Positions 1-64,000 of a DNA stretch of 64,000 nt are shown here, piece after piece. Origin of the DNA: Acetobacter lambici (lineage in GTDB: Bacteria; Pseudomonadota; Alphaproteobacteria; Acetobacterales; Acetobacteraceae). The stretch is taken from contig NZ_WOTD01000005.1 of assembly GCF_011516885.1 (NCBI RefSeq), forward strand, positions 1 through 64,000, given 5' to 3'. The notes below the pieces were generated by a model. It saw only the letters and a program-made list of their open reading frames with translations, was not told where the DNA came from and did not search any database. How positions within the stretch are numbered: position 1 is the first letter of the stretch; every line of letters begins with the position of its first letter. Position numbers and translations under genes: made by a program.

Positions 1-157
1 AGCGTCGCATTCGTCTGCCTCCCTCAAAGCGAGAAAAACAGTCAGCACAGGACGCCGGAAAGTACAACCCTCACGTACCATACTCAGGGCTTAACTGACG
101 ACACGCCGTAGATATGCTGGCCCGTAATCTCTTCCCTTTTCCAACAGGAGACACGCC

Positions 158-1339
158 ATGGCTGCCCCTTTGCCACCGCAAACACAGCAGGAGTTTCAGG
201 AGCGTGGTTTTTCCCGCAGGCAGATCGGTCGCATTGCCCTTGTGCTGGGTGCCGGTGCTGCTGTAGCAGGCATGCCATGGCACAGAAGCCGCGCAGATAC
301 TCTGCCCGTTGGCGGGACCTATCCACCGGGTTCCATTTTGCTCAATGGGAATGAATTCTGGACCGGCCCTTTCCCTTCGGCGCTACCTGCCGGGCAAAAA
401 GCGTTACTGAACGGCAACCGCTACCTGACCGGGCAGGAACGTCAGGCTCTTGTTGAAACAGCCGCAGCCTACGACCACATTGCGCCAGAACTCATAACCC
501 CATGGCCCGGTTCGAGCGACCCGCTGTGCAGGACCGTTATTTCCTTCTGTTCCCCAACGCAGGGCCTTGTGACCTGCGACCCCACATACGAGACTGTCTG
601 GGGTGTTGCGGAATGGCTGCAAATCCCCCTGACCAAAGTCCCTTTGCGCCCGGACAATGGTTATAAGGCGGATGTAAGGGCCATGCTCAAGGCCAACCCC
701 CATGCAGGCATGTATTACATATGCAGCCCCAATAACCCCACAGGTACCGTAACGCCTCTGGCCGATATTGCATGGTTGGCACGCAATATTCCTGCAAATG
801 CCGTTCTGGTGGTGGACGAAGCCTATCTGCACTTTAGCAATGCGCCGTCCGCTGTTTCCCTGCTTGGATCTTACCGTAATCTGATTGTTTTACGCACTTT
901 TTCCAAATTGTTTGGCATGGCGGGGCTTCGGCTGGGGTTAAGCATAACCCACCCCAGCCTGCAAAACAGAATGATGCGTTATGATGGTATTTACCAGACG
1001 ACCATGCTGTCCGTCCCGGCGGTAGCCATTGGCACCGACAGCCTGAAAGACCCGGCTGAAATTGCCAAACGTCGCGCAGAAACAAAACAGAACCGTAAAA
1101 CCATGCAGGACTGCCTGACCCATTACGGTGTGCGGACCATTCCGAGTGACGCCAACATGATTATGGCCGACTGGCGCAGAACTCCCGGCCCAATTGTTTC
1201 AACCTTTGCGCAAAACAATGTGATTATTGGACGGAGTTGGGATATATGGCCAACCTGCTCCAGAATTACCGTTGGCTCTACCAGTAACGTGCAGGCTTTT
1301 TGCAAGGCCATGGAACAGGTTGCCCTGTTGCTTAAATAA
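158..1339 (+). CDS. Tat-exported PLP-dependent aminotransferase (HisC-like fold type I)
   Basis: A 393-aa class I/II aminotransferase resembling histidinol-phosphate aminotransferase. The fold-type-I motifs are visible: SPNNPTG near residue 191, VVDEAYLHF near 220 (PLP-contacting Asp and Tyr), and the Schiff-base lysine in RTFSKLFGMAGLRLG near 250. The C-terminal RITVGS resembles the substrate-carboxylate Arg region. Unlike cytosolic HisC it starts with a twin-arginine leader: SRRQIGRIAL, then a hydrophobic Ala/Gly stretch ending near AGMP. This predicts folded, cofactor-loaded export to the periplasm. The ATG follows AGGAG with good spacing. It is monocistronic in the window and convergent with the amidohydrolase operon, separated by a strong terminator. 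The substrate is unknown; amino-acid or amino-phosphate transamination is inferred from family only. Confidence 0.85.
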   Translation: MAAPLPPQTQQEFQERGFSRRQIGRIALVLGAGAAVAGMPWHRSRADTLPVGGTYPPGSILLNGNEFWTGPFPSALPAGQKALLNGNRYLTGQERQALVETAAAYDHIAPELITPWPGSSDPLCRTVISFCSPTQGLVTCDPTYETVWGVAEWLQIPLTKVPLRPDNGYKADVRAMLKANPHAGMYYICSPNNPTGTVTPLADIAWLARNIPANAVLVVDEAYLHFSNAPSAVSLLGSYRNLIVLRTFSKLFGMAGLRLGLSITHPSLQNRMMRYDGIYQTTMLSVPAVAIGTDSLKDPAEIAKRRAETKQNRKTMQDCLTHYGVRTIPSDANMIMADWRRTPGPIVSTFAQNNVIIGRSWDIWPTCSRITVGSTSNVQAFCKAMEQVALLLK

Positions 1340-1366
1340 AAAATCTGGAAGAGCAAAACAATATAC

Positions 1367-1405
1367 AAAAAGGGAGGGAGAAATTGAATTTCTCCCTCCC
1401 TTTTT
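1367..1405. terminator. Bidirectional intrinsic terminator
   Basis: Near-perfect hairpin of A-tract, GGGAGGGAG arm and its complement, followed by a T-run, with only one or two unpaired loop bases. It lies between two convergent genes and has A/T tracts on both sides, so it can serve both strands. Confidence 0.85.
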
Positions 1406-1491
1406 CATAAAATCCAGCCCAGAAGCGGCTTCAGAACACGACCAGACTGAGTGTATGATCCCTAAAAAACACTCTGTGAAAAATGTTTTTT

Positions 1492-2736
1492 CTAAAAGAC
1501 CTGATCCGCCTTCAAAACTGCATGTAGCAGAACATTGCTCCCAGCGGTTACGTCCTCCGGCGTGGCACTTTCTGCCTCGTTGTGGCTGATGCCATGCAGG
1601 CACGGCACAAACACCATGGCGGTCGGCACAACACGGGAGACATACACCGCATCATGCCCCGCACCAGAAACAATATCGCGCATGGTATAGCCCAGCTCTT
1701 TTGTACTCTCCTCAACGCTGGCAATGCACCGTGGGTCAAAATGTACGGCAGGGGAGTTCCATGTTGGTGTAACCGTTACCTGCACGTCGTTCGCCTGCGC
1801 ACAGTCTTGCATACGCTGCAAAAAGTCCTCTTCCATGGCCTGCAACACCGGTTCTGACGGATTTCGCAGATCTACGGTAAAGCGCACCTCCCGCGGGACA
1901 ACATTACTGCTGGCAGGGAGTGCTGTAATAATACCGATTGTACTCAGCCCGTCCGGCGCATGGGCCTGTGCCACGGCGTTCACCTGCTCGATCATGCGGG
2001 CCGCTGCCAATAGGGCATCCTTACGCATGGGCATGGGAGTTGTACCGGCATGGGCAGACCGACCACGCACACTGACCTCGTACCAGCGCATGCCCTGCAC
2101 ACCTGTTACAACGCCTATGGTGCGTTCCTCTGCCTCCAGCACCGGCCCTTGCTCAATATGCAGCTCAAAATAAGCTGCGGCAGGGTGCTGGCCACATTTT
2201 TCTGCACCAACAAAACCGCCACGCTCAAGCTCGTGCCGCAAGGTAATGCCTGCCGCATCGGCCCTGCTGCCTGCAAATTCCTCGGTAAAGGCCCCACCAA
2301 AAACACCTGAGGCCAGCATGGGCGGGGTAAAACGGGCCCCTTCCTCATTGGTCCAGTTCACCACTTCCAGCGGGTGATTGGTGCTTATACCTTTGTCATG
2401 CAACGTCCGCAGAACGGCAACACCGCCCAGCACACCCAGAATGCCATCAAACCGTCCACCTGTGACCTGTGTATCCAAATGGCTCCCCATCATAATAGGG
2501 GGCAGGTCACTCCGGGTTCCGGGGCGGCGGGCAAACTGGTTGCCCATGGAATCATAGCTTACCGTGCAGCCCAGCGCGGTGCATGTCTGCTCAAACCACG
2601 CACGGACCTGCTGGTCTTCATCTGTCAGGGCAAGGCGGCACACGCCACCTTTCTCCGTTCCGCCAAAGGCTGCGGTTGTGACAAGATCATGCCACAGGGC
2701 CTGTCCATTGACTGTCAGGTCGGCATACTGGCTCAT
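1492..2736 (-). CDS. M20-family Zn-dependent amidohydrolase (N-carbamoyl-L-amino acid hydrolase / allantoate amidohydrolase type)
   Basis: 414 aa, the usual length for the hydantoinase/carbamoylase branch of M20 peptidases. Metal-site motifs are present: GSHLDTQ near residues 84-90 (His86, Asp88), GGRFDG near 93-98, the acidic pair NEEGARF near 130-136, HIEQGP in the middle, and GHDA towards the C-terminus. Family members cleave the carbamoyl or ureido group of N-carbamoyl amino acids, ureidopropionate or allantoate, releasing CO2 and ammonia. It is the last gene of a leftward operon after a guanidino hydrolase and a 2-hydroxyacid dehydrogenase, so a ureido product of the first enzyme is a reasonable substrate (inference). 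Exact specificity cannot be read from sequence. Confidence 0.85.
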   Translation of the reverse strand: MSQYADLTVNGQALWHDLVTTAAFGGTEKGGVCRLALTDEDQQVRAWFEQTCTALGCTVSYDSMGNQFARRPGTRSDLPPIMMGSHLDTQVTGGRFDGILGVLGGVAVLRTLHDKGISTNHPLEVVNWTNEEGARFTPPMLASGVFGGAFTEEFAGSRADAAGITLRHELERGGFVGAEKCGQHPAAAYFELHIEQGPVLEAEERTIGVVTGVQGMRWYEVSVRGRSAHAGTTPMPMRKDALLAAARMIEQVNAVAQAHAPDGLSTIGIITALPASSNVVPREVRFTVDLRNPSEPVLQAMEEDFLQRMQDCAQANDVQVTVTPTWNSPAVHFDPRCIASVEESTKELGYTMRDIVSGAGHDAVYVSRVVPTAMVFVPCLHGISHNEAESATPEDVTAGSNVLLHAVLKADQVF

Positions 2737-2771
2737 ATCCTGTCCATTCCCCGTTTCAAGCTATTTTATTA

Positions 2772-3716
2772 TCAGTAACCACGCGTGACATCACACAACA
2801 ACGCGGGTTTTTCCCCCCGCGCCAGGCAGTGTACCACGTCAGCCACGTAACGGGCCTGCACCTCCCGCGCAGCTTCAGACGCAACGTGGGGGGTTATTGT
2901 CAGGCGCGGGTGGTGCCACAGGGCATCTCCTTGAGGCAAAGGCTCGGGTGTCACCACATCCAGCACCGCGCCACACAATGTTCCATCATCCAGTGCACGG
3001 AGCAGATCGCTCTGCACCACGTGGCGCCCACGCCCCACATTTACAAAACCAGCCCCTTTGGGCAGGTGGCCAAGCAGAGCGTGATTGATCAACCCATCTG
3101 TTGCGGGGGTTGCTGGCAAAAGGTTTACCAACACATCCAGTTCGGCCAGAAAACTGGGCAGGTTGTCCACACCGTTCCAGACCGTCACACCATCCAGCAC
3201 GGCGGGAGTACGCTTCCAGCCGGACACGCGGAACCCGACATGGGCCAGCGCCTGCGCCACATAGGCCCCAAGGTGCCCAAGGCCCATAATGCCCACTCTG
3301 GTCGTGCTGGACGTGCGGCAGCATACATTGTTGCGCCATAGACCCTGCTGCTGCTGCACAGCCCATGTCCGCGCATCCCGCAGCAAGCCGATCACCGCCC
3401 ACAACACATAATCCGCCATAAGGCGGGCTGTCTGTTCCCCACCCATGCGCACAAGTGGCACAGAGCGTGGAAAGTGCGCATGCGCGAGCAGGTGGTCCAC
3501 CCCGGCCCCCGTGCATACAATGCCCTGCATACCCGCAAGGCGTTCCATATGCTCCGGCTCGGGGTGCCAGACCAGCGCGTAATCATCCGCGCCAGCTTTC
3601 CACGCGGGATCGTACCATGAACAGACATCCAGATCGGGAGCAACAGCCGCAAAAGCCTGACGCCAGTTCTCAAACGCCTGTTTACCATCCGCGCTGATAA
3701 CAATCCGTGCTGGCAT
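2772..3716 (-). CDS. D-2-hydroxyacid dehydrogenase, glyoxylate/hydroxypyruvate reductase A-like
   Basis: About 314 aa, matching GhrA-type enzymes. It has the Rossmann motif GLGHLGAYVAQAL, the catalytic Arg in NVGRGRHVV, the Glu in TPEPLP, and the His in TPHVASEAA. Family members reduce 2-oxoacids such as glyoxylate or hydroxypyruvate with NAD(P)H. I chose the ATG at 3716, preceded by GGGAGCAGGGG, rather than an ATG at 3788 that would overlap the upstream gene by 46 bases. It lies between a guanidino hydrolase and a carbamoyl hydrolase, and probably reduces or oxidises the oxoacid skeleton left by nitrogen removal (inference). Confidence 0.85.
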   Translation of the reverse strand: MPARIVISADGKQAFENWRQAFAAVAPDLDVCSWYDPAWKAGADDYALVWHPEPEHMERLAGMQGIVCTGAGVDHLLAHAHFPRSVPLVRMGGEQTARLMADYVLWAVIGLLRDARTWAVQQQQGLWRNNVCCRTSSTTRVGIMGLGHLGAYVAQALAHVGFRVSGWKRTPAVLDGVTVWNGVDNLPSFLAELDVLVNLLPATPATDGLINHALLGHLPKGAGFVNVGRGRHVVQSDLLRALDDGTLCGAVLDVVTPEPLPQGDALWHHPRLTITPHVASEAAREVQARYVADVVHCLARGEKPALLCDVTRGY

Positions 3717-3742
3717 TTGCCCCTGCTCCCTTACTGGCTGTT

Positions 3743-4615
3743 TTACGCCGTTTGCAAAGACTGGCGGCGCAAAGGCATGGTCATGCAATGGATGCTGCCC
3801 CCACCACGGGAGAACTGGTTCAGTTCCGGGTCAAGCACGGTCAGTCCTTCAGCCCGCAGCATGGCGTTGATGCGGGTGGAGTGGCGCGGGCTTACAACCC
3901 GATCACGCCCCAGAGCCAGCACATTGCACCCCATGTCCCGCATGGCCTCACGGTAGGTTACGGGCAGAATGCGAATACCCTGCTCACGGAACCATTCCAG
4001 ATCAACCTCGTCCAGCACGTCCACAGCGGCGATTGCAAGATTTTCCGCCACCATACAAAAAATAACGTCCAGATGCAGGAAATGTTCGGGGAAATGGATC
4101 ATGCGGCAGGTCCATCCTGCCTCTTCAAACCAACTAATGAACTCGGCGGCACCCTTTGTATCCGTGCGTCCACCACTAACCCCTACAGCCAGAAGACCGG
4201 GACGGATAATATGGATATCCCCCCCTTCAATCCGGCCTGCGGTGCAGGTGCGCCAGATTTCATCTGGAGCATAGAACGTGCGGATTTCCTTTTCCTCCCC
4301 CACCCGCTCGGGGCGGGAAAGGCTGGTCACTACCGTGCCAAAAGGCGTGGTCTGTGAGCTGTCCCGGGTGTAAACCTCGTATGGCATGCCTTCATGCGGT
4401 GTCAGGAAATGACAGGAAACATCTGCCCCCTTAAGGGTTGCGACCAGTTCATTAAACTGGCTGCTCAGGATGTTCCGATCAATGCTGCCACCGCCTGCCA
4501 TGGTCTGAATGGCGATATCGTTGCTCGGAATCCATTCATAGTAATCTGGCGGGCATAAAAGAACATCTGTCAGCACACCGGTTTCACTATCTATAAACCA
4601 CCTGTTTGCAGCCAT
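3743..4615 (-). CDS. Guanidino-group-modifying hydrolase (DDAH / arginine deiminase superfamily)
   Basis: 290 aa with the full set of pentein active-site motifs: TRD (83-85), EGGD (130-133), HLD (181-183) and the C-terminal GGGSIHCMTMPL with nucleophilic Cys277. Enzymes of this fold attack guanidinium carbon and release ammonia, an amine or a ureido product; dimethylarginine dimethylaminohydrolase is the closest named type. It is the first gene of a leftward three-gene operon, divergent from the LysR gene, which is typical for a LysR-controlled target. Arginine, methylarginine, an opine or another guanidino acid are all possible substrates. The superfamily call is firm; the substrate is not. 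Confidence 0.85.
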   Translation of the reverse strand: MAANRWFIDSETGVLTDVLLCPPDYYEWIPSNDIAIQTMAGGGSIDRNILSSQFNELVATLKGADVSCHFLTPHEGMPYEVYTRDSSQTTPFGTVVTSLSRPERVGEEKEIRTFYAPDEIWRTCTAGRIEGGDIHIIRPGLLAVGVSGGRTDTKGAAEFISWFEEAGWTCRMIHFPEHFLHLDVIFCMVAENLAIAAVDVLDEVDLEWFREQGIRILPVTYREAMRDMGCNVLALGRDRVVSPRHSTRINAMLRAEGLTVLDPELNQFSRGGGSIHCMTMPLRRQSLQTA

Positions 4616-4930
4616 GTCTTAAAAATCCCCAAGGTATCTGTTTTCTCCCGCAAGCTATCCGAGTCTCGTTTCGGACCCAATATGAACAGACATGAGTTTA
4701 CTTTAGTTTTTTCGCAAACATATCTCAACAACGCAGAAAACCGTCATTCTCCCATGCTCTGGAGCGCGCATGTTTATGCATTGCACCGGTTCTCTCTTCC
4801 CATCGTATATTTTACGCGTCATAATTATTCTGGATAAATAACAATAACGGTTTGCCAGCATAGAACAGGAGCTTTTGGCAGCACCCTCCGCCCTCTTCTT
4901 GACGCCCCATCTGACAGGAGCATTCAAACC
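4616..4930. other. Divergent control region between guanidino hydrolase operon and LysR gene
   Basis: 315 non-coding bases, A/T-richer than the flanking genes, expected to hold both divergent promoters and LysR operators. No tRNA or terminator seen. The best operator candidate is listed separately. Confidence 0.6.
4825..4837. promoter_or_regulatory. Candidate LysR operator half-site pair (TTAT-N5-ATAA)
   Basis: TTATTCTGGATAA is a short inverted repeat fitting the loose T-N11-A LysR consensus, about 94 bases before the LysR start and about 210 bases before the divergent operon. Such motifs occur by chance in A/T-rich DNA, so support is weak. Confidence 0.3.
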
Positions 4931-5884
4931 ATGACGGGAAGCAGCCACAAAACACCCGGCCTCAGAAAGAGACCTCGTGGCTTTCAGGGGCATGTTTCAG
5001 AAATTGATCTGCGGTTGCTGCGTGTCTTCCACACAGTGGCGGAACAGGGGGGATTCAGTGCGGCCGAAATTACGCTGGGCAAAAGCAAATCGTCCATCAG
5101 TCTGGACATTTCCGCACTGGAAACCCGTCTGGGCCTGACCATCTGCCTGCGTGGCCGCAGTGGCTTTGCCTTGACCGATGAAGGGCGCGAAGTGCTGGAG
5201 GCAACCCGCAAACTGTTTGTCAGCCTTGAACACTTCCGCCAGCAGATCAACCAGACCAGTGGCATGCTGAGCGGCACGTTCAACCTGTATGTCCCTGACA
5301 ACATACAGACCCATGGCGAGACACCGCTTGTCAAAGCCATTCACACATTTACGCAAAGCCACCCCGGCGTGTTCATGAACCTGCATTCTGCCTCCACCAA
5401 GGAGGTCGAGGTTGCGGTCATGACCGGGCAGGCCACGGCAGGCATAGCCCTTTACGCACAGGGGCAGGCCCCCATGGGCTGCCGCCCGCTTGTGGCGGAG
5501 GCTTCCTTCCTTTTCTGTGGCTCGCGCCACCCTCTTTTCCATATGCCTGAAGAGGACATCACGCTTGATGTTCTGACCAGCCACAGCATGGTCAGTGTGG
5601 CGGATGCCGCCACATCCGACAGGTGGGAGGAGATTCGCCCGCTCTTTACCTACCGCGCCAAGGCCGACAAGGTGGATGCACGCGCGCTCCTCATTCTTTC
5701 TGGCAGTTACATTGGCTTCCTGCCCGAAATTTTTGCAGCCCCGCTTGTTGCGCAAGGACTGCTGCGCCGGATTGTTTTTAACGATCTGCGCCTGATCACC
5801 TGCTGTCATTTTCTGGCGCGCACGTCTCCCGAAACCAGCCTGATGGTCGAGACGTTCCGTACCCTTCTGGAAGCTTCATATTAA
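4931..5884 (+). CDS. LysR-family transcriptional regulator
   Basis: 317 aa. The N-terminal winged helix-turn-helix spans about residues 22-80 (EIDLRLLRVFHTVAEQGGFSAAE, then the recognition helix around KSKSSISLDISALETRLG), followed by a periplasmic-binding-like effector domain. The ATG is preceded by AGGAG 10 bases upstream. Its stop codon overlaps the ATG of the transporter gene by one base, so regulator and transporter are translationally coupled. It probably senses the imported substrate or a degradation intermediate and controls both the divergent hydrolase operon and its own transport operon (inference from layout). Confidence 0.92.
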   Translation: MTGSSHKTPGLRKRPRGFQGHVSEIDLRLLRVFHTVAEQGGFSAAEITLGKSKSSISLDISALETRLGLTICLRGRSGFALTDEGREVLEATRKLFVSLEHFRQQINQTSGMLSGTFNLYVPDNIQTHGETPLVKAIHTFTQSHPGVFMNLHSASTKEVEVAVMTGQATAGIALYAQGQAPMGCRPLVAEASFLFCGSRHPLFHMPEEDITLDVLTSHSMVSVADAATSDRWEEIRPLFTYRAKADKVDARALLILSGSYIGFLPEIFAAPLVAQGLLRRIVFNDLRLITCCHFLARTSPETSLMVETFRTLLEASY

Positions 5885-7461
5885 TGACCAGCTTTTTCTC
5901 CCGCCTGCCGCTCATGCGCAGGTTCCGCCGTGTTGCCGCCCTTGCGGTTATGCTTGGCGCGCCCATTGGAGCGCACGGCACCACCCATGCCGAACAGATC
6001 CCCTCGTTTGTGCATGATGGCACACTGACCGTTTGCACAAACCCCACCCTGCCCCCGATGACATTTGTAAAAGGGCAGGATGTCTCCCACCCGGAAGGGT
6101 TTGACATAGACGTGGCGCAAGCGCTGGCCACGCGCTGGCAGGCCCGCCTATCCGTTATAACAATGGATTTTACTGGCCTGTTCCCCAGCCTTTCCGCCCA
6201 GCGGTGCGGTCTGGTCATGAGCGGGATTATCCGCACACCTGCGCGGGAAAAAAGCTTTGATGCCGTCTCCTATCAGGATACGGCTCTGGTTGTTGTCGGG
6301 CGCAAGGGCACGCCCTCCCTGAGCAGCATGGATGAACTCTCAGGCAAGGACGTCGCGGTGGAATCGGGCACCAGCTACGTGACCCGACTGGGCGTTGTAA
6401 ACGATGCTCTGGTGGCCGCGGGCAAGCCCCCCATGATTATCCAGCAATACCCGACCGAAGAGCAGGTTGTGCAGCAGGTGCTGATCGGGCGTGTGTTTGC
6501 CTTTGTCAGTCAGGATGTCGAGCTTTTCTACCGCATGCGCCAGCTCCGGGACAAACTGCATGTGCTGATCACCCCCGACATTCCCGATTACCGCCATTTT
6601 GCCATTTACATCCGCCAGAATGCGGAAGACCGGACACTGCTACAGAACGCCATATCGGCGCTGGATGCCGATGGCTCCCTGCAAACGCTCCGCACCAAAT
6701 GGTCTGTGACCGACCAGTCCACCAAGAATGGACCGGACGAGGCAGCAGCTAGCGGCATGTTTGACTGGTCTGCCTTTTTCTCGGCTCTGACGTCCACGGC
6801 TTTCCTGCATGGCGCGCTGATTACGCTCAGCGTGGCATTAATCTCGCACATTATTGCCATTACAATCTCTGTCCCCATCGCCATTGTGCTCAACAGCCCG
6901 CAGCAATCCGTGCTTAAAATTGCGCTCGAAGGGTATGTCTCCCTGTTCCGGGCAGCACCGACACTGCTCCAGCTCCTGTTTATCTGGAACGCCGTGCCGC
7001 AGTTTTTCCCTATTTTTCGGGAACAGTGGTTCACACCTTTTCTGGCGACCATTCTGGCCCTGTCCATTAACGAATCCGCTTATCAGGTCGAAATCAACCG
7101 AGCTGCCCTGAGTGCGGTTGATCCGGGGCAGGAACTGGGCGCGAGCGCTCTGGGGCTGAGCCGGCGCGATATTTACTGGCGCGTTATTTTTCCGCAGGCA
7201 TTCCGCATTGCCCTGCCGCCGACCATTAACGAGTTTATCAACCTGTTAAAAATCACATCGCTGGCGTCAGTCATCTCGTTGCAGGAATTGCTGGCCGTAA
7301 CACAGATACAGGTCGCGCGGACATTTGCCTTTACAGAGTATTATGCCGCCGCCCTTATTTACTATCTTGTCATGGTGTTCTTTTTCCTTTTCCTCCAAAA
7401 ACGGGTGGAACGACGTTTTTCCTGGTCCGACCGCAAAAAGGTTGTTTCCAATGCAGCATGA
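5884..7461 (+). CDS. ABC transporter: fused solute-binding protein and permease (polar amino acid/opine family)
   Basis: 525 aa. A signal-anchor at about residues 10-35 is followed by a bacterial family-3 solute-binding domain (about 40-270: TVCTNPTLPPMTFVKG, then GFDIDVAQALA). A His/Glu/Gln/Arg-type inner-membrane permease domain follows (about 295-515), with the EAA loop ELGASALGLSRRDIYWRV near 420 that contacts the ATPase. Binding protein and permease are normally separate genes; here they form one chain. The partner ATPase gene overlaps the 3' end by 11 bases. The class carries polar amino acids and opines, which agrees with the guanidino hydrolase next door. Confidence 0.9.
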   Translation: MTSFFSRLPLMRRFRRVAALAVMLGAPIGAHGTTHAEQIPSFVHDGTLTVCTNPTLPPMTFVKGQDVSHPEGFDIDVAQALATRWQARLSVITMDFTGLFPSLSAQRCGLVMSGIIRTPAREKSFDAVSYQDTALVVVGRKGTPSLSSMDELSGKDVAVESGTSYVTRLGVVNDALVAAGKPPMIIQQYPTEEQVVQQVLIGRVFAFVSQDVELFYRMRQLRDKLHVLITPDIPDYRHFAIYIRQNAEDRTLLQNAISALDADGSLQTLRTKWSVTDQSTKNGPDEAAASGMFDWSAFFSALTSTAFLHGALITLSVALISHIIAITISVPIAIVLNSPQQSVLKIALEGYVSLFRAAPTLLQLLFIWNAVPQFFPIFREQWFTPFLATILALSINESAYQVEINRAALSAVDPGQELGASALGLSRRDIYWRVIFPQAFRIALPPTINEFINLLKITSLASVISLQELLAVTQIQVARTFAFTEYYAAALIYYLVMVFFFLFLQKRVERRFSWSDRKKVVSNAA

Positions 7462-8203
7462 AACCACAAACCCTCCCATGATCTCCGTACGGGGCATGAG
7501 CAAACTGTTTGGCAAGTTTGTGGCCCTAGACCGTGTGGATTTTGACGTAAGCCGTGGTGAAAAAATTGTGGTGCTGGGGCCGTCCGGGTCGGGAAAATCA
7601 ACCCTGATCCGCACTCTCAACCAGATTGAACCGCATGATAGCGGCATGCTCACCATTGATGGCAAGCTGATCAACGACAAGACCGACCCCATACAACTCC
7701 GGTGCATGGTGGGAATGGTGTTCCAGAACTACAACCTGTTCCCGCACCTGAGCGCTCTGGAAAACTGTATTCTTGCCCCCATGCGGGTCAAACGCATGAC
7801 CCGCCTAGAGGCCACGACTCTGGCCCGCCGCTACCTTGATCTGGTAGGCATTCCCGATCAGGCGGACAAATACCCCATCCAGCTTTCTGGCGGCCAGCAA
7901 CAGCGCGTCGCCATTGCCCGCGCCCTGTGCATGCAGCCAGAAGTCATGCTGTTTGATGAACCAACCGCAGCGCTGGACCCCGAAGCCATTGTTGGTGTGG
8001 TCGGCATTATGGACGAACTGTCAGAACAGGGCATTACAACCGTTTGCGTAACCCACGAAATGGCCTTTAGCCGCCGAATTGCCGACCGTATTATTTTTAT
8101 GGATCAGGGGAAGATTGTAGAAATTACTCCCCCAGAAACTTTTTTTACCTCCCCAAAGACAGACAGGGCGCAGAATTTTCTTAACCAGATGCTCCGTTAT
8201 TGA
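7451..8203 (+). CDS. ABC transporter ATP-binding protein, polar amino acid type (GlnQ/HisP-like)
   Basis: 250 aa from the ATG at 7451, preceded by AAGG; the longer upstream reading would overlap the permease by 137 bases. Motifs in order: Walker [11 protein letters not shown]-loop [11 protein letters not shown], signature [15 protein letters not shown], Walker [15 protein letters not shown], and H-loop VTHEM. It powers the fused binding-protein/permease just upstream, with which it shares an operon (11-base overlap). Confidence 0.93.
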
Positions 8204-8356
8204 CGCTCCACAAGGCCGCATGCCCGCGAACAAAAGTATGATTTAGTCATTTTCAAACGAATGTGCCTGATATTTCGTTATCAAATGGAAATGAAAAGAC
8301 CGGTTGCCTCTGAGCCCAGGGCCGGTTCCAACTGGAATAAAATCAGGAATACGGGC

Positions 8357-10717
8357 ATGAAATCCTATTTTTTACGTCGGTCCTTCCGTCTTCTGGCTTC
8401 GGTTCCAGCGTATGTTACCCTGCCAGCTCTGCCCTGCCTGCTCTTGGCATCCACCTCACCACTCGCAACGGCGGCAACACCTGCCGCCAGCCCGCCGCCA
8501 GCAGATACAAGCCATATTGCCGCAGGCCACAAACGTGCGGGCACGGCTCCACGCCGCAAAAATCTGGCGCCGCGCCAGGGAGGGTCGGAAGACGTTGAGG
8601 TCACGCAGTCCCACACCCACCGTTACCTGTCCGAACCCACCACGGTTAATGTGATCAGCGGGCAGGAACTGCGCTCTCTCCATCTTGAGAACCCCAAGGA
8701 CATTGCATCCTTCACCCCCGGTGTAACGGCCACGAACGCCGTTTCTGGTTCTGCTCCCATTTTTTCCATCCGTGGCGTTGGTCTGGATGACTATGTTGGC
8801 ACCAACATGGGCGGGATTGGGATTTATCTGGATGGTGTTCTGGCCCCTTTCCCCGTGTTCTACACCGGTCAGATGCTTGATGTGGAAAGCGTTGCAACAG
8901 AAAAAGGCCCTCAGGGCTTTGACATGGGGCGCAGCACCACGGGCGGCAGCATCAACATTCAGTCTGTAAAACCGTCCAATAAATTTGGTGGTTATGCGGA
9001 ATGGGGATACGGCAGCTACAATACCAGCCGTGGTCGCTTTGCTATTAACACCCCCATTACAAGCAAGATTTCCAACCGTCTGGCCTTCAACTATGTCAAA
9101 GGCGATGGCTGGCAGAAAGATATCACGACTGGTGCGCGTTATGGGTCGCAGGATCTGCTGGCTATGCGCAACCTGACCAAGTTTACGGTCGATGACACAT
9201 CCTCCTTTCTGCTGAACATCCATTATACGCGGGATAAAGGCACGTCCACGTCCCCGCAGGATCTCGGTTCGATCAGCGATGGTGGCACAGGGCCAAACCC
9301 CAACCCGCATGCCGTGAATGTTGGCAACACACCGCCCCAACGCAACGAAAACGGTGGGGGTGTCTCGCTCAACTTTACCAAAGCTTTTGACTTCGGCACG
9401 TTCGCGTCCACAACCGGGATCGACTTTTATCGCCGGAATGATCTGGACAACTACGATGGTCTGGGCACCACATCAGCCGGTGTTGGCACAAAATATGCCG
9501 ACTACCGCTGGAATGACACAGCCATTGCCCAGTCCCATGACATGCACCTGCGCATGAATCTGGCCAAAATCTTCCATCTGACCGTTGGTGTTTACGAATC
9601 TTATGACAAAATTGACGGGAACTACACCAGCTACCGCATGGATGACCCCAGCAGCATGGTCAATCTGACCAACCATTTTTCGCAGCAGAATCTGTCCACT
9701 GGTGTGTATGTCAACACCGTGACCAACATTACAAAGAAACTCGACTTTATTGCCTCCGGTCGTTTTTCTTATGACGAACGTGGTTTTAATGGCGGCTCGT
9801 CCTACTCGGCTATTGGCCCGGGCAGTCCACGCATTGGGGGCGTATACAATGCAACGCTCAATGGCGCGATCAATCATCTGAACGAACGGCATGATTACGA
9901 ACGCTTTACCGGGCGTGTCGGTCTGCGTTACCAGATTGTGCCCGGGACGTACGCCTACGGCACCATTTCCAACGGCTATAAAGCTGGCAGCTACTTTGCT
10001 GCTCCTGTGCTGGCACCCGCAGCACTGGATTATGTCCGTCCAGAAAATCTGGTTGCCTACGAGGTTGGTATTAAATCCTCCTTGCTGCACAACAAGGTTA
10101 TTCTTGAAGGCTCCCTGTTTGATTACGAATACCACAATCGTCAGACACTCTTCTTTGGCACCTTCACACCGTATGCAAACTCGACCGTTACCAGTAACTC
10201 CTTGACGTTGGGCACCATTCCACGCGCACGGACCCGTGGTGGCGAAATTTCCACCACCTTGCACAACGTTATTCCCAACCTTGATCTGAACGGCTCCTTT
10301 GCCTACCTGGATGCTCAGATCAAAAGCCCGGTTAACTCACTCCCCGGTCTAACGCTTGACCCAACGATTGCGCATAACTCTCAGCTCCCGTTTGCACCCC
10401 GGTTCTCATGGAGCGCTGTTGCACGCTACCACGTTGATGTCAGCAGCTATCGCACAACATTTCAGGCAAGCTACACGTGGAAAGATAACATGTGGGCCGC
10501 ACTGGGTGACAACAAAGCAAAAACCGACAAAATCAGCGCCCTTGGCCTGCGTATGGAAGTCGGCCCCAAAACTGGCAAATGGACTGCTGCCGTCTATGTT
10601 GACAACCTGCAGGACAACCATGGTTCCACCTACTCCTTTACCGGAAGCGACGGGAACCGCGCCCAGTACATCCAAACTCCTCGCTGGGTCGGCTGTGACC
10701 TGCACTACAACTTCTGA
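8357..10717 (+). CDS. TonB-dependent outer-membrane receptor
   Basis: About 786 aa from the ATG at 8357, which is preceded by CAGGA and opens directly into a signal peptide (MKSYFLRRSFRLL, hydrophobic run, cleavage near ATAAT). An in-frame ATG at 8261 would put 32 non-signal residues in front. A plug domain follows (about residues 75-200: EPTTVNVISGQEL, then IFSIRGVGLDDYVG). The rest is a 22-strand barrel ending in the aromatic signature YNF. It lies 150 bases after the ABC ATPase and 25 bases before the TIM-barrel gene, so it probably imports the same substrate across the outer membrane by TonB-ExbBD energy. No FecI/FecR pair is present, arguing against classical siderophore signalling. Confidence 0.9.
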   Translation: MKSYFLRRSFRLLASVPAYVTLPALPCLLLASTSPLATAATPAASPPPADTSHIAAGHKRAGTAPRRKNLAPRQGGSEDVEVTQSHTHRYLSEPTTVNVISGQELRSLHLENPKDIASFTPGVTATNAVSGSAPIFSIRGVGLDDYVGTNMGGIGIYLDGVLAPFPVFYTGQMLDVESVATEKGPQGFDMGRSTTGGSINIQSVKPSNKFGGYAEWGYGSYNTSRGRFAINTPITSKISNRLAFNYVKGDGWQKDITTGARYGSQDLLAMRNLTKFTVDDTSSFLLNIHYTRDKGTSTSPQDLGSISDGGTGPNPNPHAVNVGNTPPQRNENGGGVSLNFTKAFDFGTFASTTGIDFYRRNDLDNYDGLGTTSAGVGTKYADYRWNDTAIAQSHDMHLRMNLAKIFHLTVGVYESYDKIDGNYTSYRMDDPSSMVNLTNHFSQQNLSTGVYVNTVTNITKKLDFIASGRFSYDERGFNGGSSYSAIGPGSPRIGGVYNATLNGAINHLNERHDYERFTGRVGLRYQIVPGTYAYGTISNGYKAGSYFAAPVLAPAALDYVRPENLVAYEVGIKSSLLHNKVILEGSLFDYEYHNRQTLFFGTFTPYANSTVTSNSLTLGTIPRARTRGGEISTTLHNVIPNLDLNGSFAYLDAQIKSPVNSLPGLTLDPTIAHNSQLPFAPRFSWSAVARYHVDVSSYRTTFQASYTWKDNMWAALGDNKAKTDKISALGLRMEVGPKTGKWTAAVYVDNLQDNHGSTYSFTGSDGNRAQYIQTPRWVGCDLHYNF

Positions 10718-10742
10718 TATCTGACAAAAAACCGGGAAAGCG

Positions 10743-11612
10743 ATGATGAAATTTGAACTTTTCCGTACTTTATGGGGTGACAACCGCCGGTGGGACCTCC
10801 CACTGGCGCAAGCGCGGGCCGCCGGGTTTGATGGACTGGAAGCCCGCATTCCCCCAACGCTTACTGCCACGCGGGACTGTGCCACCATCCTGCGTGAGGA
10901 GGCCGCCCCCTATATTGCCATCGCCATGACTGGCGGTGGCGTTATTCCTAACCAGAGTGCGACCGTACAAAACCATCTGGACGACCTGCGTAGTGCCGTA
11001 GACCACGCCTTGCACATGAACCCCCGCTTTGTCACCATTTTGGGGGGGAATGACCGCTGGCCCGCCAGCCAGCAGGTGGACTTTATTGCACAGGCACAGG
11101 AAATCTGCCGAACAGCAAATATGCTTTGCTGTTTTGAAACACACCGCTCCCGTATTCTGGCAACGCCGTGGGTCACGCTGGATGTTATTGCACAGTTACC
11201 CGATATGCTGTTTACAGCCGACATAAGCCACTGGGTTGTCTGTTGTGAGCGCCTGCTGGATGACCCCGCGGATGACCTGTCGACCTTTATCGAGCGTGTT
11301 CACCACATTCAGGCCCGCGTGGGGTATGATCAGGGGCCACAGGCCCCCCACCCCGGTGCCCCGGAATATGCACCCGCTTTACGGTTCCACCAGAATATCT
11401 GGCAACAGATATGGCAAAGCCAACGTGCTCGTGGCTACACCACCACCACCATGACCCCCGAATGCGGGCCAGATGGTTACCTGCATACCCTGCCGTTTAC
11501 CAACATGCCCGTAGCGGACCTGTGGTCTCTCAACATCTGGACTGGCCAGACCGAGCGCCAGCATTTTCAACACGCCATGTCAGACTGTGGCAGCAAGAAG
11601 GAACTGGGGTGA
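10743..11612 (+). CDS. Sugar phosphate isomerase/epimerase-like TIM-barrel protein
   Basis: 289 aa, related to the xylose isomerase-like TIM-barrel (AP endonuclease 2) family. Metal-ligand-like residues appear in CFETHRSR and in FTADISHW, with an acidic residue in [10 protein letters not shown] near the end. Family members isomerise, epimerise or dehydrate sugars and hydroxy-acids with a divalent metal. GGGAAAG precedes tandem ATGs at 10743 and 10746. The stop overlaps the ATG of the oxygenase (ATGA), so the two are translationally coupled. Substrate unknown. Confidence 0.75.
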
Positions 11613-12655
11613 TGTCCGCTTCCACCACCGAAACTTTCACCCGTATTCCCGTTATCGATATCAGCGGCCTGTACAGCCCCGATATTGCACAACGCCAGGC
11701 CGTAGCAGAAAAACTGGGCGATGCCGCGCGGAATGTCGGCTTTCTCTTTATCTCCGGCCATAGTGTTCCAGAAGAGCTGATCGAAGGTGTACGCAAAGCC
11801 GCACGAGACTTCTTTGCCCAGCCTTTTGAAAAGAAAATGGAATACTACATTGGCACATCCGCCACCCACAAAGGCTTTGTGCCCGAGGGAGAGGAAGTGT
11901 ATTCCGCAGGCCGCCCCGACCACAAGGAAGCGTTTGATATTGGCTATGAAGTTCCCGCCAACCATCCGCTGGTGCAGGCAGGAACCCCGCTGTTAGGCCC
12001 CAACAACTGGCCCGATCTCCCCAATTTCCGTGCTGCGGCGGAAGCGTATTACCGTGCGGTTTTTGATCTGGGGCGCACACTTTTCCGCGGTTTTGCCCTG
12101 GCTTTGGGGCTGGATGAAAACTACTTTGATTCCGTAGCCAACTTTCCGCCTTCCAAACTGCGCATGATCCATTATCCGCATGACGCACAAGCGCAGGATG
12201 CCCCCGGCATTGGCGCCCACACAGACTACGAATGTTTTACAATCCTGCTGGCAGACAAGCCGGGGCTGGAAGTTATGAACGGTCATGGAGACTGGATTGA
12301 CGCCCCCCCGATCCCCGGTGCCTTTGTCGTCAATATTGGCGACATGCTTGAAGTCATGACCGCAGGCGAATTTGTGGCCACGGCACATAGATTACGCAAA
12401 GTTGCTGAGGAACGTTATTCCTTTCCGCTCTTCTATGCCTGTGACTACCATACCCAGATCCGCCCCCTGCCTGCTTTTGCCAAGGATGATGATGCGTCCT
12501 ATGAGACCATAACCATTGGCGAGCACATGTGGGCGCAGGCCTTGCAGACATACCAGTATCTGGTTCGCAAGGTTGAAAAAGGGGACCTCACACTCCCCGA
12601 AGGGGCACGCAAGACTGCAACATTCGGACATTTCAAACGCGTTGCCTCAACCTGA
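11612..12655 (+). CDS. 2-oxoglutarate/Fe(II)-dependent oxygenase, isopenicillin-N-synthase-like
   Basis: 347 aa from the ATG overlapping the previous stop. The N-terminal DIOX_N-type domain begins [10 protein letters not shown] and includes [13 protein letters not shown] near residues 43-55. The double-stranded beta-helix carries the iron triad His203-x-Asp205 (HTDYE) and His259 (TAHR), with the 2-oxoglutarate-binding RYS near 268-270. This class hydroxylates or desaturates small molecules using O2 and 2-oxoglutarate. Between a TIM-barrel protein and a class II aldolase, it may hydroxylate a carbon that the aldolase then cleaves (inference). The larger reading starting at 11411 is only an upstream extension through the neighbouring gene. 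Confidence 0.88.
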
Positions 12656-12687
12656 CACCACTTTTTGCATTTAAGGACAACACAACA

Positions 12688-13425
12688 ATGACGGTACAGC
12701 AGACAGAACAGGAACTGCGCGAGGACCTGGCAGCCGCATATCGGCTGATGGCGCATTTTAACATGACGGATATGGTCTATACCCACCTTTCCGTCCGCCT
12801 GCCCGGTGAAGGGCACCGCTATCTGGTCAACCCATACGGGCTTCTGTTTGAAGAAATTACAGCAAGCAGTCTGGTTATTGTGGACGCGGACGGGGTGCCA
12901 CAGCAAGAAACAAGCTGGAACATCAACCCCGCCGGGTTTGTTATTCATTCCGCCGTCCATGCCAACCGGCCGGATGCAGCGTGCGTCATGCACACCCACA
13001 CCATTGCTGGTATGGTCATTGCGGCACAGGACAAAGGCATTCTCCCGCTTAACCAGATCAATATTGAATTTTATGGCGTGGTTGCCTTCCATGCCTATGA
13101 AGGCATTGCTGCGGATGACAATCTGAGCGAGCGTGAACGCCTTGTGCGCGACCTTGGCACACGCAACGCCATTATTTTGCAAAACCATGGCCTGCTGACC
13201 GTTGGCAGCACAGTGGCGCAGGCTTTTTACCGCATGTATTACATGGAACAGGCCTGCAAGATCCAGATTGCGGCGCAGTCAACCGGTGTGCCGCTACACA
13301 TCCCTTCGGAAGAAAAACTGCTCCGCGCCAAAAACCAGTTTGATACCGACCCCGATCAGGGTCAGATGATCTGGAAGGCTCTACGCCGCAAACTTGACCG
13401 GGAACAGCCTGACTACAAAAGCTGA
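12688..13425 (+). CDS. Class II aldolase/adducin family protein
   Basis: 245 aa with the class II aldolase metal site: HTH at residues 102-104 (CVMHTHTIAGM) and a third His in QNHGLLTVG near 166. The N-terminal YTHLSVRLPG resembles the phosphate or substrate loop. Members split a C-C bond retro-aldol style or act as decarboxylases. It is the last gene of the catabolic set, 32 bases after the oxygenase and followed by a strong terminator. The substrate may be non-phosphorylated given the oxygenase context; this is not shown by sequence. Confidence 0.85.
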   Translation: MTVQQTEQELREDLAAAYRLMAHFNMTDMVYTHLSVRLPGEGHRYLVNPYGLLFEEITASSLVIVDADGVPQQETSWNINPAGFVIHSAVHANRPDAACVMHTHTIAGMVIAAQDKGILPLNQINIEFYGVVAFHAYEGIAADDNLSERERLVRDLGTRNAIILQNHGLLTVGSTVAQAFYRMYYMEQACKIQIAAQSTGVPLHIPSEEKLLRAKNQFDTDPDQGQMIWKALRRKLDREQPDYKS

Positions 13426-13446
13426 TCACATAATCCCACAACCGAC

Positions 13447-13484
13447 GGTAAAAAGGGGAGGCATTAATGCCTCCCCTTTTTACC
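13447..13484 (+). terminator. Intrinsic terminator of the oxygenase-aldolase unit
   Basis: Perfect 19-bp-arm palindrome: GGTAAAAAGGGGAGGCATT paired with its exact complement and containing the T-run. Begins about 20 bases after the aldolase stop. Confidence 0.85.
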
Positions 13485-14013
13485 TTACACATCATTCCCG
13501 CCTCTGAACGGCCAGCCGGCACAAACACCCTTCCCCATAGGTTATGCCCGCTGTCCACAAAGCATCATCTATTTTTTAGAGCCTATGGCATCTACGGTTT
13601 GAAGAATGCCATTGGACAGGTGAGCACATCGTTGTCCACGAATTCCATAATCCGACAACTCTGATACGGCATAAGGGTTTGGGCCGCGCTTTATCCGCCC
13701 GATACGGCCAAAGAAAGCTTTTTGAACAGGAAAACCCATATTCGGTGCGCCTTGAAATGTAACGCACCAATTAACCAACGATTCGCGGGGCCTATCCGTT
13801 TGAAAAGCCCTTTTTATATAAATATCACATTAATTTTACATTATTTGTTATGACATAATAAGATTTGAAAAACACACCTGTTGCTTTTACGCAGCCACGC
13901 CTAACACAAACCGTAAAATACAATGGCTAGCCCGACATAAAACTGTCACTTTACTCCCCACAAAAACTGATCTTATCTTCATAAATCCTTCTATTTTAAC
14001 AAAAAATTGACCA
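13485..14013. other. A/T-rich intergenic stretch, no firm gene
   Basis: About 530 bases between the catabolic island and the chemoreceptor-like gene; the last 200 bases are strongly A/T-rich and should hold that gene's promoter. A minus-strand reading from a TTG at 13778 to about 13569 encodes 69 residues with a basic, protein-like middle (AFFGRIGRIKRGPNP), but it has a weak start and I recognise no family. It could be a small protein or a decayed gene fragment. Confidence 0.4.
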
Positions 14014-15267
14014 ATGACCCTGCCGCAACAATTCGATCAGCTCTGCATGGGTTCCCTCGCGCAAGATGGGTTCAGACTCTGTCCGACAGAATCTGGCAGC
14101 GCGGTCATGGATATTTTTAAAAATCATCCAGACACCCATCATATTTGCATTATCAATGCCCAAAACATACCTATTGGCGTAGTAGAGAGGCAGAGGTTCC
14201 TTTCCCTCATGTCCAGCCCGTTTTCCTACGCCCTGTACCACAAACGGCCTGTTACGCTGCTCATGGACGACAGTCCATTAACGGTGGAAGCCAGAACCCC
14301 CATTCTTGATTTTACAAAACAGATCCTGAACAATAAAATATCCGACATTAACAAATCTTTTATTATTACCGACGATAAGTCCTATGTGGGTACGGCCACC
14401 CCTTTTGACCTTATGCGTATGTCCTACATCCACAGTAACCGTATTTCCGATACCTTGCAGAGCAGAACCAGAACACTGCATGAGACACTCCATAAAATTC
14501 AGACCGCAACGCACTCGATCAATGCAGAATCCCGTAACCTCAAGGATGAATCCGAAACCCTTTCGGAGCGGAACAGCACCCAGAACATACATCTGCTGGA
14601 ATCGGACCAGAGAATAAAATCCACCATTCAAAAAACAGAAGACCAGAACGTACAGATGGAGCAATCCAGAAGTTACATTCAGCACGCGTCCGTCAATATT
14701 CGTGAATCGTGCATTAAAATTAATGACACCATCGAAAAATTTAAAAAAATATCAGAAGCTTCAGAAGATATTGGAAAAATTCTGGATATTATGAAAAGCA
14801 TATCATCCCAGATCAATATTCTGGGTATTAACGCTACCATAGAAGCAGCCAAGGCGGGCAGCTATGGTGCGGGCTTTGGTGTTGTGGCGCAGGAAATACG
14901 CAACCTGTCCCGCATGACATCGGAATCCCTGCAACGGACAAGAAAACTTATTGTCTACTCACAGGATGCCATAAGCACCTGCTCGGACTCCATGAACGAC
15001 AACTCCCAGACATTGGCTGGAATTATTCACCACGTTGAAAAAATAAGTGAATCATTCAAGGAATTTGAACAAACTGCCATTGCACAAAAAGAAGAGATAC
15101 ACCAACTCCACCAGATTATGCAGAAACTGAACATCTCAACCGCAAAAAACAATGAGACTGTTCACAACACTAATGCCATTTGCGACAACCTGTTCATCAA
15201 TGTTTCTGAACTTGCGCAGATCACAACCAACATGAACAGCCTGCCAGCACATTATAACCTGCACTAA
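14014..15267 (+). CDS. Soluble methyl-accepting chemotaxis-like protein with CBS-like sensor domain
   Basis: 417 aa with no signal peptide or transmembrane segment. Residues about 20-145 resemble a CBS-pair sensor module (HICIINAQNIPIGVVERQRF, then a second half around FIITDDKSYVGTATPFDLMRM). A long coiled coil follows, then the conserved receptor hairpin tip around residues 265-300 (SSQINILGINATIEAAKAG, GFGVVAQEIRNLS). The tip implies interaction with a CheA/CheW-like complex, but no che genes lie nearby. Codon use is clearly A/T-richer than neighbours, suggesting transfer or relaxed selection. No good ribosome-binding site precedes the ATG at 14014, so the start is uncertain (ATG 14047 is an alternative). 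Confidence 0.82.
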   Translation: MTLPQQFDQLCMGSLAQDGFRLCPTESGSAVMDIFKNHPDTHHICIINAQNIPIGVVERQRFLSLMSSPFSYALYHKRPVTLLMDDSPLTVEARTPILDFTKQILNNKISDINKSFIITDDKSYVGTATPFDLMRMSYIHSNRISDTLQSRTRTLHETLHKIQTATHSINAESRNLKDESETLSERNSTQNIHLLESDQRIKSTIQKTEDQNVQMEQSRSYIQHASVNIRESCIKINDTIEKFKKISEASEDIGKILDIMKSISSQINILGINATIEAAKAGSYGAGFGVVAQEIRNLSRMTSESLQRTRKLIVYSQDAISTCSDSMNDNSQTLAGIIHHVEKISESFKEFEQTAIAQKEEIHQLHQIMQKLNISTAKNNETVHNTNAICDNLFINVSELAQITTNMNSLPAHYNLH

Positions 15268-15302
15268 AAAAAACCCCTCCATGTAAAACGGAGGGGGTTT
15301 TT
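15268..15302. terminator. Bidirectional intrinsic terminator
   Basis: A-tract, CCCCTCC arm, 10-base loop, GGAGGGG arm and T-tract, between the convergent chemoreceptor-like gene and hemA. Usable on both strands. Confidence 0.85.
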
Positions 15303-15340
15303 ACAGACCTGTGCCCTAATATTTAGTCCGGGCAGAACAA

Positions 15341-16666
15341 TCAGGCCACTTTTTCAGCCTTGTGCGCCACATGCTCGGGAATAATTCCCTCCTCACGCAG
15401 CAGGAGGGAGAGTGCGCGCACCATATCGTCCATCATCTCATCCGTATGGAAAGGGCCCGGTGTCAGGCGCAGGCGCTCGGTCCCCTCCGGCACGGTCGGA
15501 TAGTTGATTGGCGTTGCATAATGGCCAAACTCCACCAGAAGGCGGCGGCATATCCGCTTGCAGCGCTCGGCATCCCCAATGGGAATAGGCACAATGTGGC
15601 TTGGTGTCATGGTAAAGGGCACACCTGCGGCCCGCAGGCGCTGGCGCATGGTATGCACACGTTCGAACAGGGACTCGCGCCGCCAGCTTTCCGCCCGCAC
15701 CTTACGCACACTGGCCAGAGCCGCCCCAACCACGGACGGAGGCAGTGCTGTCGTAAAGATGAATCCGGAAGCCGTTGAACGCAGGAAATCCACAATCTCG
15801 GCCGAGGCGGTAATGTAACCACCGTGCACGCCAAAGCCCTTGGCCAGCGTACCCTCAATAATATCCACCTGATCGGCAACGCCGTCGCGCTGGGATACAC
15901 CGCCCCCTTCCTGCCCGTACAGCCCCACGGCATGCACTTCGTCCAGATAGGTCAGAGCATTGTATTTTCTGGCCAACGCACAGATCGCGCCAATATCGGA
16001 CATGTCTCCATCCATGGAGTACACGCTCTCAAACGCGATCAACTTGGGGGCATCCACCGGAGCGGCCGCCAGTTTTGCCTCCAGATCCTGCAAATCGTTA
16101 TGTTCAAAAATAACGGTCTGCGACCCCCGTGCGCCTTTGATGCCCGCGATCATGGAGGCATGGTTCAGCCGATCGGAAAAACAGATCCAGCCGGGCATGG
16201 ACATCAGGATTGTCTGCAAACTGGCCTGATTGGACACGTAACCAGAAATAAAGAGTAGTCCGGCCTCCTTGCGATGCAGGGCGGCAAGCTCGGCTTCCAA
16301 CTGGTTATGCAGCGGGCTGGTGCCCGCAATGTTGCGCGTGCCCCCCGCTCCCGCACCGTGCTCGCGTATGGCGGCAATGGCAGCATCCTGCACTTCGGGC
16401 ACAACGCCCATGCCCAGATAGTCGTTGGTGGACCAGACGATAACCTCACGCCCTTCAGGCATGTTGGCCACGTATTCCTCATACAGGGGAAAACGTTCCG
16501 CCTGACGCGCCAGTGGCGTAAAGGTTCTGTAACGCCCCTGTTGCTTGATCCGCCCCAGCGCCTCCTCGCAATGCTCGTAAAAAGGATGCCGGGCGTTCTT
16601 GATCGCTCCCACGCTTGGTTTCTCCTCGCTTCTCGTCAGAAACGGTCGGGGCATGGGCTTACCCAT
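15341..16666 (-). CDS. hemA: 5-aminolevulinate synthase
   Basis: 441 aa; condenses glycine and succinyl-CoA to 5-aminolevulinate, the first step of C4-pathway heme synthesis typical of alphaproteobacteria. Alpha-oxoamine synthase motifs are present: STNDYLGM near residue 79, the glycine-rich [33 protein letters not shown] with the PLP Asp, and the PLP lysine in [12 protein letters not shown]. There is a short N-terminal extension before the HPFYEH start of the core. It runs convergent to the chemoreceptor-like gene and lies 49 bases after a lipoprotein gene on the same strand. hemE and hemJ lie about 38 kb away in the same window. Confidence 0.95.
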
Positions 16667-16715
16667 CGGCCGTCTGGCCTTTTGTCTTCATACTTTTGTG
16701 TTTCGGTTAGGCAAC

Positions 16716-17207
16716 CTATCGCACATACACCCGTACGGTTGGCTTCGTCACCGACGAATCCGGCATAGCGGACATTTCCACCTGTGCTTCGGGGGCTCCT
16801 GCGTCAATCAGTTCCTGCATAACGGCATGGCCATCATGCTGGACCAGCGTCTGCAAGGCAGTCTGTTCCGTCTCCTGCCCTGCCTGATCCGGATCAGCCT
16901 GCTGTGGCACCAGACAGCTTACAACAAAGAGCACTTCCTTTTTACGCGCAAGAGCCTGACGGGCAATCTGGTCCACCGGAGCCTTCCATTCCGCCTGCGG
17001 CGTGCCGGCCACCAGTTCGATCAGGGGTGGCACGGGCGGGGGACCGGGGGGGGGCGGTGGAATATACGGCTTGGGCTCAACGCTTGCGGAAGGGTTGAAT
17101 GTTCTCTGGTCCAGCAGCTTGCACCCGGCCACGCCTGTTAGCAGGCAGATGGCCAGAGCGGCCCGAAAAGCACGCCCCTTTTTTGCGGCATGAAAAACAG
17201 ACAGCAT
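16716..17207 (-). CDS. Putative proline-rich lipoprotein
   Basis: About 163 aa starting at the ATG at 17207, preceded by GGAG. The lipoprotein signal is clear: basic start, hydrophobic LAICLLTGV and lipobox VAGC, so it should be lipidated and membrane-anchored in the envelope. A proline-rich stretch follows (IPPPPPGPPPVPP), then a soluble domain of about 110 residues ending in VRVYVR that I do not recognise. It is encoded just upstream of hemA on the same strand and may be cotranscribed. An earlier start at 17252 would bury the signal peptide. Confidence 0.6.
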   Translation of the reverse strand: MLSVFHAAKKGRAFRAALAICLLTGVAGCKLLDQRTFNPSASVEPKPYIPPPPPGPPPVPPLIELVAGTPQAEWKAPVDQIARQALARKKEVLFVVSCLVPQQADPDQAGQETEQTALQTLVQHDGHAVMQELIDAGAPEAQVEMSAMPDSSVTKPTVRVYVR

Positions 17208-17460
17208 GACCGGACCCATTCTCCACCAAGACTGATAGCGCGCCAGACGCACGTATTTTGCAGGACTCTTGCCTCTTCTTTCGCGCTCCCACGCGCCCGG
17301 CGCAAGCCCTTACACCGGTATCTTGCCCCTAAAAACACGCATTGAGGCGTAAAACTGCCTCTTGCAGTGACCGTTTGCTCTGGGGTTAACTACCACACAG
17401 CACCGGGCCGGTTACGCCGGGCGCGCCCGCACAGCACTCCCTCTGACAGACACAGGGCTG

Positions 17461-19413
17461 ATGGCCAGCACCTCTACTTCAGACCATACGATCCCATCTT
17501 CCTCTCCCACGCAGGACGCACTTGTACTGCGCATGGACAAAGCTGCCCGCGCACTCATGGCCTCCAGCACAACGGAGGCAGACACGCAGGCCGAACTCCA
17601 GACCATGTGCCTGCCCATGACGGCTCTGTGGTGCCGCATACTCCGCTTTGACCCCGCAGTCCCCAACTGGCCAGACCGGGACCGGTGCGTGGTGCCCTCT
17701 TCCGCCATGCTGCCCTTACTGGCCGCCATGCTGCGGCTGACCACGCCCGATGCGCAGGACCTCGGCCCAACGCTGGAATACGGCCAGCACCCTGCGGTGG
17801 AAATTGCAACCGGGCCAGCCGGGCAGGGCATGGCGGCAGCAGCAGGTATGGCTCTGGCCGAGCAGCAACTGGCCAGCCGTTACGGACGATCCCTGGTTAA
17901 CCACCGCACATGGGTTGTTGCGCGTGACAGTGATCTGGCCACGGGTGTTGCACTCGAAGCCGCACAGCTTGCCAGCCGCTTCGGCCTGAACCGCATGGCC
18001 GTTCTGGTCTGCCCGTCTCCTTTGACCGATCCTGCGGATTTTTCGGATTCTCTGGCCCGGTTTGGCGCATCGGGGTGGAGTGTGCGCAAGGTGCGCGCAC
18101 ATGACCTTGGCGGCATCATGGCCGCTCTTCAGGCCACATTGCGGGCCAGAAAGCCCACACTTCTGGCCTGCATGCCCGAATGCTGCCTCACCTTGGCCGA
18201 CCTGCCACCAGAAGAGGAACTGACCGGCCCGTGGAGCCCCACCGCCCGACGGGGGAGTTCCATCCGCCGCTCATGGTTGCGCAGGCTGGCCCAGCACCGC
18301 GCCCGCGCCGATTTTGAGCGTGACCAGTCGGGCAGGACCCGCCAGACCATGCGCGAGGACTGGGGACGACTCTGGCGGCAGACCATGCGCGTAGCACCCG
18401 ACGGGTCCTCCCAGCAGGCGGCTTTTGCCGGGTTGCGCTCGCTTACAATGTTGCGGCAGGACGTGGCCATTCTGGCCGCAACCTCCAGCACCAGAAGCTC
18501 ACGCCGCGCCAACCTGCCCGTTCCCTTCATTCACACAGCCCAGCCTTGCGGCATACAGGAGCACGGCATGGCGGGCATGCTGAACGGCATGGCCCGCCAT
18601 GGGGGCGTTCTGCCCTGCGGGGTGGCGGGCATGATGACCATTGACCGCATGCGCTCCGCCCTGCGCATGACAGCGCTCATGCGCAGCAAAGTGCTCTACC
18701 TGCTGACCGATGACGGGCTGGCCCTGAGCGACAACGGTGGCGGCTGGCAACCTGTGGAACAACTGGCCAGCCTGCGCGCCATGCCGCATCTGGCAGTATT
18801 CCGCCCCGCCTGTGCGGAGGAAACCTTTGCCTGCTGGCAGGCCGCCCTGAACTGGCCACAAGGCCCGGCCCTGCTGATCCTGTGCCCCCACCCCCCACCC
18901 CCGCGCGCAGGCCGGCGGGTGGGCCATTACGGCGGTCCTTCCCACGGTGGTTACCTTATAAGCTGCGGGGCAGGACTGCGACACGTAACACTCATGGCCT
19001 CTGGTCCCGAGGTTGCCATTGCCACGCAGGCAGGGCAGCATCTGGCCGAGCGGGGGCTGAACGTGGCCGTTGTTTCCATCCCCTGCTGGGAGGTTTTTGC
19101 ACAGCAGCCCGCCACCTACTGCACAGCCGTGCTGGGCCACGAAGGCCTGCGCGTGGGAATAGAGGCGGCAAGCAGCTTTGGCTGGGAACGCTGGCTGGGA
19201 ACGGATGGAATTTTCGTAGGCATGGATGATTTTGGCATATCCGCTCCTGCCAACGCGGTGTATGAACGCTTTGGCATTACAGCCGGAGCGATCTGCGAGA
19301 AAGTGCTTGCGCGTTTTCTTGCATCTGGAGCGCAAAAGGACTTGTCCCCAACCGCCCCACCTCCGTCCCGGCTGGAAGACCTGGACATGTCACTAACGAT
19401 AACAAGATTATAA
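17461..19413 (+). CDS. Transketolase-like protein with degraded active site (probable pseudoenzyme)
   Basis: 650 aa, collinear with transketolase over its whole length: GPAGQG at 118-123, the IQEHGMAG block at 365-372 (catalytic Glu367 kept), the Pyr-domain PVEQLASLRA near 431, and the C-terminal SFGWERWLG and FGISAPA blocks. Most cofactor and catalytic positions differ from family consensus. The ThDP/Mg GDG motif is RDS at 155-157, the DxN metal ligand region is VCPSPLTD, the GHPGAPMG and SNGHAS histidine motifs are absent, and the HDSIGLGEDGPTHQP loop reads DDGLALSDNGGGWQP. It lies 20 bases before gap in the usual tkt-gap-pgk order. The frame is intact, so it is not a simple pseudogene. A structural or regulatory role is possible; ordinary transketolase activity is unlikely. 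Confidence 0.8.
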   Translation: MASTSTSDHTIPSSSPTQDALVLRMDKAARALMASSTTEADTQAELQTMCLPMTALWCRILRFDPAVPNWPDRDRCVVPSSAMLPLLAAMLRLTTPDAQDLGPTLEYGQHPAVEIATGPAGQGMAAAAGMALAEQQLASRYGRSLVNHRTWVVARDSDLATGVALEAAQLASRFGLNRMAVLVCPSPLTDPADFSDSLARFGASGWSVRKVRAHDLGGIMAALQATLRARKPTLLACMPECCLTLADLPPEEELTGPWSPTARRGSSIRRSWLRRLAQHRARADFERDQSGRTRQTMREDWGRLWRQTMRVAPDGSSQQAAFAGLRSLTMLRQDVAILAATSSTRSSRRANLPVPFIHTAQPCGIQEHGMAGMLNGMARHGGVLPCGVAGMMTIDRMRSALRMTALMRSKVLYLLTDDGLALSDNGGGWQPVEQLASLRAMPHLAVFRPACAEETFACWQAALNWPQGPALLILCPHPPPPRAGRRVGHYGGPSHGGYLISCGAGLRHVTLMASGPEVAIATQAGQHLAERGLNVAVVSIPCWEVFAQQPATYCTAVLGHEGLRVGIEAASSFGWERWLGTDGIFVGMDDFGISAPANAVYERFGITAGAICEKVLARFLASGAQKDLSPTAPPPSRLEDLDMSLTITRL

Positions 19414-19433
19414 AAAATACGGAGACACATCCT

Positions 19434-20456
19434 ATGGCAGTCAAAATCGCCATCAATGGCTTTGGACGTATCGGTCGCCTTGTGCTGCGCGGCATTATTG
19501 AAAGCGGGCGCACGGACGTGGTGCCGGTTGCCATTAACGATCTGGGCAGCGTTGAAGATAACGCACACCTCCTGAGCTATGACAGCGTGCATGGCCGCCT
19601 GCCTGCGGACGTTCGGGTGGAAAATGGCAAACTGATCATTTCCGCCAATGGCCGCACATGGGACCCGATTACCGTTTCCGCCGAGCGTGACCCCTCCAAG
19701 GTGCCTTTTGCGGGCGTGGATGTGGCCATGGAATGCACGGGTCTGTTCACCACCAAGGAAAAAGCCGCCCTGTTGCTGGCTGCTGGCGCACGCAAGGTTA
19801 TTGTCTCCGCCCCCGCAACGGATGTGGATGCCACTATCGTGTTCGGCGTGAATGAAGATGTGCTGACATCGGACATGACCGTTATTTCCAACGCATCGTG
19901 CACCACCAACTGTCTGGCCCCTGTGGCCAAGGTGATGGAAGATGCCTTTGGCATTGAGCGTGGTTACATGGTGACCATCCACTCCTACACCGGCGACCAG
20001 CGCACGGTGGACACCCTGCACAAGGACCTGCGCCGTGCCCGTGCTGCTGGCATGAACATGATCCCCACCTCCACGGGGGCGGCCCGCGCCGTGGGTCTGG
20101 TTCTGCCGCAGCTCAAAGGCAAGCTCGATGGCACGGCCATTCGCGTGCCCACGGCCAATGTGTCCGTCGTCTCGCTCGACTTCGTGCCCAAAACGGTGCC
20201 CGGCAGCGTGGAAGACGTGAATAACGCCATCCGCACGGTTGTGGACTCGGGCAAAATGAAAAACGCGCTGGCCTATAACGAGGCCCCTCTGGTCAGCTCC
20301 GACTTCAACCACGCCATTGCATCCTCCACCTTTGATGCCACACAGACAGCACTGGTGGATGGCGGCAAGCTGGTGCGTGTGTGCTCCTGGTACGACAACG
20401 AGTGGGGCTTCTCCAACCGTATGTCCGATACGGCAGCCCTGTTTGGATCGCTCTAA
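19434..20456 (+). CDS. gap: Glyceraldehyde-3-phosphate dehydrogenase, type I
   Basis: 340 aa; oxidises glyceraldehyde-3-phosphate to 1,3-bisphosphoglycerate in glycolysis/gluconeogenesis. It has the Rossmann start [16 protein letters not shown], the catalytic Cys in [13 protein letters not shown] near residue 155, and the C-terminal [17 protein letters not shown] precedes the ATG. Its stop overlaps the ATG of pgk by one base (TAATG), so the two glycolytic steps are translationally coupled. Confidence 0.97.
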
Positions 20457-21682
20457 TGGCTACAATACTCCCCTTCGCCACGCTGGACACGCTTGACCCC
20501 AAGGGCAAGCGCATCCTGCTCCGTGTTGACCTGAATGTCCCCATGAAGGACGGTCAGGTAACCGACCAGACCCGGATCGAGCGGATTATTCCCACTATTC
20601 GCGAACTCGCGGAAAAAGGCGGGCGGGTTATCCTGCTCAGCCATTTTGACCGGCCCAAGGGGCAGGTCGTCCCTGCCATGTCGCTCAAGCCCATTGCCAC
20701 GGCACTGGCCACGGCACTGGGCCGCCCGGTCAATTTTGCCCATGACTGCATTGGCCCCGATGCGGAAGCTGCAACCCGTTCCTTAAATGACGGGGAAATA
20801 CTGCTGCTGGAAAACACCCGCTTCCAGCCCGGTGAAGAGCAGAATGACGCGGAACTTTCCGCAGCACTCGCCAGTCTGGGCGATGTGTATGTGAACGACG
20901 CGTTCTCCGCAGCCCACCGTGCGCATGCCTCCACGGCGGGAGTTGCCTCCCACCTGCCATCCTTTGGTGGCCGACTGATGGAGGCCGAACTTCAGGCGCT
21001 ATATGCCGCGCTGGAAAACCCCGAACGCCCCGTTGGGGCCATTGTGGGCGGGGCCAAGATTTCCACCAAACTCCAGTTGCTTGAAAACCTTCTGGACAAG
21101 GTGGACATGCTGGCCATTGGCGGGGCCATGGCCAATACGTTCCTGGCAGCACAAGGGCTGAATGTTGGCAAGTCGCTCAAGGAAGACGACATGCTGGACA
21201 CGGCCCGCCTGATTATGGCGCAGGCCAAGGCCAAAAACTGCGACCTGATCCTGCCGGTGGACATGATCATCTCCGAAGATTTCATGGCGGGTGCCCCCAC
21301 AAGCACCGTACCGGCAAACGCTATTCCCGATGGCTGGATGGCGCTCGATGTCGGGCCGGAAACAGTCAAACTGCTTAACAGCAAACTGGCAGGCCTGAAG
21401 ACTCTGGTCTGGAACGGCCCGCTGGGCGTGTTTGAACTCCCTCCGTTTGATGAGGGCACAAATGCCGTCGCGCAGGAAGCTGGCCGTCTGACCAAAGCAG
21501 GCAAACTGAAAACCGTTGCCGGTGGGGGGGATACCGTATCCGCCCTGCGCCATGCCGGTGTGCTGCATGACATGACCTATGTCTCAACCGCAGGCGGCGC
21601 TTTTCTGGAATGGCTGGAAGGCAAGGTCCTGCCGGGCCTGACGGCCATTAGCACCACGCTGGAAAAAACCCTGCCGATCTAA
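20456..21682 (+). CDS. pgk: Phosphoglycerate kinase
   Basis: 408 aa from the ATG overlapping the gap stop; earlier in-frame starts lie inside gap. It transfers phosphate between 1,3-bisphosphoglycerate and ADP. Diagnostic motifs: [11 protein letters not shown] near residue 20, [10 protein letters not shown] near 60, [17 protein letters not shown] substrate loop ([12 protein letters not shown]), the central [10 protein letters not shown], and the C-terminal nucleotide loop GGGDTVSAL. Third gene of the transketolase-like/gap/pgk operon, followed by an intrinsic terminator. Confidence 0.97.
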
Positions 21683-21709
21683 GCAGGCACAACCGTTTTA
21701 TACGACCAG

Positions 21710-21743
21710 ACCGCCGTAAGCTCCGGCTTGCGGCGGTTTTTTT
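21710..21743 (+). terminator. Intrinsic terminator after pgk
   Basis: ACCGCCGTAAGC paired with GCTTGCGGCGGT, four-base loop, followed by seven T residues. Confidence 0.85.
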
Positions 21744-21782
21744 ATGGGGTGATTACAAACGCCATAACCACGAGCAAAGTGC

Positions 21783-22712
21783 TCAGCTCTGGCCATCGGG
21801 CAGCGTAACCACAATGGGCCGGGGCCGCCCGTAAGTCTGCATCAGCACCACCCCGGACATGACCACACACCCACCGAGCAATGTTTTCAGGGTCGGGACT
21901 TCACCTGTCATCACATAAGCGAGCAGCAGGGTTGTCGGGGCCAGCAGGTATAAAAACCCCGATGACCGGGCCACGCCCATCTGCCCCACCACATGCGCCC
22001 AAGCCGCATAGCCCAGCACGGCGGGAAAAAGCCCGAGCAGGAACGCCAGTATCCACGGCCATGGGCCTTGTGCATGCAGGGCCATAATGCCCTTTGGCAA
22101 CCAAGGGAGCAGCACGGCAGCACCAATCAGCAAAATCCATGCAGTGGAGGCCAGCGCGCCATAGCGTGCCACCAATGGCCTTTGCAGCAAAAAATACAGA
22201 GCCGAACAAAAGGCCGCCGCCAGCACATCCATAGCCCCGGACCCAAAGGCAAAACCACCCGGCTGGCCGCTCCCGATCAGCACAATGCCGGTAAAGCTGA
22301 TAATCGAGCCAACCCACCCCCAGAATGGCAACGTCTCGCCCAGAAAAACCACAGCCACAAAAGCAGACATGAATGGTGCAAAGTTAATCAGCAGGCTGGT
22401 AGCCCCGGCAGAGACCGTCTGCTCGCCCGTGTTGAACAGAATATTGTACAGCGCAATGCCAACGGCACCACAGAGCAAAAAACGGGGCATATCCCGCCAT
22501 TGGGGAATAACGGGCCGCCGGATACAGAACCAGCCCAGCACAATCAGCCCCGCCACAGCGTAACGCAAAGACGCCAGCGGAACAGGCGGTACATAAACCA
22601 GTGCCATACGCACAAGTGGATAAGCACTGGCCCAGAACAGAATGGCCGCACAGACCGCCAGAGCAGGCACATTCCGTAGCACTGCACCGTTAAGCATTAT
22701 CCGATCAGCCAT
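21783..22712 (-). CDS. EamA/DMT-superfamily transporter
   Basis: 309 aa with about ten hydrophobic segments in two five-helix EamA repeats (first from about residue 15, second from about 160 around MDVLAAAFCSALYFLLQR). These are inner-membrane exporters or permeases for metabolites such as amino acids; the substrate here is unknown. It is encoded 16 bases after the protein-phosphatase gene on the same strand, so probably cotranscribed, and convergent with pgk. Confidence 0.85.
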   Translation of the reverse strand: MADRIMLNGAVLRNVPALAVCAAILFWASAYPLVRMALVYVPPVPLASLRYAVAGLIVLGWFCIRRPVIPQWRDMPRFLLCGAVGIALYNILFNTGEQTVSAGATSLLINFAPFMSAFVAVVFLGETLPFWGWVGSIISFTGIVLIGSGQPGGFAFGSGAMDVLAAAFCSALYFLLQRPLVARYGALASTAWILLIGAAVLLPWLPKGIMALHAQGPWPWILAFLLGLFPAVLGYAAWAHVVGQMGVARSSGFLYLLAPTTLLLAYVMTGEVPTLKTLLGGCVVMSGVVLMQTYGRPRPIVVTLPDGQS

Positions 22713-22728
22713 TTTTGTTTTGGGGACA

Positions 22729-23391
22729 TTATTCTCTTCTAAGCACCTGATCGGTCAGGAACGCGGCAATCCGGCCTGTCACAAAATCCTGTTTAAGAGC
22801 GGCCTCATCATACTCCGTGCGCAACCAGTCCATGAACGGGATACGCCCTTCCGCCTGAGCCTGATACCGCAGGAAAAACGCATCCAGAATACCCGTGCGC
22901 GACCCACGAAAATGCCCAAACCGCCACGAAAGTTCGCGCAATGCCTGCTCCGCACTCCCGCCTTCGAACATAACAACCAGTGCAGAGGCCAGACCGGCCC
23001 GGTCCGCACCAGACTTGCAATGCATGAGCATGGGGAACTGCAACGTGCTGTACATGTCCGCAAAGCGCAGAATACGGTCCTTGTGCGGAGCGCCCCTGCT
23101 TTCAAACGCCATATCCAGATGGGTTATGCCAATGCGTGCTGCCGCACTGCGCGAAAGGGCGTCCGAACCGCACTGCCTATGGCCACGCAGATTGACCAAT
23201 GTGCGTAAGCCCAGCCTGCGCACAGCCCGGCGCAGGCGGGCAGGGGTCGGGTGGTTGCAGCGGTACACCTTGCCCGGAATAACAGCATGGAAGTTGGTCC
23301 AGACCAGACGAAGAACAGCATGATCTACAAACAGGCTGTCCGTCCATGCTCTGGCACGGCCGGTCAGGGAAGAAAGATGGCCGTTAAACAC
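22729..23391 (-). CDS. Tyrosine/dual-specificity protein phosphatase family protein
   Basis: 220 aa with the phosphatase P-loop HCKSGADRAG (Cys-x5-Arg) near residues 123-132, preceded by a typical N-terminal part (VYRCNHPTPARLRRAVRRLGLRTLVNLRG split across the fold). The start is a GTG preceded by GAGGGGG; no in-frame ATG is suitably placed. Relatives act on phosphotyrosine, phosphoinositides or other phosphoesters, and the physiological substrate cannot be told. It is probably an operon with the downstream EamA transporter. Confidence 0.8.
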   Translation of the reverse strand: MFNGHLSSLTGRARAWTDSLFVDHAVLRLVWTNFHAVIPGKVYRCNHPTPARLRRAVRRLGLRTLVNLRGHRQCGSDALSRSAAARIGITHLDMAFESRGAPHKDRILRFADMYSTLQFPMLMHCKSGADRAGLASALVVMFEGGSAEQALRELSWRFGHFRGSRTGILDAFFLRYQAQAEGRIPFMDWLRTEYDEAALKQDFVTGRIAAFLTDQVLRRE

Positions 23392-23502
23392 AAAACCCCC
23401 TCATGTGTCATGCAGGTGCATGGTTGGCCCACATGTTCCACCTCCGGCCCTATACGTCAATATTGGCACCTGCCCGCCACGGCAGAGCGTTCCCCAGAAT
23501 AG

Positions 23503-23539
23503 AAAAAACCCCGGCAGGAGGATATTCCTGCCGGGGTTT
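23503..23539 (-). terminator. Intrinsic terminator of the sdh operon
   Basis: On the minus strand AAACCCCGGCAGGA pairs with TCCTGCCGGGGTTT, followed by a run of T residues, about 30 bases after the sdhB stop. Confidence 0.85.
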
Positions 23540-23570
23540 CCCCAGTTCTTACCAGACTGAGCCTGTAAGC

Positions 23571-24353
23571 TCAGATCTTGCGTTCGATCTGTAGTTCCTT
23601 GATCCGGCCAATGGCCTTGGCCGGATTCAGCCCCTTGGGGCAGGTCTGGGTGCAGTTCATGATGGTGCGGCACGCATACAGCTTGAACGTATCTTCCAGT
23701 GTATCCAGACGTTCACCGGTATGTTCGTCACGGCTGTCCGCAATCCAGCGGTATGCGGCAAGCAGCACGGCCGGACCGAGATACTTGTCACCATTCCACC
23801 AGTAGGACGGGCAGGACGTGGTGCAGCAGAAGCACAGAATGCACTCCCACATCCCGTCCAGCTTGGCGCGTTCTTCCACACTCTGGCGGCGTTCGCCATC
23901 AGGTGGGGGAGCGCTGTCCGACTGCATCCATGGCTGGATGGAGCGGAGCTGCGCGTAAGCACCATCCAGATTGGACACCAGATCCTTGACAATCGGCATA
24001 TGGGGCAGCGGATAAATCTTTACATCGCCCTGTATGCTTTTGATTGGCTTAAGGCATGCCAACGTGTTTTCGCCATCAATGTTCATGGCGCAGGACCCAC
24101 AGATCCCTTCGCGGCAGGAGCGCCGGAATGTCAGTGTAGGGTCAACGTCGTTCTTGATGTGGATGATGGCATCAAGCACCATTGGCCCAATGGCATCCAG
24201 ATCAAGAACGTATGAGTCTATGACCGGGTTTTTACCATCGTCAGGGGACCAGCGGTACACCTGAAAGGTTTTAACATTTTTTGCGCCGGCCGGAGCGGGA
24301 AAGGTTTTGCCTTTCCCTACGGTGCTGTTACGCGGCAGTCTGAGTTCGACCAT
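23571..24353 (-). CDS. sdhB: Succinate dehydrogenase iron-sulfur subunit
   Basis: 260 aa; carries electrons from the flavoprotein to the membrane quinone site. The [2Fe-2S] ligands are in CREGICGSC, with a further Cys in ENTLACL. The [4Fe-4S] and [3Fe-4S] ligands are in [16 protein letters not shown] and [17 protein letters not shown]. Strong ribosome site GGGAGG before the ATG. Last gene of sdhCDAB, followed by the terminator. Confidence 0.97.
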
Positions 24354-24377
24354 GTTCGCCTCCCTTTGCCCTGCGGA

Positions 24378-26189
24378 TCAGTAAACGCGCTTTTTGGGTG
24401 GGAAAACCTCGACATCGTCGGTCAGGGTTTTCATATGCACGGGACGATAGGTCAGCTTGACGCCGCCCTTGTCATCCAGCCACGAAACGGAATGTTTGAG
24501 CCATTCCTTGTCATCACGATCGGGGTAATCATCGCGGGCATGCGCGCCACGGCTTTCATGCCGGGCTAGGCCACTTTCAAGCGTGGCGGTTGCATTGGCC
24601 AGCAGGTTTTCAAACTCCAGCGCTTCCATCAGGTCACTGTTCCAGATCAGTGAGCTGTCAGAAACGGAGATGTCGCCCAGACCACTCCAGATTTCGCGAA
24701 TCTTGTTCACGCCTTCCTGTAGGCTTTCTTGCGTACGGAACACGGCGGCGTGGGTCTGCATATCGCGCTGGAGGCGGTCACGCATGGCGGAAACCTTGGT
24801 TCCCCCCTTGGCGTAACGCAGCTTGTCCAGACGATCGAGTGCGGCTTCCCCCGCACCTGCGGGTAGTGGGCGCACAAAGTCCGTCGGCTTGACCACTTCC
24901 GCCGCACGGCGGGCTGCCGCACGACCAAACACGATCAGATCGAGCAGGGAGTTGGTGCCAAGGCGGTTCGCACCATGCACGGACACACAGGCGGCCTCAC
25001 CCACAGCCATCAGGCCCGGCACCACCGCATCGGGGTTTTCGGCACTGGGGCGCACAACCTCGCCATGAATATTGGTGGGAATGCCACCCATATTGTAATG
25101 CACGGTTGGCAGAACAGGCACGGGTTCCTTGGTTACGTCCACACCGGCAAAAATACGCGATGTTTCCAGAATACCCGGCAGGCGTTCATGCAGCAGTTCG
25201 GAACCCAGATGTTCCAGATGCATCATGATATGGTCTTTTTTGGGACCACAGCCACGGCCTTCCTTGATCTCGATCGTCATGGCGCGGGACACCACATCGC
25301 GCGAGGCCAGATCCTTGGCCGTAGGAGCATAACGCTCCATAAAGCGTTCACCCTCGGAGTTGGTCAGGTAACCACCTTCACCACGGCACCCTTCGGTCAG
25401 CAGGCAGCCCGCAGGGTAAATGCCCGTGGGATGGAACTGAACAAATTCCATATCCTGCGTAGGCAGGCCAGCACGCATGACCATGCCGTTACCATCACCC
25501 GTACAGGTATGGGCGGATGTGCAGGACTGGTAGGCACGGCCATAACCGCCCGTGGCCAGCACCACCGTTTTGGCATTGAAGCGATGGATTGTGCCGTCAT
25601 CCTGGCACCAGGCCATAACGCCACGACATGCGCCCTCGTCATCCATGATCAGGTCAATGGCGAAGTATTCGACAAAGAACTCAACATTATGCTTAAGACA
25701 CTGCTGGTACAGCGTATGCAGAATGGCATGGCCCGTGCGGTCGGCGGCAGCACATGCACGGGGCACCGGTGCTTTGCCGAAGTCGCTCATATGGCCACCA
25801 AAGGGGCGCTGGTAAATTTTACCTTCTTCCGTGCGGGAGAAAGGAACACCAAAATGTTCCAGTTCCTGCACGGCGGGCACGGCTTCACGCACCATGAACT
25901 CAATGGCGTCCTGATCGCCCAGCCAGTCAGACCCCTTTACGGTGTCGTACATATGCCAGCGCCAGTTATCCTCGGCCATGTTGCCAAGGGAGGCACCAAT
26001 ACCACCCTGTGCTGCCACGGTGTGGCTACGGGTGGGAAAAACCTTGGTAATGCACGCGGTGCTCAGGCCTGCGGCCCCCATGCCCAGCGTTGCACGCAGG
26101 CCCGAACCACCTGCACCCACGACCACAACATCGTATGCGTGATCAACAATCCGGTAAGCTCCCCGAGAAGGAGAGGAATTGGCATTCAT
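24378..26189 (-). CDS. sdhA: Succinate dehydrogenase flavoprotein subunit
   Basis: 603 aa; oxidises succinate to fumarate in the TCA cycle and respiratory chain. The FAD dinucleotide-binding [12 protein letters not shown] is near residue 21. The covalent-FAD histidine is in SHTVAAQGG. The active-site HPTG segment and the substrate arginine in [17 protein letters not shown] are present. It ends 24 bases before sdhB. The 116-base gap before it, after sdhD, is longer than other gaps in the operon. Confidence 0.97.
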
Positions 26190-26305
26190 CGTGACGGCGC
26201 TCCCATATGCGTTCGGCCTGTCAGTCGTTCAGGTTCATGCCGCCGCGTATCCGACCTGTTCCGTCGGCGGCACAAGGCTCTTTTATACTTGGGCAGATGC
26301 CCGGC

Positions 26306-26719
26306 TTACTTGCCGGTGCTGCTCCGCGCCACCAGCTTGATCACGGCGAACACGCCAAGCAGCCCCATAAGAGACGTGCCAATCTTGATCAGCAGGCGGG
26401 TGGGCAGGTGCGCCTTGCCGTGCACGTAATCGTCCACGATCACCTGCAGACCAACCTGCGCATGGTAGAACGTGGTAATGATCAGTGCGGCCAGCATGGT
26501 GGCGTTAACGGGCTTGCCGCCCCATTTGACCACCTCGGCATGGTCCGCCCCGCCAAGGCGAAACATCTGCACCACAAACCATGTGGAAAGCGGCAGCAGA
26601 CTGGCGGCGGAAACGCGCTCGGCCCACCAGTGACCAACGCCCGAGTGCCCAGCACCCAGACCGCGTGCACGCCCAAGCTGGGAGCGCATGACTTCAATAT
26701 GTGGAACAGAAGCATTCAT
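26306..26719 (-). CDS. sdhD: Succinate dehydrogenase hydrophobic membrane anchor
   Basis: About 137 aa from the ATG at 26719, preceded by GGAAGG; an earlier reading would overlap sdhC by more. Three hydrophobic helices are visible (about residues 40-60, 75-95 and 108-128), with the heme/quinone-side histidine in TTFYHAQVGLQVIVDDY. It anchors SdhAB to the inner membrane with SdhC. The sdhC stop lies directly before its ATG. Confidence 0.93.
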   Translation of the reverse strand: MNASVPHIEVMRSQLGRARGLGAGHSGVGHWWAERVSAASLLPLSTWFVVQMFRLGGADHAEVVKWGGKPVNATMLAALIITTFYHAQVGLQVIVDDYVHGKAHLPTRLLIKIGTSLMGLLGVFAVIKLVARSSTGK

Positions 26720-26720
26720 G

Positions 26721-27194
26721 TCAGGACACCTTCCCGGCTTTGGCACGTTTGCTTCTGCGGCAACCCGCCACAGCTAGCAGGGCGACGGCCAGCACGGTGC
26801 TCACACCGGCTGTAACACCCACCGCCACTGGGCCATCCTTGTTCAGCTCTTCCTTGTCGTACCGGTAACCCGCATCCCAGATGAGATGCCGGATGCCACC
26901 GACCGTGTGGTAAACGACCGAAGCCAGCCACCCCACCAGCACAAGCTTGCCCAGCGGGTTGCCCGTTACCTTACGTGCCGTGGCAAAAGACTTTGGCCCC
27001 TTGGCCGCAGCACCCAGCCAGAAAACGCCCAGTGCGGCACCGGCCGTGGCGATCACTCCCGTGATTCGATTCGAAATGGAAAGAACCATGGAAAGCCGGT
27101 AACGGTACACCTGCAAATGCGGCGACATGGGCCGCTCGATCAGTGTGCCGTCACTTCGGCTCCCTACATAGAGGGCCTTACGGATATCCTGCAT
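26721..27194 (-). CDS. sdhC: Succinate dehydrogenase cytochrome b556 subunit
   Basis: 157 aa. Signature SPHLQVYRYRLSMVLSISNR near residue 25 (quinone-site Ser and Arg) and the heme-ligand histidine region VYHTVGGIRHLIWD near 105. Three transmembrane helices. The C-terminus is strongly basic (CRRSKRAKAGK). First gene of the sdhCDAB operon; the 137-base gap to asd upstream should hold its promoter. Confidence 0.95.
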   Translation of the reverse strand: MQDIRKALYVGSRSDGTLIERPMSPHLQVYRYRLSMVLSISNRITGVIATAGAALGVFWLGAAAKGPKSFATARKVTGNPLGKLVLVGWLASVVYHTVGGIRHLIWDAGYRYDKEELNKDGPVAVGVTAGVSTVLAVALLAVAGCRRSKRAKAGKVS

Positions 27195-27331
27195 TGTCAG
27201 CCTCGTACCCCGTGTCTATCCCTGAGTGCTGGTTGCATCCAGCGTTTTGCATCGTTTTTGTCCTACGCCCCGTGCCTCGGCCCGGTCAATTCAACGGATC
27301 AACACGAGACCGAGAGGGGGAGGATTCTCAC

Positions 27332-28354
27332 TCAGCCGTGTCTGGGTAGCAGGTCGAGCGCAATCATGGTTTCAGCAATCTGAACCGCGTTCAGAGCCGC
27401 ACCTTTCCGCAGATTATCGGCAACACACCAGAAGGCCAGACCATGGGGAACGGTCGGATCGACACGAAGGCGTGACACGTAGGTTGCATCCTCTCCAACG
27501 CATTCAAGCGGGGTCACGTACCCGCCATCCTCACGCTGGTCGAGCAGAACAACGCCCTCGGACTCCCGCAGGGCCTCACGCGCGCGCTCAAGGTCAACCG
27601 GCTCCACAAACTCGGCAATAACCGCTTCGGAATGACCGACAAACACCGGCACACGCACGCAGGTGGCCAGAACCTCCACGTCCGGATCGAGGATTTTCTT
27701 GGTCTCGACTCGCATCTTCCATTCTTCCTTGGTCGCACCGTCATCCATGAACCGGTCGATCTGGGGAATGCAGTTGAAGGCGATCTGCTTTTGGAACTGT
27801 TCGATCTTTGGCGGATCATTCACAAAGCTGCCACGGGTCTGGGAGAACAACTCGTCCATGCCATCCTTACCCGCACCGGACACGGCCTGATACGTGGAGA
27901 CCACAACCCGCTTGAGGGTAAACAGATCGTGCAACGGCTTGAGCGCCACCACCATCTGAATGGTCGAGCAGTTCGGGTTGGCAATAATGTTGCGCTTCAT
28001 GTCCTTGAGGGCGAGGGGGTTTACCTCGGGCACCACCAGCGGCACATCGGGCTCCATGCGGAAGTGCGATGTGTTGTCGATCACAACACAGCCAGCCTTG
28101 GCCGCAATGGGCGCATACTTGGCAGACACCGACCCGCCGGGGGAAAACAGCCCCACGTCCCAACCCTTGAAATCAAAGGTCTCGAGGTTCTGCACTTTCA
28201 GAACGCGATCCCCGAAGGAAACTTCACGTCCCGCAGAGCGGGGGGAGGCCAGTGCGACAATATCATCCACCGGGAACTCCCGTTCGGCCAGTGTCTTGAG
28301 GATTTCCCGTCCTACAGCACCTGTCGCGCCTACAACAGCAACCCGATAACCCAT
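27332..28354 (-). CDS. asd: Aspartate-semialdehyde dehydrogenase
   Basis: 340 aa; converts aspartyl phosphate to aspartate semialdehyde for lysine/diaminopimelate, threonine and methionine synthesis. NADP-binding GATGAVGREIL near residue 9, phosphate-binding SPRSAGR, catalytic Cys in NPNCSTIQ near 130, and the active-site His in RVPVFVGHSEAV. AAAGGTGG precedes the ATG. It is transcribed leftwards ahead of sdhCDAB and diverges from the transhydrogenase operon. Confidence 0.97.
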   Translation of the reverse strand: MGYRVAVVGATGAVGREILKTLAEREFPVDDIVALASPRSAGREVSFGDRVLKVQNLETFDFKGWDVGLFSPGGSVSAKYAPIAAKAGCVVIDNTSHFRMEPDVPLVVPEVNPLALKDMKRNIIANPNCSTIQMVVALKPLHDLFTLKRVVVSTYQAVSGAGKDGMDELFSQTRGSFVNDPPKIEQFQKQIAFNCIPQIDRFMDDGATKEEWKMRVETKKILDPDVEVLATCVRVPVFVGHSEAVIAEFVEPVDLERAREALRESEGVVLLDQREDGGYVTPLECVGEDATYVSRLRVDPTVPHGLAFWCVADNLRKGAALNAVQIAETMIALDLLPRHG

Positions 28355-28761
28355 AATCCACCTTTGATTCAGAGCACGTTGAAATCAGCAAAAACGCTCC
28401 CCCGCGCGGGGGGCGCTCGATGGCGCGAACCCTAGACCATTCCGCCTGCAAATGGAATTGCCCGGCCTCAAGCTTTCCCGCCCCCCAAGGCAGGCGGCGT
28501 TCCGGGGTGGGTGACAGGAGCACACGCACACCTGAACACCCGCGCATTAGGAGAAATGACGCCTGAAACTTATTTATAAAGTGCAATAATGAAAAAAATA
28601 ATTTTATATCCCGTAGGAAAGGTTTCTTTGACGCATATCAATGCAACCTTTTTCAGATATGATTGTCATATCAACCAGAAGAAGTTGTGGAGGAAGACCG
28701 TTTTTCTACCCTGCCATCCCGGTCCCTCCTCACCCCATACAGAATGCATTGGGAAAAGAAC
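28355..28761. other. Divergent control region between asd and pntAA
   Basis: About 400 non-coding bases. The asd-proximal half is G/C-rich; the pnt-proximal half turns sharply A/T-rich from 28565 and contains an FNR-like palindrome (listed separately) and a TATGAT -10-like hexamer at 28658-28663. No RNA gene recognised. Confidence 0.5.
28628..28641. promoter_or_regulatory. FNR/CRP-family operator candidate upstream of pntAA
   Basis: TTGACGCATATCAA matches the FNR consensus TTGAT-N4-ATCAA at nine of ten defined positions. It lies about 17 bases before a TATGAT -10-like element, so an activator there would sit about 36-41 bases upstream of transcription start. This suggests oxygen-responsive transhydrogenase expression (inference). 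Confidence 0.5.
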
Positions 28762-29910
28762 GTGACCGTTAAAATTGCCATCCTGAAGGAAACGCTGCCC
28801 GACGAACGCCGGGTCGCCATGATTCCCGCGGTAGCACAGCGCATAGCCAAGCTTGGGGCAAATCTTGTTCTGGAGCAGGGAGCGGGAAGTGCTGCAACCT
28901 ACACCGACGACGCCTACACAAAGGCGGAGGTAACGCAGGAGCCCGACATTGGGAAACTGGTTGCCGATGCGGATATTGTGCTGGCCGTCCAGCCCCCATC
29001 GGTCGAGACCGTCAAGAAAATGAAGCCCGGCACCCTGCTGGTCTCCTTCATTTACGCCCAGACACAGCCTGATCTGGTCAAGGCGTTGCGGGATGGCAAG
29101 ATCACCACTTTTGCCATGGAGCTTATCCCCCGCATCAGCCGTGCACAGGCCATGGACGCCCTGTCCAGTCAGGCGGCCCTTGCCGGGTACTACGCCCCCC
29201 TGCTGGGCAGTGTGCATATGCAGAAAATCCTGCCCATGATGACCACCGCCGTGGGCTCGCTCCGTGCGGCCCGCGTGCTGGTCATGGGGCTGGGTGTTGC
29301 TGGCTTGCAGGCACTGGCCACAGCACACCGCCTTGGCGCTGTGTGCGAAGGCTACGACGTACGCCCCGAAACCAAGGAAGAAGCGGAATCCGTAGGCGCC
29401 AAATTTGTGGATACGGGCATTGATGCCCGTGGCGCAGGTGGCTACGCCCGCGAACTGACAGCGGACGAAAAAGCCAAGGTGCGCGCGGCCCTGTCGCAGC
29501 ATATCGCACAGGCTGACCTGATCATTACCACCGCCGCGGTCCCCGGTCGCAAGGCCCCACGCCTGATTGACGCCGAACAGCTGGCAGGCATGAAGGAAGG
29601 CTCCGTTGTGGTGGACATGGGTGCGCCCAACGGTGGCAACTGTGAGGGCACCAAGGCGGGTGAAACCATTAAGGTTGGTCCCGTGGTCATGGTTGGCCCG
29701 ACCAACCTGCCCTCCAGCCTGGCCGCGCAGGCGAGCGAGCTGTACGCCAAAAACATTTACAACCTGCTAGAGCAGGTTCTGCATGATGGTGTGCTCAAGC
29801 CCGATTTCACGGACGAAGTCATAACCGGCACCACCCTGACCCACGATGGCAAGATCACCAATGCCGCCATCCAAATGGTCATCGAAGGCACACCAGCGGA
29901 GAAAGCATGA
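28762..29910 (+). CDS. pntAA: NAD(P) transhydrogenase subunit alpha part 1
   Basis: 382 aa from a GTG at 28762 preceded by GGGAAAAGAAC. The longer frame begins at a TTG at 28663 and adds a tail not matching the family; the chosen length agrees with other split alpha subunits. This soluble NAD(H)-binding subunit of the proton-translocating transhydrogenase has the N-terminal VKIAILKETLPDERRVAM, NAD-binding VLVMGLGVAGLQAL near residue 175, and VVDMGAPNGGNC. Its stop overlaps the ATG of pntAB. The A/T-rich region upstream carries an FNR-like site. Confidence 0.93.
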   Translation: MTVKIAILKETLPDERRVAMIPAVAQRIAKLGANLVLEQGAGSAATYTDDAYTKAEVTQEPDIGKLVADADIVLAVQPPSVETVKKMKPGTLLVSFIYAQTQPDLVKALRDGKITTFAMELIPRISRAQAMDALSSQAALAGYYAPLLGSVHMQKILPMMTTAVGSLRAARVLVMGLGVAGLQALATAHRLGAVCEGYDVRPETKEEAESVGAKFVDTGIDARGAGGYARELTADEKAKVRAALSQHIAQADLIITTAAVPGRKAPRLIDAEQLAGMKEGSVVVDMGAPNGGNCEGTKAGETIKVGPVVMVGPTNLPSSLAAQASELYAKNIYNLLEQVLHDGVLKPDFTDEVITGTTLTHDGKITNAAIQMVIEGTPAEKA

Positions 29911-30236
29911 TGGATTCCGTAACATCCATGACCTTCATTATCGCCCTCTACATCTTCATGCTGGCCGCGTTTACCGGCTACGTGGTGATTAGCCGGGTGC
30001 CCTCCATTTTGCATACGCCCCTTATGTCGGGCTCCAACTTTATTCACGGCATTGTGGTGGTTGGCGCGCTGGACGCACTGTTCAACGCCACCACACTGAC
30101 CGGGCAGATTATTGGATTTGTCGGCGTTTTTCTGGGAGCAGGTAACGTTATGGGCGGCTACGTCGTAACCGACCGCATGCTGGCCATGTTCCGCCCGAGC
30201 CAGAAACAGACACCAGAGAAAAAAGGCCAGCAGTAA
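29907..30236 (+). CDS. pntAB: NAD(P) transhydrogenase subunit alpha part 2
   Basis: 109 aa, about three transmembrane helices, corresponding to the membrane part of the alpha chain that is fused in E. coli but separate here. Typical segments: MTFIIALYIFMLAAFTGYVVISRVP split by the first helix, then SGSNFIHGIVVVGA and FLGAGNVMGGYVVTDRML. The start overlaps the pntAA stop (ATGA); a second ATG three bases on is an alternative. With PntB it forms the proton channel. Confidence 0.95.
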   Translation: MMDSVTSMTFIIALYIFMLAAFTGYVVISRVPSILHTPLMSGSNFIHGIVVVGALDALFNATTLTGQIIGFVGVFLGAGNVMGGYVVTDRMLAMFRPSQKQTPEKKGQQ

Positions 30237-30237
30237 C

Positions 30238-31653
30238 ATGTTTATCGAATACATTGTTGGTCTGAGCGGACTGATCGCCGCAGGACTGTTCATTTACGGG
30301 CTGAAGGCCATGTCCTCCCCCGTAACCGCCGTATCGGGCATTGTTACCGCAGGCTATGGCATGGTGTTTGTGGTTGGGGCCACGTTCCTCAACCTGTTCA
30401 ATGTCAGCCCCGACGCCCGCCCGCACCTTATGGTCAATGTAGCACTGGCCGTTGTGGCCCTGCTGCTGGGCTGCCTGTGGACCGGCTGGCGCGGCCGCAC
30501 GGTGCAGATGACCGCCATGCCGCAGATGGTCGCCATCTTTAACGGCATGGGGGGTGGTTCGGCCGCATCCCTTGCTGCGGTCAGCCTTCTGTCCGACCAT
30601 GCCACGTCCGGCCTGCACCTGAGTGTGACCATTGTTGGCGCGCTTATTGGCTGTATCTCCTTTACCGGGTCGATCATTGCATGGGCCAAGCTTGATGGGC
30701 GGATGAGAAAGCCCGTGCGCTTTGGTGGCCAGCGGATCTTCAACGCAGCCCTGTTCCTGATCGCACTCGCATTGGGTGCGCGCACGGTCATGCAGTATGG
30801 CACCCCCGAGGGCGTGCTGCCGGGCATTCTGTTCTTTGGTGCGGCTCTGCTGTTCGGCATCTGCATGACCCTGCCTATTGGCGGGGCGGACATGCCGGTG
30901 GTGATCTCGCTCTACAACGCCTTTACCGGCCTTGCCGTGGGCCTTGAAGGCTACGTGATGGGCAACCCCGCGCTGATGATCGCAGGTATGGTCGTCGGCT
31001 CCGCAGGCACCCTGCTGACCGCATTGATGGCCAAGGCCATGAACCGCTCGCTCACCAACGTGCTGTTCAGCAACTTTGGGGACACGGCCAGCACCGCCAA
31101 AGGCCCCGAAGGGGAAATGAAGTCCGCCGATCCGTCGGACGCCGCCACCTCCATGCGTTATGCTTCTAGCGTGATTATTGTGCCTGGCTATGGTCTGGCC
31201 GTGGCGCAGGCGCAGCAGAAACTGTACGAATTTGTTAAAATGCTTGTGGCCGATGGTGTGGACGTCAAATTTGCCATCCACCCCGTGGCAGGCCGCATGC
31301 CGGGGCACATGAATGTGCTGCTGGCCGAAGCTGGCGTTCCATACGACATGATTTACGATATGGACGATATTAACGACAGCTTTGCCACCACCGACGTTGC
31401 CCTGATTATTGGTGCGAACGACGTGGTCAACCCCGAAGCCCTGACCGACAAGTCCTCCCCCATTTATGGCATGCCTATCCTGAACGCATACAAATCCCGT
31501 CAGGTGTTTGTCATCAAACGTGGGTCCGGCACGGGTTACTCCGGGGTGCAGAACCCGCTCTTCTTCCAGAAGAACTGCACCATGGTCTTTGGGGATGCAC
31601 AGGCCGTGCTCTCCAAAATGGTCGAAGCTGTTAAAGCGCTCGGCACAGCCTGA
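30238..31653 (+). CDS. pntB: NAD(P) transhydrogenase subunit beta
   Basis: 471 aa. The N-terminal half has about eight or nine transmembrane helices, including the FNGMGGGSAA segment. The C-terminal NADP(H)-binding domain begins near residue 290 (SVIIVPGYGLAVAQAQ, GVDVKFAIHPVAGRMPGHMNVLLAEA split, GANDVVNP, KRGSGTGYSG). It couples proton re-entry to NADPH formation from NADH. One base after pntAB and followed by an intrinsic terminator, completing a three-gene operon. Confidence 0.97.
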   Translation: MFIEYIVGLSGLIAAGLFIYGLKAMSSPVTAVSGIVTAGYGMVFVVGATFLNLFNVSPDARPHLMVNVALAVVALLLGCLWTGWRGRTVQMTAMPQMVAIFNGMGGGSAASLAAVSLLSDHATSGLHLSVTIVGALIGCISFTGSIIAWAKLDGRMRKPVRFGGQRIFNAALFLIALALGARTVMQYGTPEGVLPGILFFGAALLFGICMTLPIGGADMPVVISLYNAFTGLAVGLEGYVMGNPALMIAGMVVGSAGTLLTALMAKAMNRSLTNVLFSNFGDTASTAKGPEGEMKSADPSDAATSMRYASSVIIVPGYGLAVAQAQQKLYEFVKMLVADGVDVKFAIHPVAGRMPGHMNVLLAEAGVPYDMIYDMDDINDSFATTDVALIIGANDVVNPEALTDKSSPIYGMPILNAYKSRQVFVIKRGSGTGYSGVQNPLFFQKNCTMVFGDAQAVLSKMVEAVKALGTA

Positions 31654-31660
31654 GGGCAAG

Positions 31661-31695
31661 CGGGAGGGAACCAGACGGTCCCTCCCGTTTTTTTT
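31661..31695 (+). terminator. Intrinsic terminator after pntB
   Basis: CGGGAGGGA pairs with TCCCTCCCG, eight-base loop, followed by eight T residues; separates pnt from the alcohol dehydrogenase gene. Confidence 0.88.
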
Positions 31696-31718
31696 GTTTG
31701 CAACAAAAGGCGTAGATT

Positions 31719-32747
31719 ATGTCAGGCAAGATGAAAGCCGCTGTTGTCCATGAATTTAGCAAGCCGCTCACGCTTGAAGAACTGGACATTCCCTCCATCA
31801 ACCCCAACCAGATTCTGGTCAAAATGATCGCCTGCGGCGTCTGCCACACAGACCTGCACGCAGCCAGCGGTGACTGGCCCAAAAAACCCACCCTCCCCTT
31901 TATTCCCGGGCACGAGGGCGTGGGCACCGTGGTGGAAGTTGGCAGCAATGTTGACTGGATCAAGGAAGGGGACGTGGTTGGCGTGCCGTTCCTGTATTCC
32001 GCCTGCGGTCATTGCGAGCACTGCTATGCAGGTTGGGAAACCCTTTGCCAGAAGCAGGAAGAGACCGGCTACTCCGTTAATGGCTGCTTTGCGGAATACG
32101 TGGTGGCGGACCCGGGGTATGTCGCCCATATTCCCGCAGGGGCAGACCCCATTAAAATCGCACCGGTTCTGTGCGCGGGGCTGACCGTCTACAAGGGTCT
32201 GAAAATGACCGACACGCGGGCGGGCGACTGGGTTGCCGTATCCGGCGCTGGCGGGTTGGGGCAGATGGCCATCCAGTATGGCGTTGCCATGGGCCTGAAC
32301 ATGATCGCGGTTGATATTGACGACGCCAAACTTGAAACCGCACGGAAACTTGGCGCCGCACACACCGTTAACGCCAAGACAACGGACCCGGCGGCCTTTA
32401 TCCAGAAGGAAGTCGGTGGCGCTCATGGGGGGTTGATCACGGCTGTTTCCACCAAGGCCTTTTCTCAGGCCATGGGGTATGTGCGTGCTGGTGGCACACT
32501 GGTTCTCAATGGCCTGCCGCCCGGCGACTTCCCCATTTCCATTTTTGATATGGTCATGAACGCCATTACCATCCGAGGCTCCATTGTGGGCACACGGCTG
32601 GACATGATTGAGGCACTCTCCTTCTTTGCTGAAGGAAAAGTGACCTCGGTTACCAAGACTGATCGGCTTGAAAACATCAATCAGATATTTGATGATCTCG
32701 AGCATGGTCGTGTTGAGGGGCGTGTTGTTCTGGATTTCAGAAACTAA
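31719..32747 (+). CDS. adhP: Zinc-dependent alcohol dehydrogenase (AdhP type)
   Basis: 342 aa, medium-chain dehydrogenase. Catalytic zinc ligands in CGVCHTDLH and GHEGVG. The structural zinc tetrad is in CGHCEHCYAGWETLC. The NAD-binding VSGAGGLGQMAIQY follows. It interconverts primary alcohols and aldehydes with NAD, in the cytoplasm. AAGG precedes the ATG. It lies 36 bases before an aldehyde dehydrogenase gene, suggesting a cytosolic alcohol-to-acid route parallel to the periplasmic quinoprotein one of acetic acid bacteria (inference). Confidence 0.93.
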   Translation: MSGKMKAAVVHEFSKPLTLEELDIPSINPNQILVKMIACGVCHTDLHAASGDWPKKPTLPFIPGHEGVGTVVEVGSNVDWIKEGDVVGVPFLYSACGHCEHCYAGWETLCQKQEETGYSVNGCFAEYVVADPGYVAHIPAGADPIKIAPVLCAGLTVYKGLKMTDTRAGDWVAVSGAGGLGQMAIQYGVAMGLNMIAVDIDDAKLETARKLGAAHTVNAKTTDPAAFIQKEVGGAHGGLITAVSTKAFSQAMGYVRAGGTLVLNGLPPGDFPISIFDMVMNAITIRGSIVGTRLDMIEALSFFAEGKVTSVTKTDRLENINQIFDDLEHGRVEGRVVLDFRN

Positions 32748-32783
32748 CCGTCCTCAATATTGACGAACAAAAGGATTTTTTCC

Positions 32784-34175
32784 ATGGCTTACGCAACGAC
32801 AAACCCTTTTACCGAAGAACAGGTCAAGGTTTTTCCAAGCCCGACTGATGCCGAAGTGGATGCAGCGCTGGACAAGGGCCATGCTGCCTTCAAAAAATGG
32901 AAAAACACATCTTTTGCTGAACGTGCTCGCGTTTTGCAAAAAGCGGCCGATCTGCTGCGCGCCAACGTGGACGAATACTCCAAGCTGCTGACGCTGGAAA
33001 TGGGCAAGCTTTACGCCGAAGCCAAGGCGGAAACCGAGCTGTCCGCTGCGATTTTTGAATATTACGCGGTCAACGCCGAACGCCTGCTGGCCCCCGAAGT
33101 GCTGCCACTTGCCTCCGTCAAGGAAGGTCGCGCCAAGATCGTGTTCGAAGCGCAGGGCATTCTGCTGGCGATTGAACCGTGGAACTTCCCATTCTATCAG
33201 GTCGCCCGCATTATTGCGCCGCAGCTCTCCGCTGGTAACGTGGTCATTCTCAAGCACGCATCCAACGTGCCGCAGTGTGCCGCAGCCATGGAAAAGCTGA
33301 TGCATGATGCCGGTCTGCTTGAAGGCGGGTTCCAGAACCTGTACCCCACGCGTGACCAGCTGGCCAAAATTATTGCCGACATCCGCGTACGTGGCGTGGC
33401 CCTGACCGGCTCCGAAGGGGCTGGCGCCAAGGTTGCTTCCGAAGCCGGTCTTGCGCTCAAAAAATGCACCATGGAACTCGGTGGTTCCGACGCCCTGATC
33501 GTGCTGAACGATGCCGATGTGGAAAAAGCCGCCAAGTGGGCCGTTTTTGGCCGCCACTGGAACGGTGGGCAGGTTTGCGTTAACGCCAAGCGCATGATTG
33601 TGGAAGACGGCGTTTACGACAAGTTTGTCGATCTGTACCGCAAGGGTATTGCAGCCCTTCGCATGGGCGACCCGATGGACCCCGCCACCACACTGCCGCC
33701 CCTGTCCTCGCGCGGGGCTGTGGAGGGTCTGAAGCAGCAGGTTGCCGACGCAAAGGCACAGGGCGCTACGGTTGAAGAAATTCCGCTGGAAATGCCCAAC
33801 AAAGGCTGCTTCTTCCGTCCGGTTATTCTGACCGATCTGGAAGAAAGCAATCCGGCCCGTCGTACAGAATTCTTTGGCCCCGTGACCATGCTCTTCCGTG
33901 CGAAAGATGCTGACCACGCCATTGAAATTGCCAACGACTCCCCCTACGGCCTGGGTGGCTCCATCTTCACCAAAGACGAAGAACGCGGGGCTGAACTGGC
34001 ACGGCGGATTGATACCGGCATGGTCTACATCAACCATCCGACCATGGTTAAGGCCGACCTGCCGTTTGGTGGCGTCAAGCGCTCGGGCTTTGGCCGCGAA
34101 CTGCTGGGCCTTGGCCTGAAAGAGTTCGTCAATGCCAAGCTGATTGACATTGTGGACATTGACGCACCGTTCTAA
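32784..34175 (+). CDS. NAD(P)-dependent aldehyde dehydrogenase (succinate-semialdehyde dehydrogenase-like)
   Basis: 463 aa from the ATG at 32784, preceded by AAGGA; the start at 32760 lacks a ribosome site. ALDH motifs: PWNFPFYQVAR near residue 140, general base Glu in MELGGSD near 237, the nucleophilic Cys in NGGQVCVNAKR near 271, and EFFGPVTMLFRAKD. The sequence is closest in style to Sad/GabD-type semialdehyde dehydrogenases. Paired with the alcohol dehydrogenase upstream, it may oxidise the aldehyde made there; acetaldehyde or succinate semialdehyde are both plausible. Followed by a terminator. Confidence 0.88.
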   Translation: MAYATTNPFTEEQVKVFPSPTDAEVDAALDKGHAAFKKWKNTSFAERARVLQKAADLLRANVDEYSKLLTLEMGKLYAEAKAETELSAAIFEYYAVNAERLLAPEVLPLASVKEGRAKIVFEAQGILLAIEPWNFPFYQVARIIAPQLSAGNVVILKHASNVPQCAAAMEKLMHDAGLLEGGFQNLYPTRDQLAKIIADIRVRGVALTGSEGAGAKVASEAGLALKKCTMELGGSDALIVLNDADVEKAAKWAVFGRHWNGGQVCVNAKRMIVEDGVYDKFVDLYRKGIAALRMGDPMDPATTLPPLSSRGAVEGLKQQVADAKAQGATVEEIPLEMPNKGCFFRPVILTDLEESNPARRTEFFGPVTMLFRAKDADHAIEIANDSPYGLGGSIFTKDEERGAELARRIDTGMVYINHPTMVKADLPFGGVKRSGFGRELLGLGLKEFVNAKLIDIVDIDAPF

Positions 34176-34199
34176 TGCAACATTGAACGGCGTTAACTG

Positions 34200-34236
34200 A
34201 AAAGGGCGGAAGGAGTTATCCTTCCGCCCTTTTTAT
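34200..34236 (+). terminator. Intrinsic terminator of the adh-aldh unit
   Basis: AAAGGGCGGAAGGA pairs with TCCTTCCGCCCTTT, four-base loop, T-tract after. Confidence 0.85.
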
Positions 34237-34318
34237 AGGGGGTATGCCACAGTTATGTTGGAATACCCTCTTCATGGATCATACTTTTTCCAGACTGCGC
34301 GTCGGCCACTAAAGCATT

Positions 34319-34353
34319 AAAAAAGGCCGTGTGCCCCGCACACAGCCTTTTTT
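34319..34353. terminator. Terminator downstream of serC, possibly bidirectional
   Basis: A-tract plus GGC/GTGTG arm pairs with CACAC/GCC plus T-tract (one mismatch). It lies just past the serC stop on the minus strand, with A/T tracts on both sides. Confidence 0.7.
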
Positions 34354-34390
34354 AAACAATGGTCGGGCTTTTTGCCTCCCAAAGGCAGAC

Positions 34391-35566
34391 TTACGCAGGC
34401 ACAACCAGTGCAAACGCCCAGTCCAGCCACGGTAGCAGTGCGGCAATATCCGCTGTTTCTACCGTTGCCCCGCCCCATATCCGCAGGCCCACAGGCGCAT
34501 CACGGTAGCTGGCAAGGTCAAAACCAATGCCTTCTTTATCCAGAACGGACAGCATTGTTTTTACGGTTGCCGTCTGCCTGTCGCGCTCCAGAGCAAGGAA
34601 CCACGGCGCAACAATGCGCAGGCAGATGGCGGTGGAGGAGCGTTCTTCCTCTTTTTCGGCCAGAAAGGACACCCACTCGGTTTTTTGCACCCACGCGGCA
34701 ACGGCTGCCAGATTGGCCTGTGAGCGGGCCTTGAGACCTTCCAGCCCACCAACGGACTCCGCCCAGCGCAGGCTGTCCAGCGCATCTTCCACGCACAGCA
34801 TGGAGGGGGTATTGATGGTATCGCCCTTAAAAATACCCTCGATCAGCGCATCCTTGGCGGTCATGCGGAAGATTTTGGGCAGCGGGCGGGGTGATTTGTA
34901 GGTTTGCAGCCGCTCCACCGCACGGGGGGAGAGCGCGATCATGCCATGTGCGGCCTCGCCCCCAAGGGCTTTCTGCCACGACCATGTCACCACATCCAGC
35001 CGATCCCATGGCAGGTCCATGGCAAAGGCCGCCGATGTTGCATCGCAGATCACCAGTCCCTCATGCTCGGCGGGAATGGCGTTGGCCGATGGCAGGCGTA
35101 CGCCAGAGGTGGTGCCATTCCACGCCAGCACCACGTCATGCGCCCAGTTGACCTCCGACAGGTCAGGCAACTGGCCATAATCGGCTTTGAGCACGCGGGT
35201 GTTGTCCAGCTTGAGCTGGGTTACAATATCCTGCGCCCACAGGGCCGAAAAACTCTCAAACGCCAGAACGTCTACCGGACGGGCCCCCAGCAGGGACCAC
35301 AGGGCCATTTCCACCGCACCCGTGTCTGACGCGGGAACAATGCCAACACGCCAGCCTTCGGGCACACCCAGAATTTTGCGCGAACGCACAATAACCTCGT
35401 TCAGCCGCGCGCGCCCTTCTGGCGAGCGGTGGGAGCGGCCAACCAGCGCGTTATCGAGTGCTGCAAGGCTCCACCCCGGGCGCTTGGCGCACGGACCGGA
35501 TGAAAAACAGGGATTGAGCGGACGGATGGCCGGACGGGACGAAGCGGAAGGGGAAAGGGCGTTCAT
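34391..35566 (-). CDS. serC: Phosphoserine aminotransferase
   Basis: 391 aa of the alphaproteobacterial SerC type; transaminates 3-phosphohydroxypyruvate to phosphoserine in serine synthesis. Motifs: [15 protein letters not shown] near residue 18, [14 protein letters not shown], the substrate-loop WNGTTSGV, the PLP Asp in [11 protein letters not shown], and the PLP lysine in [14 protein letters not shown] near 205. No serA follows in the window. Transcribed leftwards, just downstream of the tRNA-Leu gene. Confidence 0.93.
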
Positions 35567-35597
35567 AACCTTGGCCGAGAAGAGGAAGGGACAAGTC

Positions 35598-35684
35598 TGG
35601 TGCGAGAGAGGGGACTCGAACCCCTAAGCCCGTAAGGGCGGTCGATTTTGAGTCGACTACGTCTACCAGTTCCGTCACTCTCGC
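35598..35684 (-). tRNA. tRNA-Leu (CAA anticodon)
   Basis: On the minus strand acceptor GCGAGAG pairs with CTCTCGC, the anticodon stem GTCGA/TCGAC carries loop CTCAAAA (anticodon CAA, reads UUG), a long class II variable arm (CGCCCTTACGGGC) and GGTTCGAGTCC T-arm follow, and a genome-encoded CCA ends the gene. Confidence 0.95.
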
Positions 35685-35768
35685 GAACTGCTTTTTCCCC
35701 TACCAGCAAATTGCCGCCCCGAAAAGGGTTTGTTGGCGGCATTTGTTGTACAAAGCGCCCCGGCTGCC

Positions 35769-36110
35769 CTAGCGGCAGACGCGCTGCGTGCCATCTGCCG
35801 CAATATAGGTGCCGGTCTGGGTATTATAGCACGCGCTGCGCACACAACTGCCCCCAACGGCAAGCGGCTGAGGGTAATTCTGCACGGCCATGGCCATGGC
35901 CTCCCGCGCGGCAGTGCCGCACAGGGGCGTATTGGCGGGAGCCGAGGGATCGTTCACCAACTGGCTCTCGTTGGCGGGGGGAGGGGCTTCCGCACTCAGC
36001 CCCGGCGCAAAGCTCTGGGGGGGAATACGGGTGGGCTGGCTGGCGCACCCGGCCAGCAGCCCAAGCATGAGGGCCGAACCCAAAACCGGAATACGAACAG
36101 GAATGGACAT
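35769..36110 (-). CDS. Putative small lipoprotein
   Basis: 113 aa from the ATG at 36110. The signal peptide with lipobox LLAGC ends at about residue 22, followed by a proline-rich spacer and a small domain with four cysteines (PLCGTAA, SCVRSACYN, VCR) that may form disulphides in the periplasm. The C-terminal TQTGTYIAADGTQRVCR has a surface-repeat look. I do not recognise a family. Transcribed leftwards between xseA and the tRNA-Leu gene. An upstream GTG at 36149 is less likely. Confidence 0.6.
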   Translation of the reverse strand: MSIPVRIPVLGSALMLGLLAGCASQPTRIPPQSFAPGLSAEAPPPANESQLVNDPSAPANTPLCGTAAREAMAMAVQNYPQPLAVGGSCVRSACYNTQTGTYIAADGTQRVCR

Positions 36111-36200
36111 GCGCTTCAGTCTTTCAGCACGCGGTGGCGTGTCGCCCACACGGTTGTAAGGGCCAGCATACCCGCATGCCAGCCTGTACCCAAGCCGGGC

Positions 36201-37655
36201 TTACAGGTCCAGCAGCCCTTGCATTGGACGGCCCCCTATAACGGCGCGGCAGGAGCCATCGCCAAAGGTCAGATCAACCTGCTGCCCGCTCTTGAGCTGC
36301 GTTACCTTTGTAACAGGGTGCCCCTCCGCCGTAACCAGCGCATAGCCCCGTGCCAGCACCGCCTGGGGCGATACGGCCTCCAGTTGCCCCGCAGCACCAC
36401 CCAGCGCAATCCGCCGCTCGCGCAAAAGCGCCTGAAGGGGGGCGGGGGATACACGGCAACGGCCCAGCCGCACTTCCTGGCGTTGCAGCGTGTGCTGCAT
36501 GCCACCCACAAAAGCACCACCCAGCACGGCAAGCCGTGTTCTGCGACCAGACAGCAGCGTTTCCACCGCAGGCATATGCCGCTCCACCGCCACCAGATCC
36601 GCCTTGCGGCGGCGGACAAGGGCGGGCAAAGCCACATCCAGCCTGCGGCCACGATCATCAAGCTGCATGCGCGCGGTCTGCACAAGAGCGGGCAGGTCAG
36701 GCAGGGCGGCGGCGGCCCTGTCCAGCCTGAGCCGGGCTGTTTGCATCTGCCGGGCCAGCGCGCCTGTGGCGCGTGCTGCGCGGTGTTCGAGTTCGGCCAG
36801 CAGTTCGCTCCGTACGGGCACGGCCATTTCCGCCGCGGCTGTGGGGGTCGGCGCTCTGCGGTCGGATGCAAAGTCGATCAGGGTTGTATCGGTCTCATGC
36901 CCAACGGCCGAGATCAGGGGGATGGAACACGCCGCCGCCGCCCGGACCACGGCTTCATCATTAAAGGCCATAAGGTCTTCGAGCGAGCCACCACCACGCG
37001 CTACAATAACCACGTCGGGGCGGGGCACCACGCCCATGCCATCCAGCGCGGAAAAGCCGTTAATGGCGGCAACAATCTGGGCGGCAGCACCTTCGCCCTG
37101 CACCGGCACGGGCCATACCACCACAGGCCGGGGGAAACGCCGCCTGAGGGTTGTGCAGATATCATGCAGCACCGCCCCCTGCGGGGAGGTCACAACCCCG
37201 ATCACGCGGGGCAGTAAGGGAATGGGGCGTTTGCGGGCGGGGTCGAACAGCCCCTCCTCCCCCAGTTTGATCCGCAGGCGCTCAATACGGGCAAGGAGCG
37301 CGCCCTCACCCGCATATTCCATGCGCTCCACAATAAGCTGATAGCTTGAGCGCTCGCCATAGGCGGAGACCTTGCCGGTTGCAATAATTTCCAGCCCGTT
37401 TTCAGGCACCAGCCCGAGGCGGCTTACACTGCCACGCCAGACCACGCCGGAAATCTTGCCCTGTTCATCCTTGAGCGAAAAATAGATGTGCCCGGAGGGG
37501 TAACGTTTGAATTCCGTAATTTCGCCCCGCACCCGCACGCGGCTGAACGAGCCCTCCAGCGTACGCCGGATTGCGCCGGAAATTTCCGAAACCGTATATT
37601 CAGGGACATTGCCGCCAGAAGGGGTGACGGCTCCAAACTCTTCGTGCATCCGCAT
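36201..37655 (-). CDS. xseA: Exodeoxyribonuclease VII large subunit
   Basis: 484 aa. N-terminal OB-fold (YTVSEISGAIRRTLEGSFSRVRVRGEI start; GHIYFSLKDEQGKISGVVWRG) is followed by the catalytic core (IGVVTSPQGAVLHDI, ARGGGSLEDLMAFNDE, AVGHETDTTLIDFASDRRAPTP in pieces). A long helical region and a C-terminal beta domain close it. It degrades single-stranded DNA with XseB, which is not in the window. Its ATG faces purD with only 37 bases between the two ATGs. Confidence 0.95.
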   Translation of the reverse strand: MRMHEEFGAVTPSGGNVPEYTVSEISGAIRRTLEGSFSRVRVRGEITEFKRYPSGHIYFSLKDEQGKISGVVWRGSVSRLGLVPENGLEIIATGKVSAYGERSSYQLIVERMEYAGEGALLARIERLRIKLGEEGLFDPARKRPIPLLPRVIGVVTSPQGAVLHDICTTLRRRFPRPVVVWPVPVQGEGAAAQIVAAINGFSALDGMGVVPRPDVVIVARGGGSLEDLMAFNDEAVVRAAAACSIPLISAVGHETDTTLIDFASDRRAPTPTAAAEMAVPVRSELLAELEHRAARATGALARQMQTARLRLDRAAAALPDLPALVQTARMQLDDRGRRLDVALPALVRRRKADLVAVERHMPAVETLLSGRRTRLAVLGGAFVGGMQHTLQRQEVRLGRCRVSPAPLQALLRERRIALGGAAGQLEAVSPQAVLARGYALVTAEGHPVTKVTQLKSGQQVDLTFGDGSCRAVIGGRPMQGLLDL

Positions 37656-37692
37656 AACCTATGCTACAGACGCTCGCCCTGAAAGAGCAGAC

Positions 37693-38982
37693 ATGAACAG
37701 CAGGAGAAAAGAATTGCGCGTACTTCTGGTAGGCTCAGGCGGCCGTGAACATGCCATGGCCGAAACACTGGTCAAATCCCCGGCACTTTCCGCGCTGTTC
37801 ATTGCCCCCGGCAACCCCGGCACGGCCCGTTGCGGGGTGAACGTACCCATTGGCGCGCATGACGTGGCAGCCCTTGTCACCTTTGCCCGCGAGCACGAAA
37901 TTGATCTGGTGGTACCCGGCCCCGAGGCCCCTCTGGTTGCGGGGCTGGCCGATGCATGCGCGCTGGTGGGTCTGCCCTGTGCAGGCCCCACGCAGGCCGC
38001 CGCCCAGTTGGAAGGCAGCAAAAGCTTTACCAAGGAAGTGTGCGATGCAGCGGGCATTCCCACCGCCGCATGGGAGCGCTTTACCGATGCTGCCTCCGCC
38101 ATTGCCTATGTGCGCCTCAAGGGGGCGCCTATTGTGGTCAAGGCCGATGGGCTTGCCGCTGGCAAAGGCGTTGTTGTGGCAACAACCGTAGCCGAAGCCG
38201 AAGCCGCTATTACAGACATGATGACCGGCGGCGCACTGGGCGATGCAGGCCGCAGCGTGGTGATCGAGGATTGCCTTGTGGGGGAAGAAGTCTCGCTTTT
38301 TGCCTTCTGCGCGGGGGAGACAGCCTGCCTGATTGGCGCGGCACAGGACCACAAACGCATTGGAAATGGGGATACAGGCCCCAACACCGGCGGTATGGGC
38401 GCTGTATCGCCCCCCAAAGGGTTTGGCCGGGCGGAGCAGGAAGCTGCCCTTGACCTGCTGGTGCGCCCCATGCTGCGCGAAATGGTGCGCCGGGGCACAC
38501 CGTTCCGTGGCGTTATCTTCGCAGGGTTGATGCTGACCGAACAGGGGCCATCCCTGATCGAATACAATGTCCGCTTTGGTGACCCCGAAGCCGAGGCCCT
38601 GCTACCCCGCCTGACATCGGACCTGCTGCCCGCACTCCAGGCTCTGGCCGAAGACCGGCTGGACGTGGCCCCCATTACGTTTTCCAATCAGGCCTCGGTC
38701 TGTGTGGTCATGGCGGCACGCGGCTACCCCGGCACACCGGAAAAAGGCGCAGTCATTCACGGTCTGGACAATGCCAATGCGCTGGAAGGTGTGCGGGTTT
38801 TTCAGGCTGGCACCACGCAGAACATGGCGGGCGAACTGGTGGTCTCCGGCGGGCGCGTGCTGGCCGTTTGCGCACTGGCGGACACGGTGCAGGACGCGCA
38901 AAAACGCGCTTATGCCGGTGTCAACGCCATTACGTGGGACGGTGCGGTATGGCGGACCGATATTGGCGACCGGGCACTGTAA
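37693..38982 (+). CDS. purD: Phosphoribosylamine-glycine ligase
   Basis: 429 aa from the ATG at 37693; ligates glycine to phosphoribosylamine in purine synthesis (ATP-grasp). Motifs: VGSGGREHAMAE near the N-terminus, GPEAPLVAGLAD, the ATP-grasp PIVVKADGLAAGKGVVVA, DHKRIGNGDTGPNTGGMGA in pieces, and YNVRFGDPEAE. A TTG at 37714 has a much better ribosome site (AGGAG, seven-base spacing) and would give a product starting right at the conserved RVLLVGSGG, so it may be the true start. Divergent from xseA. Confidence 0.95.
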   Translation: MNSRRKELRVLLVGSGGREHAMAETLVKSPALSALFIAPGNPGTARCGVNVPIGAHDVAALVTFAREHEIDLVVPGPEAPLVAGLADACALVGLPCAGPTQAAAQLEGSKSFTKEVCDAAGIPTAAWERFTDAASAIAYVRLKGAPIVVKADGLAAGKGVVVATTVAEAEAAITDMMTGGALGDAGRSVVIEDCLVGEEVSLFAFCAGETACLIGAAQDHKRIGNGDTGPNTGGMGAVSPPKGFGRAEQEAALDLLVRPMLREMVRRGTPFRGVIFAGLMLTEQGPSLIEYNVRFGDPEAEALLPRLTSDLLPALQALAEDRLDVAPITFSNQASVCVVMAARGYPGTPEKGAVIHGLDNANALEGVRVFQAGTTQNMAGELVVSGGRVLAVCALADTVQDAQKRAYAGVNAITWDGAVWRTDIGDRAL

Positions 38983-39058
38983 GCTACAGGCCAGAACCCG
39001 CCCGGTCGTTTACGCCAGATAAATACAGCCATGCCGTAGCACCTGCGGCATGGCCCCC

Positions 39059-39517
39059 TTACGCGGCCCCCTCTGACGTACGCCCAAGCACAAGCGCATC
39101 AGACCCATCAGGGTAATAGGCGCGGCGCTGGCCTTTGGGCTCGAACCTCGCCTGCGCGTACAGCTTTTGCGCAGCGCTATTGCCAACAGATACTTCCAGA
39201 AAAACCATCTCGGCTTTTTGTGCGCGAGCGCGGGCAAGGCTCCATGCAACCAGTTGCGCGGCCAGCCCCTGCCGCCTGTGTTCGGGTAAGACACACAGGG
39301 TCAGAATTTCCGCCTCCCCCGCAACGCAACGCAGCATTACAAAGCCCGCGGGCTGCCCATCCGCCAGAACAAGACCGGCACACACACCAGCCGACCCCAT
39401 AAGGCTGGCCATGGCAGCGGTATTCCAGTGCTCCTGCGCAGCAAAGCACTGCGCGTGCAAACTGGCCAGCACCTGCGCATGGCTTGCTCCCACACACTGC
39501 ATTTGCACAAAGGCCAT
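39059..39517 (-). CDS. rimI: Ribosomal-protein-alanine N-acetyltransferase
   Basis: 152 aa GNAT acetyltransferase. Acetyl-CoA loop LPEHRRQGLAAQLV near residue 80 and the C-terminal VSVGNSAAQKLYAQARFEPKGQRRAYY match RimI, which acetylates the N-terminus of ribosomal protein S18. The ATG overlaps the tsaB stop, the common tsaB-rimI pairing. Last gene of a four-gene leftward cluster. Confidence 0.9.
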   Translation of the reverse strand: MAFVQMQCVGASHAQVLASLHAQCFAAQEHWNTAAMASLMGSAGVCAGLVLADGQPAGFVMLRCVAGEAEILTLCVLPEHRRQGLAAQLVAWSLARARAQKAEMVFLEVSVGNSAAQKLYAQARFEPKGQRRAYYPDGSDALVLGRTSEGAA

Positions 39518-40209
39518 TATACGGGGGCGGCCCGTAACCCGTTGGCTGGCAGTTTGGCCTCTGGCGGGTCCACATAAACTGGGAGTGCCGCACGCGCGGG
39601 CAATGCCCCACTCACCCGGCGCAATGCGGCGGCGGTAATCTGCATGACATCAGGGTGAGTGAGCGGACACAGAACGGCGGAGGGAAAAGCCAGTTCCGCG
39701 CGGGATTCACCCGCTACCAGCCATGTGCCCTTTGGGGCGGACCAGTCCGCTATGGTGGCCGCCTGCACGCCCTGCCTACCCTCCACAAACACACGGCCAC
39801 GCCGGGCAGCGGTCACCACCAGCCAGCCAGCCATTGGCTCTGGCTGGGCGGCAAGAGCGGCATCCAGCTCCGGGGCCAGTGCCTCGGCCCGTGTGACCCC
39901 GACCACCGGGCAACCCACGCCCACGGCATAGCCTGCTGCCGCAGCACAGGATGCCCGCAGGCCGGTAAAAGACCCCGGGCCGACCACAACAACAACCAGA
40001 TCGGGTGCCGTGCCCTGCGCGCGTGACCAGCCTGCCTGTTGCAAAACCTTTGCCGCCAGCAGGCTAACCCCTTCCGCCGCCTGCTTGCCTGCCTCCTGCA
40101 TGCAGGCAACAACCTGCAACTGACCATCCGTACTGGCTACACAGGCTGCTGTGCCGCAGGCGTTATCTCCTGCCGGGCTACCATCGATCACCAGAATGCG
40201 CTGTACCAC
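39517..40209 (-). CDS. tsaB: tRNA threonylcarbamoyladenosine biosynthesis protein TsaB
   Basis: 230 aa, ASKHA-fold partner of TsaD and TsaE in t6A37 modification of ANN-decoding tRNAs. Key segment VVVGPGSFTGLRASCAAAAG near residue 75; N-terminus ILVIDGSPAG. It starts with GTG overlapping the stop of the nitroreductase gene by one base (TAGTG) and ends overlapping rimI, so translation of the cluster is coupled. Confidence 0.92.
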   Translation of the reverse strand: MVQRILVIDGSPAGDNACGTAACVASTDGQLQVVACMQEAGKQAAEGVSLLAAKVLQQAGWSRAQGTAPDLVVVVVGPGSFTGLRASCAAAAGYAVGVGCPVVGVTRAEALAPELDAALAAQPEPMAGWLVVTAARRGRVFVEGRQGVQAATIADWSAPKGTWLVAGESRAELAFPSAVLCPLTHPDVMQITAAALRRVSGALPARAALPVYVDPPEAKLPANGLRAAPV

Positions 40210-40793
40210 TAGTCTACAATCCGGCAGGCCTGATCGAACTCAAGGCGGGGTGCACGTTCTGGCTGCCCTGCGAAGTCTCCATACCCAAGGCAGAGCAGGA
40301 AGTTGGCGCGCCAGCCCCACTCCGCCAGAAAAGCGTCTTCCACCACAGACTGGTCAAAACCGGAAACGGGCAGGGCGTCCAGCCCAAGGGCACGGGCGGC
40401 CATAATCATGTAAGCGCCCTGCAAGGTGCCATTACGGAACGCGGTTTCCTCCGACAGGCCAACGTCTGCGGCAAACCACGAGCGCAGTTCCTCCCCAGGA
40501 CTAAGCTTGGGAAGTTGTTCAAAAAACAGCGGATCATGGGCAATAATGGCAATAACCGGTGCGCCCATAACCCGGTTGACGTTCCCAGCGGACAGGGCGG
40601 GCCGCAGTTTTTCCCGCCCTGCTGTGCCGGTAATAAAAACAATGCGGGCAGGGCAGCAGTTACCCGAGGTCGGGCCCATACGCACCAGATCATACATCTG
40701 GCGCAACAGGTCCTCCTCCACAGTACGGGTCGTCCAGCGCAGGGGGGTTCGCGCCTTTGTAAACAGCAGTTCTAACCCACTTGCGTCCAACAT
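40209..40793 (-). CDS. Nitroreductase family protein, RutE-like (malonic semialdehyde reductase type)
   Basis: 194 aa from the ATG at 40793, with GGAGG and AGGA upstream; the TTG at 40820 is a poorer start. FMN-binding features: TRTVEEDLLRQMYDLVRMGPTSGNCCPARIVFI (in parts) near residues 25-55, and GTLQGAYMIMAARALGLDA near 125. Length and motifs match RutE/HadB-type reductases, which reduce malonic semialdehyde and other enals or aldehydes. No other rut genes are nearby. Cotranscribed with tsaB and nfu. Confidence 0.85.
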   Translation of the reverse strand: MLDASGLELLFTKARTPLRWTTRTVEEDLLRQMYDLVRMGPTSGNCCPARIVFITGTAGREKLRPALSAGNVNRVMGAPVIAIIAHDPLFFEQLPKLSPGEELRSWFAADVGLSEETAFRNGTLQGAYMIMAARALGLDALPVSGFDQSVVEDAFLAEWGWRANFLLCLGYGDFAGQPERAPRLEFDQACRIVD

Positions 40794-40895
40794 GTTCCGT
40801 CCTGCCTCCTGCTGCGCCAAGGTTCTCTGGCGCGTTGCCTTACACCTTTAAGGCAAGTGTTGCGCCCCGAAAAGTGCCGCCTTTGAGCAGGCTGC

Positions 40896-41456
40896 TCAAT
40901 CCACCTGCTCGACCGAGACAACCTCTGGCACATAATGCTTGAGCATGTTTTCCACCCCATGCTTGAGCGTTGCGCGCGAGGAGGGGCAGCCAGAGCACGC
41001 ACCCTGCATGGTCAGGCGCACAATACCGTTGCGATACCCGCGAAAAACAATATCCCCACCATCTCCCGCAACTGCGGGGCGCACGCGTGTATCCAGCAGT
41101 TCCTTGATCTGGACGACAATCTCCGCGTCCTCGGGAGCGATCTCGTCCTCAAGAACAGCCACACCTTCGGCTACAACCGGCAGACCCGCCACAAAATGGT
41201 CCATCAGGGCAGACAGCACCAGCGGGCGCAGTTCCTCCCAATCCGCAGTATCGGCCTTGGTGACGGAGACAAAATCATTCCCCAAAAACACGCGGGCAAC
41301 ACCGGGCAGGGCAAACAGGGCTTCGGCCAGAACCGAGCGCCCGGCCACGGCGTCGGCATCAATAAAGTCTATGGTGCCCGCATCCCCCACCACGGCCTGA
41401 CCGGGCAGGAACTTGAGCGTTGCGGGGTTGGGAGTGCCTTCGGTTTCGATAAACAT
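40896..41456 (-). CDS. NifU/Nfu-type Fe-S cluster scaffold protein
   Basis: 186 aa. N-terminal Nfu domain (MFIETEGTPNPATLKF start, through about residue 90) and C-terminal NifU domain with the cluster ligands in GACSGCPSS near residue 155 (CxxC). It carries [4Fe-4S] clusters to apo-enzymes. First gene of the leftward nfu-nitroreductase-tsaB-rimI cluster; an Nfu scaffold next to these genes recurs in alphaproteobacteria. Confidence 0.93.
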   Translation of the reverse strand: MFIETEGTPNPATLKFLPGQAVVGDAGTIDFIDADAVAGRSVLAEALFALPGVARVFLGNDFVSVTKADTADWEELRPLVLSALMDHFVAGLPVVAEGVAVLEDEIAPEDAEIVVQIKELLDTRVRPAVAGDGGDIVFRGYRNGIVRLTMQGACSGCPSSRATLKHGVENMLKHYVPEVVSVEQVD

Positions 41457-41673
41457 GGGGGAAATGTCCGATCTGTAGGGTAAGCCTGTATGATTATCTT
41501 TCAGTTGGCACCAGAATGAGGACAGAACAAGTTCTGTATGAAAATTTTAGTGCCAACATGCCCGCCACCTGAGCGAAATATGGCTGTTTTGCGTGCTTCA
41601 AGCCTGCCGTCATAGCAAAGCTGCCATGCCATAAACGACCTGTCCCCCCTTGGATCGTCCTCCATGCCCGGGG

Positions 41674-42873
41674 CTACTCCCCTCCAAGGCGCGCCCTTAA
41701 CGCGGGGTCGTGCGCATAAATATACAGCCCCCGGACCGCGCGCGTCATAAGCACATTGATCGCGTTGAGCATGATCCGCTCCATGGTCTGTTCGGGCTGG
41801 GCAAGGCCGTTGCGACCAGCAAAAGCTGCGCCATCCTCATACCGGGTGGGGTCAAGCACAAGGGTCCTGGCGGCGGCATCATACCGCACGGAAGGGCCAA
41901 GAAGCAGCCCGACGTAATTCAGGTCAAACCCCTGCACGGTGTATACGGACCCTACCTCATCTATTGTATCGGCCCGCTCGGCCCATGGCAGACGGGCCTC
42001 CGGCTTTGCCATGTCCCACCGCAGGTGGAACCGCCCTTCGGTTACAAAATGCTCCCTGCCATCCAGCCGGTAAGGGTAATCATAGGTTGCCACCATGCGT
42101 GAAAGCCCACATTCCGCGTTCTTGCGCCGGACCAGATCATACATAGCCTGTGCATCCTCAAAAAACCTGATATCAAAAGAGGGATCTTTGGGGAGAGGCA
42201 AGACGTTTTTCCTGCAAAACTCTTCTATCCACAAACAGGTTTCTGCACTGGCATGCATACGGAACTGGTTTGTAAGCTGGTAGGTCTGAACCTCTTTTTG
42301 CGCCAGAACCGATGCAAGGGCACTTTTTGTCCAGTGGCTTTTAAACTTGAGAACCTGCTTGTCGTCAAAAACAAGAACCACAACCTTTGCGCATTTAAGA
42401 ATTTCCTCCAGATGGTTATCCTGCGCAAACCTGTTGTATTTATCGGATTTTGTTAAAAGTAGATGGGCCTCATCCACCAGCACAATATCCGCAATCTGTC
42501 CGGTTTTGTGCATGGTATTGATAAAGGTTGTGGGCCGCTCATAATCCTTCTTTTTCACATATGATGAGTTTTCTGAGATATTCCTATAAAGTTTCATCAT
42601 CTCGGGATGATTGACCAGCAGGTAATTTTTTGTTCCCGACAGAGGATCTGACTCTGTTCCTTCTCGGGAAATTTTCTGGATTTCATTGAAAATTTTATTG
42701 ATGACAATGCTTTTTCCCGTTCCAGCATCGCCCTCAATCACAAAAACCGCATTCCCATGAACAACATGCTCCTGACAGAACCTGACAACAGTTCTGCACA
42801 ATGCCTGCTGCTCCGCGGAAAGAGCACGTTCGGGGGAAAGCTTTTGCAAAGCCTGATTTGTCTGCTCGTCCAC
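41674..42873 (-). CDS. DUF2075 P-loop ATPase/helicase-like protein (Schlafen group 3-like)
   Basis: About 399 aa from a GTG at 42873. Walker A in IEGDAGTGKSIVINKI and Walker B in DIVLVDEAHLLL, then helicase-like motifs (LTNQFRMH; VYTVQGFDLNYVGL; NVLMTRAVRGLYIY near the end), as in superfamily 1 helicases. The family often carries an N-terminal nuclease domain; none is present here. The ATG at 42915 lies inside the terminator hairpin of the upstream gene. A GTG pair at 42876/42873 with GGGAG just ahead is a better start. The central part is A/T-richer than its neighbours. Function unknown; nucleic-acid remodelling or defence is possible. Confidence 0.75.
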   Translation of the reverse strand: MDEQTNQALQKLSPERALSAEQQALCRTVVRFCQEHVVHGNAVFVIEGDAGTGKSIVINKIFNEIQKISREGTESDPLSGTKNYLLVNHPEMMKLYRNISENSSYVKKKDYERPTTFINTMHKTGQIADIVLVDEAHLLLTKSDKYNRFAQDNHLEEILKCAKVVVLVFDDKQVLKFKSHWTKSALASVLAQKEVQTYQLTNQFRMHASAETCLWIEEFCRKNVLPLPKDPSFDIRFFEDAQAMYDLVRRKNAECGLSRMVATYDYPYRLDGREHFVTEGRFHLRWDMAKPEARLPWAERADTIDEVGSVYTVQGFDLNYVGLLLGPSVRYDAAARTLVLDPTRYEDGAAFAGRNGLAQPEQTMERIMLNAINVLMTRAVRGLYIYAHDPALRARLGGE

Positions 42874-42893
42874 CACGCTACTCCCATGCAGCC

Positions 42894-42932
42894 ATAAAAA
42901 AAGCCTTTCCTCCATTATGAGGAAAGGCTTTT
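42894..42932 (-). terminator. Intrinsic terminator of the beta-propeller gene
   Basis: Minus-strand AAGCCTTTCCTC, six-base loop, GAGGAAAGGCTT then seven T residues; 28 bases after the propeller stop. It covers the ATG of the next reading frame. Confidence 0.85.
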
Positions 42933-42959
42933 GATCCGTCCAGAAAACCCGCCAGCTAT

Positions 42960-44159
42960 TTAGCGTAGAATACCTGTGTGACCAATGGAGTACCGGCCCG
43001 GCTGCGGCCATACGGTCAGGCCATGCGGTTCCTGCCCCACGGGAATGCTGATCATGGTCCCGTCATCGGTGTTAATCCGGTAAACAACATCATCAAACCG
43101 GCCAGACAGCCACAAAGCTTTGCCATCCGCGCTGACATTGCCCATGTCCGGGCTGCCACCACCGGGAATAAGCCATGTAGCCACAACCTTGTTGGTTGCA
43201 AAGTCAATGACCGAAACCCCACCCCCCTTACTGTGGGGGCGGCCGTGAATCAGGTGGGAGCCACGGTTGGCCACATACATTTTTGTGCCATCGCGGCTGG
43301 GGTACAGGCCATGCGCGCCCAACCCCGTGCGGATAAAGCCCGTCTCGCGGAATGTGTCTCCATCCACCAAAAACACGCCATCGGCCATCATGTCGGCAAC
43401 GTAGAAGGTTTTACCATCGGGGGAGACCAGAATATCCTGCGGCATGCCACCGCTGGACAGCTTGAGATAGCCAAGCACCTTTTTGTCAACCATATCCACC
43501 TTGACCAGATGGCCACCAAATTCGCAGGTGAAAATGGCGTAACGCCCATCTATGGAAAAATCGGCATGGTTGACGCCCTTGCACTCAGGCACATCAATGG
43601 ACTGCTGCAACTGCATGCTATGCGGGTCACGGAAGTCCAGACGTTTGCGGGCTTCGGCCACCACAATGGCGGACTTGCCATCGGGGGTGAAATACATGTT
43701 GTAGGGGTCATCCACCGCAATGGACGGGCCGGGGCGGGCCGTGCGCGGGTCAATCGGGGTCAGGCTGCCATGGATGGTGCCTTCGGCATTGTTGGTCACC
43801 CACAGGGTCCGCAGGTCCCATGACGGCACAACATGCTGGGGGCTTTTACCAACGGGAAAACGATCCACCACCTTGTTGGTGGCCGGGTCGATCACATACA
43901 CATCATTCGACCGCAGGTTAGGCACATACACCCGCGCAGGGTCCTGTGCGACGTCGGGCGCAATGTGGCCGACCCCTGTTTCGCTATATAGGTTGCTGGG
44001 GTTGGGGACTGCGGGCATACCGGGAATGGTCTGAACAAGAGGTGCTTCTGGCGCACCCACAGCGGAAGGTGTGCCAACATCCTGCGCCCAACCCGCCACA
44101 CTGCCGGCACTCATACCGGCAATGGCAACTGCTGCAACCAGATACTGCTTAAAACCCAT
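42960..44159 (-). CDS. Exported YVTN-type beta-propeller protein (YncE-like)
   Basis: 399 aa. Signal peptide at residues 1-25 (cleavage near GWAQ). At least five blades with YVTN-like repeats: RVYVPNLRSNDVYVIDPATN, TLWVTNNAEGTIHG, KSAIVVAEARKRLDF, TFYVADMMADGVFLVD, KMYVANRGSHLI. A His-containing HADFSIDGRYAIF lies in the middle. Such periplasmic propellers bind ligands or DNA, or stabilise redox proteins; the role here is not known. Monocistronic: promoter in the A/T-rich gap to the creatininase-like gene, terminator directly after. Confidence 0.85.
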   Translation of the reverse strand: MGFKQYLVAAVAIAGMSAGSVAGWAQDVGTPSAVGAPEAPLVQTIPGMPAVPNPSNLYSETGVGHIAPDVAQDPARVYVPNLRSNDVYVIDPATNKVVDRFPVGKSPQHVVPSWDLRTLWVTNNAEGTIHGSLTPIDPRTARPGPSIAVDDPYNMYFTPDGKSAIVVAEARKRLDFRDPHSMQLQQSIDVPECKGVNHADFSIDGRYAIFTCEFGGHLVKVDMVDKKVLGYLKLSSGGMPQDILVSPDGKTFYVADMMADGVFLVDGDTFRETGFIRTGLGAHGLYPSRDGTKMYVANRGSHLIHGRPHSKGGGVSVIDFATNKVVATWLIPGGGSPDMGNVSADGKALWLSGRFDDVVYRINTDDGTMISIPVGQEPHGLTVWPQPGRYSIGHTGILR

Positions 44160-44294
44160 AACCCAGACCCTTCTGTGCCTGTTATCACTCTAACCCTTAA
44201 TGAGGCTTCGCATTTATCATGCGGAATAAATAACGTCTATTCGGGAGCGGTTAAAATCTTCCATTTATTATTATAGAAAAATTATTTTATATAT

Positions 44295-45113
44295 TTATTT
44301 GCTTCGCGCATCATCAATGGCTTTCACTGCGGCATCTACCTGCATCGACAGGCCCGGCTGCCCCAGTGTAGACGTAGCCCGCCGTGGGTCTCCTCCATAA
44401 ATACCCTGCGCGATGGACGGATTGGGCGCGTGGCGGAGCGCCTCCTCCCGAACCATGGAAGGATCAACCGCCAGCATGAGCGATGTATCGCCTATATCCG
44501 CGTGCTGCCCCACGTCCAGCCGGTAGCCATTCTGCCTGAGCCATTCGCTGTACTGGTGGGGGATCACGTTGTAATAATCACGCACATACAGCACACGCAC
44601 ACCCGTGGCCTGCCAACGGACATTTAGCTGGGCTGCCAGTTTTTCCAGATCTTTCTGGTAGCCTCCATGGTCACCAATCAGAACCACCAGCCTGAAACCC
44701 TGCACCCGAAAACTGTCTGCTACAGAAACCAGCATTCTTTCAAACACATCGGGCGGTAAGGTAATGGTGCCGGGAAAACGCATATGCGACGTGCGCGGAG
44801 CAGTCCCCCCCTCCGGCACATACGCTACGACAGGAGCCACCAGCGTTTTACCTGACTGACGTGCTATTTTTTCAGCCTGAAACTGCACACGACTATTATG
44901 TTTGCCAACAGCTATGTACGGACCACTCTGCTCCGTACCGCCAATGGGTACAATTATGGTTGTAAAACCACACGATATATCCTGTGCAATTTCGGTCCAT
45001 GTCAGTTTTTCAAACAGAACACTCTTGGGGATTTTCAGGCACTGGGCCTGTGCTGGCAGTGGGGAAACTGCCATAACTCCCAAAAATAGACCTGCCAGCC
45101 ATACTTTTTGCAT
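44295..45113 (-). CDS. Exported creatininase-family protein
   Basis: 272 aa with an N-terminal signal peptide (LAGLFLGVMAVSPLPAQAQ). The creatininase fold is recognisable from PIGGTEQSGPYIAVGKHN near residue 58, LIGDHGGYQ near 145 and HADIGDTSLML near 205. The usual EQHGPHLPLGTD metal motif is altered: His is Ser and the metal Asp is replaced in GKHN, so this is a variant subgroup with changed or fewer metal ligands. Creatininases hydrolyse cyclic amides or trim peptides; substrate unknown. Its ATG overlaps the uvrA stop (TAATG), so it follows uvrA in one transcript. Confidence 0.8.
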   Translation of the reverse strand: MQKVWLAGLFLGVMAVSPLPAQAQCLKIPKSVLFEKLTWTEIAQDISCGFTTIIVPIGGTEQSGPYIAVGKHNSRVQFQAEKIARQSGKTLVAPVVAYVPEGGTAPRTSHMRFPGTITLPPDVFERMLVSVADSFRVQGFRLVVLIGDHGGYQKDLEKLAAQLNVRWQATGVRVLYVRDYYNVIPHQYSEWLRQNGYRLDVGQHADIGDTSLMLAVDPSMVREEALRHAPNPSIAQGIYGGDPRRATSTLGQPGLSMQVDAAVKAIDDARSK

Positions 45114-47977
45114 TATGACTGCGCCAGAAGTGGTGCAAGGAACTGCCCCGTGTAGCTTTTTTTACACGCGGCAATGGTTTCTGGCGTGCCTTCAGCCACA
45201 ATGGTGCCACCACCATCGCCCCCTTCTGGACCCACATCAATAATCCAGTCCGCTGTTTTGATCACTTCCAGATTATGCTCGATCACAATAACCGTGTTCC
45301 CCTGATCAACTAGGGCATGCAAAACTTCCAGAAGTTTTCGGACATCATCCGTATGTAACCCGGTTGTGGGCTCGTCCAGAATATATACGGTTCTGCCCGT
45401 AGCCCTACGCGCCAGTTCCTTGGACAGTTTGATGCGCTGCGCCTCCCCCCCCGAAAGAGTGGTCGCCTGCTGCCCCAAAGAGACATACCCCAGACCTACT
45501 TTTTGCAAAATGGCCAACCGGTCCCTGATCCTGTTCTGGGCGGAAAAGAGCGGATACGCCTCATCCACACTCATGGCCAGAACATCGGCTATGGTCTTGC
45601 CCCTGAAGCGGATATCCAGTGTCTCGCGGTTATAGCGGGCACCTTTGCAGGCATCGCAGGTGACAAACACATCGGGGAGAAAGTGCATTTCTATTTTAAG
45701 CACCCCATCGCCCTGGCAGGCCTCGCACCGTCCACCTTTAACGTTAAAGGAAAAACGACCCGCCTTGTAACCGCGTGCCTTGCTCTCTGGCAGTTCGGCA
45801 AACCAGTCCCGGATGGGGGTAAACAGGTCTGTATAGGTTGCGGGGTTGGAGCGGGGGGTGCGACCAATGGGGGACTGATCAATATCAATAATCTTGTCGA
45901 GCTGCTCCATGCCTTTGATTTTTTTATACGGCTCGGGTGAGGTAGCCGACCCCATAAGCTGGCGCGAAAGCGCTTTGTATAACGTATCAATCACCAGTGT
46001 GGATTTGCCACTACCCGAAACCCCGGTCACGCAGGTGAACGTACCAAGCGGAAAATGCGCGGTTACGTCTTTAAGATTATGACCCGACGCCCCTTCCACC
46101 GTAAGCATCCGCTTTTTGTTCACGGGTCTGCGCTGTTGTGGTACCTCAATACGTTTACGGCCAGACAGGTAAGCACCAGTCAGACTCTCCGGGTTTTTGG
46201 CGACCTGCTCCGGTGTGCCCTGTGCCACAACCTGACCACCATTAACACCCGCGGCAGGCCCCATATCCACCAGCCAGTCCGCACTCCTTATGGCGTCCTC
46301 ATCATGTTCGACAACGATGAGTGTGTTCCCAAGGTTTTTCAAACGTTCCAGCGTTCCCAGCAGGCGGGCGTTATCGCGCTGGTGCAAACCAATGGAGGGC
46401 TCATCCAGCACATACAGCACACCCGTAAGCCCAGAACCGATCTGGCTGGCCAGACGGATACGCTGGCTCTCCCCCCCCGACAGGGTGGCCGAACCGCGCG
46501 AGAGGGTCAGGTAGTCCAGCCCCACATCATCCAGAAACTTCAGACGTTCGAGAATTTCACGCAGAATACGCCGGGCAATTTCCGCCCGCTGGGGGGTAAG
46601 GGTTGGCATGACCGTGTCAAACCAGTCCAGCGCATGGCCAATGGACAGGTCACAGGCCTGCGCAATAGTCTTGTCCGCCACACGAACAGACAGGGCCTCC
46701 GGCCGCAGGCGCGCGCCATGGCAGACATGGCAGGCTTTTTCCGACTGGTAGCGGGAGAGTTCTTCCTTAACCCATGCACTATCCGTATTGGCCAGCCTTT
46801 TTTGCAGGCTACTCAGAACCCCTTCAAAGGGCCGCTCTACCACGTAGCTCTTTTTGCCATCGTGATAGGTAAAGCTTATATCGTCGGCCACCCCGTATAA
46901 AATACCGTTCTGGGCTTCCTCTGGCAGGTCACGCCATGGGGTATCCATACTCACACCAAAATGCTGTGTCAGGCTTTGCAGCGTCTGCTCCAGCAGGGGG
47001 GATTTGGCATCCTTCCACGGTGCAATGGCCCCTTTTGCAAGGGAGAGAGAAATATCGGGCACAACCAGAACCGGGTTGAAGAATGTTTCCACCCCCAGAC
47101 CATCACAGGCCGGGCAGGCACCTTGTGGCGCATTGAAGGAGAACAGGCGGGGTTCTATCTCCTCCAGTGTAAAGCCGCTGACTGGACAGGAAAAATGTGA
47201 TGAGAACACAAGTTTTTCCGGTTCACGGTCTTCATTCTTCAGCACTTCCTCGGCATAGACAATGCCGTCACTCAGAGCCAGAGCGGTTTCAAAGCTATCA
47301 GCCAGACGGGTCTGCACACCGGGTTTGACCACCACACGGTCCACAACCACTTCCACCGTATGGCGGAGTTTACGGTTCAGACTTGGCACGTCCGCAATTT
47401 CGTACAACGTTCCATCCACGCGCACGCGGGTAAAACCCTTGCGCTGGAGTTCGGCCAGTTCCTTGCGGTATTCCCCCTTGCGATCACGAATAACGGGGGA
47501 GAGCAGCATAAGCCGCGTGCCCTCGGGCATGGCCAGCACACGGTCCACCATCTGGGTGACTGTCTGCGCCTCAATAGGCAGGCCGGTGGCGGGGGAATAG
47601 GGTACACCCGCCCGCGCCCAGAGCAGGCGCATATAGTCATAAATCTCGGTTACCGTGCCAACGGTGGAGCGCGGATTTTTAGAGGTGGTTTTCTGCTCAA
47701 TGGAAATAGCGGGAGACAGGCCCTCTATGGAGTCCACATCCGGCTTGCCCATAAGTTCCAAAAACTGGCGGGCATAGGCGGACAGGCTCTCCACATAACG
47801 GCGCTGACCTTCGGCATAGATGGTATCAAACGCCAAGGAAGATTTGCCCGACCCCGAAAGCCCGGTCACGACGGTCAGCCGGTCACGGGGGATATCGATA
47901 TCAACATTCTTCAGGTTATGAACACGTGCCCCACGCACCCGAATGCTGTGCTGACCGGGAAGACCTGATTTTGTCAT
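45113..47977 (-). CDS. uvrA: Excinuclease ABC subunit A
   Basis: 954 aa from the ATG at 47977; the longer frame adds 32 non-homologous residues. Damage-recognition ATPase of nucleotide excision repair. Two ABC modules: Walker [17 protein letters not shown] near residue 39 and [16 protein letters not shown] near 650, with signatures [12 protein letters not shown] and [12 protein letters not shown]. Zinc fingers are in [14 protein letters not shown] and [14 protein letters not shown]. It is followed without a gap by an unrelated exported creatininase-like gene. Confidence 0.96.
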
Positions 47978-48214
47978 AAAGAGCTCTTTGCCGCCGTTCC
48001 TGTTTTGTCCTCTATTATGGCGCTTTAATCCATCCCTATGCAATGCATGAAACACACCAAAGGCCGCCGCCATGCAAAATGGCCTGCCCCGCTATTCTGA
48101 CCATTGCGCTTGCAGGCATGATTGACCATTTACAGACACAAGTGATGTACTGTGGCCAAAAGCACGGTAGGCGCCTTTTTGCCTGCGTGACAGAAATTTG
48201 AGGAACAAAACCAG

Positions 48215-49171
48215 ATGGAGCATCTGATCGGTCAGCCAGCCCCGAGCCCTAGCAACAGTTTTGGCGGCACGGGTGCAGCAGCGGTTATTACCGACGGCAC
48301 GCAGGCAAGCTTTATGCACGACGTTATGGACGCCAGCCGGGACGTGCCAGTTCTGGTGGATTTCTGGGCGGAATGGTGCGGCCCGTGCAAGCAGTTGACC
48401 CCCATTTTGGAAAAAGTTGTGACCGCCGCCAAAGGTAAGGTCCGGCTGGTTAAAATTGATATCGAGGCCAACCGCGCACTGGCAGGCCAACTGGCACAGG
48501 CTGGCCTGCCGCTCCAGTCCATTCCGCTGGTGGCAGCGTTCTGGAAAGGGCAGATTCTGGACATGTTCCAAGGCGCCCTGCCCGAAAGCGAAGTAAAAAA
48601 GTTTGTGGAAACCCTGCTCAAGGCCAGCGGGGGTGGGGTTCTGCCCGCATCAGAACAGTTGCACGAAGCCGATGTGGCCATGGAGACAGGCCGCCCGGCG
48701 GAAGCTGCGGCCATGTACTCCACCGTGATTGGCGAAGAACCCGAAAACCCCAAGGCCTGGGGGGGGCTGATCCGCGCCATGCTGGCCCTTGATGATGAAG
48801 ACGCCGCAGAAGCAGCACTGGCCGATGTGCCAGAAAAAATTACCGATGCCCCCGAAGTGGCCGGAGCCCGCGCGGCCCTTGAACTGAAGAAGGAAGGCCG
48901 TCAGGCTGCCGAAGCCATGGAAGGCATTCGCGCAAGGCTGGATGCCAACCCCGAGGATTACGAAGCCCGCTGCGAACTGGCCACGGCCCTGAACGCGGCA
49001 GGTAAACGTGAGGAAGCCGCAAACGAACTGCTCCACATCATTAAAGTAGACCGGGGCTGGAAAGACGGTGCGGCCCGCCAGCAACTCCTGCGCTTTTTTG
49101 AGGCATGGGGGAACGAAGACCCGGCTACCGCAGTCTCCCGCCGTCGCCTTTCCTCCCTTCTTTTCTCCTGA
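48215..49171 (+). CDS. Thioredoxin-TPR protein (CnoX/YbbN family)
   Basis: 318 aa. N-terminal thioredoxin domain (about residues 20-135) with the redox motif WAEWCGPCK near 55, then tetratricopeptide-like helices to the end (EADVAMETGRPAEAAAMY, ARCELATALNAAGKREEAANEL in parts). CnoX/YbbN proteins act as chaperone-redox holdases that hand clients to GroEL. The intact CxxC suggests active oxidoreductase chemistry, as in alphaproteobacterial members. GAGGAA precedes the ATG. Divergent from uvrA and followed closely by a LON-domain gene. Confidence 0.88.
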   Translation: MEHLIGQPAPSPSNSFGGTGAAAVITDGTQASFMHDVMDASRDVPVLVDFWAEWCGPCKQLTPILEKVVTAAKGKVRLVKIDIEANRALAGQLAQAGLPLQSIPLVAAFWKGQILDMFQGALPESEVKKFVETLLKASGGGVLPASEQLHEADVAMETGRPAEAAAMYSTVIGEEPENPKAWGGLIRAMLALDDEDAAEAALADVPEKITDAPEVAGARAALELKKEGRQAAEAMEGIRARLDANPEDYEARCELATALNAAGKREEAANELLHIIKVDRGWKDGAARQQLLRFFEAWGNEDPATAVSRRRLSSLLFS

Positions 49172-49248
49172 CCCGTCCCTTGCCCCGCACAGTTCCCCCT
49201 TTTGTTGATGAGGACGATGTTCCCCGCCGTATTCCACGGCTGGGGGAC

Positions 49249-49890
49249 ATGACTTTGGCGGATATTCCGCCAGAGGTGGGGCTGTTTCCGCTCAGCGGTG
49301 TGCTGCTTCTGCCCAGAGGCAAGCTACCGCTGAATGTGTTTGAACCCCGTTACATTGCACTGGTGGAAGATGCTCTGGCCACCCACCGGCTGATCGGCCT
49401 GATCCAGCCGCGCTGGCAGGAGGATGAGGACGAAGAGAACGAGGCACCGCCCCTTTATACCATTGGTTGCCTTGGCCGCCTGACCTCCATGACCGAACGG
49501 GCCGACGGTACTTACGCCATGACCCTGACCGGCCTGCTCCGCTTCCGCCTGCTGCGCGAGACGGGGCTGCGCCGTGGTTACCGGGTTGCGCGTATTGATG
49601 TGTCCTCCTATGCGGGGGACCTGAACGAAATTCCATCTGAACCATTTGACCGGGCCCAGCTTTTGAACTCGCTCAAGAGTTATTTTCAAAAAAAAGGGCT
49701 GAATGCCCGCTGGTCCTTGATAGAACAGATGGATGACAGCCTGCTTCTGGTCACTTTACCCATGATCTGTCCTTTCCCTCCGGCGGAAAAACAGGCATTG
49801 CTGGATGCAGAAAATCTGACAGACCGTGTGCGGGTCCTGCAAACACTGCTAGACCTGTCCGGTCCGGAACAGGAAGGCCCTCCTTCCTGA
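49249..49890 (+). CDS. LON-protease substrate-binding-domain protein
   Basis: About 213 aa from the ATG at 49249; an in-frame TTG at 49180 could add 23 residues. Stand-alone N-terminal domain of Lon: VGLFPLSGVLLLPRGKLPLNVFEPRYIALVEDAL (in parts) at the start, with TIGCLGRLTSM and LTGLLRFRLL in the middle. It lacks the AAA and protease domains. Function poorly known; an adaptor or protein-quality role is likely. Follows the thioredoxin-TPR gene by 77 bases and precedes a Trm112-like gene by 24 bases. Confidence 0.85.
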   Translation: MTLADIPPEVGLFPLSGVLLLPRGKLPLNVFEPRYIALVEDALATHRLIGLIQPRWQEDEDEENEAPPLYTIGCLGRLTSMTERADGTYAMTLTGLLRFRLLRETGLRRGYRVARIDVSSYAGDLNEIPSEPFDRAQLLNSLKSYFQKKGLNARWSLIEQMDDSLLLVTLPMICPFPPAEKQALLDAENLTDRVRVLQTLLDLSGPEQEGPPS

Positions 49891-49913
49891 CTATATGATG
49901 TGGGAACCGTTTT

Positions 49914-50099
49914 ATGTCCGATACAGCACCGCTTGATCCGCGCCTTCTATCCATTCTGGTCTGCCCTGTGACCAAAGGTCCGCTGGTTTTTAATGCGCAG
50001 ACCAATGAACTGATCAGCGAAAAAGCCGGGCTTGCCTTCCCCATTCTTGATGGCATTCCCGTTATGCTGCCAGATGAAGCCCGCCGTATTAAAGGCTGA
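49914..50099 (+). CDS. Trm112/YcaR-family small protein
   Basis: 61 aa matching the Trm112 fold: [20 protein letters not shown] and [18 protein letters not shown]. Eukaryotic Trm112 activates methyltransferases; bacterial members bind methyltransferase-like partners or remain uncharacterised. Only one zinc-type Cys is evident. Located 24 bases after the LON-domain gene, likely the same transcript. Confidence 0.88.
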
Positions 50100-50133
50100 T
50101 TGACGCTTTTTTCCCTCTGCCTCGGATTTGCCC

Positions 50134-50529
50134 ATGCTTCTGGGAAAAAAAAACAGCGCTTATTTTGGCAGTCTGCTCCTGCTGGCACCATTGCTGACAG
50201 GCTGCCACCATATGATTGAGGGAGACAATATTGATCTCCCCCCCGAACGGCCCGGTCGTTTTTTACCCGAGGCCGCACCGGCTGAAGCGCGTGCGGCGCA
50301 AAGAGATGTTGAGCGGCAGGAAAAACTGGAAGCTGCACAGGAAGCCGCAGGCATAAAAAAGCCAGACACTCCGCCAAAACCCGAAGACCATTACGAAGTA
50401 CTCCCCCCCATGTACGATGGCGGAGGCTCCGCAGGCCCCATGCGTACGGATAATGGCCATACCATTACGCCACAGGCTCAGGCTGTTTATGGCAAACAGG
50501 ATGACAGTCAGGTCCAAAAAACCAAATAA
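50134..50529 (+). CDS. Putative lipoprotein, charged and Pro-rich
   Basis: 131 aa from the ATG at 50134. Short basic start, hydrophobic LLLLAPLL and lipobox LTGC near residue 24, so probably outer-membrane anchored. The mature part is hydrophilic and low in complexity (EAAPAEARAAQRDVERQEK, then a Pro/Asp-rich region, ending DSQVQKTK), with no recognisable domain. It closes a rightward set after the thioredoxin-TPR, LON-domain and Trm112-like genes. Confidence 0.6.
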   Translation: MLLGKKNSAYFGSLLLLAPLLTGCHHMIEGDNIDLPPERPGRFLPEAAPAEARAAQRDVERQEKLEAAQEAAGIKKPDTPPKPEDHYEVLPPMYDGGGSAGPMRTDNGHTITPQAQAVYGKQDDSQVQKTK

Positions 50530-50538
50530 CGCCGCGTT

Positions 50539-51771
50539 CTAGTCCTCAGCATCATGCTGGTAGGAGGTTCGGCGGCGCAGAATGTCGCCTATGGCCATCC
50601 CCACCACTCCGGTCATCATCCCCACGGCTGTAGGAATAGCGCCCCCTCCGGGTAGCAGACCCACCAGAACACTGCTTAACGACCCAAAACTGAACTGCAT
50701 GGTGCCCAACAGGGCAGAGGCACTGCCCGCATGGTGCCCATGCCGGGAAAAAGACATGACCGTGCCATTGGGGCCAATAAACCCCAGAGCACCGGTCATG
50801 CCCACAATAAAGCAGCAGGTCAGCCATGGATGGGCCACCCCCACCACGCCAGCCAATGCCAGAGCCACAAACACACACCCAAGTGCAAAGGCCCACACTA
50901 TAGCCCCTTCAAGCAGGGCAGGCATGGATACGCGGTGGATCAGCCGTCCGTTGATCTGGGTGCCCAGAATAAAAGCAGCGGCATTAGCACCAAAGAAAAG
51001 ACCAAATGCCCCGGCCGAAAAATGTAATGTCTGCTCAAATAGAACAGGCGCACTGCCCAGATAGGCGAACATGACAAATGTGGAAAAAGTCGTGATCAGT
51101 GCGTTAGAAAAAAAGACAGGTTCGCGCAGAATACTCTGGTAACGCCAGAGTATTTCCACTGGACGAAAACGAATACGCCTTGCAACCGCCAGCGTATCGG
51201 GCAGCATGACCACTACACCCACAATGGCGGCTACGGCATAAACCGTGCCGATCCAGAACATCCACCGCCAGTCACCAATTTTTAAAACAAGGCTCCCCAG
51301 ACCCGGAGCAAGAACGGGCATAACACCAAAAACCAGTGTCAGTTGCGCCATAATATGCGCACCCTTTTTGCCTGTTGCCACATCCCGCACAATCGCACGC
51401 GGAATAACGGCGCAGGCTGACCCACCAAAAGCACCAATAAAACGAAACAGGCAGAACAAGTGGTAACTGCTTACAAGGGCACACCCGGCGGATGCCAGCC
51501 CGTACACACCAAGCCCCACAACCAGAGGTCCCTTACGCCCGAACCGGTCCGAAAGAGGGCCTTGCGAAAACTGACCAAACGCCAGCCCCAAAAACCACGC
51601 ACCCAACGTAAACTGCGCAGACCCGGCTCCGCCCCCCAGATCATGCTCGACCGAAGGAAAAGCAGGCAGATACATATCTGTTGCCAACGGACCAATGGCC
51701 GTAACCAGCCCCAGAAGAAAAATAAGCCGGAATGGAAAAGAAGATACCTGGGCCGTGGAAGGAACTGTCAT
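50539..51771 (-). CDS. Bcr/CflA-type MFS multidrug exporter
   Basis: 410 aa with about 12 transmembrane segments. The MFS loop motif GPLSDRFGRKGPLV is near residue 73, and the drug/H+ antiporter motif C region is around FGVMPVLAPGLGSLVL. The N-terminal ATDMYLPAFPSVEHDL is typical of the Bcr/CflA subfamily, which exports drugs, amino acids or dipeptides by proton exchange. Convergent with the lipoprotein gene. Confidence 0.9.
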   Translation of the reverse strand: MTVPSTAQVSSFPFRLIFLLGLVTAIGPLATDMYLPAFPSVEHDLGGGAGSAQFTLGAWFLGLAFGQFSQGPLSDRFGRKGPLVVGLGVYGLASAGCALVSSYHLFCLFRFIGAFGGSACAVIPRAIVRDVATGKKGAHIMAQLTLVFGVMPVLAPGLGSLVLKIGDWRWMFWIGTVYAVAAIVGVVVMLPDTLAVARRIRFRPVEILWRYQSILREPVFFSNALITTFSTFVMFAYLGSAPVLFEQTLHFSAGAFGLFFGANAAAFILGTQINGRLIHRVSMPALLEGAIVWAFALGCVFVALALAGVVGVAHPWLTCCFIVGMTGALGFIGPNGTVMSFSRHGHHAGSASALLGTMQFSFGSLSSVLVGLLPGGGAIPTAVGMMTGVVGMAIGDILRRRTSYQHDAED

Positions 51772-51878
51772 CTCGCCAATTACCGGAGGAAGAATGGGTC
51801 TTTTCTTCTCCTCCTCCTCCTCTGCTTTTGTCCACCACCTAAAACCGGGTATCTCCTGATCGGGTAGCGTATCTCATT

Positions 51879-51907
51879 AAAAAAGGCTGCCGGGTAATCC
51901 GGCAGCC
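51879..51907 (-). terminator. Intrinsic terminator of the Spy-like gene
   Basis: Minus-strand GGCTGCCGG / CCGGCAGCC hairpin with a four-base ATTA-type loop, followed by six T residues. Confidence 0.82.
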
Positions 51908-51919
51908 CCTGATACCATA

Positions 51920-52465
51920 TTACTCTGACTTGCCACTCTGGGCTGCCTCGGGCGGTGGCGGCATTTTGCCGCTACATTCGGGATGGTGACCGGGTGGGTG
52001 GTCCGGCTGCTCAGCAATCTGCTTGAGCTGCTTATTGGTCAGAATGTCATGAATCTGGGCTTCAACCTGAAGCTTGTGTAATGCATGCTGCGTGTGCAAC
52101 GCGCTGATCTGCTGTTCCAGATCCTGCAACTTGGCCTGATCAACCGCGCCGGGTGTTGTCAGTACGGTGCGGATCTGTTCTTGCAGGGCATGGGTCTGCT
52201 CCATACCTGCTTTGGGGTCTTCAGGCCGGTTGGCATCAAACACAGCCTTGATCTTCTTTTTCTGGTCGGCGGTCAGCTTGATCCCGTCCAGTCTGAGAAT
52301 ATGTCCACCCGGCCCACCGGGGCCATGGTGCATGCCACCGCATTCAGACGGAGGGGGTGGAGGAGCTCCAACAGTGGAAGCGGCTTCATCAGCCCGGGCC
52401 GCAGCCCCGGAAAAAGCTGCAAGGCCCATAACCAGTGTTGTTGCCAGCAATGCTCTTTTCATCAT
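51920..52465 (-). CDS. Periplasmic Spy/CpxP-like protein (LTXXQ family)
   Basis: 181 aa. Signal peptide (residues 1-25, cleavage near ARADE), Pro- and Gly/His-rich linker, then a helical domain with LTADQKKKIKAVF near residue 64 and LTNKQLKQI near 150, the paired LTXXQ motifs of Spy and CpxP. These are ATP-independent periplasmic chaperones or metal/envelope-stress sensors. The His/Cys/Met-rich ends (SECGGMHHGPGG; GHHPECSGK) hint at metal binding. Single gene with its own terminator. Confidence 0.85.
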   Translation of the reverse strand: MMKRALLATTLVMGLAAFSGAAARADEAASTVGAPPPPPSECGGMHHGPGGPGGHILRLDGIKLTADQKKKIKAVFDANRPEDPKAGMEQTHALQEQIRTVLTTPGAVDQAKLQDLEQQISALHTQHALHKLQVEAQIHDILTNKQLKQIAEQPDHPPGHHPECSGKMPPPPEAAQSGKSE

Positions 52466-52638
52466 TCAGCCTTCGTTCATAAATACCAATCTGCAAGGCG
52501 ACATACACCCTGCCTGTCAGAAACAGTGGCACCCCGATATGTCTGAAAAAAGGCATTGCTTACAAAAACGCACAGCACGACCCGTGCCATTGCGACACGG
52601 GAGCGGATTACTTTAGTATTTTTGAGGATTTAAAGAAC

Positions 52639-52714
<76 letters not shown>

Positions 52715-52813
52715 ACTGTTCTGTCACACACCACTCAGACCTGTTTTGCAACAGCCCTGCTGTGTGTGTTGAGCCTCTTACAACCTACATAAAATGCTGA
52801 CAAGCCCTAATTT

Positions 52814-53446
52814 TTAATCTGATAGCACTTTCATCGTCCGTAATGCTGCAACCAGAGGTAACAGCGGCAAACCCTGAATGGCGAACTCATCACCTTCTAT
52901 TGTGCCAAATAACTGTATGCCCGGACCTTCCAGCCGGTAAGACCCCACACAGCCAAGGCAGGCCGCTCCCTCCGTTGCCAGGTAATGCTCCAGGAATGCA
53001 TGGGAGAACAGACGCATGGTCAGCATTGGCCGGGCAACATGCCGCCAGAGGACCTGCCCGTTAAAGCACAGGACAACCGCAGTATGCAGGATATGGGTTT
53101 TACCTCTGAGTTGGAGCAATTGCTGGCGGGCACCCTCCAGCCCCTCCGGCTTGTCATACCATTCCCCTTCGCAACTGAGCATCTGATCCGCACCGATCAC
53201 AATTCTATCTGGTTTTTGCACCGACAGCGCTTTTGCTTCTGCAAGACGGAGGGCCACGGTATCCGCCGACCAGTTATGTTGCAGACCTTCATGCTTGAGA
53301 TGTGTCTCATTGATGGATGAAGTCTCAACATCAAAAGCCAGTCCGGCATTTTGCAGAATACGCCGTCTGGCTTCAGAACCACTGGCCAAAAGCAGTTTAT
53401 CCGCTCGGTTCTGTATTAGAGTCGGCGTTAGTACTAAATCGGTCAC
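52814..53446 (-). CDS. maf: Maf-family nucleoside triphosphate pyrophosphatase
   Basis: 210 aa. Maf signatures: LLASGSEARRRILQNAGL near residue 19, IVIGADQML near 82 (catalytic Asp) and DKPEGLEGARQQLLQLRGKTH in parts near 98. It hydrolyses non-canonical nucleotides and has been linked to septum formation. It starts with GTG at 53446. Its 5' end borders the putative origin, facing away from hemE, an arrangement also seen beside alphaproteobacterial origins. Confidence 0.88.
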   Translation of the reverse strand: MTDLVLTPTLIQNRADKLLLASGSEARRRILQNAGLAFDVETSSINETHLKHEGLQHNWSADTVALRLAEAKALSVQKPDRIVIGADQMLSCEGEWYDKPEGLEGARQQLLQLRGKTHILHTAVVLCFNGQVLWRHVARPMLTMRLFSHAFLEHYLATEGAACLGCVGSYRLEGPGIQLFGTIEGDEFAIQGLPLLPLVAALRTMKVLSD

Positions 53447-53814
53447 GGAAGCGAGTCTCTTTCAGGTACTGGTCAAAAATGGGGCTGTGAGTACTTCCCT
53501 TAGTACCGGGGTACATGTGGATTGTACGGAGTTCAGAACATGGCCGTACCGAGTACCGGGCACAACCTGCAACTCTCATGAACCGGTGAGTTGTACACAG
53601 GGGTGGTTGGATGTTTTCTGGATAACCCTAAAAACCCTTTATTTTGCAAGGGTCTTGAAACTGTACACACTGTGGGAAAGATGGGGTACATTTTTGGAAT
53701 GCCGGGTACCCCGTTATCAACAGTACCCTCATACTACATCAAATCTTTTTCTTTCTTTTTTTATAGGAAGAGGGGCGTGGACAGCGTGGACAAAGACGTG
53801 CAGGACTTCTGCTC
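53447..53814. other. oriC: Putative chromosomal replication origin (maf-hemE intergenic region)
   Basis: 368 non-coding bases between divergent maf and hemE. They contain twelve GTAC tetramers (53466, 53491, 53503, 53511, 53524, 53546, 53553, 53593, 53663, 53686, 53706, 53723), where about one or two would be expected. DnaA-box-like 9-mers are TTATCAACA (53714-53722), TTATCCAGA (minus strand, 53617-53625) and TTGTACACA (53591-53599), each one mismatch from TTATNCACA. An A/T- and pyrimidine-rich tract lies at 53733-53765, a candidate unwinding element. Established: the Caulobacter origin lies next to hemE and near parAB. Inference: this is oriC, also supported by divergent genes and parS sites 6-9 kb away. 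Confidence 0.65.
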
Positions 53815-54894
53815 ATGACAACGCAAACACATATTCCCGCCGCCAAACGCCTGCTCAGAACTCTTAACGGGGAGGCTCTGTGGCCCCCGCCGATGTGGTT
53901 GATGAGACAGGCCGGCCGGTTCCTGCCCGAATTCCGCGCAATGCGGGCTCAGGCGGATTTTCTGACCCGTTGCATGACCCCTGATATTGCAACGGAACTG
54001 ACCTTGCAGCCGATCCGCCGCTTTGGCATGGACGGTGCAATTCTGTTCTCGGATATTCTGATCCTGCCGTGGGCCATGGGTCAGTCCCTGGAGTTTGTGG
54101 AAGGAACCGGCCCCGTGCTGGGTGCAATCCGCTCCGAACAGGATTTGAACGCACTGGTTCCGGCCCGCATTGCAGAAGCAACCGCCCCTGTGCTTGAAAC
54201 CCTTGCACGCCTGCGTAAGGCTGTGGATGGGCCAGACAGCATTGGTGTTGCCAAACCGGGAGCCACAACACTGCTTGGCTTTACCGGATCGCCCTTTACG
54301 GTGGCGTGCTATATGGTGGAAGGCCGTGGCTCGCGCGAGTTTTCTGTAACGCGGAACATGGCTTTTTCCGAACCAGCTCTGTTTGACAGGCTCATGGCTC
54401 TGTTGACGGAAACAACAGCCACCTATCTTTGCGCCCAGATCGAAGCCGGGGCGGAAGCGGTCATGTTATTTGATTCATGGGCAGGCCTGCTGCCGCCATC
54501 AGAATTCCGCCGTCACGTCATTAAGCCCAGTCGGCAGATTGTGCAGACAATCAAGGCCCGTTACCCGCACGTAAAAGTTGTCGGCTTCCCCCGTCTTGCC
54601 GGGGTTATGGCTGCGGAATATGCGCGTGAGACGGGCGTAGATGTTCTGGCACTTGATACCGGGGCCGATATGGCGACCGTGCGCACAATGGTGCCAGAAA
54701 CTTTGGGCCTGCAAGGCAATCTGGACCCAGTGGCGGTTCTGGCCGGGGGGGAGGCCATGCGGCGTGAAGCCCTGCAGGTGCGCGAAGCGGGGCGTGGTCG
54801 GGCACATGTGTTTAACCTCGGCCATGGCGTTCTGCCGCAAACACCTGTTGAGCATGTGGCTGACCTTGTTCGGACAGTGCGGGAAACAGCCTGA
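53815..54894 (+). CDS. hemE: Uroporphyrinogen decarboxylase
   Basis: 359 aa; decarboxylates uroporphyrinogen III to coproporphyrinogen III. Signature PPMWLMRQAGRFLPEFR near residue 25, the active-site Asp in LFSDILILPWAMG near 78, and the second family signature GFTGSPFTVACYMVEG in parts near 155. AGGA precedes the ATG. First gene to the right of the putative origin; its stop overlaps the ATG of the HAD gene. Confidence 0.96.
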   Translation: MTTQTHIPAAKRLLRTLNGEALWPPPMWLMRQAGRFLPEFRAMRAQADFLTRCMTPDIATELTLQPIRRFGMDGAILFSDILILPWAMGQSLEFVEGTGPVLGAIRSEQDLNALVPARIAEATAPVLETLARLRKAVDGPDSIGVAKPGATTLLGFTGSPFTVACYMVEGRGSREFSVTRNMAFSEPALFDRLMALLTETTATYLCAQIEAGAEAVMLFDSWAGLLPPSEFRRHVIKPSRQIVQTIKARYPHVKVVGFPRLAGVMAAEYARETGVDVLALDTGADMATVRTMVPETLGLQGNLDPVAVLAGGEAMRREALQVREAGRGRAHVFNLGHGVLPQTPVEHVADLVRTVRETA

Positions 54895-55586
54895 TGTCTC
54901 TGGCTCTCTCACAGGTTTTTCGCGGTCCACTCAAACTGGTCATTTTTGACTGTGATGGTGTGCTGGTTGATAGCGAGGAAACCTGCTGCCGCCTGTGTGC
55001 GCAGGCGGCGCGGGAGGCCGGGTGGACTGTGCCGGATACGCTGGCCGTCCAGACTTTTTCTGGTATGTCCTTAGCAACCATTCAGCCCATGATTGAACAG
55101 CACGCGGGCAAAAAGCTTGGTCCCCAATGGGAGCCAACAATGCAGCAGCGCTTTGTGGCGGCCATGAAGGAAGGTGTGGAACCCATTGATGGTGTACATG
55201 CCATGCTTGATGCGGTGCACAAGTTGGGTATTCCCGTGCGTGTTGCATCCAATTCCTCATGCGAGGAGATGGACGTAAAGTTTGAAAAAACCAGTCTTTC
55301 CCCTTACTTTAAGGGACGGATTCATTCCGCGCGGGATATGGGGGTGCCCAAACCACGGCCTGATGTTTACCTAAAGGCCGCACAGGCCCAAGGTGTTCTG
55401 CCGTGCGAATGCGTGGTGCTGGAAGATAGTGACCCCGGTGCAAAAGCAGCGGTTGATGCAGGTATGGCCTGCGTGATGCTCCGCGCACCGGAAAAACCCG
55501 TTCCAGATTGGAAAGGGGTTGAAAGGATAAGCAAATTATCTGATTTCCCACATATTCTTTCCAAACTGATCAAGGTCACATCATAA
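54894..55586 (+). CDS. HAD-superfamily hydrolase (beta-phosphoglucomutase/phosphatase type)
   Basis: 230 aa. HAD motif I LVIFDCDGVLVDSEE near residue 15, motif II VRVASNSS near 115, motif III lysine in GVPKPRPDVY near 150, and motif IV VVLEDSDPGAKAA near 168; a C1 cap domain lies between motifs I and II. Probably a small-molecule phosphatase. It overlaps hemE upstream (ATG in the stop) and hemJ downstream by one base, so the three are translationally coupled. A role in heme metabolism is only suggested by position. Confidence 0.88.
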   Translation: MSLALSQVFRGPLKLVIFDCDGVLVDSEETCCRLCAQAAREAGWTVPDTLAVQTFSGMSLATIQPMIEQHAGKKLGPQWEPTMQQRFVAAMKEGVEPIDGVHAMLDAVHKLGIPVRVASNSSCEEMDVKFEKTSLSPYFKGRIHSARDMGVPKPRPDVYLKAAQAQGVLPCECVVLEDSDPGAKAAVDAGMACVMLRAPEKPVPDWKGVERISKLSDFPHILSKLIKVTS

Positions 55587-56038
55587 TGGTTTTTGACGTG
55601 CTGCTTCCGTGGGTCAGGTGGTTTGTCGCCTTTCATATCATGTCTGTCATGGCATGGATGGCGGGGTTGTTTTATCTGCCCCGACTGTTTGTGTACCATT
55701 GCCAGGTCAAGATTGGTACTGCGGAAAGTACGCGGTTTAAAACCATGGAACGCCGGTTGATCAAGGCTATTATGGTGCCTGCCATGTGTTCCAGTCTGTT
55801 CTTTGGTGTTTTACTGGTTTTAACACCGGGGTCTGTCGACTGGAGTGCGGGCTGGTGGCATTTAAAATTGCTGTCAGTGCTGCTGATGTTTGGTTTTCAG
55901 GGGTTTTGTGGTCGCTGGTACCGGGGGTTCGCACAGGACAATAATCAGCATTCTGAAAAATTTTACAGATTGGCCAATGAGGTACCAACAGTTCTGATGA
56001 TGATCATCGTGATTATGGTTGTTGTCCGGCCTTTTTGA
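55586..56038 (+). CDS. hemJ: Protoporphyrinogen oxidase HemJ
   Basis: 150 aa, four or five transmembrane helices. Conserved N-terminal FHIMSVMAWMAGLFYLPRLFVYH (in parts) with a heme-ligating His, and the conserved WWHLKLLSVLLMFGFQGF region with a second His and Lys. HemJ oxidises protoporphyrinogen IX to protoporphyrin IX in bacteria lacking HemY or HemG. ATG overlaps the HAD stop (TAATG). It ends a hemE-HAD-hemJ operon. Confidence 0.88.
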   Translation: MVFDVLLPWVRWFVAFHIMSVMAWMAGLFYLPRLFVYHCQVKIGTAESTRFKTMERRLIKAIMVPAMCSSLFFGVLLVLTPGSVDWSAGWWHLKLLSVLLMFGFQGFCGRWYRGFAQDNNQHSEKFYRLANEVPTVLMMIIVIMVVVRPF

Positions 56039-56041
56039 AAA

Positions 56042-56078
56042 ACAATATAATATAACAGTGTTTAATATATTATATTGT
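56042..56078. repeat. Perfect A/T-dominated inverted repeat after hemJ
   Basis: ACAATATAATATA at 56042-56054 pairs exactly with TATATTATATTGT at 56066-56078 around an 11-base loop. It begins four bases after the hemJ stop. One G/C pair per arm only, so it is a weak terminator stem; it could be a processing site or a protein-binding palindrome. Confidence 0.6.
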
Positions 56079-56282
56079 CAGGGCAGTAAAAACCCAGACC
56101 ATGCTCCATGCAGGTTATGGTTTGGGGCTGCACAGCAGCAGGGAACAGATTTGCGTTTTATGTAAATCCTTGTAACCTTGCAAAAAGCTTCTGAAAACAC
56201 GGCAAGAACATGGAATATTTTTTGCCCATATGTTTGAATTGTTAAAATTTATAAAAATAGAATATCAGGGAGAAGACGTCAT

Positions 56283-56867
56283 ATGTCCTTAACTGTGCGT
56301 TCCGTTGCAGTGTTTTGTGGCTCCCGGATGGGGGACAAACCAGTTTATCGCCAGACAGCCGAACTGGCTGGCAAAACACTGGCCGAAAAAAATATTCGAC
56401 TGATTTATGGTGGTGGAGCCAATGGGCTCATGGGTGTAGTGGCGGATGCCGTAATCAAATCCGGTGGGGCTGTTACCGGGGTTATTCCCGAGTTTTTAAA
56501 AACCCGTGAGCGGATGCATGATCAGGTTTCCGAACTGATCGTTACGGATTCCATGCATGCACGTAAGCAGATCATGTTTGCTCAGGCCGATGCATTCTGG
56601 ATTCTTCCCGGTGGATTTGGCACTTTTGACGAAACAATGGAAATTCTGACATGGAAGCAACTGGGCCAGCATAAAAAACCCATTCTTCTGGTTAATGTGG
56701 ATGGGTGGGGCGATGCCATGGTCGCCATGCTGGATATAGCGGTCAGTCAGGGTTTTGCTTCAGCCGAGGCACGGGCTCTTTTTCAGGTTGTTCCGGATGT
56801 ATCGGCGGCTCTGGCCTGTTCCATCCTGTCTGATCAGGTGAACGATCTGCCTATGTCCGCCCTTTAA
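56283..56867 (+). CDS. LOG-family (TIGR00730) nucleoside monophosphate phosphoribohydrolase-like protein
   Basis: 194 aa. Family motifs YGGGANGLMGVVADA near residue 41 and PGGFGTFDETMEILTWKQLG near 107 (the PGGxGTxxE signature). LOG proteins release free cytokinin-type bases from nucleoside 5'-monophosphates; bacterial members also act on other nucleotides. GGGAGAAG precedes the ATG. Preceded by an A/T-rich 200-base gap that should hold its promoter, and followed by a hairpin and the tRNA-Pro gene. Confidence 0.9.
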   Translation: MSLTVRSVAVFCGSRMGDKPVYRQTAELAGKTLAEKNIRLIYGGGANGLMGVVADAVIKSGGAVTGVIPEFLKTRERMHDQVSELIVTDSMHARKQIMFAQADAFWILPGGFGTFDETMEILTWKQLGQHKKPILLVNVDGWGDAMVAMLDIAVSQGFASAEARALFQVVPDVSAALACSILSDQVNDLPMSAL

Positions 56868-56888
56868 GCCTAGGGGTTTATGCATTTC

Positions 56889-56913
56889 CTCTCTTGCTTA
56901 TACAGCAAGAGAG
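56889..56913. terminator. Hairpin between LOG gene and tRNA-Pro
   Basis: CTCTCTTGCT pairs with AGCAAGAGAG, five-base loop, 20 bases after the LOG stop. There is no following T-run, so termination is uncertain; the stem is perfect. Confidence 0.45.
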
Positions 56914-56936
56914 ATGTATAGCGCATTCAGCCATTA

Positions 56937-57013
56937 CGGAGTGTAGCTCAGCCTGGTAGAGCACTGTGTTCGGGACGCAGGGGCCGGAGGTTCGAATCCT
57001 CTCACTCCGACCA
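56937..57013 (+). tRNA. tRNA-Pro (CGG anticodon)
   Basis: Acceptor CGGAGTG pairs with CACTCCG, D-arm AGCTCAGCCTGGTAGAGC, anticodon stem CTGTG/CGCAG with loop TTCGGGA (anticodon CGG, reads CCG), T-arm GGAGGTTCGAATCCT, and encoded CCA. Confidence 0.96.
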
Positions 57014-57180
57014 TGGCTTTTCCTGAAAAAATAAATTTTCCCTTTTGGGGGAAGTCATACGGCGCTCTGTTTTTGTTGGTCAAAAACATTGAGGCTGTTT
57101 TGCAGAGCCATGCCTGTTTTATCTGCCTCTGTCACAGGGGATTGTCAGATAAAACATTGGAAAATACTGTGCAGTTCATG

Positions 57181-57223
57181 AAAAAAGCCCCTGATGTTCC
57201 AAACGGGTATCAGTGGCTTTTGT
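57181..57223 (-). terminator. Intrinsic terminator of the small membrane-protein gene
   Basis: Minus-strand AAAAGCC-ACTGAT arm pairs with ATCAG-GGGCTTTT (one bulge), followed by a T-run, about 20 bases after the stop at 57240. Confidence 0.7.
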
Positions 57224-57239
57224 TTGTCAGTCAGCCTAT

Positions 57240-57686
57240 TCAGGCTCGTTTGGCAACTGCTGTGTAATGCCCATCCACCACAGCATTGGCGGCAAAAAGG
57301 TTGGGCTGTACATCATGTACCTGTCCGACCAGAAGGTTCTCCCAGCGGCGCATATCTGCCTGCCGGTCGGCCTGAATACCCTTGTTGAGTTCTTCAAACT
57401 GCAATGCGGCAAAAGATCCCAGAACAATGCTGGAAACAAAAGCCGCGCTGGCTACCAGACCGGGGAGCGAGAAAGCGTAGTCCGACCATTGTTCGGACTC
57501 TGGCAGGGATTGCCACAAAAAATGCGACAGGGCGGAATTGTCGGTAAAATCCTGCCAATGCACGGCCAAGCCTGCGTGGAAAACCGAAAATTTGAGTCCG
57601 CACGTCATAAAAATAAAAGTGGAGCAGATAGCAAGGCTCAGGGCTGCGAGCCAGAGCGATACGAATGTTGCTTTTTTCCATGCCAT
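57240..57686 (-). CDS. Hypothetical membrane protein, two predicted helices
   Basis: 148 aa. Hydrophobic segments at about residues 9-30 (SLWLAALSLAICSTFIFM) and 74-95 (LPGLVASAAFVSSIVLGSF) flank an about 40-residue non-cytoplasmic loop; a hydrophilic C-terminal tail of about 50 residues follows. Strong ribosome site AGGAGG before the ATG. No family recognised. It is a single gene with its own terminator, between tRNA-Pro and the glycine-rich protein gene. Confidence 0.65.
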   Translation of the reverse strand: MAWKKATFVSLWLAALSLAICSTFIFMTCGLKFSVFHAGLAVHWQDFTDNSALSHFLWQSLPESEQWSDYAFSLPGLVASAAFVSSIVLGSFAALQFEELNKGIQADRQADMRRWENLLVGQVHDVQPNLFAANAVVDGHYTAVAKRA

Positions 57687-57937
57687 GTTTCCGGCCTCCT
57701 AATTTTGGGTTTGTTAGGGGGCAAAAGCGGAACGGTGTATGGAGACACCCCGCTTTCTCCATTGCTTAAACAGTATATCAGGCATTCAATAAATGCAAGG
57801 CAAATCGTGCGTCATCAGCTTTTCTGACATACCAAAAAAGATGGTAACGCATGCTGGAAAGCCTTCCCGATCATGCCCATTTTTAGGACATGTTTTTCTT
57901 GTCTGCTAACCAACAGGCAAGAGTGGGGGACGTTGGA

Positions 57938-58630
57938 ATGAAGCAGACAAGTAAAATAAAGATAGGCCTGTTAGCCATGCTGCTGGCGGGGGCTAATCTT
58001 TCTGTCACCCATGCTTTTGCGCAGCATGGTGGTGGGCATTTTGGTGGTGGTCCCGGTGGGGGCGGCCATTTTGGTGGACCAGGTGGTGGTGGTGGCTGGC
58101 ATGGCGGTGGCCCCGGTGGCTGGGGTGGCGGAGGCGGTTGGCGCGGCGGTGGCCCCAGAGGATGGGGAGGCGGCTGGGGTGGTTATTACGGCGGCTGGGG
58201 CTACCCATACTATTACGGTGGATACGGTGGATACGGTGGATACGGGGGGTATGGCGGATATGGTGGCTGGAACCCGTATTGGGGTAACCCATACTGGAGC
58301 CCCTACTGGGCAGGTTGGGGCTGGGGGTGGTCCATGCCATACGCGTATGGTCGTATGGCTGACGTAGAGGCATATGGTGGTGCCTACCCACAGTATGATC
58401 AGGCACCGCCTCCACCCACGCCAGATGGAGCCCCGGTGCAACAGGGAACAGGCCAGAGCTATTATGCGCCGCCATCCTATTATGCCAGTCCTGACTATGG
58501 GCAGTATCCGGCAACAGGCCCGGGCCAGCCTCCGCCGCGTACAATGCAGGGGAGCGATGGCACCGCAATGTTCAATTGCAAAGATGGTTATTTTTACAAC
58601 AATTTAACGCAGAACTGCGATAAGCGCTAA
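57938..58630 (+). CDS. Secreted glycine/tyrosine-rich repeat protein
   Basis: 230 aa from the ATG at 57938, which opens into a signal peptide (KIKIGLLAMLLAGANLSV, cleavage near HAFAQ). The mature N-terminal half is Gly/His/Trp-rich (GGGHFGG, GGWGGGGGW), then a run of Tyr-Gly-Gly units encoded by 9-bp tandem repeats at about 58219-58266. A Pro/Gln/Tyr-rich segment and a compact C-terminal piece with two cysteines (MFNCKDGYFYNNLTQNCDK) follow. Likely an envelope, surface or matrix-type protein. No enzymatic domain seen. Confidence 0.7.
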   Translation: MKQTSKIKIGLLAMLLAGANLSVTHAFAQHGGGHFGGGPGGGGHFGGPGGGGGWHGGGPGGWGGGGGWRGGGPRGWGGGWGGYYGGWGYPYYYGGYGGYGGYGGYGGYGGWNPYWGNPYWSPYWAGWGWGWSMPYAYGRMADVEAYGGAYPQYDQAPPPPTPDGAPVQQGTGQSYYAPPSYYASPDYGQYPATGPGQPPPRTMQGSDGTAMFNCKDGYFYNNLTQNCDKR

Positions 58631-58638
58631 GATCATAA

Positions 58639-58679
58639 CCCTTGGTTGCCTTACCTTGTTGGGGTTTGGCAACCAAGGG
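58639..58679. terminator. Convergent-gene inverted repeat (terminator-like)
   Basis: CCCTTGGTTGCC pairs exactly with GGCAACCAAGGG, 17-base loop, between the convergent glycine-rich and methyltransferase genes. T-runs are lacking, so it may need Rho or act by stem strength alone. Confidence 0.5.
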
Positions 58680-58685
58680 CCGTGT

Positions 58686-59150
58686 TCAGGCCTTTGTGGG
58701 CAGCTCCACGCCTTCAAGCTCCAGCAGCCATATTTTATCGTCTACGCCACCATCCCCCGAATACCCACCAAGACCATTCCGTGCCAATACACGGTGGCAT
58801 GGAATCAATACGGGAATAGGGTTACGGCCAACTGCCTGCCCCACGGATTGGGGGCTACCTCCAACTTTTTGCGCCAGTTCGCCATATGTTATGGTCGCAC
58901 CTACTGGAATACTCTGCAAAAAAGCCCAGATTTTTTTCTGGTATGCAGTGCCGTAAGGTTCCAGAGGAAAGGGGAATGCCCCCAGTGCCGAGGGGTCATC
59001 AAACCACTGGTCCAGCCATTCCCGTGCCTGGCAGAGTAGTGGCGTTTCGGTCTGGTCTCGGCCCCAGCCCCAATCCAGAGAAATGATTTTTCCATCTTCT
59101 TCAGACAGGGTAAGCGGTCCCAGAGGAGAATGAAGGGAAAGCTGGGGCAT
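58686..59150 (-). CDS. ogt: Methylated-DNA-protein-cysteine methyltransferase
   Basis: 154 aa from the ATG at 59150; the longer frame adds 28 unrelated residues. Suicide repair of O6-alkylguanine: helix-turn-helix segment TITYGELAQKVGGSPQSVGQAVGRNP in parts near residue 85-110, then the acceptor cysteine in VLIPCHRVLARNG near 118, and LGGYSGDGGVDDKIWLLELEG at the end. The N-terminal domain is short, as in Ogt-type enzymes. Confidence 0.93.
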   Translation of the reverse strand: MPQLSLHSPLGPLTLSEEDGKIISLDWGWGRDQTETPLLCQAREWLDQWFDDPSALGAFPFPLEPYGTAYQKKIWAFLQSIPVGATITYGELAQKVGGSPQSVGQAVGRNPIPVLIPCHRVLARNGLGGYSGDGGVDDKIWLLELEGVELPTKA

Positions 59151-59333
59151 GGATCGGGCACTTTCTGGATAAAAACAAAGTGGAATGGCGCAAAAGCAGG
59201 CAAGGTGCAGCCTTATTGGCGGCATATACCCCATATAGTCCGTTTTTTATCATTTTTTAAATCTACGTTTGCGGACAAAACTGCACTAAAAACACTTTGT
59301 TATCGTGAACAGAACAGTAAGGAACAGAGCGCG

Positions 59334-60653
59334 GTGGGGTATCAGGGGGAAGACACTATTTTTGCTCTGTCTACAGGGGTGGAGCGCGCAGCCATTGCCG
59401 TTATGCGCGTGAGCGGCAAAGGCAGTGCGGACCTTCTGGTAAAGCTTTGCGGTTCACTCCCTCCGCCGCGCAAGGCGGTTTTGCGGCGTGTATGGCGGCA
59501 GGCAGATGTGCAGGATACCTTGCTGGACGAAGCCCTTGTGCTGTGGTTCCCCGGCCCCAAAAGCTACACGGGGGAGGACGGGTTTGAGCTGCATCTGCAT
59601 GCGGGGTCCGCCATTATTCAGGCTGTAGCCCATGCCCTTGTGCTGGGTGGGGCGCGCCCGGCAGAAGCGGGTGAATTTACACGCAGGGCGTTTACCAATG
59701 GCCGGATGGATCTGGTGGAAGCCGAGGGCATAGCCGATCTTGTGGCGGCGGAAACAGAAAGCCAGCGTAGGCAGGCTCTGGCTCAAGCCAATGGCGCATT
59801 GAGCCGGGTTTACGAGGAATGGTCAGCGCGGCTGAAAAAGCTTCTGGCGTTTCAGGAAGCCCTGATAGATTTTCCCGATGAGGACCTTCCGCCCGAAGTT
59901 GAGGAGGAAATTCGCTCAGGCATCCGCCAGCTTATGGGGGAAATGCAGCAGCATATTGCAGATGGCCAGCGGGGCGAGCGTATCCGGCGGGGGGTGGTTT
60001 TTGCTATTACGGGACCACCCAATGCAGGGAAGTCGAGCCTGCTGAACTGGCTGGCCGAACGTGATGCCGCCATTGTTTCCCCCATTGCGGGTACAACGCG
60101 TGATGCGCTGGAAATTGTGGGGAGTCTGGCAGGGATCAAGGTAACGTTTGTCGATACCGCAGGCCTGCGTGAAACCGAGGATGAGATTGAAGCCGAAGGT
60201 GTGCGCCGCGCTTTGTTTCACGTGAAACAGGCAGACTGTGTTGTGCAGATGTTTGCTGCCTCCGATGTGCCCCAAAGTGTCTTCCCCGGTGCTTTGCTGG
60301 TTGGGAACAAGCTTGACTTGGCGGACCTTCCGGCAGAGGTAGAGGGCGTTCGCGTTATACCGGTCAGTCTTAAAAATGGTCAGGGGCTGGAGGCATTACG
60401 CCATATTTTGGAAGACAGGGTGCAGGCGTTAACGGCATCATCGACCGGCATGCCGTTGCTGACCCGCGCACGCCATAGCGCTGGTGTGCAGGATGCCTGT
60501 GCCAGTCTGGAGGAAGCTCTCCGGCAGGAATGGCCAGAAGTGCGGGGCGAGGAACTGCGGCTGGCCATGCGGGCTTTGGGGCGGTTAACCGGACATGTAG
60601 GGGTTGAGGAACTGCTGGATGCCATTTTTGGGCAGTTCTGTATTGGCAAATAA
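59334..60653 (+). CDS. mnmE: tRNA modification GTPase MnmE
   Basis: 439 aa from a GTG at 59334, with AAGGA ten bases upstream; the longer frame includes about 68 unrelated residues. With MnmG it adds the 5-carboxymethylaminomethyl group to U34 of certain tRNAs. N-terminal folate-binding domain (DTIFALSTGVERAAIAV onward). The G domain has P-loop GPPNAGKSSLLN near 223 and DTAGLRETEDEIE near 270. The C-terminal CIGK holds the catalytic cysteine. A perfect parS site lies inside its coding sequence. Confidence 0.95.
   Translation: MGYQGEDTIFALSTGVERAAIAVMRVSGKGSADLLVKLCGSLPPPRKAVLRRVWRQADVQDTLLDEALVLWFPGPKSYTGEDGFELHLHAGSAIIQAVAHALVLGGARPAEAGEFTRRAFTNGRMDLVEAEGIADLVAAETESQRRQALAQANGALSRVYEEWSARLKKLLAFQEALIDFPDEDLPPEVEEEIRSGIRQLMGEMQQHIADGQRGERIRRGVVFAITGPPNAGKSSLLNWLAERDAAIVSPIAGTTRDALEIVGSLAGIKVTFVDTAGLRETEDEIEAEGVRRALFHVKQADCVVQMFAASDVPQSVFPGALLVGNKLDLADLPAEVEGVRVIPVSLKNGQGLEALRHILEDRVQALTASSTGMPLLTRARHSAGVQDACASLEEALRQEWPEVRGEELRLAMRALGRLTGHVGVEELLDAIFGQFCIGK
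60214..60229. promoter_or_regulatory. parS: parS centromere site 1 (inside mnmE)
   Basis: TGTTTCACGTGAAACA is identical to the universal ParB-binding palindrome. It is read through as FHVKQ in MnmE. It lies about 3.7 kb before parB, in the usual origin-proximal zone. Confidence 0.95.
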
Positions 60654-60677
60654 GAACATAGTGCAGGGCATGTGGGT

Positions 60678-62558
60678 ATGATGGGGTCTTATGACGTGAT
60701 TGTGGTAGGGGGCGGCCACGCGGGGTGCGAGGCCGCAGCCGCGGCCGCACGGTGTGGCGCCAGAACACTCCTGCTGACACATAATAAAAAGACGGTTGGC
60801 GCCATGTCCTGTAACCCTGCCATTGGGGGAATTGGCAAAGGCCATCTGGTGCGTGAGATAGATTCGCTGGACGGGTTAATGGGTCGTGCTGCGGACCGGG
60901 CGGGTATTCACTTCAAGCTCCTTAATCGTTCCAAAGGGCCAGCCGTGCAGGGGCCGCGTGCGCAGGCAGACCGCATGCTATACCGGCAGGCCATACAGGA
61001 TTTGCTGGCCCAGACACCGGGGCTGGATATTGTGGAAGGTGCCGCAGCCGATCTGTTGTGCCGTGGCGATGGGCACGTCAGTGGTGTTGTGTGCGAGGAT
61101 GGCAGGCAGTGGCAGGCCGGTGCCGTTGTGCTGACAACCGGCACATTTTTGGATGGCGTTATCCATATTGGGCACAAGTCACAACCCGCCGGACGCATAG
61201 GGGAGCAGCCAGCCATTGCTCTGGCGCAACGCCTGCGAGCCATGAACCTACGTATGGGTCGGTTAAAAACAGGGACCCCGGCAAGGCTGGAGCGTGACAG
61301 TATTGATTGGAGCGCGTTGGCTGAGGATAAAGGGGACGCAGTGCCCGAACCCTTCAGCCGGATGACGCAGGCTATTACCAACCCGCAAATGGTCTGTGGC
61401 ATTACCGCTACCACGCCCCAAACGCATGATATTATTCGGGAACATCTGCACCTGTCCGCTGTGTATGGGGGAGGGATTTCCGGCCGTGGACCGCGTTATT
61501 GCCCATCGATCGAAGATAAGGTCGTCCGGTTTGCGGAAAAAACAAGTCATCAGATTTTCCTCGAACCCGAAGCCTTGCCCGAGCATGAAGGGGGCAATCT
61601 GGTTTACCCCAATGGTATATCCACCAGCCTGCCGGCCCATGTGCAGGACGCCATGATCCATACCATTCCCGGTCTGGAGCGCGCGGTGATCGCGCAGTAT
61701 GGTTACGCGGTGGAGTATGACTATGTAGACCCGCGTGAGCTAACAACCTCGCTCGAACTGCGCCAGTGCCCCGGCCTGTTTTTGGCAGGTCAGATCAACG
61801 GAACAACAGGGTATGAGGAGGCCGGGGCGCAGGGGCTTCTGGCGGGGGTTAATGCGGCTCGGTGTGCTGGTGGTCAAGCACCAGTCAGTCTGGACCGGGG
61901 TAAGGCGTATATTGGCGTTATGGTCGACGACCTGACAACTCAGGGCGTGAGCGAACCCTACCGTATGTTTACATCCCGTGCGGAATACAGGCTGACCTTG
62001 CGAGCGGATAATGCCGATATTCGTCTGACACAACTTGGTATGAACTGGGGGTGTGTGGGCGCGCAGCGTAAGGCAGCCTTTGAGCAGGAACTGGCGGAAA
62101 TTAACGCAGCAACAGAGCGCGCCGGAACCGAAGCATGGCAACCGCAGCAGCTTGCCAGCGTGGGTATGAAGGTCGCGCAGGATGGCCGGCGCAGGACCTT
62201 GCTGGAGGTTCTGGGGTATGGGGCAGACCTATCTGTTGTGGAGCATATTGCTCCATGGTTCCTTGGTGTGACTGAGCGTGTGCGCCAGTATGTTACCACG
62301 CAGGCACGTTACAGTGGTTACCTGACCCGCCAGAACAGGGAAATTAAACAACTGGAAGCCGAGACGGAAATCCGCTTTCCACCGCAAATGGATTTTGCAG
62401 GCATAGGTGGACTAAGTTCGGAAATGAAGGAAAGGCTGGCGCAGGCACAGCCGGAAAGTTTTAGTGCGGCACAGCGCATTCCCGGCATTACGCCATCAGC
62501 CCTCATGGCTATTTTGGCATATTTGCGCAAAGGTCAGGAGCATACTCATGCAGGCTGA
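60678..62558 (+). CDS. mnmG: tRNA uridine 5-carboxymethylaminomethyl modification enzyme MnmG
   Basis: 626 aa from the ATG at 60678; a GTG at 60672 and an ATG at 60681 are alternatives. FAD-binding [17 protein letters not shown] near residue 10, the conserved [22 protein letters not shown] in parts near 45, [19 protein letters not shown] in parts near 435, and the C-terminal helical [13 protein letters not shown]. Partner of MnmE. AGGG lies upstream of the start. Confidence 0.97.
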
Positions 62559-63144
62559 ACGTGTGACTGTTTCACGTGAAACAGAAGAGCGTTTGCAGGC
62601 CTATATGGCTTTGCTCCAAAAATGGAACGAGCGGATTAATCTGGTTTCCCCCAAGGATATGGATAACCTGTGGGAGCGGCATATTCTGGATAGTCTCCAG
62701 CTTGTACCTTTGGTAAAAGGGCGCGAGCGATTTGTGGATATGGGGTCGGGTGGTGGTTTTCCCGGCATAGTGGTTGGCATTGCGGCCAATATTCCGGGTG
62801 TACTGATCGAATCGGATCAGCGGAAATCTGCCTTTTTGCGTGAGGCCGCCAGAATAACGGGCACGCAACTGACCATTCTGCCTTGTCGGCTGGACAAGGC
62901 CGATGTTGCTCCGGCTCCAGTGGTTACAGCGCGTGCGCTGGCTCCGCTGGACAAGTTGCTGACATGGGCGCGCCCGTTATTGGAACCTGATGGTGTTGGC
63001 CTGTTCTTAAAGGGACGTCAGGCTGAACAGGAAATTGAGGAAGCGGCAAAGACCTGGAAGTTTGATGTCCGGTCATGGCCAAGCAAGACAAGCCCCGATG
63101 GTGTTATTCTGGAAGTGAGTAATTTTAATCGTGCAGAAGGCTAA
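62548..63144 (+). CDS. rsmG: 16S rRNA (guanine527-N7)-methyltransferase
   Basis: 198 aa from the ATG at 62548 (AGGAG, eight-base spacing), overlapping the mnmG stop by 11 bases. SAM-binding [12 protein letters not shown] near residue 66 and [12 protein letters not shown] near 28 are diagnostic. It methylates G527 of 16S rRNA. Its N-terminal VSRETEERL is encoded by a second perfect parS palindrome, a constraint seen in many bacteria. Confidence 0.96.
62568..62583. promoter_or_regulatory. parS: parS centromere site 2 (inside rsmG)
   Basis: TGTTTCACGTGAAACA again, here extended to an 18-bp perfect palindrome by flanking C and G (62567-62584). It lies about 1.35 kb before parB. Confidence 0.96.
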
Positions 63145-63922
63145 CAAGAACAGAAAAGACTGCTGCATTCTAGCAGTAGCAAACCAGAAAGGTGGGGTGG
63201 GTAAAACAACCACCGCCATTAATCTGGCAGCAGCTCTGGCAGCCGATGGCGCTCGTGTTGTGCTTCTGGATCTGGACCCGCAGGGCAATGCCTCCACCGG
63301 CGTTGGCGTCAGCTACGATGCCAGAAAAGGAGGTGCTTATGCTCTGCTTATGCATGAAAAAGCAGCACAGGAAATTCTACAATCCACCGAGATTGAAAAC
63401 CTGTCTGTCATAGCGGCCAATACGGAGCTGGTCGGGGCTGAGATCGAACTGGTTGAGACTCAGGGCCGCGAATACAGGCTGCGCGAGGCGCTGGAGCCAC
63501 TGGCACAGCAGGCTGACTATATTATTATTGACTGCCCCCCCAGCCTTGGCCTGCTGACCCTGAACGCGCTTGTGGCCGCCCATGGTGTGCTGGCCCCGTT
63601 GCAGTGCGAATTTTTTGCGCTCGAAGGTTTGGGGCATCTGGTCAAAACGATTGGTCATGTAACCAAAAACCTCAATCCCGGTCTCAAGGTCGCGGGTATC
63701 GTGCTGACCATGTATGACAAGCGCAACAATCTGTCTGAACTGGTTGCCGCGGATGCACGCAGCTTTTTTGGTGATGATGTGCTTGAGACCATTATTCCCA
63801 GAAATATTCGTATTTCCGAGGCACAAAGCCACGGCCTGCCGGTCATGACCTACGACCCCCGTGCAACCGGGGCCACGGCTTATCAGGCGCTTGCCGCCGA
63901 AATTATGAGGAGAACGGCATGA
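63131..63922 (+). CDS. parA: Chromosome partitioning ATPase ParA
   Basis: 263 aa from a GTG at 63131, overlapping rsmG by 14 bases. Deviant Walker [17 protein letters not shown] near residue 19, Walker A' region [13 protein letters not shown], and Walker B-like [18 protein letters not shown]. It forms ATP-dependent gradients that pull ParB-parS origin complexes apart. No better start exists downstream. Its stop overlaps the parB start (ATGA). Confidence 0.95.
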
Positions 63923-64000
63923 GCGCCCCCCCACGGAGCAAATCTGTGCCCCGCCCTAAACTGGGCCGGGGACTTGCCGCGTTGCTGGGGGAGGCTGCAG
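63919..64000 (+). CDS. parB: ParB chromosome partitioning protein, 5' end only
   Basis: First 27 codons before the window ends: a basic leader ([11 protein letters not shown]) and the conserved ParB start [14 protein letters not shown], the ParA-stimulating N-terminus. GAGGAGAA precedes the ATG, which overlaps the parA stop. It would bind the two parS sites at 60214 and 62568 as a CTP-dependent clamp. Confidence 0.9.

Follow-up and report, generated by a model that had tools for sequence, protein, structure and literature searches.

In Escherichia coli, Dam modifies GATC to give N6-methyladenine (m6A), and PMC5145175 describes 11 GATC sites in oriC, the minimal region of which measures 246 bp, as well as a GATC-dense dnaA promoter. 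According to PMC2865523, GATC is densely packed in E. coli oriC and likewise in the two Vibrio cholerae origins, oriI and oriII, and at oriII full methylation is described as also aiding binding of the initiator. In the RsaI restriction–modification system, M.RsaI places N4-methylcytosine (m4C) on a different tetramer, GTAC (PMC6256690).

Here we describe a locus in a 64,000-nucleotide stretch of the Acetobacter lambici genome (contig NZ_WOTD01000005.1, positions 1 to 64,000; hereafter the window) in which GTAC sites are packed between maf and hemE. Two features resemble Dam/GATC/SeqA: a four-base palindrome, by inference a methyltransferase target, is packed into a short predicted origin (12 GTAC in 261 bp), and a solitary methyltransferase appears to be co-inherited with the site cluster. 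The differences are as clear. Dam methylates GATC to m6A, whereas the acetous enzyme belongs to PF01555, carries an SPPYN motif, and likely makes m4C; GATC itself is depleted at the acetous origin (0.5-fold), and consensus DnaA boxes are almost absent there. None of 21 dnaA loci read here has a GTAC cluster, in contrast to the GATC-dense dnaA promoter described for E. coli. By analogy, the acetous system would work like Dam–SeqA, but it is not a member of that system.

The Caulobacter origin lies in the same hemE gene neighborhood, and CtrA sites have the motif TTAA-N7-TTAA. The acetous origin is likewise found beside hemE; unlike a Caulobacter-type origin, its stretch contains no TTAA-N7-TTAA in the 62 loci searched and carries the GTAC array instead.

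We consider it probable that the maf–hemE stretch is a lineage-specific, GTAC-methylated oriC that acts like the Dam–GATC–SeqA system of E. coli but was separately invented, probably with m4C as the mark. Among the matches listed in a search of full-text PMC literature, no title or opening of an abstract connected GTAC with these origins or with methylation in Acetobacteraceae.

Results and Discussion

GTAC Sites Are Densely Clustered between maf and hemE

The cluster and its neighbors are listed below, with both genes named as in a preliminary description of this DNA.

52814..53446, minus strand: maf, an ORF, left neighbor of the predicted origin
53815..54894, plus strand: hemE (uroporphyrinogen decarboxylase), recognized as an ORF and from its relatives, right neighbor of the predicted origin
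53431..53726, no strand: GTAC cluster of the predicted oriC, 13 GTAC counted, positionally conserved in Acetobacter
53663..53710, plus strand: conserved right arm, GTACAC-N-GGGGTACNTTTT-N-GGGTACC, the signature of the cluster

Twelve GTAC tetramers lie within 261 bp of the maf–hemE gap (at 53466, 53491, 53503, 53511, 53524, 53546, 53553, 53593, 53663, 53686, 53706, and 53723), and a thirteenth lies within the maf ORF at 53431. These counts agree with the preliminary description, as do the recurring longer forms that it listed, all of which we found where it had placed them: AGTACCGGG at 53502 and 53552, GGGGTACAT at 53508 and 53683, TGTACACA at 53592 and 53662, and GGGTACCC at 53704. GTAC is not enriched across the window as a whole (107 occurrences versus 115 in shuffles), where it is found about once per 600 bases. 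This density predicts 0.38 GTAC in a 261-bp stretch, giving a Poisson probability of about 1.4e-14 for 12, and the densest stretch of equal length elsewhere in the window contains 4. When the 368-bp intergenic stretch was shuffled with its dinucleotides preserved, the mean was 1.92 GTAC and the maximum 7, and 12 or more were reached in 0 of 5,000 shuffles. The original observation is correct, and the cluster is stronger than first described. A chance cluster, or an artifact of base composition, would have to survive both these shuffles and the retention of the array in loci ranging from approximately 36% to 67% G+C, and we give this reading no credence.

A search pattern that calls for three GTAC in a span of at most 72 bp has 18 matches in the 3.25-Mb genome, 7 of them in the maf–hemE cluster and 11 scattered singly. 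The same pattern read backwards has 1,104 matches, but it counts the commoner CATG and is hence an unfair null. A tandem array was considered as the source of the GTAC sites and rejected, as the repeat scan gave just one 9-bp doublet outside the cluster. This exact doublet, GCGTGGACA, occupies 53775-53792, shortly upstream of hemE, and the GTGGACA within it resembles a weak DnaA box. A search for RNA families between 52000 and 56000 returned a tRNA and nothing else.

Tetramer usage in the window and sampled relatives provides a separate observation. CTAG is under-represented relative to Markov expectation, with ratios of 0.30-0.56 in four sets and 0.79 in Bombella-type loci. GTAC is also below expectation, at 0.50-0.71 in the window, two complete genomes (G002 and G099), and array-less genera, and 0.90 in Bombella-type loci. 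In two sampled relatives, GTAC occurs once per 1,100-1,700 bases.

The GTAC Sites Are Conserved in Place

Across 71 loci with an array on the hemE side, 65 have 10-14 GTAC per 260 bp and the other 6 have 6-8. Within Acetobacter (18 loci), each of the 13 consensus sites is intact in 17 or 18 loci, and column conservation is 99.4% for GTAC, 90.2% within 4 nt of a site, and 85.4% for other columns. The same holds in Komagataeibacter/Novacetimonas (98.3 for GTAC columns versus 85.3 for others), Gluconobacter (96.7 versus 89.2), and Asaia and others (95.6 versus 81.5). GTAC is 28-fold enriched in the stretch over its flanks, while every other four-base palindrome is enriched at most 1.5-fold. In two genomes of a genus with approximately 36-38% G+C, 10-11 sites are retained where composition predicts fewer than 1 per 260 bp. 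At the level of sequence, these patterns show that the GTAC sites are under selection. The preliminary description had raised the possibility of lineage-specific GTAC units and proposed an alignment of sister genera; aligned in this way, GTAC columns are conserved in Acetobacter, Gluconobacter, and Komagataeibacter/Novacetimonas, and the units are held in place across the acetous Acetobacteraceae.

The letters around the sites behave differently when pooled and when followed one site at a time. We rejected an extended binding consensus, as a symmetrised profile of 967 origin GTAC adds little to the four letters themselves. Single sites nevertheless keep their own flanks between species (for example TTGTACACAG, GGGGTACAT, and GGGTACCCCG), and a C preceding GTAC is rare at the origin.

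GC Skew Places the Predicted Chromosome Origin at the Cluster

The cumulative GC-skew minimum of the window falls at 53406, and the mean skew is -0.065 on its left side and +0.112 on its right. Because this minimum sits beside the GTAC cluster, the maf–hemE stretch is very probably the chromosome replication origin, which bears out the putative origin of the preliminary description by the skew analysis that it had suggested, here computed for the window. Skew is lower to the left of the cluster than to the right in 67 of 69 hemE-side loci (2 of the 71 were left out because a flank was too short), with a true sign change in 44 of the 69. In the complete Acetobacter genome G002, skew in 20 sampled stretches, 2 of which are slightly off-sign (-0.012 and +0.007), crosses from negative into positive values in the interval 3.44-3.60 Mb, and the cluster lies at 3.56 Mb; dnaA lies at 2.14 Mb, within the negative-skew arm. 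In a second complete genome, G099, the switch falls between samples at 1.75-1.77 and 1.84-1.86 Mb and the cluster at 1.87 Mb, an offset of approximately 15-125 kb under sparse sampling.

The cluster also keeps company with the skew minimum where it has parted from hemE. Nine of 80 hemE loci have no adjoining cluster, and all nine belong to Bombella, Saccharibacter, Parasaccharibacter, or a close relative. We looked for another tetramer replacing GTAC beside hemE in this clade and found none; the cluster is found elsewhere instead. At least four of those nine genomes carry the same array at another place, and the signature is present in 12 of 12 genomes of two matching genera, g13 and g37, which are partly the same genomes as the nine. 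In three Bombella/Saccharibacter-type genomes, the skew minima (55550, 228968, and 41988) accompany clusters starting at 55932, 228163, and 42196, so that 208-805 bp separate the minimum from the start of the densest 260 bp of the relocated cluster, and hemE is approximately 20-26 kb away. These positions support the view that the array and the origin sit together, away from hemE, in this clade. The shift of the origin relative to hemE (L091-L104, G154, G183, and G168) is apparently a local rearrangement.

Published predictions place the origin differently. PMC3751514 puts an Acetobacter oriC near dnaA, and PMC13209655 puts one adjacent to dnaA and dnaN, at a skew maximum, so that the maf–hemE stretch could be read as a regulatory region of hemE or maf, with the true origin beside dnaA. 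We find this highly improbable, as the skew minimum coincides with the cluster, the sign switch in G002 brackets the cluster instead of dnaA, and the minimum stays with the cluster where it lies away from hemE in the Bombella clade. The two predictions, as these sources give them, clash with a skew minimum at maf–hemE (the dnaA loci compared here are L404-L424). The statement in PMC4686929 that an Acetobacter oriC was predicted by GC skew names no gene.

Other elements of the predicted origin are listed below.

53591..53599, plus strand: weak DnaA-box-like TTGTACACA with an internal GTAC, two mismatches from TTATCCACA, or one if position 5 is free
53617..53625, minus strand: DnaA box TTATCCAGA, one mismatch from TTATCCACA
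53714..53722, plus strand: DnaA box TTATCAACA, one mismatch from TTATCCACA, abutting the last GTAC
53744..53763, plus strand: pyrimidine-rich/AT-rich tract, candidate unwinding element, with a similar T/C tract in relatives
53419..53423, no strand: GANTC (CcrM-type) site GAGTC, read from the sequence
53453..53457, no strand: GANTC site GAGTC, read from the sequence

Three DnaA boxes at one mismatch had been described here, which is true against TTATNCACA; against TTATCCACA, two boxes are at one mismatch and the third is at two. The pyrimidine-rich tract adjoining hemE is present as described, at approximately 53744-53763. DnaA-like boxes have no special placement beside GTAC (56% versus 58% expected).

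A Solitary Methyltransferase Travels with the Array

In 24 genomes surveyed for the PF01555 family of methyltransferases, all 24 have two enzymes by score, CcrM and a second enzyme of approximately 285 aa. The gene for the second enzyme (L145:1372-2226; C6:118983-119831 in the genome of the window) lies downstream of a Tim44/TimA-type gene, and its product carries the motifs SPPYN and DPFMGTGTT. Its best PDB match has an E value of 2.9e-21, which indicates no close solved relative. Against the NCBIfam CcrM model it scores 69 bits with a cut-off of 830, and the separate CcrM of the same genome scores 631.6, also below this curated cut-off. The two enzymes share the beta class and the Pfam family, but the second is a distinct protein, with a recognition region 16% identical to that of CcrM. 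Unlike CcrM, it is confined, in the genomes searched, to acetous Acetobacteraceae and a few relatives, Paracoccus plasmids apart. The one neighborhood read (2.8 kb) has no restriction enzyme beside the gene.

An ortholog (best E ≤ 1.5e-106) is present in 96 of 150 genomes of the order, and the best E value among the remaining 54 is 6.9e-22. In a wider search of 289 Alphaproteobacteria genomes, E ≤ 1e-40 was reached in 3, all within the same family. The right-arm signature follows the enzyme, occurring in 90 of the 96 enzyme-bearing genomes and in 0 of the 54 enzyme-less ones; the reversed signature, which counts the commoner CATG and thereby overstates chance, matches many genomes 0-6 times. 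The six enzyme-bearing genomes that miss the signature have 6-11 GTAC in 260 bp near hemE, and in genome G095 the signature matches by chance at a site distant from hemE, near which this genome has 5 GTAC in 260 bp. All 96 enzyme-bearing genomes thus carry the array, thin in some, while the 27 of the 54 enzyme-less genomes that were read around hemE never exceed 3 GTAC per 260 bp.

Mapped onto a 57-row hemE tree, the distribution of the array calls for four changes, and well-supported branches force three of these. Two reduced genomes nested in the acetous clade, g3 (G073) and g41 (G195), have neither the enzyme nor the array, and a genome-wide look found no GTAC cluster anywhere in either; both have long branches, the composition of g41 is deviant, and the tree is of a single gene. 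A third line, g8, groups with the array-less side yet carries the enzyme, in another gene neighborhood, together with a thin array (5-6 GTAC near hemE, never three within 72 bp). Its enzyme and array may have come by transfer or by early descent. In two g8 genomes, a look for a partner gene traveling with the methyltransferase gave one further ORF, with shadow frames, common to most other loci. The distributions across these genomes show that the site cluster and the methyltransferase have been gained and lost together. The methyltransferase was chosen by hypothesis, which is weaker than a blind screen, and any clade-specific gene would share much of its distribution; the only independent evidence comes from the two losses, in g3 and g41, and from the anomalous placement of g8.

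The same lines differ in their DnaA boxes. In 71 acetous loci, the mean per 520 bp is 0.03 perfect boxes and 1.46 boxes with at most one mismatch, against 13.4 GTAC, whereas array-less genera have 0.42 perfect boxes and 0.50 GTAC (24 of 25 such loci). In g3, the 520 bp upstream of hemE (L181, G073) contain 14 perfect TTATCCACA boxes and zero GTAC, and the skew minimum of its 17-kb locus (L181) falls downstream of the start of hemE, at a distance of 3 kb. Per 520 bp, the enzyme-less g41 has 2 perfect boxes and 1 GTAC, and g8, with the enzyme, has 2 perfect boxes and 6 GTAC. With a GTAC array in place, strong DnaA boxes may have become less necessary, a suggestion that draws on one or two lines.

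GANTC is 4.7-fold enriched in the origin stretch of 62 loci, and two methylation systems, CcrM and the GTAC system, may meet there.

Phage Relatives Point to GTAC as the Probable Target

Relatives of the enzyme in two kinds of cyanophage, Syn19 and ACG-2014j (44-45% identity), are encoded directly after, and overlapping, a gene named R.RsaI endonuclease, a depositor's name for a gene without a Pfam match. On viral contigs carrying relatives of the Syn19 enzyme (L351-L403), an R.RsaI homolog, in one case weak, lies just upstream in 39 of 53, and at least 4 of the 14 contigs lacking it end at that side. A third kind of phage, ACG-2014f (46%), has no R.RsaI-type neighbor. The recognition region of the acetous enzyme is 49-50% identical to those of Syn19 and ACG-2014j and 52% identical to that of ACG-2014f, compared with 39-48% over the rest of the protein. 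Two Paracoccus plasmids carry relatives of 50-52% identity, and a Paracoccus relative matches the recognition region at 60%. Identity drops to 15-21% in the recognition region and 25-36% elsewhere for five relatives whose specificity differs or is not established, namely CcrM, an enzyme encoded next to an endonuclease of the ScaI family, another next to one of the PmeII family, and two more; these enzymes are more distant overall, so the contrast is partly one of distance. The target of ScaI is AGTACT.

Because its recognition region matches those of the RsaI-paired phage enzymes, the acetous protein is likely a relative of GTAC-type methyltransferases with no endonuclease partner seen, and we infer that GTAC is its target. 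The mark is probably N4-methylcytosine (GTA-m4C), since the catalytic motif is SPPYN. The enzyme resembles the RsaI system in this probable target and in the R.RsaI-annotated partners of its cyanophage relatives. It differs in having no endonuclease seen, in being kept throughout the clade, and in having a GTAC-crowded origin as its counterpart. R.RsaI relatives were found in 0 of 385 genomes of the class, in a search run without a positive control, and in none of a plasmid collection.

The enzyme could also be an ordinary orphan methyltransferase serving defense or gene regulation, with a cluster that arose from another cause such as DNA shape or packing. Other clade-specific genes would show much the same distribution, and GTAC also occurs outside the origin, at the spacings given above for the window and two relatives. 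Enzyme and cluster nonetheless change together on the tree, GTAC is the sole strongly enriched four-base palindrome, and neither an adjacent restriction enzyme (in the 2.8-kb neighborhood) nor an R.RsaI relative (in the 385 genomes) was seen, which makes this explanation improbable.

Origin Methylation as a Possible Initiation Control

Because the pooled flanks share little and a GTAC-type methyltransferase co-varies with the cluster, the origin GTAC sites are most likely methylation targets. Judging from the sequences compared here, GTAC is presumably methylated in these cells. The preliminary description had proposed an origin-binding site for a lineage-specific regulator. Its lineage specificity stands; we replace the plain binding site with a methylation site, as little is shared beyond the four letters and the solitary methyltransferase is gained and lost with the cluster, and a reader may still bind. 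Alternatively, a lineage-specific regulator, or DnaA with an altered taste, could bind unmodified GTAC units cooperatively as simple protein-binding sites, and the methyltransferase would then be a passenger or a mere modulator of binding. The flanks kept at individual sites exceed the needs of a pure methylation mark and, with the rarity of a preceding C, fit this alternative. It is less easily reconciled with the lack of an extended consensus common to the sites, with a co-inherited methyltransferase whose recognition region matches enzymes paired with GTAC endonucleases, and with the missing sites in lines that lost the enzyme, and we regard it as unlikely.

In the methylation reading that we prefer, the origin GTAC sites would be targets of the solitary chromosomal beta-class DNA methyltransferase, and passage of a fork would leave all 12-13 hemimethylated simultaneously. 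The density of sites could slow full remethylation or let a putative reader of hemimethylated or methylated DNA occupy the origin. Old and new origins could then be distinguished, and re-firing would be blocked, or initiation licensed once per cycle. By analogy with Dam–SeqA, hemimethylation would control initiation, and the sites would have a putative reader protein. In a bolder version, which we offer tentatively, a phage- or restriction-derived GTAC m4C methyltransferase would have been domesticated in the acetous Acetobacteraceae to time the origin, and would be the first such clock to use m4C. It would largely have replaced consensus DnaA boxes and would work with a putative SeqA-like reader, and a line that lost it would have to rebuild its origin, as may be the case in the enzyme-less line with 14 perfect DnaA boxes and zero GTAC.

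If the methylation reading is true, replication initiation came under methylation control on two or more separate occasions, through different enzymes that leave different marks, and the Dam/SeqA logic is a convergent solution, not a gammaproteobacterial quirk. Acetous bacteria, which include vinegar, cellulose, and insect-gut strains, would then provide another tractable model, one in which gains and losses that occurred in nature, and an origin that has moved, can be compared. The placement of an Acetobacter oriC at dnaA in PMC3751514 and PMC13209655 would also be corrected.

A second GTAC cluster was sought at dnaA, and 0 of 21 dnaA loci have more than 3 GTAC in 260 bp; at least 4 of the 21 are short upstream, with dnaA opening the contig, and 3 are from genomes without the enzyme. 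The methyltransferase gene itself lies far from the origin, at 67-91% of the half-chromosome in five single-contig genomes (G002, G099, G075, G077, and G089), a position that could delay remethylation, and at 10% in g8 (G079). One Acetobacter genome has the methyltransferase in two copies, the second of which (G003:C1:2003390-2004217) is 57% identical.
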